A DNA stretch of 26,686 bases from IMG/VR virus record IMGVR_UViG_3300000117_000184, positions 1,034 through 27,719 of that record, one strand, 5' to 3'. Under the pieces are notes generated by a model, which was not told the DNA's origin, did no database searches, and saw only the letters and a program-made list of their open reading frames with translations. This document shows, in pieces, positions 1-26,686 of this stretch. Numbering within the stretch: the first letter of the stretch is position 1; every line of letters begins with the position of its first letter. Origin of the DNA: a virus. The position numbers and the translations under genes were made by a program.

Positions 1-138
1 AATGAAGATGTTTGGTACGACGTTACAAGAAGAGAGACCTTAGATGGCGCGGAAGCTGCTATCGATGGTAGTATCGAACATTACAACAAGAAACTTGAGG
101 CTTTAAAAGGGCCCAAAGTAGTTAAAACTTTTCAATAA
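1..138 (+). CDS. C-terminal fragment of an unknown protein (45 residues, start outside window)
   Basis: Frame 1 is open from the first base to a TAA at 136-138 and gives 45 residues, beginning NEDVWYDVTRRETLDG and ending KGPKVVKTFQ. It is mixed-charge with no membrane segment, and I do not recognise a family. Its codons use more G/C-ending bases (GAC, ATC, GCG, CCC) than most of the window. A short A-rich gap of 17 bases separates it from the next small gene, so the two are probably co-transcribed. That it is real coding sequence is inferred from the open frame, the protein-like composition and the tight packing; its function is unknown. Confidence 0.6.
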   Translation, partial: NEDVWYDVTRRETLDGAEAAIDGSIEHYNKKLEALKGPKVVKTFQ

Positions 139-155
139 TTAAAACAAAAACAATT

Positions 156-311
156 ATGCCTGGTAGAATGATGAAAAAAGGCCCTAACATGGGTCATAAG
201 AAGGGACCTAAGATGGGTCATAAAAAAGGACCTAAAATGGGTCATAAGAAAGGACCTAAAATGCATCCAATGCCTAAAAAAGGTGCTAAGATGTACGGAA
301 AGAAGAAGTAA
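156..311 (+). CDS. 51-residue Lys/Met/Gly/His-rich tandem-repeat miniprotein
   Basis: ATG at 156 follows the leader AAAACAAAAACAATT, the same style as other starts here, and TAA is at 309-311. The protein begins MPGRMMKKGP and then repeats an eight-residue unit, (N/K)MGHKKGP, three times at residues 11-34, ending MHPMPKKGAKMYGKKK. It is very basic, rich in Met and His, and has no hydrophobic segment. Synonymous differences between the DNA units (AAG/AAA, GGC/GGA) fit selection on the protein. Basic peptides of this size could bind DNA or a structural partner, and Met/His suggests possible metal contact; these are guesses. No function is assigned. Confidence 0.7.
   Translation: MPGRMMKKGPNMGHKKGPKMGHKKGPKMGHKKGPKMHPMPKKGAKMYGKKK
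186..257 (+). repeat. Three direct 24-bp repeats inside the miniprotein gene
   Basis: Units at 186-209, 210-233 and 234-257 each encode (N/K)MGHKKGP and differ only at a few, mostly third, codon positions. Flanking partial units (AAAAAAGGCCCT before, AAAATG after) suggest the array grew by unequal slippage. It is in frame throughout, so changes in copy number would lengthen or shorten the protein by eight residues. Confidence 0.9.
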
Positions 312-322
312 TATATACAATC

Positions 323-337
323 AATTTAATTTAATTT
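323..337 (+). promoter_or_regulatory. AT-only pentamer-repeat leader of groEL
   Basis: Three copies of AATTT (323-337) run directly into the AATG that contains the groEL start. There is no purine-rich Shine-Dalgarno sequence in the preceding 20 bases. An unstructured A/T leader of this kind fits translation initiation in Bacteroidota. Being a short tandem repeat it could vary in length by slippage; that consequence is inference. Confidence 0.5.
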
Positions 338-338
338 A

Positions 339-1901
339 ATGGAATACAATCAGCCTAGCGAGATTGTCAAAGATTTAAACTTTGGTGACTTAGCTAAGAA
401 CAGAATATCAGCTGGAGTAGAAAAACTAGCAGGAGCTGTTAAATCTACTTTAGGTGCATCGGGTAAATGTGTTATTTATGAAGATGCTAGAGGTAAACCA
501 GTGATCACAAAAGACGGAGTAACCGTAGCGGAATCGGTTGTCTTGTTTGATCCTGTGGAGAACATAGGAGCTACTCTTATTAAAGAAGCTTCTAGGAATA
601 CAGTTAGGGAGGCAGGTGACGGTACTACTACAGCTATCGTACTTGCCGAGTCCCTATTAAATGAAGTAAACAAAAATTCTGCATATACTACAAGACAAGT
701 AAAATCAGGTATAAACTCTGCTTTAAACAAAGTAAATAAATACCTTGATAAAAATAGCATAGAAGTTTCTGGTAAAATGTTAGACAGTGTTGCTGCTATA
801 TCATGTAACAATGATCAAGAATTAGGTAGCACTATTGCTGAAGCATACAATGTTGTAGGTAAAAACGGTGTTGTATTAATGGAAAGCTCAGAAACAAATG
901 AAACTTACGTACAAACTGTTGATGGTGTACAAATAGACTGCGGTTTAAAGTCACCACATTTTGTAACAGACAAAGATAGAGAGACTTCAATACTAGATAA
1001 TCCATTAGTATTAACAGTTTCATCAGAGATATCAAGCGTAAGAAAAATACAAACTATACTAGAGTATGTTATTAAAAACAAAAGAAGTTTATTAATAGTA
1101 GCTCCAGTAGCGCAGCAAGTTCAATCAGCTTTAATGATGAACAAAGTTAAAGGTAATATTAGTGTTAATATTATTGACACACCTGGCTTTGGTCCTACTA
1201 AAGATGATGCTATAGAAGATTTAGCAATAATTACTGGTGCTAAAGTTATTAGTGAAGAACTTGGTGATGATTTAGATTTAATACAGCCTGATTGTTTAGG
1301 TGAAGTATTAAAATCAGTAACAGATAATAAAAACACTGTACTTACTATAAAAGAAGTTAATAGTGATATTAGTGAAAGAATATCTGATGTTGAAAAGAAA
1401 ATAGATAAAGAAAAAAACGAATTTATAAAAAGAAAATTACAAGATAGACTTAGCGTACTATCTGGTTCTGTCGGTATTGTAAAAGTAGGTGCGAACTCAA
1501 AAGTTGAGTTAAAAGAAAAAAGAGATCGTGTTGAAGATGCAATATATGCTGTAAAAGCAGCATTAAAAGAAGGTATTATTTCTGGTGGTGGCATAGCTTT
1601 ATTAAATGCATCGCAAAACATAAAACCTTCTAACGATTGTGAAAATATATTATTACAAGCAATACGCTCACCTTATAACACTATACTAGAAAATGCAGGT
1701 ATAGAAGACTCAGTTGAACCTTTAAAAAAAGGTTGGGGCTTTAATGTTGTGTCTGGTGAACATGTTAATATGGTAAAAGGTGGGATTATAGATCCTGTAT
1801 TAGTTACAAAGACGGCTTTAAAAAATGCAGTAAGTGTAGTATCAACTATTATATCTGCAGATTGTGTTATATCTAATATGAGGACTAATGAAAGCAATTA
1901 A
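339..1901 (+). CDS. groEL: GroEL-type chaperonin (Cpn60)
   Basis: Group I chaperonin, the ATP-driven folding cage that works with GroES in the cytoplasm. At 520 residues it is a little shorter than bacterial GroEL (about 548). Equatorial ATP-site elements are present: TLG at 37-39, TKDG at 57-60 (D59 matching E. coli D52), GDGTTTA at 93-99 (D94 matching D87), VEDA with D400 (matching D398), GGG at 416-418 and the late GIIDP with D485 (matching D495). The apical domain (about 195-380) is complete. Oddities: the proline after TLG in most GroELs is alanine (A40), and the C-terminal GGM tail is missing, the protein ending NMRTNESN. It overlaps groES by 14 bases. Phage-style leader and neighbours argue that it belongs to the phage. 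It probably folds virion proteins, which is inference. Confidence 0.96.
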   Translation: MEYNQPSEIVKDLNFGDLAKNRISAGVEKLAGAVKSTLGASGKCVIYEDARGKPVITKDGVTVAESVVLFDPVENIGATLIKEASRNTVREAGDGTTTAIVLAESLLNEVNKNSAYTTRQVKSGINSALNKVNKYLDKNSIEVSGKMLDSVAAISCNNDQELGSTIAEAYNVVGKNGVVLMESSETNETYVQTVDGVQIDCGLKSPHFVTDKDRETSILDNPLVLTVSSEISSVRKIQTILEYVIKNKRSLLIVAPVAQQVQSALMMNKVKGNISVNIIDTPGFGPTKDDAIEDLAIITGAKVISEELGDDLDLIQPDCLGEVLKSVTDNKNTVLTIKEVNSDISERISDVEKKIDKEKNEFIKRKLQDRLSVLSGSVGIVKVGANSKVELKEKRDRVEDAIYAVKAALKEGIISGGGIALLNASQNIKPSNDCENILLQAIRSPYNTILENAGIEDSVEPLKKGWGFNVVSGEHVNMVKGGIIDPVLVTKTALKNAVSVVSTIISADCVISNMRTNESN

Positions 1902-2145
1902 TTACTATTTAATAGTAAGTGATATAAAAGAAGAGCAAAAAAAGATTGCTGGACTTATTTTCACAGAGAAGACAGACCTGGATAACCGTTACATTAGAGC
2001 TAAGGTTATCAGCTGCGGCAGTAAGGTCGAGGGTGTCAATGATAAAGACATAGTGTACTATGACAAGCATGCAGGACATGGTATTAACTATGGAGACACC
2101 CTTTATAAAATTATAAGAGCACAAGACGTAGTTCTTGTCGAATAA
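1888..2145 (+). CDS. groES: GroES-type co-chaperonin (Cpn10)
   Basis: Lid of the chaperonin cage. The protein has 85 residues against about 97 in bacteria. It begins MKAINYYLIVSDIKEEQKK. The mobile loop is recognisable with the hydrophobic tripeptide LIF (within AGLIFTEKTD) in place of the usual IVL, followed by the barrel strand AKVISCGSK, the roof-loop region DIVYYDKHAGHG and the closing strand QDVVLVE. Its ATG lies 14 bases before the groEL stop in another frame, so translation is likely coupled. The order groEL then groES is the reverse of the usual bacterial operon. The first part has more G/C-ending codons than groEL. The family call is strong; that it caps this phage GroEL is inferred from adjacency. 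Confidence 0.9.
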   Translation: MKAINYYLIVSDIKEEQKKIAGLIFTEKTDLDNRYIRAKVISCGSKVEGVNDKDIVYYDKHAGHGINYGDTLYKIIRAQDVVLVE

Positions 2146-2150
2146 AAAAA

Positions 2151-2166
2151 TTCTATTAATATAGAA
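2151..2166 (+). terminator. Weak hairpin after groES (possible terminator)
   Basis: TTCTAT and ATAGAA pair around a TAAT loop six bases after the groES stop. The stem is only six AT-rich base pairs and no T run follows on the + strand, though an A run precedes it, which would be a T run for opposite-strand transcripts. It could be an RNA-stability element or chance. The gap continues to 2243 with only A/T-rich leader sequence. Confidence 0.3.
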
Positions 2167-2243
2167 TAATCCACAAACCGTAATCCAAAATCCAATAACC
2201 ACAAACGATAAATTAATTTTAAAACTTAAAACAAATAACAATT

Positions 2244-2603
2244 ATGAAAAAGTTTTTATATTTTGCAAGTGGAGCTCCTGATTCAACAACATCAACTGAG
2301 CAAGTAGCTTGTTTTCCTGCTGATAAATTATCTCATCTTGAGATGCACACAGCAACTGCTCTTAGACTTTATTTTAGTTCTAATCAAGAGTTAGATGAAG
2401 ATTCAGGTATAGATGCACCTGTTGTAGCTCTTACTATTACTTCTGGTAAACATAAAGAAGTTATAGAATCTATAACTGGCGCTATTGCTAGTGCTAATGC
2501 TATTAACAGTCCTTTTATTGTTGTAGCTGATAGTGAAAACAGTGTTTTCTTAAATGGCAATATTACAGCTTGTGCTTCAGTAGCAGTAGTTGATGCATCG
2601 TAA
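2244..2603 (+). CDS. Small hypothetical virion-type protein (119 aa)
   Basis: The ATG follows AAAACAAATAACAATT. The protein begins MKKFLYFASGAPDSTTSTEQ, is rich in Ala, Ser, Thr and Val, and alternates strand-like stretches such as PVVALTITSG and SPFIVVADS, ending ASVAVVDAS. There is no signal peptide, membrane helix or catalytic motif. The composition is like small beta-sheet head proteins of phages, but I cannot name a family. It sits three bases ahead of the winged-helix-like gene and behind the chaperonin pair. It may be a capsid-associated or nucleoid-type protein; treat the function as unknown. Confidence 0.75.
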   Translation: MKKFLYFASGAPDSTTSTEQVACFPADKLSHLEMHTATALRLYFSSNQELDEDSGIDAPVVALTITSGKHKEVIESITGAIASANAINSPFIVVADSENSVFLNGNITACASVAVVDAS

Positions 2604-2606
2604 TAA

Positions 2607-3047
2607 ATGCGATTAACAGCACAAGATCTTCGTGATCTTAACATCCTTAAGTATTACAGGCTCACACGTAAGTGGGTCTGTAAAACTTATGGTTTAAGTG
2701 ATGCTGATCTTGAATTATTAATATACTTAGATTGTAAAAGAAGATTTACACGTAATGAATTTATAGATGGTGCTTATACATATACTTGGGATAAGCACAG
2801 GTGGGAAAGATTAAAAAGAGAAGGTTGGATAGAAGTCTGGAGACAACGTAATAGAACAACTATTAAATATAGTGTTTTTAAAACTTCTTTTAAATGCAGC
2901 CAAGTAATAAGTAGAATATATAGAATACTACTAGGTGAAGAAGATCCACCATTTACACAAAGAAATGTTTTTCATAAAAACAAAACATATACTGATAAAG
3001 TAATGAATAAAGCTTTAGATGATATGATAAAAGACAAAGATAGATAA
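2607..3047 (+). CDS. Winged-helix-like DNA-binding protein (146 aa)
   Basis: It begins MRLTAQDLRDLNILKYYRL. The sequence reads as a small helical domain, a helix pair around residues 30-45 (LSDADLELLIYLDCK), then a wing-like segment around 65-90 (WERLKREGWIEVWRQRNRT), an arrangement seen in MarR-type winged helices where the wing reads 'GWI...R....'. The tail after residue 110 is polar and basic. Its job could be transcription control or assisting DNA packaging; nothing in the sequence decides. The start at 2607 is three bases after the preceding stop, and it sits two bases before the metallopeptidase-like gene. G/C-ending codons are concentrated in the first 30 codons. The fold call is from pattern only. 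Confidence 0.7.
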   Translation: MRLTAQDLRDLNILKYYRLTRKWVCKTYGLSDADLELLIYLDCKRRFTRNEFIDGAYTYTWDKHRWERLKREGWIEVWRQRNRTTIKYSVFKTSFKCSQVISRIYRILLGEEDPPFTQRNVFHKNKTYTDKVMNKALDDMIKDKDR

Positions 3048-3049
3048 GT

Positions 3050-3364
3050 ATGGCACGTGTAATTAAAAAACGTTTAGGTAAAAATGTTTTAGGACAAGCA
3101 AACAAAGGTAACGAAATACTTATTAATAAATCTATAGATAAAAATAGCACTAAAGGTAAAAGTGTAATAGCCCATGAAAAAGTTCACTTAGAACAAATGA
3201 AAAGAGGTGATCTTGATTATGATGATAAAAATTTTTATTGGAAAGGCAAAACATATCCAAGAAATAAAATAGATGAAACTGATAAAAATTTACCTTGGGA
3301 AAAAGAGGCATATAGAGCTTCTAGACGTATCATGAATGGTAAAAGAAGAAGAAGAAAAAAATAA
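3050..3364 (+). CDS. Small HExxH metallopeptidase-like protein (104 aa)
   Basis: It carries VIAHEKVHLEQM with HEKVH at residues 42-46, the HExxH zinc-binding and catalytic signature of zincin peptidases. A likely third ligand is a glutamate in PWEKEAY (82-88), about 40 residues downstream, as in gluzincin-like folds. The rest is charged, with strand-like FYWKGKTYPR between the two motifs and a tail of Arg/Lys (KRRRRKK). There is no signal peptide. It could be a virion maturation protease, a lysis-associated enzyme acting near the downstream holin, or an inactive structural zincin. The motif is seen directly; peptidase activity is inferred. It is closely spaced between the winged-helix-like gene and a basic protein. 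Confidence 0.8.
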   Translation: MARVIKKRLGKNVLGQANKGNEILINKSIDKNSTKGKSVIAHEKVHLEQMKRGDLDYDDKNFYWKGKTYPRNKIDETDKNLPWEKEAYRASRRIMNGKRRRRKK

Positions 3365-3366
3365 TT

Positions 3367-4071
3367 ATGCCAAAAACAACAAATTCAACACTCAAAAAAA
3401 TAAGTAAAAGAAAAACTAAGTTACAAACTAGTTCTAAATACTTGCAGAAAAGGTTAAAAGAAAATAAAAAATATCAAGATAGCTTTCAACCTGTAGAAAG
3501 TAAAATTAGAGGAGAACACAGAACTAATATATCAAACGAACAAACTAGCACTGGTAATGCTAAAAGTTCTCAAAACTTTTATAGTCAATCTATATCAGAT
3601 AATAAATATGGAGGTAAAAGGCCTGATAGTAAATTTGTTCGTGTTGTTGTTAACTCACAAACTGGACCTTCTACTTCAACTGGAGGGGAAGCATTCGCTA
3701 ATATAGAAGGAGATAAATTTCAATGGGGACAAATTAAAACCTCAAACAATCCACGTACTTTTTTTACTAGCTACGAACAAAGACAAAGAGATATAGAAAG
3801 ATATAATAAAGAACAAAAAGACTTTACTAAAGACCAAGAACAACTTACTCGTAAAGATTTTAAAAAACTATATGCTGGTAAATCAAAAAAGAAAGCTAGA
3901 AAAACATATAGTAGGTATACAGCTAAAGGTTTAAAAAGAATGCAAGGTATTTATGGAGAAGGCGATTTAAGAGATATAGATGCAGGAACATTATTGTTAG
4001 GTGATAAAGGATTAAAAACTTTTAAAACAAAAGTACAAAAATTAAGAGATCAAGGTAAAGGACTGACATGA
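3367..4071 (+). CDS. Basic hypothetical protein (234 aa)
   Basis: The ATG lies two bases after the previous stop behind AAAAAATAATT. The protein is strongly basic and polar: a Lys-rich N-terminus (residues 1-40), a Gly/Ser/Thr/Asn-rich middle (about 45-125) and a helical charged C-terminal part containing KKKARKTYSRYTAKGLKRMQ around 175-195. There is no membrane segment, cysteine cluster or enzyme motif. It could bind DNA or be an internal virion protein. Its last four bases overlap the holin start (ATGA), so the two are probably translated together. I do not recognise the family. Confidence 0.75.
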   Translation: MPKTTNSTLKKISKRKTKLQTSSKYLQKRLKENKKYQDSFQPVESKIRGEHRTNISNEQTSTGNAKSSQNFYSQSISDNKYGGKRPDSKFVRVVVNSQTGPSTSTGGEAFANIEGDKFQWGQIKTSNNPRTFFTSYEQRQRDIERYNKEQKDFTKDQEQLTRKDFKKLYAGKSKKKARKTYSRYTAKGLKRMQGIYGEGDLRDIDAGTLLLGDKGLKTFKTKVQKLRDQGKGLT

Positions 4072-4514
4072 GTGAAAAGAAAAAATTTAAAGACACAAAG
4101 TTAGGTGGTTTATTAAAAAACATAGCACCTAAAATACTTAATGTTGCAGGTGATTTAATACCAGATGCAGGTGTACTTACTATGGTAGGTAAGATGATAG
4201 ATAATGATCCTAAAATATCACCTGAAGATAAAAAGATATTAAACAAGCAACACGCTGAAATGTATAAGCTAGAAGTAGCTGATAGAGACTCTGCTAGAAA
4301 CAGAGAAATAGAAGTTGCTAAAACTGGTAAAAAAGACTTTATGATGACATTAACCGGAATAGTTGGGTTGATGTCATTTGCTTTTATAATATATGCTGTA
4401 GTTTATGTACCTACAGTAACTGACAATGATTTATTTGTACATCTTATGGGTATGGTAGAAGGTGTTGTTATAAGCAACATATTTGCATATTACTACGGTA
4501 CAAGTGCTAAATAA
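4068..4514 (+). CDS. Putative holin (148 aa, two membrane helices)
   Basis: An amphipathic, charged N-terminal 90 residues are followed by two hydrophobic helices: about 91-114 (LTGIVGLMSFAFIIYAVVYV) and about 122-143 (the segment ending NIFAYYYG). The stretch VADRDSARNREIEVAKTGKKD just before the first helix is typical of the GTA/3TM-type phage holin families. Holins open the inner membrane at lysis so that the muralytic enzyme or membrane collapse can follow. No clear endolysin is nearby in this window; the HExxH protein two genes upstream is the only enzyme-like neighbour. It overlaps the preceding gene by four bases. The membrane topology is visible, the role is family-based inference. 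Confidence 0.75.
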   Translation: MSEKKKFKDTKLGGLLKNIAPKILNVAGDLIPDAGVLTMVGKMIDNDPKISPEDKKILNKQHAEMYKLEVADRDSARNREIEVAKTGKKDFMMTLTGIVGLMSFAFIIYAVVYVPTVTDNDLFVHLMGMVEGVVISNIFAYYYGTSAK

Positions 4515-4520
4515 AACTAA

Positions 4521-5246
4521 ATGGCTAGAATATCAACTTATGATTTAGATACTAGTGTTTCCAATACTGACAAAGTAATTGGTACAGACTCTAGTAGTAC
4601 AACTACAAAAAATTTTAAATTACAAGATTTAAAAGAATATATATATGCTGGCATTAGTGGCAATATGACTATAGCTTCTGACGGCACAGCGACAACAAGT
4701 AGTTCTGCTACTTTAACTACACCTAGAAATATTGGTGGTGTATCTTTTAATGGATCAACTAATATTACTTTACCGGGTGTAGATACAACTGGTAATCAAG
4801 ATACAACTGGTACAGCAGCAGTTGCTACAACCATAACAGTTGCTGATGAGTCTAGCGATACAACGTGCTTTCCTATATTTACTACTGCAGCAACAGGTGA
4901 CTTAGCACCTAAAAGTGGTAGTAACTTAACCTTCAACTCTAGTAGCGGTGCTTTAACAGCAAGCAACTTTGTAACAACTTCAGATAAAAGATTAAAATCT
5001 GAAATACAACCCATCAAAGAAGGTTTAGAAATAATCAAACAATTTACATCTTACAACTATATTAAAGACAATGAAAGAGAGTCTGGTTTTATAGCTCAAG
5101 AAGTTAAACAAGTAATACCTCATGCGGTATATGAAAATAATCAAGGGTATTTGTCTATGAGTGATAGAGGTGTTCTAGCTCATATGCATAAAGCAATACT
5201 TGAATTAGAACAAAGATTAGTAGCAATAGAAGAAAAACTTAAGTAA
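4521..5246 (+). CDS. Tail fiber/spike protein with C-terminal S74 intramolecular chaperone
   Basis: 241 residues. The N-terminal 60 residues ([20 protein letters not shown]) look like a virion-attachment region. A Thr/Ser/Gly-rich beta segment follows (about 65-150), then [11 protein letters not shown] starting the Peptidase_S74 domain, which in endosialidase-type spikes helps trimerise the fiber and then cuts itself off. The expected catalytic Ser-Lys pair is present with the normal five-residue spacing: S154 and K159. The domain continues with [16 protein letters not shown] and ends in a coiled coil ([16 protein letters not shown]). The fiber body before the cut is short. It is one base upstream of the DUF285 adhesin, so the two probably form the receptor-binding set. 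Confidence 0.88.
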
Positions 5247-5247
5247 T

Positions 5248-6966
5248 ATGGGTGTACCTACTAGCGGTAGTTTTAGTATGTTTGGCAACAGTGATAACAC
5301 TACAATACAAGGTGCTATAACTGAGGGTGGTGGATCTGTAGCTAGCACTGATAATTTAAATGATTTAATAGCCGCATCTAATGTTTCTTTATTTGATACA
5401 ACTTACTCTGGAGATTTAAGTGGTAGTTTAAGTAATGTAACTAACGCAAATCAATATAGAGGTTATCCTACAGCAACAACATCAACAGCCTTTGCATTTA
5501 CTTACACATTCCCTGCAGGTTTTACTTATGCAGCAGTTATAAATCTTGATGGAACTTCTAGTGAATATAACGCTACTTGGACTTGGGGAGATGGTGCTAC
5601 AACAAGTATAACTGATAACAGTCAACTTACAAGAACTATAGCAGATAATAGTGGAGGTGGATCAACAAGCACATATAACGGTAATGTAGTAGCATCAACA
5701 ACTGAAACATTTCCTGAATTTACTATAAACAATTTTAACATAACTGATGTATCTGCTTGGGGTAATATAAAGTGGAGAAAATTAAAACTTAAAGGTGCAA
5801 GTACAAGTTTAAATATAAGTGCTAGTGATACTCCAGATCTTTCAAGATGCACAAGTTTATTTCAATGCTTCATGGGGTTAGGAACTTTTAATGATGACAA
5901 TGTTACTAGTTGGGATGTGAGTAATGTGACAAACATGCAAAGTATGTTTGATGGTTGTGGATCTTTTAATCAATCATGTAATTCTTGGGATGTCAGTAAT
6001 GTTACAGATATGTCGGTGATGTTTGGTGCCTGCGCAGCATATAATCAAAATCTTAATTCTTGGAATACTGGAAGTGTTATAAATATGGTAGGCATGTTCC
6101 AAAATGCTACTAATTTTAATGGTAACATAACTTCTTGGAATACAAGTAGTGTAACTAACATGCAAAGTATGTTTAATAACGCTAGTTCATTTAACCAAAA
6201 CATTGGTAGTTGGAATACAAGTAGTGTAACTACCATGCAAAGTATGTTTAATGGAGCTAGTTCATTTAATCAAGACATTGGTAGTTGGTCTACAAATAAT
6301 GTTACTAATATGCTAGCTTTATTTGCATCTGCTAGTTCTTTTAATCAAAATTTAAATTCTTGGAACGTTGGTAATGTCACGGATATGGGTAGTATGTTTT
6401 TAAATGCTACTGCTTTTAATGGTAATATTACTAGTTGGGATACAAGTAGTGTAACAAAAATGTCAGGGATGTTTTCAGGTGCTACTTCTTTTAATCAAGA
6501 TATTGGAGGTTGGGATACAGACAGTGTTACAACTATGCTGCAAATGTTTTTTAGAGCAACTTCCTTTAATCAAAGTTTAAACACTTGGGATGTAAGTAAT
6601 GTTACTAATATGAATGGTATGTTCCAAGATGCCACTTCTTTTAATAACGGTGGTTTAAATTGGGATACTGGAAGTGTTACAAACATGAGTAATATGTTTA
6701 ACGGTGCTACTTCTTTTAATCAATCAGTTATTTCTAACTGGGATATAGCAGATGTAACAGATATGACAAATATGTTTCTTAATACTGCTTTATCTGATGC
6801 TAATTATAAAACAATTATTATAGCTTGGGCAGCGCAATCAACACAAAACAATGTAACAGCACACTTTGGTAGTGCTCAGTTAACAGACTCTGCAGGTCAA
6901 ACTGCTAGAACAACATTAGTTGGTAGAGGATGGACAATAACAGATGGTGATGGTACACACACTTAA
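5248..6966 (+). CDS. DUF285/BspA-type repeat adhesin, likely tail-associated
   Basis: 572 residues. The N-terminus ([19 protein letters not shown]) resembles phage appendage base regions. A PKD-like stretch around residues 85-125 contains [12 protein letters not shown]. Residues about 215-510 hold about twelve repeats of 24-25 residues with the pattern [10 protein letters not shown]-x-x-MF-x-x-A-x-SFNQ, the DUF285 (BspA-like) surface repeat known from mycoplasma and Bacteroidota adhesins. The C-terminal 55 residues ([15 protein letters not shown]... GWTITDGDG) form a typical cap for this family. There is no signal peptide, which fits a virion protein rather than a secreted one. The likely role is binding a host surface protein or glycan. 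The context, after the S74 fiber, supports this; the receptor is unknown. Confidence 0.88.
5890..6780 (+). repeat. About twelve DUF285 repeats at DNA level (about 72-75 bp each)
   Basis: Units are anchored by the TGG codon of (S/N/G)W(D/N/S), the first at 5911 (residue 222) and the last at 6739 (residue 498). Neighbouring units around 6133-6195 and 6208-6270 are nearly identical in DNA (TGGAATACAAGTAGTGTAAC then CATGCAAAGTATGTTTAA), suggesting recent duplication, while the first and last units are more diverged. It encodes a solenoid, not a CRISPR or iteron array. Confidence 0.85.
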
Positions 6967-7004
6967 AAAACAAGTAATATCTGTAATACTAATTACAATA
7001 AGTA

Positions 7005-7020
7005 AAATTTAATTAAATTT
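7005..7020. promoter_or_regulatory. 16-bp perfect AT palindrome in the leader of the 7027 gene
   Basis: AAATTTAATTAAATTT at 7005-7020 is its own reverse complement and lies just upstream of the ATG at 7027. It falls in the 60-base gap that follows the adhesin gene, the first real break after a run of tight genes, so it could be an operator or part of a promoter. With only A and T a palindrome of this size could also arise by chance. Confidence 0.3.
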
Positions 7021-7026
7021 AAAATT

Positions 7027-7281
7027 ATGAGTGAAGATAAAAAAATTAAAAAAGATCAACTAGAAGCAATACATAATCTAGTTAAACAAATAAACAATGG
7101 TCAATCACAAATTGGTCAGCTTGAAACACAAAAGCACGTTTTGCTTCATCAAATAGGTGAAGTGCAAAAAGATCTTAGAGAGTTTCAATTAAAATTAGAA
7201 GAAGAATACGGTAAAGTAAACGTTAATATTGTAGACGGTACCATAACACCTATTGAAGATGAGCAACAAGCTAATACGTAA
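7027..7281 (+). CDS. Small coiled-coil protein (84 aa)
   Basis: It begins MSEDKKIKKDQLEAIHNLV. Heptad-like spacing of Ile, Leu and Val runs from about residue 8 to 65 (QLEAIHNLVKQI, QIGQLETQKHVLLHQIGEV, LREFQLKLEEE), predicting a coiled coil. A short strand-like end (VNVNIVDGTITPIEDE) follows. There are no membrane or enzyme motifs. It could be a small assembly or oligomerisation factor. It overlaps the next gene by 23 bases. The family is not recognised with certainty. Confidence 0.75.
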   Translation: MSEDKKIKKDQLEAIHNLVKQINNGQSQIGQLETQKHVLLHQIGEVQKDLREFQLKLEEEYGKVNVNIVDGTITPIEDEQQANT

Positions 7282-7483
7282 AATTAGCATTGGTAAAGAT
7301 TATAAAAACGAATCAATGCATTATTCCGTAGGTCAAGAGGTTTATGGAGGACATAAAATTTCTAATATAATTGAAGAAGATGAAGGATATGACATCTATA
7401 TTCAAAAAGATAAAGATGTTATTATTTGGAAAAACTTCAATAAAAATATGGCCATATCTGTAGAATATAATCTAGAATATTAA
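7259..7483 (+). CDS. Small hypothetical beta-rich protein (74 aa)
   Basis: I place the start at ATG 7259 (MSNKLIRKISIGKDYKNESM) rather than the TTG six bases upstream, because ATG is used at every other start here. The overlap with the preceding gene is 23 bases. The sequence suggests a small beta fold: MHYSVGQEVYGG, HKISNIIEED, GYDIYIQ, DVIIWKNFN, ISVEYNLEY. It has no catalytic motif. It shares one base with the next start (TAATG), so it is translationally linked to the double-GroES candidate. The role is unknown. Confidence 0.72.
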   Translation: MSNKLIRKISIGKDYKNESMHYSVGQEVYGGHKISNIIEEDEGYDIYIQKDKDVIIWKNFNKNMAISVEYNLEY

Positions 7484-8088
7484 TGCGAAGTATATATGAT
7501 TTTATTATATCACCTAAAACATCAAGATATAATAATGTTAAAAAAGTAGGTGATAAAAAACTTATACTTAATACAGAAATATATAATCATCAATATGTTA
7601 GTAGGCAAGCTATAGTTAAATCAATACCTATAGTAATACCTACTAAAATACAAGTAGGTGATGAAATAATAGTTCACCACAATGTATTTAGAAGATGGCA
7701 TAATGTAAAAGCTGAAGAGAAAAATAGTAGAAGTTATATAGATGAAAACACTTATTGTGTAAAAGAAGATCAAATATTTTCTTATAAAAGAAATAATAAG
7801 TGGGTAGCTACAGATGGTTTTTGTTTTGTAAAGCCAATAAAATCTACAGATAAATATTCTTCTAATCAAGAAAAAGAGTGCGTAGGTATTTTAAAACAAA
7901 GTAACAAAGCACTTTTAGAATTTGGTTTAAAAGAAGGTGACTTAGTAGGATTTACACCTGTTAGCACTTATGAATTTATTATTGACGGTGAAAGACTATA
8001 TAGAGTTTTAACTAGTCAAATTACAATTAAATATGAATACAAAGGAGACGAAGAAGAATATAATCCAAGCTGGGCAAGTAGCAGTTGA
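7483..8088 (+). CDS. Candidate tandem (double) GroES-like co-chaperonin-fold protein (201 aa)
   Basis: The sequence reads as two GroES-like barrels. First half (about 1-105): IYDFIISPK as the opening strand, a loop with the hydrophobic tripeptide in KKLILNTE at the mobile-loop position, then QAIVKS, VGDEIIVHH (GroES VGDIVIFND), an extended roof loop, and YCVKEDQIFSY (GroES closing strand ESDILAI). Second half (about 113-188): FCFVKPI, CVGILKQS, KEGDLVGFTP, then FIIDGERLYRVLTSQITIKYE, which lines up with GroES from VGDIVIF to DILAIVE; its mobile loop is missing. Tandem Cpn10 proteins are known from chloroplasts (Cpn20). The fold is my alignment by eye and function is unproven. It starts on the previous stop (TAATG) and overlaps the next gene by 56 bases. 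Confidence 0.6.
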   Translation: MRSIYDFIISPKTSRYNNVKKVGDKKLILNTEIYNHQYVSRQAIVKSIPIVIPTKIQVGDEIIVHHNVFRRWHNVKAEEKNSRSYIDENTYCVKEDQIFSYKRNNKWVATDGFCFVKPIKSTDKYSSNQEKECVGILKQSNKALLEFGLKEGDLVGFTPVSTYEFIIDGERLYRVLTSQITIKYEYKGDEEEYNPSWASSS

Positions 8089-8311
8089 GGAATTAATTAA
8101 AGTAGCTAAAGAAGCTATTGTTGATTCAGATGATGATATATCAGCAGACAGATTAAAAAATGCTGCAGCTACAAAAAAATTAGCTATCTTTGATGCGTTT
8201 GAAATACTTAAAAGGATAGAAGAAGAAGAAAACATAATAGAAAACAAAATACCAGTTGATATAAGTAAGGATGTATCTTTTGGTGGTTTTGCAGAAAAAA
8301 GATCTAAATAA
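8033..8311 (+). CDS. Small acidic helical protein, candidate small terminase subunit (92 aa)
   Basis: The ATG at 8033 overlaps the preceding gene by 56 bases. It begins MNTKETKKNIIQAGQVAVEE and is almost wholly helical, with DDDISADRLKNAAATKKLAI in the centre and LKRIEEEENIIENK after it. The position, one small gene ahead of TerL, and the helical oligomerising character fit a small terminase or packaging accessory, but there is no clear DNA-binding helix-turn-helix. It could instead be an assembly protein. The conserved-looking central block suggests strong constraint. The coding call is firmer than the function. Confidence 0.6.
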   Translation: MNTKETKKNIIQAGQVAVEELIKVAKEAIVDSDDDISADRLKNAAATKKLAIFDAFEILKRIEEEENIIENKIPVDISKDVSFGGFAEKRSK

Positions 8312-8319
8312 AAAAAAAT

Positions 8320-8709
8320 ATGGCAACATTAACACCCACATTAACATTAGCGAGTACAGATGTAACTTCAGATACATTAAGTTTTTCTGTAACGGATTCA
8401 TTAACAGTAGTTGCTCCTATTGTAGGTATTTCTAAAATAACTGCTGAAGCTAGCAGTGGATCAGATGTAGCACTTGTACCTTCAGGTTCCGCTAATCAAT
8501 ATGTTTATATAAGTCACACAGGATTTCAAGGTGATGGAACTACTGCAACTACGAATCAATTATCAGTTATATTTACCTCAACAGAAGGTCTTAGAATTGC
8601 TGCAGGAGAATTTGCGTTTTTCCCATCTAAATCAAATGTAGTTGTAAATGTTAAGTCTTCTAGTAGCCATACTATATTATTAGAATACGCTTATTTCACA
8701 GCAGGATAA
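8320..8709 (+). CDS. Small beta-rich virion protein, possible head decoration (129 aa)
   Basis: The ATG follows AAAAAAAAAT. The sequence is made of alternating Ser/Thr/Val strands: MATLTPTLTLASTDVTSDT, LTVVAPIVGISKITA, NQYVYISHTGF, QLSVIFTSTEGLRIAAGEF, NVVVNVKSSSSHTILLEYAYF. It has no Lys/Arg patches, cysteines or membrane helix. Proteins of this size and character next to packaging genes are usually head decoration or neck-fiber proteins; that is inference from composition and place. It is one base from the TerL start. The family is not named. Confidence 0.72.
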   Translation: MATLTPTLTLASTDVTSDTLSFSVTDSLTVVAPIVGISKITAEASSGSDVALVPSGSANQYVYISHTGFQGDGTTATTNQLSVIFTSTEGLRIAAGEFAFFPSKSNVVVNVKSSSSHTILLEYAYFTAG

Positions 8710-8710
8710 T

Positions 8711-10933
8711 ATGTATAAACAAACCTTATATAAGGTTATAACTCCAATTAAATTAAATACAATAACAAGACTTAACAAGTCTAAAAAATGGGAGTATGGT
8801 TATAACAAAGAACATGATGTTGTTGTAATTAGTAAAACAGGACAAATTGGTGAAGTATATGAGATACAAAATCTTAAAATAGCTTTACCAAAACAAACCA
8901 ATATTGTTAGGTTTAAAAGCAATAAATGGGAGTATACTGAGTGTCCAAAAGAACTTAGTAAAATAAAAACAATATTTGATTGGAAAGAGTATCCTAATAG
9001 TTTTAAAGAAAAACATATAGAATATATAGAAAATGAGTTCAAAATTAGAGAAGAAGGTTTATGGTACTATAATAACAATAATCCTACTTACATTACTGGC
9101 ACTCATTACATGTACTTGCAATGGAGTAAAATTGACGTCGGCAAACCAGATTATCGTGAAGCCAATAGATTATTCTACATCTTTTGGGAAGCCTGTAAAG
9201 CCGACTTTCGATCTTACGGGATGTGTTATCTTAAGAACAGACGATCCGGCTTCTCATTCATGGCGTCTGGTGAAGTTGTCAACCTTGCGACCATATCCAG
9301 TGATGCGAGGTACGGAATATTGTCCAAGTCCGGTCCCGATGCGAAGAAAATGTTCACCGACAAAGTGGTGCCTATATCCGTCAACTATCCTTTCTTCTTC
9401 AAACCAATACAAGACGGCATGGATAGACCAAAAACAGAACTCGCTTTTAGAGTTCCAGCATCAAAACTTACAAGACGGAGTATTACGAGCACCGACAGGC
9501 CAGAGGATTTACAGGGCTTGGACACCACAATCGACTGGAAAAATACAGGAGATAACTCCTACGATGGAGAAAAAATCAAGTTATTGGTACATGATGAATC
9601 CGGAAAGTGGGAAAAGCCAAACAACATCCTCAACAACTGGAGAGTCACAAAAACAACCTTAAGATTAGGTAGTAGAGTGGTAGGTAAATGCATGATGGGT
9701 AGCACATCAAACTCACTAGACAAAGGTGGAGGAAATTTTAAAAAACTTTATAGAGATTCTGATGTAACTAAAAGAAATAAAAATGGGCAAACTAATTCTG
9801 GTCTTTACAGTCTTTTTATTCCTATGGAATGGAATTACGAAGGGTTTATTGATGAGTACGGTCAACCAGTATTTGACCAACCTGATAAAGAACTTAAAGG
9901 ACCTTATGGGGATTACATAGATGCAGGTATATTAGATCATTGGCAAAATGAAGTTGATGGTTTAAAAAACGATCCTGATGCTTTAAATGAATTTTATAGA
10001 CAGTTTCCAAGAACAGAAGAGCACGCATTTAGAGATGAAACTAAAAACAGTATATTTAACTTAGCTAAAATATACGAGCAAATAGATTATAATGAAGGTG
10101 TTAATAATAATACAGCTATAACTACAGGTAATTTTCAGTGGGTAAATGGTATTAAAGATACAAAAGTTATATTTTATCCAGATCCAAACGGTAGATTTAA
10201 TATTAGCTGGGTACCACCAAGTCATTTACAAAATAAAGTAATACAAACTAACAACGGTAAAAAACCGGGTAATGAACATATAGGTGCTTTTGGATGTGAT
10301 AGTTATGATATATCTGGTACTGTTGACGGTCAAGGTTCTAAAGGAGCTTTACACGGATTAACAAAGTTTTCTATGGAAGACGCTCCGCCTAACAGTTTCT
10401 TTTTAGAATATTTAGCTAGACCTCAAACTGCAGAAATATTTTTTGAAGATGTATTAATGGCATTGGTTTTTTATGGTATGCCTATACTTGCAGAAAATAA
10501 TAAACCTAGACTTTTATACTATTTAAGGCGTAGAGGTTATAGAGGTTATTCTATGAATAGACCAGATAAAGTTTGGAATAATTTATCTAGTACAGAAAAA
10601 GAAATAGGTGGTATACCAAACTCTAGTGAAGATATAAAACAAGCTCACGCAGCGGCAATTGAAATGTATATACAAGAACACGTTGGTTTAAAAAATGAAG
10701 GTGATTATGGTAATATGTATTTTAATAAAACATTAAATGATTGGTCAAAGTTTGATATAAATAATAGAACTAAATTTGATGCATCTATAAGTAGTGGTTT
10801 AGCTGTAATGGCTTGTAATAGAAATTTATATGCACCAAACGTGCAAAAAGAAAAAAGAAAAATAAATATTGGATTTGCTAGATATGAAAATCAAGGCATG
10901 TCATCTAAAATAATAACAGAACAATATGGCTAA
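8711..10933 (+). CDS. terL: Terminase large subunit (TerL), DNA packaging ATPase/nuclease
   Basis: 740 residues, long for TerL because of an N-terminal extension of about 100 residues. The ATPase half shows a deviant Walker A, LKNRRSGFS at 174-182, and Walker B KLLVHDE with D295-E296, then the coupling segment CMMGSTSN around residue 327. The nuclease half has FGCDSYDISG with D530 as the first RNase H-type acidic residue, and FFEDVLMALVFYG downstream. It pumps DNA through the portal and cuts concatemers. It overlaps the portal start by eight bases. About 9123-9660, covering the ATPase core, is markedly GC-richer than the rest of the gene, without any break in the protein. The sequence style matches TerL of crAss-like and related marine phages by recollection. 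Confidence 0.95.
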   Translation: MYKQTLYKVITPIKLNTITRLNKSKKWEYGYNKEHDVVVISKTGQIGEVYEIQNLKIALPKQTNIVRFKSNKWEYTECPKELSKIKTIFDWKEYPNSFKEKHIEYIENEFKIREEGLWYYNNNNPTYITGTHYMYLQWSKIDVGKPDYREANRLFYIFWEACKADFRSYGMCYLKNRRSGFSFMASGEVVNLATISSDARYGILSKSGPDAKKMFTDKVVPISVNYPFFFKPIQDGMDRPKTELAFRVPASKLTRRSITSTDRPEDLQGLDTTIDWKNTGDNSYDGEKIKLLVHDESGKWEKPNNILNNWRVTKTTLRLGSRVVGKCMMGSTSNSLDKGGGNFKKLYRDSDVTKRNKNGQTNSGLYSLFIPMEWNYEGFIDEYGQPVFDQPDKELKGPYGDYIDAGILDHWQNEVDGLKNDPDALNEFYRQFPRTEEHAFRDETKNSIFNLAKIYEQIDYNEGVNNNTAITTGNFQWVNGIKDTKVIFYPDPNGRFNISWVPPSHLQNKVIQTNNGKKPGNEHIGAFGCDSYDISGTVDGQGSKGALHGLTKFSMEDAPPNSFFLEYLARPQTAEIFFEDVLMALVFYGMPILAENNKPRLLYYLRRRGYRGYSMNRPDKVWNNLSSTEKEIGGIPNSSEDIKQAHAAAIEMYIQEHVGLKNEGDYGNMYFNKTLNDWSKFDINNRTKFDASISSGLAVMACNRNLYAPNVQKEKRKINIGFARYENQGMSSKIITEQYG
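9123..9660. other. GC-rich, differently coded segment inside terL with an open overlapping frame
   Basis: By hand count 9181-9660 is about 45% G+C (214 of 480), while 9001-9060 is 20% (12 of 60) and 9721-9780 is 25%. In the TerL frame third positions shift to C/G (GTC, GGC, TCC, GCG, AAC, TTC). A +1-frame reading from ATG 9033 stays open for 209 codons and stops at 9660-9662, just where composition returns to normal. Recombination from a GC-richer relative or overprinting are both possible. Confidence 0.75.
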
Positions 10934-13343
10934 TTCTACAAAAAATTATTTTCCCAGCCAAGTAGTTAGTGATCTTGAAAAAATGAGTTCAGAATATGGA
11001 CTTAAAGTTGCTAAAGCTATAGAAAGCGAGTGGTTTTATAGTGATAATCAAACTACAAGATATAAAAGTAACTACAATAGTTATCGTAGGCTTAGGCTTT
11101 ATGCTAGAGGAGAACAGCCTGTACAAAAATATAAAGATGAATTATCAATTAACGGTGATTTATCTTATCTTAATTTAGACTGGAAACCAGTACCAATAAT
11201 ACCAAAGTTTGTAGATATAGTTGTAAACGGTATATCTGAAAGAACATATGATATAAAAGCTTATACTCAAGATCCTTTTGGGATTGAACAAAGAACTAAG
11301 TATATGGAAGATATACTTATGGATATGAGAACTAAAGAGTTAGATGCTTTTGTTTTAGATAGTTTTGGTATAAATATATCTAATGTAGATAAAAATGAAT
11401 TACCAGAAACAAAAGAAGAACTTGAGTTGCACATGCAACTTACATATAAACAAGCTATTGAAATAGCAGAAGAACAAGCAATAAATACTATTTTAGAAAC
11501 AAACAAATATGATTTAATAAGAAAAAGAGTTAATTATGATTTAACTGTTTTAGGTATTGGTTGCGTTAAAAATAGTTTTACAGAGTCTGAAGGGCTTAAA
11601 GTAGATTATGTTGATCCAGTAGATTTAGTATATTCTTATACTGATTCACCTTACTTTGAAGATATATATTATGTAGGTGAATTAAAGACAGTAACAATTA
11701 ACGAGTTAAAAAAAGAGTTTCCAGATTTAACAAACGATGATTTAAAAGAAATACAAAACTATTCAAGTACAGTAAAAAATTATGGTAGTAGATACCATTA
11801 TGATCAAAGAGATAACAACCAAATAGATGTTTTATATTTTAATTATAAAACATACATGAATGAGGTTTATAAAGTAAAAACAACAGGTACTGGTGGTAGT
11901 AAAGTTATAGTTAAAGATGATACATTTAATCCTCCAGTAGAAATTTTAGATGAAAATTTTGAAAAAGTTTCTAGATCACTAGAAGTTTTATATGAAGGTG
12001 TTATGACTTTAGGTAGTAGCAAGCTTTTAAAATGGGAGATGGCTACTAATATGATGCGACCTAAGAGCGACAATACTAAAGTTAAAATGAATTACAGTAT
12101 TGTTGCACCTCGTATGTACAATGGTAGAGTTGAATCTTTAGTTAGCAGAATAACTGGTTTTGCTGATATGATACAGCTAACTCATTTAAAGCTACAACAA
12201 GTAATGTCTAGGATGATACCAGATGGCGTTTATTTAGATGCTGATGGCATAGCAGAAGTTGATCTTGGTAATGGAACAAACTATAATCCACAAGAAGCAC
12301 TTAATATGTTTTTTCAAACTGGTAGTATTATAGGTAGATCACTTACATCAGATGGTGATATTAATAGAGGTAAAGTACCTATACAAGAAATAGCTAGTGG
12401 TAATGGTGGTGCTAAAATGCAAAGCTTAATAGCAAATTACAATTATTACTTGCAAATGATAAGAGATGTTACTGGTTTAAATGAAGCAAGAGACGGTAGC
12501 ACACCATCAAAAGATGCTTTAGTTGGAGTTCAAAAACTTGCAGCAGCAAATTCTAATACAGCAACTAGACATATATTACAGTCAGGTTTATTTTTAACTT
12601 CAGAACTTGCAGAGTGTATTTCACTTAGAATATCTGATATAATAGAATATGCACCATCAAGAGATGCATTTATACAAAGTATAGGCGTTCACAATGTAGC
12701 AACATTAGAAGAGATGTCTAATTTACATATACATGATTTTGGTATATTTATACAATTATCACCTGATGAAGAAGAAAAACAAATACTTGAAAATAACATA
12801 CAGGCAGCTGTAGCTCAAAAAGGTATAGATATTGAAGATGCTATTGATTTAAGAGAAATAAAAAATATAAAACTTGCAAATCAATTACTTAAGATAAGAA
12901 GAAAAAAGAAACAACAAAGAGATCAACAAGTTGCTCAAGAAAACATACAGGCTCAAGCTCAAGCAAATGCTCAAGCACAACAAGTTGCAGCACAAGCTGA
13001 AGTAGAAAAACAACAAGCATTAGTACAAGTTAATGGTGAATTAGAAAAGCTTAAAGGTCAAATAGAACAACAAAAAATGCAACAAGAAATTGCTGCTAAA
13101 AAAGAATTAATGCAGCTAGAGTTTCAAATGAATATGCAATTAAAACAAATGGAAGTTGAAGCTCAAAAGAGTAAAGACACAAATAAAGAAGATAGAAAAG
13201 ATAATAGAACAAAAATACAGGCAACTCAACAGTCTGAGTTAATTGATCAAAGAAAAAATCAAACATCACCTAAAAACTTTGAATCAGCAGGTAATGATAT
13301 ATTAGGTGGTAATTTTAACTTAGGTGCTTTTGATCCTAGATAA
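10926..13343 (+). CDS. Portal protein
   Basis: 805 residues, a size typical of crAss-like portals. The body (about 1-640) is mixed helix and strand, with blocks such as RLYARGEQPVQKYK and WKPVPIIPKFVDIVVNGISE near the N-terminus, YDLTVLGIGCVKNSF around 205, and IQEIASGNGGAKMQSLIANY and RDVTGLNEARDGS in the crown-forming C-terminal half. Residues about 655-770 are a long Gln/Ala/Lys-rich coiled coil (RRKKKQQRDQQVAQENIQAQ), and the end is GGNFNLGAFDPR. It forms the dodecameric DNA channel at one capsid vertex and docks TerL during packaging. It begins within the last codons of terL (eight-base overlap). The identification rests on size, position and family likeness. Confidence 0.9.
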   Translation: MANSTKNYFPSQVVSDLEKMSSEYGLKVAKAIESEWFYSDNQTTRYKSNYNSYRRLRLYARGEQPVQKYKDELSINGDLSYLNLDWKPVPIIPKFVDIVVNGISERTYDIKAYTQDPFGIEQRTKYMEDILMDMRTKELDAFVLDSFGINISNVDKNELPETKEELELHMQLTYKQAIEIAEEQAINTILETNKYDLIRKRVNYDLTVLGIGCVKNSFTESEGLKVDYVDPVDLVYSYTDSPYFEDIYYVGELKTVTINELKKEFPDLTNDDLKEIQNYSSTVKNYGSRYHYDQRDNNQIDVLYFNYKTYMNEVYKVKTTGTGGSKVIVKDDTFNPPVEILDENFEKVSRSLEVLYEGVMTLGSSKLLKWEMATNMMRPKSDNTKVKMNYSIVAPRMYNGRVESLVSRITGFADMIQLTHLKLQQVMSRMIPDGVYLDADGIAEVDLGNGTNYNPQEALNMFFQTGSIIGRSLTSDGDINRGKVPIQEIASGNGGAKMQSLIANYNYYLQMIRDVTGLNEARDGSTPSKDALVGVQKLAAANSNTATRHILQSGLFLTSELAECISLRISDIIEYAPSRDAFIQSIGVHNVATLEEMSNLHIHDFGIFIQLSPDEEEKQILENNIQAAVAQKGIDIEDAIDLREIKNIKLANQLLKIRRKKKQQRDQQVAQENIQAQAQANAQAQQVAAQAEVEKQQALVQVNGELEKLKGQIEQQKMQQEIAAKKELMQLEFQMNMQLKQMEVEAQKSKDTNKEDRKDNRTKIQATQQSELIDQRKNQTSPKNFESAGNDILGGNFNLGAFDPR

Positions 13344-13370
13344 ATAAAACATAAATAAAACAAAAACAAA

Positions 13371-13745
13371 ATGAGTATACATTTCGGAACAGGTTATGAC
13401 TTTGGGCAAAACGGATCTATATTTACAAACACAACTGCAAATGTAATTCCGCCAGATGATCGTAAAATAATTGCAATACAATTTTTATCTGATACAACAT
13501 TTAATACATTATCTCCAACAGATGGTCAAAAAGGTATTTGTGTTGGTGATGATACAGGTGAAGGTGGAGCAGGTACATCTAATACTCCAAACGCTGGCAG
13601 TGCATCTGGAGGTCAAATCATTAACGCAGATGGTGATAGTAATTTAACTGTTTTTCCAAAGGGTCTTACAATATTTGGAAGATGGGATAGCTTTAGTATT
13701 GATGCAGATGCTGATGGTGGTGTAATCGCTTACTTAGGATACTAA
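13371..13745 (+). CDS. Small glycine/aspartate-rich virion protein (124 aa)
   Basis: The ATG follows ATAAAACAAAAACAAA. The protein begins MSIHFGTGYDFGQNGSIFTN, has a strand-rich start (RKIIAIQFLSD), a flexible middle (GDDTGEGGAGTSNTPNAGSA) and a beta end (GLTIFGRWDSFSIDADADGG, VIAYLGY). It is acidic, with no membrane or enzyme motif. Small beta proteins between portal and scaffold genes are commonly capsid decoration or vertex proteins; this is context-based. It shares a base with the next gene (TAATG). Confidence 0.72.
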   Translation: MSIHFGTGYDFGQNGSIFTNTTANVIPPDDRKIIAIQFLSDTTFNTLSPTDGQKGICVGDDTGEGGAGTSNTPNAGSASGGQIINADGDSNLTVFPKGLTIFGRWDSFSIDADADGGVIAYLGY

Positions 13746-13984
13746 TGCCGGGGTTAGGATTAAGTATAGATTTATCTTCTGTAACTAGTGGTGCATCTGC
13801 TGCTGCTGCAATAGAAGATTATGTGTGGGATGTTGTTGGTGGTGAGTTAACACCTAGAGATGGTATTGCTTATGACTTTAGTGATGCGTGGGATGTAACT
13901 AGTACAGAGCTAACACCTGCGGTATCACCTAAAGAAGAAGGTTATTGGAATGTAGACGGTAATGGAGATTTAACACCAAAATAG
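13745..13984 (+). CDS. Small triple-repeat protein with W(D/N)V...LTP motifs (79 aa)
   Basis: It begins MPGLGLSIDLSSVTSGASAA and then repeats a short unit three times: VWDVVGGELTPR (about 28-39), AWDVTSTELTP (about 48-58) and YWNVDGNGDLTPK (about 67-79). Each unit pairs an aromatic W(D/N)V with LTP. It is acidic, with no Cys and no membrane segment. The start overlaps the previous stop by one base. Its place among small head genes suggests a capsid or neck peptide, with the three units perhaps matching three binding sites; that is speculation. Confidence 0.65.
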   Translation: MPGLGLSIDLSSVTSGASAAAAIEDYVWDVVGGELTPRDGIAYDFSDAWDVTSTELTPAVSPKEEGYWNVDGNGDLTPK

Positions 13985-14005
13985 AAAATATAAAATAAAA
14001 AAATT

Positions 14006-15058
14006 ATGGCAACAAAAAATATAGTACCTAATGCAAATGGCGAAGGTTCGATAGGAACAGCAACAAAAGGTTGGGGTGCGGCATTTATAACAAACGCTTC
14101 TGCGCCATCAAATACTGCAGGAGGTAAATTAACTCTAATTTCTAATGATGGTACAAATGCTTTAGATGATAATGATCAGCTTGGTATTATAGAATTTAAA
14201 GGCGCAGAAAGTAGTTCTGCTGTTACTATTGGAGCTAGTATTGAAGCAATATGCGACGCTAATTGGTCAGCAAGTGAAAATGGAGCTTCATTAGTTTTTA
14301 AAACGACAGATGGTGATAATACTCAGTCTGTAGTTTTAACACTAGATAGTAATAAAAATGCAACTTTTGCAAACGATATATTACTACCACAAGACGGTGT
14401 TGTTGCTTTTAACTCAACATCAGATGAGTATATTCAAGGAGATTCATCAATTTTATATTTTGGTGTAGATAATGCTTATGTAATAAAAATAGATGGTGGT
14501 AATGATAGAGTTGAAGTTGCAAGTGGACATGATTTAAGATTAGATAATGGTAACTTAGTAATAAATACAGCAGGTAAGGGTATTGATTTTTCTGCTGAAT
14601 CACCAAGTGGTAGTGGTAGTTCAAGTGCTCTTTTAGATGATTACGAAGAAGGTAGTTGGACACCTGCACTAACAGTTACTTCAGGTAGTTTGACAGTTAC
14701 TTTAGATAGTGGAACAAATGCAAAATATGTAAAAATAGGTAAACAAGTAACTTGTTGGTTTTATATACTCACAGATGTTTTTACTCCTGATACTGCTTCT
14801 GCGTTAGTACAAATTGATGGTCAACCTTTTGCATCTGAAGATTTTCACGTTGGTGGTAGTGTTTATTATGTAGCTAATGGTTTTGCTGGTGATTTTCCTT
14901 CAAGTATATCTTATGCAACCTCAACAAGAGTATATTTAATATATAGAGATACTGCAGATGATTATAGTAGAGAAATAAGAGCTGATGATTTTACAAGTGG
15001 ATCTAATAATGATCAACATCAGTTTTGGGGAGTGTTTCATTATACAGCTGCAACATAA
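14006..15058 (+). CDS. Fiber-like virion protein (350 aa)
   Basis: The leader AAAATAAAAAAATT precedes the ATG. The N-terminus (MATKNIVPNANGEGSIGTAT) with GWGAAFITNASAPSNTAGGK is a common phage fiber opening that forms shallow beta-helix turns. The middle (about 40-200) is repetitive beta: ADSNKN-like turns, NATFANDILLPQDGVV, GNDRVEVASGHDLRLDNGN. At about 208-222 comes LLDDYEEGSWTPALT, a recurrent linker into C-terminal knob domains of phage fibers, followed by a beta sandwich (KYVKIGKQVTCWFYI) to the end. Lying between portal and capsid genes, it may be a head fiber or a neck appendage rather than the tail spike. No enzyme motif is visible. Confidence 0.78.
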   Translation: MATKNIVPNANGEGSIGTATKGWGAAFITNASAPSNTAGGKLTLISNDGTNALDDNDQLGIIEFKGAESSSAVTIGASIEAICDANWSASENGASLVFKTTDGDNTQSVVLTLDSNKNATFANDILLPQDGVVAFNSTSDEYIQGDSSILYFGVDNAYVIKIDGGNDRVEVASGHDLRLDNGNLVINTAGKGIDFSAESPSGSGSSSALLDDYEEGSWTPALTVTSGSLTVTLDSGTNAKYVKIGKQVTCWFYILTDVFTPDTASALVQIDGQPFASEDFHVGGSVYYVANGFAGDFPSSISYATSTRVYLIYRDTADDYSREIRADDFTSGSNNDQHQFWGVFHYTAAT

Positions 15059-15065
15059 AAAAATA

Positions 15066-15085
15066 CATCTAGTGGATACTAGATG
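15066..15085 (+). terminator. 8-bp perfect stem-loop after the fiber-like gene
   Basis: CATCTAGT and ACTAGATG pair exactly around the loop GGAT, seven bases after the TAA at 15056-15058. No T run follows (the next bases are CGGACAAAT), so it is not a standard intrinsic terminator. It may stabilise or process the mRNA, or act as a weak terminator. Confidence 0.5.
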
Positions 15086-15090
15086 CGGAC

Positions 15091-15106
15091 AAATAAATAA
15101 ATAAAT
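15091..15106 (+). promoter_or_regulatory. (AAAT)4 leader directly before the 15108 start
   Basis: Four AAAT units, then T and the ATG. There is no Shine-Dalgarno sequence. Together with the hairpin just upstream, it looks like an initiation region for a fresh translation unit. Confidence 0.45.
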
Positions 15107-15107
15107 T

Positions 15108-15395
15108 ATGGCAATAACAAAAGAAGTAAAGGTAGACAAAATAGAAGTAGTTAGTGATTGGACTATACAAGTTAGAACAGCTACAATTATTAAAGAAGAT
15201 AATGTTGAATTAACAAGGTCTTTTCATAGACACGTTTTAGTTCCATTTAATTCTGTTAAAGATCCTAGTGATAATAGTTGGACACATACAGCGACTGATA
15301 TTTCAAGTGAACCATCTAATGTGCAAGCAATAGTAAATGCTGCATGGACAGATGATGTAAAAACTGCATACAAGACTTATACAGAAGCTCAATAA
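15108..15395 (+). CDS. Small hypothetical protein (95 aa)
   Basis: It begins MAITKEVKVDKIEVVSDWTI, followed by beta-like strands (IQVRTATIIKEDNVELTRSF, RHVLVPFNSV) and a helical C-terminal part (SNVQAIVNAAWTDDVKTAYK). It has no membrane segment, cysteines or catalytic pattern. The conserved-looking 'VDKIEVV....IQVR..TII.EDN..L.RSFHRHVL.P' layout is a type of small protein often found among phage structural genes; the role is unknown. It stands alone between the hairpin at 15066-15085 and the AT leader of the scaffold gene. Confidence 0.7.
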   Translation: MAITKEVKVDKIEVVSDWTIQVRTATIIKEDNVELTRSFHRHVLVPFNSVKDPSDNSWTHTATDISSEPSNVQAIVNAAWTDDVKTAYKTYTEAQ

Positions 15396-15414
15396 GAGAT
15401 TACAATTTTTTAAT

Positions 15415-15431
15415 TTATATTATATTATATT
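15415..15431 (+). promoter_or_regulatory. TTATA-repeat leader of the scaffold gene
   Basis: TTATATTATATTATATT ends at the base before ATG 15432. The same 17-base element with one change (final C) abuts ATG 18233. This shared period-five element, with no Shine-Dalgarno sequence, may be a translation or promoter signal common to the two genes. Confidence 0.5.
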
Positions 15432-16697
15432 ATGGAAGAAAAAACAATAGAAGAAGTAGTGGTGGATAAAAACAAGTCTACTACTACTACACAGGAAAAA
15501 CCTGTTGAAGAAAAAGTACAAGTTAAAAAGAAGAGGGGTAGACCTTCAATGAAAAAACAATCAGATGATAATGTTATAAAAATCGACTTATCAAAACCAC
15601 CAGTAAAAAAAGAAGAAGATGCCGTTGAAGAGCAAAGCACAGATGAGGTTCCTGTTCGCAACGAACCCGAAGCTAGCAAAAAGATTCTTGAAGAAAACAA
15701 GCAAGACACAGATGAAAAACTTACCGAACAAAAAGAAGAAGAAAAGGTAGAAGAGCAACCTGTACTTGAAGAAATAAAAGAAGAAGAAGAAAAACAAGTT
15801 CAAGAGAAAACAGAAGAATTAACTGAAGAAGTTAAAGAAGCTGTAGAAGAACAAAAACAAACAGGAGTTGAATTACCTGAAAATATACAAAAGGTAGTTG
15901 AATTTATGGAAGAAACTGGAGGAAGTCTAGAAGATTATGTTAGACTAAATCAAGATTACAGTAAGCTAGATGATAATTCATTATTATTAGATTACTATAA
16001 ACAAACAAAACCTCATTTATCAAGTGATGAAATAAATTTTCTAATTGAAGATACTTTTCTTTATGACGAAGATGTTGATGATGAAAGAGATGTTAAAAGA
16101 AAAAAACTAGCGTTTAAAGAGCAAGTTGCCAATGCTAGATCCCACTTAGACGGGCAAAAGTCTAAATATTATAAAGAAATCAAAGCTGGTTCTAGGTTAA
16201 CACCTGAACAACAAAAAGCTATGGATTTTTTTAATCGTTATAATAAAGAGACTGAAGAGTCTCAAAAAGTAGCAGAAAGACAAAAATCTTTATTTAACAA
16301 AAAAACTAATGAAGTTTTTTCTGACACGTTCAAAGGTTTTGAATATAATGTTGGAGATAAAAGATATAGGTTTAATGTCAAAGAGGCTGATAAAGTAAAA
16401 AATACTCAAAGCGATATTAATAATTTTATTAGAAAGTTTCTAAATGAAAATAATGAAATGTCAGATGCAAAGGGTTATCATAAATCTTTATTTACGGCCA
16501 TGAACTCTGATGCTATAGCTAAACATTTTTATGAACAAGGTAAAGCTGATGCTATTAAAGAAAGCGTTGCTAAATCTAAAAACATAAATATGGGCTCTAG
16601 ATCTTCTCATAATGAAGTTGAAGCTGGAGGTATGAAAGTTAGAGTATTAGGTGATGATTCTGCTAGTTTTAAATTTAAACTTAAAAACAATAAATAA
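15432..16697 (+). CDS. Candidate capsid scaffolding protein with an AT-hook-like motif (421 aa)
   Basis: It lies directly upstream of the major capsid gene, the normal place for a scaffold. Residues 1-150 are extremely Glu/Lys-rich and low-complexity (IEEVVVDKNKSTTTT, KEEEEKQVQEKTEELTEEVK). Within them KKKRGRPSMKK carries RGRP at residues 35-38, the AT-hook core. Residues about 155-260 are helical (QKVVEFMEETGGSLEDYVRL, LTPEQQKAMDFFNRY), and the C-terminal 100 residues are mixed, including YNVGDKRYRFNVKEADKVKN. Such extended, charged helical proteins guide procapsid assembly and then leave or are cut. The AT-hook is unusual in a scaffold and could tether DNA. Function is inferred from place and character. 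Confidence 0.75.
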   Translation: MEEKTIEEVVVDKNKSTTTTQEKPVEEKVQVKKKRGRPSMKKQSDDNVIKIDLSKPPVKKEEDAVEEQSTDEVPVRNEPEASKKILEENKQDTDEKLTEQKEEEKVEEQPVLEEIKEEEEKQVQEKTEELTEEVKEAVEEQKQTGVELPENIQKVVEFMEETGGSLEDYVRLNQDYSKLDDNSLLLDYYKQTKPHLSSDEINFLIEDTFLYDEDVDDERDVKRKKLAFKEQVANARSHLDGQKSKYYKEIKAGSRLTPEQQKAMDFFNRYNKETEESQKVAERQKSLFNKKTNEVFSDTFKGFEYNVGDKRYRFNVKEADKVKNTQSDINNFIRKFLNENNEMSDAKGYHKSLFTAMNSDAIAKHFYEQGKADAIKESVAKSKNINMGSRSSHNEVEAGGMKVRVLGDDSASFKFKLKNNK

Positions 16698-16727
16698 ATT
16701 TTAAAAAACAATTAAAAATATAGAATT

Positions 16728-18164
16728 ATGGCAATTACTAGTGCAAGTGCGCCTGATGCTGCGCCGCGCAAACAAACGTTAAGTACCAATTATATTGATT
16801 TTACAGATGGATCAACAGGTTGGGAACAGCAATACTTACCAGATCTTATAGAGCAAGAGTCTGAGATCTTTGGTAAAAGGACAATAGCAGGTTTTTTATC
16901 ACAAATTGGTGCTGAAGAACCTTCACAATCTGATCGAGTTGTTTGGTCAGAGCAGGGTAGATTACATTTAGCATATACTGCTAAGTACAAAGATAGCAAT
17001 GACACTTATGAAATTGAAAATGATATTGATGGTAATTCAGTAGGTGTTAATCATGGTATTAGAGTAGGTGACATGGTTATAATGTCTATATCTAATGCAA
17101 CTGCAAAAGGTTATGTTAGTGCTGTCAATGAAGATGGTGATAATGCAGCTGAATTTACAGTTTTATCTTATGCTGCTGCTAATATGGCAACTGCTTTAGG
17201 TTCTACTGCTACTACTTCTGAGTTAGTTAGAGTTTTAGTTATTGGTTCTGAATTTGAAAAAGGAACTGATGGTAGAAGCGCTGCAAATCAACCTCAATTT
17301 AAATCTCTTTCTAATAAGCATATTATTTTAAAGGATTATTATGAAGTATCAGGTTCTGATACATCTGCTATTGGTTGGGTTGAAGTAACTGGTGAAGAAG
17401 GTCAAACTGGTTATCTTTGGTATTTAAAAGCTGAAGGTGATACTAGAGCTAGATTTACTGATTATTTAGAAATGACACTTTTAGAAGCTGAACTTGCTGT
17501 TGATGGTGCTGGTGCTATTGGTGGTACTGACAACTCAACAAGTGATGGTACTCAAGGTTTATTCCAAGCAATTACAACACGTGGTCATCAGTCTACTGGT
17601 ATCACTGGAGTAAATGCTGCAACTGACTTATCTGAGTTTGATGCTATTTTAGCAGTGTTTGATCAAAATGGATCTATTGAAGAAAATATGTTATTTGTTG
17701 ACAGGAGCACATCTCTTGCTATTGATGACATGCTTGCTTCAATGAACTCACATGGTACTGGCGGTACTTCTTATGGAGTATTTAGCAACAGTGAAGATAT
17801 GGCTTTGAATTTAGGATTTACAGGATTTAGAAGAGGTTCTTATGACTTCTATAAGTCTGATTTTAAATATCTAAACGACAAAGGTACTCGTGGTGCTTTA
17901 AATGACACAGTTAATGCAATTAGAGGTGTTGTTGTACCTGCTGGTGTATCTTCAGTTTACGATGAGCAGTTAGGAAAGAATTTAAAGCGACCATTTTTGC
18001 ATGTTCGTTACAGGACTTCTCAAACTGATGATCGAAAAATGAAAACTTGGATTACAGGATCTGTAGGAGCACAAACTTCTGGAAAAGATGTAATGGAAGT
18101 ACATTACCTCTCTGAAAGATGTTTGGTAACTCAAGGAGCTAATAACTTTATGTTATTAAATTAA
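16728..18164 (+). CDS. Major capsid protein
   Basis: 478 residues, the usual size for crAss-like major capsid proteins (HK97-type fold). It begins MAITSASAPDAAPRKQTLST. Characteristic blocks: IEQESEIFGKRTIAGFLSQI followed by GAEEPSQSDRVVWSEQGRLH near residues 40-85, an acidic insertion region about 95-160, FKSLSNKHIILKDYYEVSG, EGDTRARFTDYLEMTLLEAE, and the C-terminal MEVHYLSERCLVTQGANNF ending MLLN. It forms the icosahedral shell. The first 15 codons use G/C-rich codons (GCGCCTGATGCTGCGCCGCG), the rest are AT-rich. A strong hairpin terminator follows 12 bases after the stop, consistent with a separately tuned, highly expressed message. Confidence 0.93.
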   Translation: MAITSASAPDAAPRKQTLSTNYIDFTDGSTGWEQQYLPDLIEQESEIFGKRTIAGFLSQIGAEEPSQSDRVVWSEQGRLHLAYTAKYKDSNDTYEIENDIDGNSVGVNHGIRVGDMVIMSISNATAKGYVSAVNEDGDNAAEFTVLSYAAANMATALGSTATTSELVRVLVIGSEFEKGTDGRSAANQPQFKSLSNKHIILKDYYEVSGSDTSAIGWVEVTGEEGQTGYLWYLKAEGDTRARFTDYLEMTLLEAELAVDGAGAIGGTDNSTSDGTQGLFQAITTRGHQSTGITGVNAATDLSEFDAILAVFDQNGSIEENMLFVDRSTSLAIDDMLASMNSHGTGGTSYGVFSNSEDMALNLGFTGFRRGSYDFYKSDFKYLNDKGTRGALNDTVNAIRGVVVPAGVSSVYDEQLGKNLKRPFLHVRYRTSQTDDRKMKTWITGSVGAQTSGKDVMEVHYLSERCLVTQGANNFMLLN

Positions 18165-18175
18165 TAACTATTATA

Positions 18176-18211
18176 ATACTACCTCACTTAAATGTGGGGT
18201 AGTATATTTTT
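18176..18211 (+). terminator. Strong intrinsic terminator after the major capsid gene
   Basis: ATACTACCTCAC (18176-18187) pairs with GTGGGGTAGTAT (18194-18205) over 12 base pairs with one G-U wobble around the loop TTAAAT, and TATTTTT follows. This is the clearest rho-independent terminator in the window. It would limit read-through from the capsid gene into the neck genes. Confidence 0.88.
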
Positions 18212-18215
18212 AAAA

Positions 18216-18232
18216 TTATATTATATTATATC
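18216..18232 (+). promoter_or_regulatory. TTATA-repeat leader of the 18233 gene
   Basis: TTATATTATATTATATC abuts the ATG and matches the leader of the scaffold gene (15415-15431) at 16 of 17 bases. It lies just after the capsid terminator, so it may include a promoter as well as the initiation region. Confidence 0.5.
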
Positions 18233-19054
18233 ATGGCAAAAAAAACAGTAAATAAGAAAAAAGTAACAGCACCAATATTAGAAAATAATACTGATGTTGT
18301 TGAGACAATAACAAAACTTGAAGTAAAAAATAATACTTGGGAAATAAAGGATAGGATGTATTATCTAACTAAAAATAGATCACCTTTAACATATTTAATT
18401 AGAGGTAGTAATATATTTTGGTTTGATGAAGAAAAAGGTTATGAAAGAGAGCTAAAATATACATCTAATCAAAGAACTTGTTTTGTTGATGAAATGAAAG
18501 GTGAACAAAGATTAGAACACATTATATTTCAAAATGGAGCTTTGTTTGTACCTAAAAATAAAACAGTATTACAAAAATTATTATCATTATATCATCCTCA
18601 TAGAGGATCATTATTTGAAGAGCATAAACCTGCTCAAATAGCTGCTGATGAACTTGATATATTAGAAGTAGAAATAGAGGCACTAAATACTGCTAAAAAT
18701 ATTGATATTGATTTAGCAGAGGCAGTCATGAGAGTAGAAGTTGGTTCTAAGGTATCAGAGATGAGTTCTAAGGAACTTAAAAGAGATTTATTAATATATG
18801 CTAAGAATAATCCAGATGTGTTCTTAGAACTTGTTAATGATCCAAATGTTCAACTTAGAAATTTTGGTATAAAAGCTACTGAACTTAATATTATAAAAAT
18901 ATCACCAGATCAAAGAAATTTTTTATGGGGATCTAATGATCGTAAATTAATGACAGTACCTTTTGATGAACATCCATATTCGGCATTAGCATCCTGGTTT
19001 AAAACTGATGAAGGCATGGAAGTTTATGCGAGTATTGAAAAACAATTAAAGTAA
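18233..19054 (+). CDS. Hypothetical virion/neck protein (273 aa)
   Basis: A basic start (MAKKTVNKKKVTAPILENNT) is followed by a beta domain of about residues 30-115 (WEIKDRMYYLTKNRSPLTYL, RGSNIFWFDEEKGYERELKY, LEHIIFQNGALFVPKNK), then a helical middle (DELDILEVEIEALNTAKNI, DLAEAVMRVEVGSKVSEM) and a C-terminal part with LRNFGIKATELNIIKISPDQ and PFDEHPYSALASWFKTDEG. It has no transmembrane or enzyme signature. The position between the capsid protein and the ring proteins is where crAss-like phages keep conserved head or neck proteins. It is bracketed by two strong hairpin terminators, so it appears to be its own transcription unit. I do not assign a more exact role. Confidence 0.78.
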   Translation: MAKKTVNKKKVTAPILENNTDVVETITKLEVKNNTWEIKDRMYYLTKNRSPLTYLIRGSNIFWFDEEKGYERELKYTSNQRTCFVDEMKGEQRLEHIIFQNGALFVPKNKTVLQKLLSLYHPHRGSLFEEHKPAQIAADELDILEVEIEALNTAKNIDIDLAEAVMRVEVGSKVSEMSSKELKRDLLIYAKNNPDVFLELVNDPNVQLRNFGIKATELNIIKISPDQRNFLWGSNDRKLMTVPFDEHPYSALASWFKTDEGMEVYASIEKQLK

Positions 19055-19061
19055 AAGATTT

Positions 19062-19103
19062 AATAATAGTGTGATTATATGTTTGTAGTCACACTATTAT
19101 TTT
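19062..19103 (+). terminator. Long hairpin terminator after the 18233 gene
   Basis: AATAATAGTGTGA (19062-19074) pairs exactly with TCACACTATTATT (19089-19101), and the stem can extend inwards by five more pairs including wobbles (TTATA with TGTAG), leaving a four-base loop. TT then an A run follow. The T tract is short (TTTT), but the stem is among the longest in the window. Confidence 0.8.
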
Positions 19104-19115
19104 AAAAAAATAATT

Positions 19116-19826
19116 ATGGCAGTAAGCGTAAACACAGTATATCAAAGAGTTTTGGCAATAGCCAATAAAGAACAGAGAGGTTATATAACACCTCTTGAAT
19201 TTAACTTATTTGCCAACCAAGCTCAATTAGCAATATTTGAGCAATATTTTTATGATGTAAATCAGTTTAATAGAGTACCTGGCAATGATACAGAGTATTC
19301 TAACATGCTTGATTTATTAAATGAAAAAATAGCTATATTTCAAAAGCACGAAGTTGCACCTGCTGGTATATCAACAAGTACAATAACTTTACCTACAGAT
19401 TTATATAGATTAGGTACACTAAAATATATAGGTGGAACGTATCCTGTAGAAATAGAAGAAGTTCGACACAATGAACTTTTAGAACTTGAAAAATCTCCTC
19501 TTACAAGAGCAACAACTTCAAGACCTTACTACGTAAGATTAACTGAAACTACAGCAAAAATATATCCTATAACAATTACTACTATAGGTGATGTAAAATG
19601 TAATTATGTAGACAAACCTACAACAGTTTCTTGGGCATATACAGTTGTTAATAATCAAGCATTATATAATTCTGCAAATACTGTTGATTTTGAACTTCAT
19701 GAGTCTGAAGAAACAGAGCTTGTATTAAAAATATTAGAATTAGCTGGTATATCTATAAAAGAACCACAATTATATCAAGTAGCTTCTCAAGAAGAAATAA
19801 AAAAATTACAACAAGAAAAAGCATAA
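19116..19826 (+). CDS. Candidate head-tail ring (connector) protein 1
   Basis: 236 residues starting MAVSVNTVYQRVLAIANKEQ, then RGYITPLEFNLFANQAQLAI, a helical opening typical of the neck or adaptor proteins that follow the capsid gene in crAss-like phages and marine relatives. The middle is beta (ISTSTITLPTDLYRLGTLKY, YYVRLTETTAKIYPITITTI) and the end returns to helix (ELVLKILELAGISIKE, QEEIKKLQQEKA). It would stack under the portal as a ring joining head and tail. The assignment uses position (before ring 2 and muzzle) and family recollection. It begins behind AAAAAAATAATT after the terminator. Confidence 0.75.
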   Translation: MAVSVNTVYQRVLAIANKEQRGYITPLEFNLFANQAQLAIFEQYFYDVNQFNRVPGNDTEYSNMLDLLNEKIAIFQKHEVAPAGISTSTITLPTDLYRLGTLKYIGGTYPVEIEEVRHNELLELEKSPLTRATTSRPYYVRLTETTAKIYPITITTIGDVKCNYVDKPTTVSWAYTVVNNQALYNSANTVDFELHESEETELVLKILELAGISIKEPQLYQVASQEEIKKLQQEKA

Positions 19827-19829
19827 TAG

Positions 19830-20930
19830 ATGGGATTATTAGGAACAACAACTGAACAAAGCTATTATAGTCAAAGTCAGAGTTTTACTGCTACAGCTAG
19901 TCAAACAAGATTTGTATTAACAACAAGTTTTTTCCCAACTTTACCTACAGCTGAAACTCAATTTGATGTTTTTGCTGATGGAACACAATTATCAAGTTCA
20001 CTTTATAGTTATAGTTCACCTAATTTAGATTTTTCATCAGGAAGAACTGCAGGTGAAATTATATTAGTAAAAGAAACTGCACAAGGAGAAACATTTGGTA
20101 ATTATCAGTTTGTAAGTCTTGATGATATTATAAGCAATTTTATAGTATCTTATGTTGGAACTGAAAAAATAATTAATAGAGTTAGAAGAGCTGATATTGC
20201 TTTTCACGCTCAAAGAGCATTGCAAGAGTTTAGTTATGATACATTTAAATCAAGTAAAAGTTTTGAAGTAGATGTACCTGCAACTCTTGTAATACCTTTA
20301 CCTCAAGATTACGTTAACTATGTTAAAATATCTTTTGTAGAATCTGATTCAGGTATAAAAAGAATTTTATATCCTACAAGAAATACAAGTAATCCTAGAG
20401 CACCATTACAAGACTCTGATTATAATTTTTTATTTGACGGTACAACTGGAGATTTATTAGAAGCAAATAATTCTGTTGCTTGGACTAAATTTAAAGCTAA
20501 CACTTCAGATGATTCAAATACAACATCAGAAGATGCTATGGATGAAAGAAATGAATTACTTGTTGGTGGTAGATATGGTTTAACACCAGAGTCTGCTCAA
20601 ATAAATGGTAGTTACTATATTGATCAACTTAGAGGCAATATACATTTTAGTTCTGCTCTTTCAGGTAAAACTATAGTATTAGATTATATAAGCGATAGTT
20701 TAGGTACAGATGCTGAAATGCTTGTACATAAATTTGCGGAAGAAGCTATGTATAAATATCTTGCTTATGCAATACTTTCAACAAAAGCAAACGTACCAGA
20801 GTATATAGTTAATAGATTTAGAAAAGAAAGTTTTGCTTCTAAAAGAGTTGCTAAATTAAGATTATCAAACCTTAAATCTGAGGAGTTAGCTCAGGTTATG
20901 AGAAATAAATCTAAAAGAATAAAACATTAA
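19830..20930 (+). CDS. Candidate head-tail ring / tail tube protein 2
   Basis: 366 residues. The N-terminal 85 residues form a beta domain (MGLLGTTTEQSYYSQSQSFT, TRFVLTTSFFPTLPT), perhaps an external decoration. The core starts VGTEKIINRVRRADIAFHAQ and continues RALQEFSYDTFKSSKSFEVD and PLPQDYVNYVKISFVESD, a pattern characteristic of a ring protein in this phage group. The C-terminal helix bundle (MLVHKFAEEAMYKYLAYAIL) ends basic (RNKSKRIKH). It is expected to form the second ring between adaptor and muzzle. It starts three bases after the ring 1 stop (behind TAG), and is followed three bases later by the muzzle gene. Confidence 0.75.
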   Translation: MGLLGTTTEQSYYSQSQSFTATASQTRFVLTTSFFPTLPTAETQFDVFADGTQLSSSLYSYSSPNLDFSSGRTAGEIILVKETAQGETFGNYQFVSLDDIISNFIVSYVGTEKIINRVRRADIAFHAQRALQEFSYDTFKSSKSFEVDVPATLVIPLPQDYVNYVKISFVESDSGIKRILYPTRNTSNPRAPLQDSDYNFLFDGTTGDLLEANNSVAWTKFKANTSDDSNTTSEDAMDERNELLVGGRYGLTPESAQINGSYYIDQLRGNIHFSSALSGKTIVLDYISDSLGTDAEMLVHKFAEEAMYKYLAYAILSTKANVPEYIVNRFRKESFASKRVAKLRLSNLKSEELAQVMRNKSKRIKH

Positions 20931-20933
20931 AGT

Positions 20934-23900
20934 ATGGCAAATTTAAAACATCACTTTCGTAGAGGTCGTATGAACAAAGATCTTGACGAAAGATTATTGC
21001 CTAATGGTGAATACAGAGACGCTCAAAACATAGAAATAATTACTTCTGAAGGATCTGATGTAGGTTCTGTACAAAATGTATTAGGCACTGTTTTAAAAAA
21101 AGGTAATTCTTTTGATGAGAATACTCAAGTATTAACAGATTGGTCTGCAGATTCTAATTTGTTTGATTTAATAAATCCAACATGTATTGGCTCTTTTGTT
21201 GATACTCAAAATGATAATATATATTGGTTTATACATTATTCTTTTTTAAATACTGCTGGTGATGCAATTACTAATGGAAGTGCTATTTTAGAGTATGAAG
21301 ATAGCACAGGTATTATACAGCCAATATTAGTTGATGTAAACAACATTTTAAATTTTAGTTCTGAATATTTAATAACAGGTATAAATATTATAGATGGTTT
21401 ATTATTTTTTACAGATAACCAAACTGAACCTAAAAGAATAAATATAAAAAAATTTAAAGAAGGTACTACTGTAGGTTCAGATCAATTTAAAGTACAAACA
21501 AAATACTTAGGTTCTACAGGTAACGATTTTACAGAAAAAGATATAACTGTAATAAAACTCTCTCCAAACATAAAGCCTGAATTAACTTTATCTTCATCAA
21601 AAAGAACTGGTGTAGGAACAGTTAGCCAACCAATAAATCTACAAAGCCAAGATATAAGTTTTAAAACAACTGACGATGCAGATGGCACATCGCTACCATC
21701 AGGTACTCAAGTTCGTTTAACTTTTCCAAACAAGCCAAACTATAGCATTGGTGATATATTAAAATTAGCTTTTACTGAAAGTGATTCAATAGAAGGAGAT
21801 GTGGATTATGAAATATTAGTAGAAGTTGTTGGTGAAAGTAATTCTTTTTTGCAAACATTTGTTAAAATAAACTCAATACCAGATGAAGTACCGTTTGGTA
21901 CAACTCTTCCATGGGAAGTAACTTTAATTGAAGATGATCCATTATTTGAATTTAAGTTTGTAAGATTTGCATACAGATGGAAATATATTGATGGTGAATA
22001 TTCAACTTTTTCACCTTTCTCAAATATAGCGTTTTTACCTTCAAATTTTGAGTATAAATCATCTGATGGTTTTAATGTTGGTATGACTAACACATCTAGA
22101 CAAATAGAAATACAAACACTAGAAACACCACCTGTTGGTGTTGTTGAAGTTGAGTTACTTTACAAAGAATCAAATAGTAATAGTGTTTTTGTTGTAGATA
22201 GAATAAAAACAGAAGATTTATCTACAGAGTTTCCATATGAAATAAAAAGTGAAATAGTTGGAGATGTTGTTGAATCAAATCAAATACTTAGGCCATTTGA
22301 CAATGTACCTTTAAAGGCTAAATCTCAAGAAATTACATCTAATAGATTATTATACGGTAATTATACTCAAGGTTATGATATAGAAAATGATAGATTACCT
22401 GATATAAAAACAACTCATAATTCAGCGGATATAACTACGGTTGGCTCTCCTGAAAAATCTATAAAATCACAAAGAACATATCAAGTTGGTGTTGTTTATT
22501 TAGATAAATACAGCAGAGAAACACCTGTCTTTTCTAAAAAAGAAGCTGCTGTAACAATAGCTAAAACATATGCTAATAAAGTGAATAGTTTAAGTTGTGA
22601 ACTACAAAATAATGCACCTGTTTTTGCAACTCATTTTAAACATTTTGTTAAAGAAACTTCTAGTGAGTATTATAATGTTGCGTTAGATAGATATTATTTA
22701 GCTGAAGATGGCAATATATGGTTATCTTTTCCTTCATCTGAAAGAAATAAAATTACAGAAGAAGATTATTTAATTTTAAAGAAAAAACATGACAATAGTG
22801 TTTTTGTTGATGCCGACGCTAGATATAAAGTTTTAGATATTAAAAATGAAGTACCAGATTTTATAGCTACAGAACTTAAATCAATAGCTGAAGCAAAAGT
22901 AAAGTGTAGAGTTGAAAGTAGTGCTTTATTAAATGAACCTATTGCAAACGCTATATCTTTTCAATTTTTAGGACCTACCGATGCTTTAAACACTAGTTTT
23001 TATAATTCATTTTCTTCAGACTCTGAAATAGTAATAACAACTATTGCAGCTGGTAGTGATGTAGGTTCTACAAGAAGATATAAATTAACAAAAGGTGGAC
23101 CAACAGGTAAACAAGAAAGCAGTTTAGAAATATATGAAGTTACATTAAAAGAAGCTATAAGAGAAAGTGATGCTGATGTGTTTGCAACTTATAATGCAGA
23201 TGATACTATAAATACTTCTTATTTAATAGATGGATCTAATAATGCTATTGAATTTAAACTTGAAGTTTTAGAAAAACAAAAAGTAGAAAAAGCTCAATTT
23301 TTTGGTAGATTTTTTGTCAAAATAAACAGAAATACAGTATTTGATGAAAATATTATAGAAACTTTTCCAGCTGCAACAACTGAGTTTGTGATGGTTAGAA
23401 ATGTAAATGTTGTTAGAGCTTCAAGAAGTGATGTTGATGATGATAAGAAAAATGATATAACTGATTGGTGTTGGACTGATCCTCTACCTGAAGGAGGTTT
23501 TGATAAAGGTAGTTCAGATCACCCTAAATTAGGTTCTAATAATTTTAAAATTCATTTAGCTGGCGTTGATTTAGGTAGTGATAAACTTGATAAAAACGAT
23601 AAATATGAAAATGTTATAACTCAGCCTTTTTCTAAAGACTTACAAACTGCAGGTACTTTTATACAGTTTCAAAATGCTAATGGTAATAAAGGTTCTATAT
23701 ATAAAATTATAAGCACTACAGTAACTACAGATTTTAGAGCAAAAAAAGCAGGATCTAGAAGAAAAAGAACTGCTGGTAGAAGAAGAAACTACGATGTTAC
23801 AATAGAAAAAGTAACAACTGATATAACAAACAAAAATAAAGTTTATGATGATGGTTTTAATTATAACGATGAATCTAGCACATCTGAAACAGGTTTTATA

Positions 23901-26686
23901 ACTCAAATAAATGTTATGAGAAGATTAGTTTCAACTAATTTTCTTGAAGAAAATGATATATCATCTGATAATCCAGCTGTATTTGAAATAGAACCAAAAG
24001 AGTCTATTGATTTAGATATATATAACGAAGTTGGTAGCGCAATACCTATTGTAAAAACTGGACTAAAAGTAACAGGTACAAACATCGCTACAAACTCTGT
24101 TGTAGATGTATATAAACCTAAAGAAGATACAATAGTATTAGATACAAATACTAGTGGATCTATATCTTCTGGAACTGTATTAACATTTACAGATCCAAAA
24201 GGTATATATAGTTTTACATTAACAACTACAGGTACTATAGCTAGCGGTACAAAAAATATAACAATAGCAGATGGACAAGTTCATGGGCAAAATCATCAAC
24301 TAGATTGGTGTAATTGTTATAGTTTTGGTCAAGGTGTTGAATCTAATAGAATAAGAGATGATTTTAATGCTGTAACGATAGATAAAGGTCCAATTGTATC
24401 AACTGTATTAAATGAGAAGTATCAACAAGAAGTAAAATCAAGCACTATAACTTACTCTGGTATATTTAATGCTACAGGTGGAGTAAATAGGTTGAACGAA
24501 TTTATTGTAGCTGAAAAAATTACTAAAGATTTAAATCCAGAGTATGGTAGTATACAAAAACTACACACTAGAGATGCTGACTTAATTGCTTTTTGTGAAG
24601 ATAAAGTAATAAAAATACTAGCAAACAAAGATGCTTTATTCAATGCTGATGGAAACGTTAATCTAACAGCTACTAATAGGGTTTTAGGCCAAGCAATGCC
24701 TTATGTAGGTGAGTATGGTATATCTAAAAACCCTGAGTCTTTTGTTTCACATGCATATAGGGTTTATTTTTCTGACAAAGCCAGAGGATCTGTTTTAAGG
24801 CTGTCTAGAGACGGTTTAACAGATATAGCTATGAAAGGCATGACAGACTTCTTTAATGACAATCTACCACTGTCTACGTCAATAATAGGTACATATGATG
24901 AAAAGAAAGGATCTTATAATATTACGTTAAATAATCTTACACTTTGTTTTGATGAAAGAGTAGATGGTTGGACTACATTTAAATCCTACTTACCAGAATC
25001 AGGTGTTTCATTAAACAATGTTTATTATACTTTTAAAAATGGTTATTTATATGCGCATACTAACGAAAGAAGAAACTCATTTTATCAAGTTTTAGCAAAA
25101 ACAACTGCTACTTTAACAAATGGTACTTCTTTATCTATAGCTACTCAACCTAGTGTAGATAATATTGCTGTAGGTGATTTTGTTTTAGGTACTGGTATAG
25201 TTGGTGATGTTACTGTAACAAATATATCTGTACCAACTACTACTGTAGGTGGAGTAACAATACCTAACAGATCTAGTAATACAACAGTTACACTTTCTTC
25301 TAATCAAACTATAGCAAATAGCACTAATCTTGAGTTTATAAAAACTTCAGATACTTCTGTAACTTTATTAATAAATGATGATCCATCTACTATTAAAGAA
25401 TATAAAAATTTAAATTATGAAGGTAGTGATTCTAAATCATTTACATATTCTGGAACTATATCTGTTGATGCTAGTGGTAGTTCGCTTAGTGAAAGTATAA
25501 CTATACCAGCAGGAACTACTCTTGATGTTTTAAATAAATCTAATTATAATTCTAATCAAATAGCTCAACTAACAGAATCTTCAGAAGCTGGTTGGTTTGC
25601 TGACTCTATAACAACAAACGCACAAAGTGGTGATGTTAAGTTTTTTAAAAATAAAGAAGGTTTATGGAGTAATATAATATTAGGTGATAATACTATATTA
25701 TCTAATATTGATACAAAAGAATTATCAGTACAAGGTTTAGGTTCTTTTTCAAGCATAACAGGTGCAACAAGTCCTACACAAGCAGAATTAACTATAGCAT
25801 TAAATAGTAGTGATACTAATATTGACTTTACTGAAGCAACAAGTGTAATAAAGGGTATTGCAAATGGTACAAATTTAGCTAGTAATCCAGGTACTTTAGC
25901 TTTAACAATTAAACCAAAAACTGGATTTACTCTTACTGCTTCTGATCTTTCATTAAATACTGGTGATAGTGTTAGTAGCATATCTTTTAGTCAAGATGGT
26001 GTTAATGTAATAGCAACACTAACATTAAGTGGTACAATGCCATCATCGGACGCTACAAGAACTACTACAATTAGTGGTCTTGCTGTAGCAAAAAATTATA
26101 CTGTAGCTGGAACATTTGATACTATTGAAGAAAACACAACAACAGGTTCAAGTGATAATGTTGCTTATTCTGGTACTGGTACCTATAATACTACTGCTGC
26201 TACTATTTTAACTAAAACATTTGTTGCAAGTGATAATCACTTTTTTAGTACTAAACCAACTTCTTTTATTGAAGAAGAAGATACTAGTGCTATAAGTAGT
26301 TATACTATAACAGATGATTGGGTAACTACTACAGCTACTGTTAATGGTGCTGTTACTAGTAGTATTGAAGTAACTTTAGATGGTGGCCATACAGGCATAG
26401 TTAATGGTATGGCTGTCACTGGTGTAGGCTTAGGTCAAGATGCTAAAGTTCATAGTATAGGTGGTAATACTTTAATTTTAACTTCTGCTAAAACAATACC
26501 AGATGGTACAACATTAACTTTTACATCAACATCTGTAACTTTTACAGTTAAATATGTTTTTGGAATTAATAATCCTACAACTGATAAATTAGTTTTTACA
26601 GCAAAAGCTGTTGAAGTATTTAATCCAAGTGTAGCTGAACTAACTTCATTTATTAGTGGTAATAAAACAATATTAAGTGAAGGTGA
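20934..26686 (+). CDS. Giant tail muzzle (stabilisation) protein, 3' end outside window
   Basis: I read this frame codon by codon from ATG 20934 to the last base and found no stop: 1,917 codons, incomplete. It begins MANLKHHFRRGRMNKDLDER followed by LLPNGEYRDAQNIEIITSEG, the hallmark of the crAss-like/marine phage muzzle family. Other family blocks: RTYQVGVVYLDKYSRETPVF near residue 520, YGSIQKLHTRDADLIAFCED near 1205, SKNPESFVSHAYRVYFSDK near 1265, WTTFKSYLPESGVS near 1345 and GWFADSITTNAQSG near 1555. Additions: a basic patch RAKKAGSRRKRTAGRRRNY at 935-953, three copies of a short beta module, and Thr/Ser-rich Ig-like sequence after about 1600. It would form the nozzle of the short tail; this is family-based inference. 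Confidence 0.85.
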   Translation, partial: MANLKHHFRRGRMNKDLDERLLPNGEYRDAQNIEIITSEGSDVGSVQNVLGTVLKKGNSFDENTQVLTDWSADSNLFDLINPTCIGSFVDTQNDNIYWFIHYSFLNTAGDAITNGSAILEYEDSTGIIQPILVDVNNILNFSSEYLITGINIIDGLLFFTDNQTEPKRINIKKFKEGTTVGSDQFKVQTKYLGSTGNDFTEKDITVIKLSPNIKPELTLSSSKRTGVGTVSQPINLQSQDISFKTTDDADGTSLPSGTQVRLTFPNKPNYSIGDILKLAFTESDSIEGDVDYEILVEVVGESNSFLQTFVKINSIPDEVPFGTTLPWEVTLIEDDPLFEFKFVRFAYRWKYIDGEYSTFSPFSNIAFLPSNFEYKSSDGFNVGMTNTSRQIEIQTLETPPVGVVEVELLYKESNSNSVFVVDRIKTEDLSTEFPYEIKSEIVGDVVESNQILRPFDNVPLKAKSQEITSNRLLYGNYTQGYDIENDRLPDIKTTHNSADITTVGSPEKSIKSQRTYQVGVVYLDKYSRETPVFSKKEAAVTIAKTYANKVNSLSCELQNNAPVFATHFKHFVKETSSEYYNVALDRYYLAEDGNIWLSFPSSERNKITEEDYLILKKKHDNSVFVDADARYKVLDIKNEVPDFIATELKSIAEAKVKCRVESSALLNEPIANAISFQFLGPTDALNTSFYNSFSSDSEIVITTIAAGSDVGSTRRYKLTKGGPTGKQESSLEIYEVTLKEAIRESDADVFATYNADDTINTSYLIDGSNNAIEFKLEVLEKQKVEKAQFFGRFFVKINRNTVFDENIIETFPAATTEFVMVRNVNVVRASRSDVDDDKKNDITDWCWTDPLPEGGFDKGSSDHPKLGSNNFKIHLAGVDLGSDKLDKNDKYENVITQPFSKDLQTAGTFIQFQNANGNKGSIYKIISTTVTTDFRAKKAGSRRKRTAGRRRNYDVTIEKVTTDITNKNKVYDDGFNYNDESSTSETGFITQINVMRRLVSTNFLEENDISSDNPAVFEIEPKESIDLDIYNEVGSAIPIVKTGLKVTGTNIATNSVVDVYKPKEDTIVLDTNTSGSISSGTVLTFTDPKGIYSFTLTTTGTIASGTKNITIADGQVHGQNHQLDWCNCYSFGQGVESNRIRDDFNAVTIDKGPIVSTVLNEKYQQEVKSSTITYSGIFNATGGVNRLNEFIVAEKITKDLNPEYGSIQKLHTRDADLIAFCEDKVIKILANKDALFNADGNVNLTATNRVLGQAMPYVGEYGISKNPESFVSHAYRVYFSDKARGSVLRLSRDGLTDIAMKGMTDFFNDNLPLSTSIIGTYDEKKGSYNITLNNLTLCFDERVDGWTTFKSYLPESGVSLNNVYYTFKNGYLYAHTNERRNSFYQVLAKTTATLTNGTSLSIATQPSVDNIAVGDFVLGTGIVGDVTVTNISVPTTTVGGVTIPNRSSNTTVTLSSNQTIANSTNLEFIKTSDTSVTLLINDDPSTIKEYKNLNYEGSDSKSFTYSGTISVDASGSSLSESITIPAGTTLDVLNKSNYNSNQIAQLTESSEAGWFADSITTNAQSGDVKFFKNKEGLWSNIILGDNTILSNIDTKELSVQGLGSFSSITGATSPTQAELTIALNSSDTNIDFTEATSVIKGIANGTNLASNPGTLALTIKPKTGFTLTASDLSLNTGDSVSSISFSQDGVNVIATLTLSGTMPSSDATRTTTISGLAVAKNYTVAGTFDTIEENTTTGSSDNVAYSGTGTYNTTAATILTKTFVASDNHFFSTKPTSFIEEEDTSAISSYTITDDWVTTTATVNGAVTSSIEVTLDGGHTGIVNGMAVTGVGLGQDAKVHSIGGNTLILTSAKTIPDGTTLTFTSTSVTFTVKYVFGINNPTTDKLVFTAKAVEVFNPSVAELTSFISGNKTILSEG
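24060..24194 (+). repeat. Beta-module copy 1 in the muzzle protein
   Basis: It encodes GLKVTGTNIATNSVVDVY, then TIVLDTNTSGSISSGTVLTF. The shared pattern is G-x-x-V-x-G-x-x-(I/L), a hydrophobic strand, a turn, (V/I)-x-L-(S/T/D), then I-x-x-(G/S)-T-x-L-x-F. It matches the copies at 25173-25340 and 26406-26525. Confidence 0.6.
25173..25340 (+). repeat. Beta-module copy 2 in the muzzle protein
   Basis: It encodes GDFVLGTGIVGDVTVTNI, an inserted loop of about 16 residues, then TTVTLSSNQTIANSTNLEF. It has the same pattern as the other two copies and sits between two muzzle family blocks (FKNGYLYAHTNER and NLNYEGSDSKSF), so it looks like an insertion into the core. Confidence 0.6.
26406..26525 (+). 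repeat. Beta-module copy 3 in the muzzle protein
   Basis: It encodes GMAVTGVGLGQDAKVHSI, then NTLILTSAKTIPDGTTLTF. It is the shortest and cleanest copy, and lies in the Ig-like C-terminal region just before the end of the window. Confidence 0.6.

Follow-up and report, generated by a model that had tools for sequence, protein, structure and literature searches.

It is an old question why some phages encode a chaperonin of their own although their host has one. It is raised anew by a groEL-groES pair in the window analysed here, a stretch of 26,686 bases (positions 1034-27719 of the 27,719-base IMG/VR virus record IMGVR_UViG_3300000117_000184). The clade to which this pair belongs offers a testable answer in marine and freshwater phages: a cage with altered wall charge, a short roof and a second lid-like protein. 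Our preferred reading, to which we assign a probability of roughly 0.65, is that the locus encodes a phage-private chaperonin for virion proteins, in which a tandem co-chaperonin-like protein, here called ES2, would act as second lid. The features on which the analysis is based are collected in Table 1.

Table 1. Features of the window discussed in the text (window positions)
Feature	Position	Strand	Evidence
Phage GroEL (Cpn60), 520 aa	339..1901	+	Pfam Cpn60_TCP1 6.4e-52; phrog_5725 (groEL) 1.1e-131
A40, residue after TLG (E. coli P33)	456..458	+	A in 141/141 clade GroELs; P in 78/78 aligned bacteria
Overlap of groEL end and groES start, 14 bases	1888..1901	+	Sequence
Phage GroES (Cpn10), 85 aa, shortened roof	1888..2145	+	Pfam Cpn10 1.4e-5; phrog_3188 (groES) 1.4e-10
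GroES mobile loop, aa 13-34; tripeptide LIF at 1954-1962	1924..1989	+	Low-confidence loop between strands in model
ES2, second co-chaperonin-like protein, 201 aa, two predicted tandem GroES folds	7483..8088	+	phrog_13932 'co-chaperonin GroES' 5.2e-19, residues 1-180
ES2 N-terminal GroES-like domain, aa 1-104	7483..7794	+	4pj1_1 Z 7.3, rmsd 4.3 over 82; 3nx6 Z 6.9, rmsd 1.8 over 62
ES2 N-domain long loop, aa 12-42; LIL at 7561-7569 (aa 27-29)	7516..7608	+	188 ES2 proteins
ES2 C-terminal GroES-like domain, aa 106-186, mobile-loop position shortened	7798..8040	+	GroES 4pkn_W Z 7.7, rmsd 2.6 over 78
Terminase large subunit	8711..10933	+	phrog_6681 1.4e-172; 62.7% identity to MW202828
Portal protein	10926..13343	+	phrog_6547 6.7e-148
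Virion structural protein, 478 aa	16728..18164	+	phrog_13704 6.4e-96; 38% identical over its length to phi38:1 gp093

Arrangement and origin of the groEL-groES pair

The groEL product matched Cpn60_TCP1 over residues 30-513 with 177 bits (cut-off 34.3), that is, as a full-length Cpn60 domain, and the groES product scored 25.4 bits for Cpn10 (cut-off 21.1). A sequence-only reading of this DNA had described groEL as preceding and overlapping groES, in reversal of the usual bacterial operon. This arrangement is real, and the same gene order holds in every one of the 79 retrieved relatives with a locus long enough to include GroES. The overlap in these relatives is 17 nt (n = 43), 14 nt (n = 32) or 1 nt (n = 3), one further case having a misplaced GroES or GroEL end, and GroES is 85 residues long in 76 of them. 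As a bacterial control 80 loci were examined, and groES preceded groEL in all 71 that had a recognisable groES. The overlap of the phage genes probably results in translational coupling. Among the GenBank relatives, groEL also comes before groES in the elemo and Manatee Spring phages, and probably in Panino, whereas the order is groES before groEL in phi38:1 and immuto. Phage GroEL/GroES with variable gene order has already been published for virioplankton, and the pair itself is not new: viral gene order was linked there to GroEL phylogeny, according to the passage of PMC9611531 that cites Marine et al. 2017, and GroEL has been reported from genomes of marine flavobacterial phages that are relatives of phi38:1 (PMC5332604).

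PHROG matches identified terminase, portal and structural genes downstream of groEL-groES on the same strand. By its sequence, the terminase appears to be the neighbour that ties the window locus to the elemo, phi38:1 and Manatee Spring phages, and from the hosts of these relatives we infer that the window virus is a tailed phage of Bacteroidota. The window shares with phi38:1/Callevirus, elemo and group 2 of Nishimura 2017 (PMC5332604) homologous terminase, portal and structural genes, a phage-specific GroEL, a cpn10 and a tandem gene upstream of the terminase. The GroELs of this marine flavobacterial phage group (phi38:1, elemo) are 36-38% identical to that of the window, and in phi38:1 the cpn10 lies before GroEL with one gene between them, unlike the groEL-then-groES order with 14-17 nt overlap in the window clade. 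The 478-residue structural protein is the probable major capsid protein and a likely client of the phage chaperonin. A 129-aa ORF (window 8320-8709) precedes the terminase gene; the phi38:1 and elemo terminases are more than 100 residues longer, and this ORF may be the split-off N-terminal part of such a longer terminase.

Complete phage chaperonins had also been called uncommon. This holds for GenBank phages, among which 274 of 50,697 records contained a GroEL match, some of these being mis-filed bacterial contigs, but not for the marine clade, as at least 269 contigs in an IMG/VR scan encode relatives of the window GroEL. The records of Acinetobacter phage MD-2021a and of Salmonella contigs in the phage collection are pieces of bacterial chromosome with ordinary groES-groEL operons.

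An assembly error, or a host gene captured recently, had been put forward as the explanation to adopt if both proteins nested tightly within one bacterial genus in an ordinary operon context. Instead, the clade stands apart from every bacterium sampled and is surrounded by phage genes. The best bacterial GroELs among the matches listed are 37-42% identical to the window GroEL and come from many phyla. In a 67-row GroEL tree one branch (support 99/83) sets off the marine clade, and another (99/97) has all 38 bacterial rows behind it, along with nine other phage rows. In addition, dozens of independent contigs show the identical arrangement. Because the phage clade is monophyletic and lies outside all sampled bacterial GroELs, and nothing was found in favour of capture or misassembly, we regard this explanation as ruled out, with a negligible residual probability. 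The placement of the phi38:1, elemo and Panino GroELs is unsure in the 67-row tree, where their branches are long. In a second tree, from which the longest rows of the first (pTD1, cr108 and GR28A) were left out, the GroELs of all phages with a tandem protein formed one clade (100/97), the branches of phi38:1, Panino and elemo still being long.

Altered contacts in GroEL and GroES

We aligned 141 distinct GroELs of the clade with 78 bacterial GroELs, and the window GroEL also with an enterobacterial reference. Window residues D59, D94, D400 and D485 align with E. coli D52, D87, D398 and D495, and all four of these ATP-site aspartates are kept in the window and throughout the 141 clade proteins, in agreement with the sequence-only reading. 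The same reading had pointed to alanine in place of the proline after TLG and to the absence of a GGM tail. The alanine proved to be a property of the whole clade (Table 1); TLGAS is present in 79/79 complete proteins of the retrieved relatives, and in phi38:1 and Panino. The GGM tail is indeed absent from the window GroEL, as it is from nearly all GroELs of the clade. Tail loss had to be rejected as a special feature, however, as most other phage GroELs checked have no GGM either. Being common to other phage GroELs, tail loss and P33A are weak evidence of the specialisation that had been derived from them. Specialisation as such is supported, mainly by features beyond that account, namely, in GroEL, the wall charge, the swapped 83-327 pair and the lost R197-E386 pair, in GroES the short roof and lengthened mobile loop, and besides these the tandem co-chaperonin. 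These may reflect a cage adapted to phage proteins.

For the wall, groove and latch positions of GroEL we take the roles to be those of established GroEL work, from which the effect of the changes in the phage protein is inferred. The residue pair 83-327 is D-K in 76 of the 77 bacterial sequences with both residues. In the phage clade it is KD in 50, RD in 48 and RE in 3 of 141 proteins, that is, K/R-D/E in at least 101, and the alignment suggests that this equatorial-apical salt bridge of the latch is retained with reversed charge. The pair 197-386, which is RE or KE in bacteria, is S/C-K in 136/141 phage GroELs, and R197-E386 is thus lost; both latch pairs, D83-K327 and R197-E386, are restated in PMC7185714. 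On the cavity side, K226 is replaced by E in 133 and E252 by P in 107 of the 141 proteins; all 141 lack D253 and have a hydrophobic residue in place of D361, and 137 have a basic one (K or R) in place of E363. The acidic wall of the GroEL cavity is, judging from the aligned residues, lost or reversed in the clade. The apical groove retains L237 and S201, and the V263 and V264 positions remain mostly hydrophobic, while L234 is Q in all 141 proteins, K replaces L259 in 133 and H replaces Y203 in 132 of them. In the inter-ring region R452 is not conserved, the E434 position is deleted and S463/V464 are variable, with the qualification that this region is poorly aligned and its residues shifted between alignments.

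These contacts bear on the possibility that the genes merely add ordinary chaperonin capacity, interchangeable with that of the host. The intact ATP site and fold are consistent with it, as is the ability of T4 gp31 to replace host GroES (PMC6318259). However, the clade-wide reversal of latch and wall charge, with a K386 that would face R197 of the host protein, speaks against mixed rings, and the retention of a second lid-like protein also argues against an interchangeable system, which we consider improbable.

The AlphaFold2 model of GroES (pLDDT 81.6) matched Cpn10 1wnr_G with Z 11.7 and an rmsd of 1.5 over 75 residues. Its mobile loop has 27 residues, compared with 25 in nearly all bacteria, and AGLIFT of the window aligns with bacterial GGIVLT; the earlier description of a short GroES with LIF, here in place of IVL, was therefore correct. 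The window protein has no full roof hairpin, its 44-57 stretch comprising 5 residues versus mostly 9-15 in bacteria. The hairpin is common in Cpn10 but not defining, and it is absent in gp31. A short roof was also present in 4 of 72 bacterial GroES rows, reference row included, and is thus rare but not unique to phages. A short roof is also seen in the product of gene 261 of Bacteroides phage DAC16 (MT074137.1), which lies directly upstream of an unannotated GroEL; its deposited annotation is hypothetical, but Pfam identifies it clearly as GroES (Cpn10 1.6e-21).

The closest parallel to these GroES features is offered by T4 gp31, which likewise has the Cpn10 fold with missing or short roof loops and a longer mobile loop (PMC6318259). 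The window model superimposes on gp31 (2cgt_O) with Z 9.4 and an rmsd of 1.6 over 64 residues, with only 12% of the structurally aligned residues identical. The capsid protein gp23 is served by gp31, and the missing roof loops and longer mobile loop of the latter are thought to accommodate the 56-kDa capsid protein (PMC6318259). The two systems differ in that gp31 uses host GroEL, whereas the window phage encodes its own.

A tandem co-chaperonin-like protein near the terminase gene

ES2 is encoded by a gene that was absent from the sequence-only account of the chaperonin genes. Its model (pLDDT 82.7, pTM 0.79) contains two GroES-like barrels. The best PDB match was 7ekq_R (Foldseek E 3.2e-5; Z 9.8, rmsd 4.0 over 155, model residues 1-185), which is the algal Cpn20 co-chaperonin subunit of an entry titled CrClpP-S2c; alcohol dehydrogenase domains, which have a related fold, scored below it (Z about 5). 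At the level of sequence, the C half of window ES2 remained under the Pfam Cpn10 cut-off (E 0.11), the N half had no Pfam match, and hhalign of the N domain with a GroES alignment gave a weak signal (E 0.0039 for that single comparison). The two halves did not match each other by hhalign, nor did an ES2 profile match PDB chains by sequence. The C halves of the homologues phi38:1 gp089 and phi19:3 gp101, on the other hand, exceed the Pfam cut-off. As the sequence signal to GroES is weak, the assignment rests on the predicted structure, the PHROG match and the Pfam matches of the relatives, which together point to two Cpn10 folds in tandem.

In 188 distinct ES2 proteins the N-domain loop is 27-32 residues long and mostly carries a hydrophobic triplet (LIL, FIV or LIV), and the C-domain loop has 13-15 residues in nearly all. 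In the window these loops have 31 residues with LIL and 13 residues without a triplet, respectively. Since a mobile loop is present in one domain only and the C domain is without most of it, ES2 is not a symmetric Cpn20 and we call it Cpn20-like. Chloroplast and apicoplast Cpn20 and, judging from its predicted model, ES2 are both about 20 kDa with two head-to-tail Cpn10 domains. They are 10-14% identical, and they differ in that both domains of Cpn20 have retained mobile and roof loops (PMC3542282), whereas the C-domain mobile loop of ES2 is short and ES2 is a phage gene beside the terminase. Cpn20 is described only from plastids and the apicoplast (PMC3542282). Our targeted searches, within incomplete literature coverage, likewise returned plastid and apicoplast cases and no description of a tandem Cpn10 in phages; within that coverage, a double lid of the ES2 type was previously described only from plastids. 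GenBank names such tandem genes plainly cpn10 or GroES, and a cpn10 is among the eight core proteins of Pervagoviridae given by Bartlau et al., the consulted part of which does not specify which cpn10 is meant (PMC8776804). We claim as new the ES2 tandem protein, the roof and loop changes of GroES, and the latch and wall charge changes of GroEL. A double-domain co-chaperonin outside plastids would help to resolve how Cpn20-like lids meet a seven-fold ring.

GroEL, GroES and ES2, one of each, were present in all 28 long contigs (37-100 kb), 12 of which had been found through ES2 alone, and the three genes stay together across marine and freshwater phages. GroEL occurs without the tandem protein in immuto, DAC16, cr108 and four Vibrio phages, and Gundel_1 has neither. 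Cellulophaga phage phi19:3 has an ES2 homologue, gp101 (KC821608.1 45084-45686, upstream of the terminase), and no Cpn60 anywhere in its 75,994-base record. The tandem protein is therefore not bound to phage GroEL in every lineage, and that of phi19:3 may act on host GroEL.

These results also bear on a reading in which the tandem protein is no lid but serves head assembly or DNA packaging with a reused GroES fold, so that the folding machine would consist of GroEL and GroES only. In the window, as in elemo, Manatee, phi38:1 and phi19:3, the gene of the tandem protein lies closely or directly upstream of that of the large terminase, which would suit such a role, as would the occurrence of the protein without GroEL in phi19:3, the short C-terminal mobile loop, and invariant residues beyond the GroES features (R15, Y16, N18, HHN 65-67 and F69). 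Against it, the protein always accompanies GroEL and GroES in the long contigs, the hydrophobic N-domain loop is kept, phi38:1 gp089 is not annotated as a virion structural protein, and phi19:3 gp101 has mobile-loop-like stretches in both domains (SGLELH and PSLIYIPE), as expected of a lid for host GroEL. We consider reuse without a lid function unlikely, and incline, with some reservation, towards binding of the tandem protein to GroEL. The nearly invariant HHN-x-F stretch of ES2 (aa 65-69, window 7675-7689) and R15, Y16 and N18 fall outside what the GroES fold explains, and are possibly a partner or metal site.

Proposed cycle and comparison with other phage chaperonins

The phage GroEL and GroES very probably act as a chaperonin pair. 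In the proposed cycle, the GroEL ring would take up unfolded virion proteins, among them the capsid protein of about 52 kDa, and the short-roofed GroES would close a roomier cage, as does T4 gp31. ATP would drive the cycle through a latch with the charge-reversed equatorial-apical salt bridge, and the changed GroEL contacts would make mixed rings with host GroEL unfavourable. The tandem protein would form the second lid, which may serve a particular assembly client and would dock via the hydrophobic N-domain loop. A more elaborate version, which we put forward only tentatively, is a three-part chaperonin of Bacteroidota phages: a non-mixing GroEL with reversed latch would be served by the short-roofed GroES and by an asymmetric tandem lid with one mobile loop, each for different assembly clients, and in phi19:3 the tandem lid alone would work on host GroEL. 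In the cultivated relative Cellulophaga phage phi38:1 GroEL has already been seen in proteomes: the protein was detected in infected cells and in free-virion samples, the latter possibly by carry-over from the lysate (PMC13288928).

Several observations count against the preferred reading as a whole. A few bacterial GroES proteins have short roofs as well, the C-domain loop of ES2 is mostly lost, the tandem protein of phi19:3 occurs without any GroEL, and the chaperonin of phage phiEL functions in the absence of GroES and showed no encapsulation (PMC7185714). By analogy with the proposal for phiEL, the phage GroEL could bind and release its substrates without encapsulation, GroES being of minor importance. 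The polar changes in the apical groove (Y203H, L234Q, L259K), the loss of R197-E386, likewise not conserved in phiEL, and the non-conserved ring-ring contact R452 fit this proposal. However, a dedicated GroES is always present, its gene usually overlapping groEL, unlike in phiEL; L237 is kept and the V263 and V264 positions are hydrophobic in nearly all proteins; and the window GroEL is much nearer to bacterial GroEL than the jumbo-phage chaperonins are. We therefore judge a cycle without encapsulation to be very improbable. The jumbo-phage chaperonins of phiEL, OBP and AR9 are also phage Cpn60 proteins, and in phiEL both D83-K327 and R197-E386 are altered as well (PMC7185714), but they are far more divergent (AR9 26% and OBP 27% identity, in partial matches). 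Moreover, the phiEL chaperonin showed no interaction with E. coli GroES, whereas the window phage encodes GroES beside GroEL.

Three further genes of the window are of note. A small basic protein with KKGPKMGH-like repeats is encoded directly upstream of groEL (156-311, with a 24-base tandem array at 177-263). Between groES and the ES2 gene, a tail-fibre-like protein (4521-5246), which carries a Peptidase_S74 intramolecular chaperone domain at its C terminus, is followed by a 572-aa DUF285 repeat protein (5248-6966, Pfam 5e-125; 75-base tandem array at 6135-6350), which is possibly a surface or adhesion protein.

Follow-up and report, generated by a model that had tools for sequence, protein, structure and literature searches.

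A tandem GroES-like protein with a predicted two-barrel fold, encoded just before the large terminase gene in Bacteroidota phages and accompanied by a single GroES

The locus raises the question of whether the 201-aa product of the gene at 7483..8088 carries two GroES-like barrels in one chain, and what such a protein would do in a phage that also encodes a GroEL and a single GroES. The window, i.e., the whole 26,686-nt stretch of DNA analysed, is most of a 27,719-base IMG/VR viral record, and the groEL, single and double GroES, terminase and portal genes, as well as the small genes on either side of the double GroES, are on its plus strand. The phage GroEL (520 aa, 339..1901; Pfam Cpn60, 6.4e-52; phrog_5725, 1.1e-131) is followed by the single GroES (85 aa, 1888..2145; phrog_3188), which passed the Pfam Cpn10 cut-off of 21.1 bits with 25.4 bits and is short at the roof-loop position by eye. 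An earlier note on this DNA had placed the double GroES-like gene beside this pair, but the pair is located about 5.3 kb upstream. The gene belongs to the late module, where the order is tail-fibre and repeat proteins, a 74-aa gene, the double GroES, a 92-aa gene, a 129-aa gene, the terminase large subunit (TerL, 8711..10933; phrog_6681, 1.4e-172) and the portal protein (10926..13343; phrog_6547, 6.7e-148). Three other reading frames in the window were recorded in passing. A short ORF with KKGPKMGH repeats (156-311) lies immediately before groEL, a 104-aa protein at 3050-3364 (phrog_16532, function unknown) contains an AHEKVHLEQ motif that is presumably metallopeptidase-like, and a 572-aa protein at 5248-6966 (phrog_17273, function unknown) is built of approximately 25-residue repeats and is taken by us to be a DUF285/BspA-like receptor-binding candidate.

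The double GroES starts with ATG at 7483, overlapping the stop codon of the small upstream gene (74 aa, 7259..7483, from ATG 7259; the mechanical ORF starts from TTG 7253). This small gene generated no PHROG match at E up to 0.1, and its product is possibly a working partner of the double GroES. Half 1 (residues 1-104, 7483..7794) contains a loop with an LIL motif at the GroES mobile-loop position (residues 12-41, 7516..7605), and a stretch that by eye is about ten residues longer than in GroES and bears the signature HHNxFRR. The mobile-loop position of half 2 (residues 105-184, 7795..8034) corresponds to residues 119-134 and is shortened. The strings previously quoted as GroES-like (IYDFIISP, LIL, VGDEIIVHH and KEDQIFSY in half 1, and FCFVKPI, KEGDLVGF, IIDGERLY and SQITIKYE in half 2) are all present in the translation. 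The C-terminal tail (residues 185-201, 8035..8085) is read in two frames, with the double GroES overlapping the next gene (92 aa, 8033..8311) by 56 nt (8033-8088). Conservation of the tail is 0.87 in the family, and the tail is short or missing in the relatives from MW202828, elemo, Panino and phi38:1; MW202828, one relative without the overlap, is also without the tail. As the tail also encodes the start of the next gene, its conservation is possibly explained by the second reading frame alone.

The window protein matched PHROG 13932, "co-chaperonin GroES", with an E value of 5.2e-19 (residues 1-180 against positions 1-195 of the 200-position profile), and the single GroES of the window also matched positions 112-198 of this profile (E 6.5e-4). 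Judged from the first of these matches, the double GroES is a member of an already known family and not a new gene. The protein missed the Pfam Cpn10 (PF00166) cut-off (13.0 bits vs 21.1 bits, E 0.11), generated zero matches in NCBIfam, and retrieved no co-chaperonin in PDB sequence searches with the protein itself and two family profiles. PDB sequence matches to a TGF-beta receptor (E 1.6) and an acyltransferase (E 0.3-0.4) were set aside as chance, and a match to the "tail fiber" phrog_972 (E 2e-4) was discarded as covering only 100 residues of a 1246-position profile without structural support. A Pfam scan of 26 family members found Cpn10 in three, with a best E value of 0.068. The second halves of phi18:3 gp096 (32.6 bits) and phi38:1 gp089 (28.2 bits) passed the Pfam Cpn10 cut-off, and a Cpn10 Pfam match was absent from the second halves of the Panino, MW202828, elemo and L186 homologues; this Pfam evidence covers the second half only and was not counted as proof for half 1. 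The phi18:3 homologue matched both the tandem HMM (2.7e-11) and the Cpn10 HMM (4.6e-12). Besides an ordinary GroES, many Bacteroidota genomes (G019-G078) contain a further frame, usually about 120-270 aa long, that matches Cpn10 more weakly.

The two halves were compared separately in hhalign, using a family alignment of 161 double GroES sequences (identical ones removed), with a Cpn10 profile built from 91 sequences (E. coli, Bacteroidota and phage-type single GroES). Both scored 34.8, half 1 with 85.9% probability (P 5.3e-6) over residues 1-63 only, and half 2 with 89.3% (P 2.1e-6) over 70 columns. The highest scores among 100 column-shuffled versions of each half were 17.5 for half 1 and 20.1 for half 2, and the reversed halves scored 12.3 and 14.5, respectively. 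Each half thus scores above its 100 shuffled controls, in agreement with the proposal that both are related to GroES. The halves did not match each other (1.5% probability), on which ground a recent internal duplication was rejected. Half 1 prefers the phage single-GroES profile (30.6 vs 20.4 with the bacterial one), while half 2 prefers the bacterial GroES profile (32.5 vs 20.5 with the phage one). These opposite preferences therefore point to an old duplication or the joining of two lineages.

An AlphaFold2 model of the window protein (94 sequences; pLDDT 79.4, pTM 0.72) contained two barrels and was weak at residues 11-40 (pLDDT 56-68), the mobile-loop position of half 1. In a Foldseek search against PDB, the best match was chain R of 7ekq (E 3.0e-4), followed by chain Q and then by GroES/Cpn10 structures, with T4 gp31 (1g31) ranking 33rd. 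Chain R of 7ekq is named Cpn20 co-chaperonin subunit (Chlamydomonas Cpn20, a tandem co-chaperonin), and VIA-align superposed the model on it with Z 10.2 and 3.8 A over 157 residues, spanning residues 1-185 of the model and both barrels. The L186 protein, which is 52% identical to that of the window, was modelled from a separate alignment of 35 sequences (pLDDT 84.1) and again matched 7ekq_R best (Z 9.7, 4.2 A over 158 residues). Thus Cpn20, with which the protein had previously been compared from its sequence, was the top PDB structural match for both models.

The two halves are not equally well supported in these models. Half 2 of the window model aligned with single GroES/Cpn10 chains with Z 7.8-8.6 and 2.2-2.8 A over 75-79 residues, its similarity to T4 gp31 (1g31, 2cgt) gave Z 6.5-7.7 across the models, and its GroES-type barrel is clear in both. 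Residues 1-104 aligned with GroES 4pko_O with Z 7.7 and 4.4 A over 82 residues. For the second model, the listed matches covering half 1 alone were dehydrogenase chains with Z 4.6 or less, in a listing that gives one best match per entry and does not separate out half 1 against GroES. Half 1 is the weaker case because of these dehydrogenase-only matches and because its profile alignment is confined to residues 1-63; it lies within the Cpn20 match in both models, and is the less regular of the two predicted barrels. Among viral predicted structures (BFVD), the top named match was the cpn10 of Cellulophaga phage phi18:3 (TM 0.73). A 129-aa uncharacterised protein of phi14:2 (S0A2F3) in the same database showed a weak structural match to the double GroES model (prob 0.92), and is possibly, from its predicted structure, a single barrel in a further phage group. 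Taken together, the profiles and the two AlphaFold models bear out the suggestion of two GroES-like barrels in one chain, and the outcome named beforehand as fatal to it (no Cpn10 profile match, or another fold) did not come about. The models argue strongly that the protein consists of two GroES-type barrels fused head to tail.

The mobile-loop positions differ between the halves in the manner that the earlier note had read from the letters, with an LIL-bearing loop in half 1 and a shortened loop in half 2. The fixed columns that flank the half 1 loop are separated by 29-30 residues in 161 of 162 sequences, and those flanking the half 2 loop by 15-18 residues in 160 of 162 (16 residues in 156); mean conservation, computed on the 161-sequence alignment with its many close relatives, is 0.79 for the former loop and 0.45 for the latter. 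The exceptions in half 2 are phi38:1 and phi18:3, with loops of 25-26 residues and hydrophobic centres. As the half 2 loop is long both in phi38:1, which has a GroEL, and in phi18:3, which has none, its shortening is particular to a lineage and does not follow the presence of GroEL. Two loops, as in Cpn20, may have been present in the ancestral double protein, with the second lost later in the lineage of the window. The Pachyviridae double GroES at L310:41458-42060 has long loops in both halves and no accompanying phage GroEL, and would be a good bench model of the case in which host GroEL is used.

Relatives of the double GroES are numerous in viral contigs: 480 of 496 candidate stretches were confirmed, and a second search retrieved at least 594 among the 600 matches listed. 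Terminase was found within 700 nt downstream in 157 of 159 tandem-anchored loci, the other two being without downstream DNA. A homologue of the small upstream gene was found in 156 of these loci, with the match ending within 10 nt in 151, and the other three are without upstream DNA; the homologue is also present in elemo, MW202828 and Panino. When loci were anchored on terminase, 70 of 80 among the matches listed had the double GroES shortly upstream of the large terminase (three of the 80 were already in the double-GroES-anchored set), and the remaining 10 have less than 700 nt of upstream DNA. GroEL is visible in 47 and single GroES in 51 of the 159 tandem loci, most of which are short fragments. 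Fifteen loci in genome assemblies are on metagenome-bin contigs, of which nine are labelled Bacteroidota, five archaeal and one Maricaulis, labels to be read with the ease of misbinning phage contigs in mind. In annotated phages, 77 records matched the window protein directly in tblastn, and eight further records, representing four Pachyviridae phages with two records each, were reached from phi18:3. Flavobacterium, Cellulophaga and Maribacter phages include relatives whose existing annotation is GroES or cpn10. The double GroES is thus a steady neighbour of TerL in a large group of Bacteroidota phages.

To establish what accompanies the double GroES, Cpn60 and Cpn10 were sought across the full length of eight annotated genomes, of which seven are titled complete and one, elemoF 6-3D, partial. 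Double and single GroES were both present in all eight, and Cpn60 in four (elemoF 6-3D, phi38:1, MW202828 and Panino). In the complete genomes of the Cellulophaga phages phi18:3, phi13:2, phi19:3 and phi46:3, which had been reached through a structure match, the whole-genome search found no Cpn60, and for phi18:3 an HMM search at E up to 10 also found no GroEL. Therefore, the double GroES is not tied to a phage GroEL, and our early impression that the two always occur together was overturned by these four phages; being close kin, with double GroES proteins 99-100% identical, they amount to hardly more than a single case. The survey of homologues proposed in the earlier note thus shows that phages with the double protein and without GroEL exist, and its description of a full alternative folding machine fits phages such as the present one but not these four Cellulophaga genomes. 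The constant pair is single plus double GroES, with the phage GroEL optional, and this is the main addition to the first reading.

The 77 directly matching annotated records all appear to have a GroEL, as BAL314 accounts for 68 in the host tallies of both the double-GroES and the GroEL lists (matched by tally, not row by row), and the rest are seven Cellulophaga records, Panino and MW202828. Among uncultured viral records, GroEL was found in 23 of all 54 searched and in 12 of 12 of those of at least 50 kb, a limit chosen after inspection of the data; single GroES was present in all eight of these 12 that were searched for Cpn10. Six loci with more than 6 kb of upstream DNA and no GroEL were not accepted as true absences, the records being fragments, and two of the six have GroEL elsewhere in the record. 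In the portion of text available for PMC5332604, GroEL is given for 36 of 78 environmental genomes of the group holding phi38:1 and the IAS virus. GroEL and GroES are noted for Panino in the excerpt of PMC11590407, and chaperonins are not mentioned in the searched text of the Baltic Flavobacterium phage paper (PMC7077304).

In 41 phage GroELs, D52, D87, D398 and D495 were invariant (41/41), whereas L234 is replaced by Q in 38, L259 by K or Q in 38 and V264 by M in 38; 39 have a gap at the E434 position, and R452 is variable. We take the four aspartates to be catalytic, L234, L259 and V264 to belong to the lid/substrate groove, and E434 to be an inter-ring residue. From these alignments, the phage GroEL is likely an active ATPase with a lid specificity of its own, perhaps with weak ring-ring contact, and as its apical groove is changed it may bind its lids differently. 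The window GroEL (339-1901) is without the GGM tail, and the phage protein may be single-ring or differently coupled. According to the available part of PMC13288928, mass spectrometry identified the GroEL of phi38:1 both in infected cells and in samples of free virions.

A co-chaperonin role of the double GroES is likely. The reading that we favour, with reasonable though limited confidence, is a Cpn20-like lid subunit that would mix with the phage single GroES in a seven-barrel ring and cap the phage or host GroEL for the folding of virion proteins. The half 1 loop would bind the apical groove of the chaperonin, that of the phage GroEL if present and otherwise that of the host, and half 2 in the lineage of the window would mainly fill a place in the ring. 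We infer the mixed composition from the loops, as one loop per two barrels gives few contacts: a seven-barrel lid would have four loops with three double subunits and one single, five with two and three, and six with one and five. One loop per double subunit would therefore explain the accompanying single GroES. The available text of PMC5780408 describes a comparable arrangement in plastids, hetero-oligomers of Cpn10 and Cpn20 with seven GroES domains. Made with the late genes, the lid would help virion proteins to fold, in the way that T4 gp31 serves gp23; help of this kind is probable, and from the late-module position a role in capsid-protein folding is plausible. Notes of "experimental MS/MS proteomics" are attached to 12 proteins of phi18:3, and neither the double (gp096) nor the single GroES (gp080) is among them, an absence that is weak evidence for a low-copy protein; together with the late-gene position, it favours an assembly aid over a structural part. 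A broader version, in which the mixed lid evolved independently of plastids with its loop number tuned by loss of the second loop, and in which what is conserved is the pair of lid proteins, to which a phage GroEL may or may not be added, is put forward more tentatively, as a possibility somewhat less probable than its negation.

Other compositions of the lid have to be weighed against the mixed ring. Three or four double subunits could form a six- or eight-barrel ring that caps GroEL alone, a capacity that Cpn20 has in vitro, leaving the single GroES as a separate lid for other clients. The two genes are apart in the genome, and Cpn20 homo-oligomers and concatemers of six to eight domains work with the seven-fold GroEL in the accessible part of PMC5780408; such a lid would, however, have only three or four loops, at or under the minimum of four given in the portion of PMC4242682 available, and single and double GroES occur together in all eight annotated genomes. 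We regard this arrangement as unlikely. A ring of seven double subunits, with the half 1 barrels on the chaperonin and the half 2 barrels stacked above as a taller cage for a large client, would account for the short half 2 loop, as expected of a tier making no contact. Each of the two AlphaFold models fits Cpn20 with its two barrels simultaneously, and phi18:3 and phi38:1 keep a long half 2 loop, which makes a two-tier lid highly improbable.

The position of the gene, far from groEL and groES and adjoining terminase, would also fit a packaging or structural role. The protein might thus retain a GroES fold but no longer serve a chaperonin, acting in head assembly or DNA packaging. The steady place before TerL (157/159 tandem-anchored loci, and 70/80 terminase-anchored ones among the matches listed), the occurrence without GroEL and the family-specific HHNxFRR stretch in half 1 are consistent with this, but the half 1 loop is well conserved (0.79), in phi18:3 the protein is missing from the 12 virion proteins with an MS/MS annotation, and a single GroES is present in all eight annotated genomes searched; we consider such a change of function distinctly doubtful. 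That the double protein caps or blocks another host ring machine, such as ClpP, was considered since 7ekq, the best structural match, is by title a chloroplast ClpP complex carrying co-chaperonins. The list of matches contains no tandem co-chaperonin chains other than 7ekq_R and 7ekq_Q. The match is therefore uninformative about ClpP, and we give this idea almost no credence.

If the mixed single/double lid is correct, a Cpn20-type double lid would exist outside plastids, in widespread marine phages and also in small cultured systems (Cellulophaga phi18:3 and phi38:1, Flavobacterium elemo). These natural proteins with one loop per two barrels could then be used to test how an even number of lid domains serves a chaperonin of seven-fold symmetry and what number of mobile loops a lid requires, and they would provide a case of lid proteins kept whether or not the phage encodes a GroEL.

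The family itself, its annotation as GroES and its place among the Pervagoviridae were already known. Relatives in PHROG 13932 (phi38:1 gp089, the elemo phages and Panino) occupy the same place before TerL and are named GroES or cpn10 in RefSeq or GenBank, and chaperonin cpn10 is listed as a Pervagoviridae core gene in the part of PMC8776804 available. The PHROG 13932 annotations and the portions of related text available do not mention two barrels, the pairing with single GroES or the occurrence without GroEL, and the open-licence literature contained no account of a two-barrel phage co-chaperonin or of such a pairing, which subscription papers may hold. The fixed place before terminase, the pairing with single GroES independent of phage GroEL and the unequal loops of the halves are what the present analysis adds.

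Among known systems, T4 gp31 (1g31, 2cgt) is likewise a phage-encoded GroES fold. It is a single barrel that replaces the host GroES alone and works with the host GroEL, whereas the window protein has two barrels and the window phage a GroEL of its own. Closer to the window protein is Pachyviridae phi18:3 gp096, "co-chaperonin GroES", a double GroES of 200 aa with one gene between it and TerL, differing in the long loop in both halves and in the genome having no phage GroEL. Cpn20 of the chloroplast and apicoplast (7ekq chains R and Q) shares the two head-to-tail Cpn10 domains in one chain, the coexistence with a single Cpn10, as double GroES coexists with single GroES, and, on the predicted models, the placement of the barrels as ring neighbours. 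Identity in the structural alignments is 9-15%, and the phage-encoded protein differs in its extended half 1 stretch and shortened half 2 loop, whereas Cpn20 has a usable mobile loop in both domains. Because the lineage of the window has a short half 2 loop of low conservation, we describe the phage protein as Cpn20-like and not as a Cpn20.
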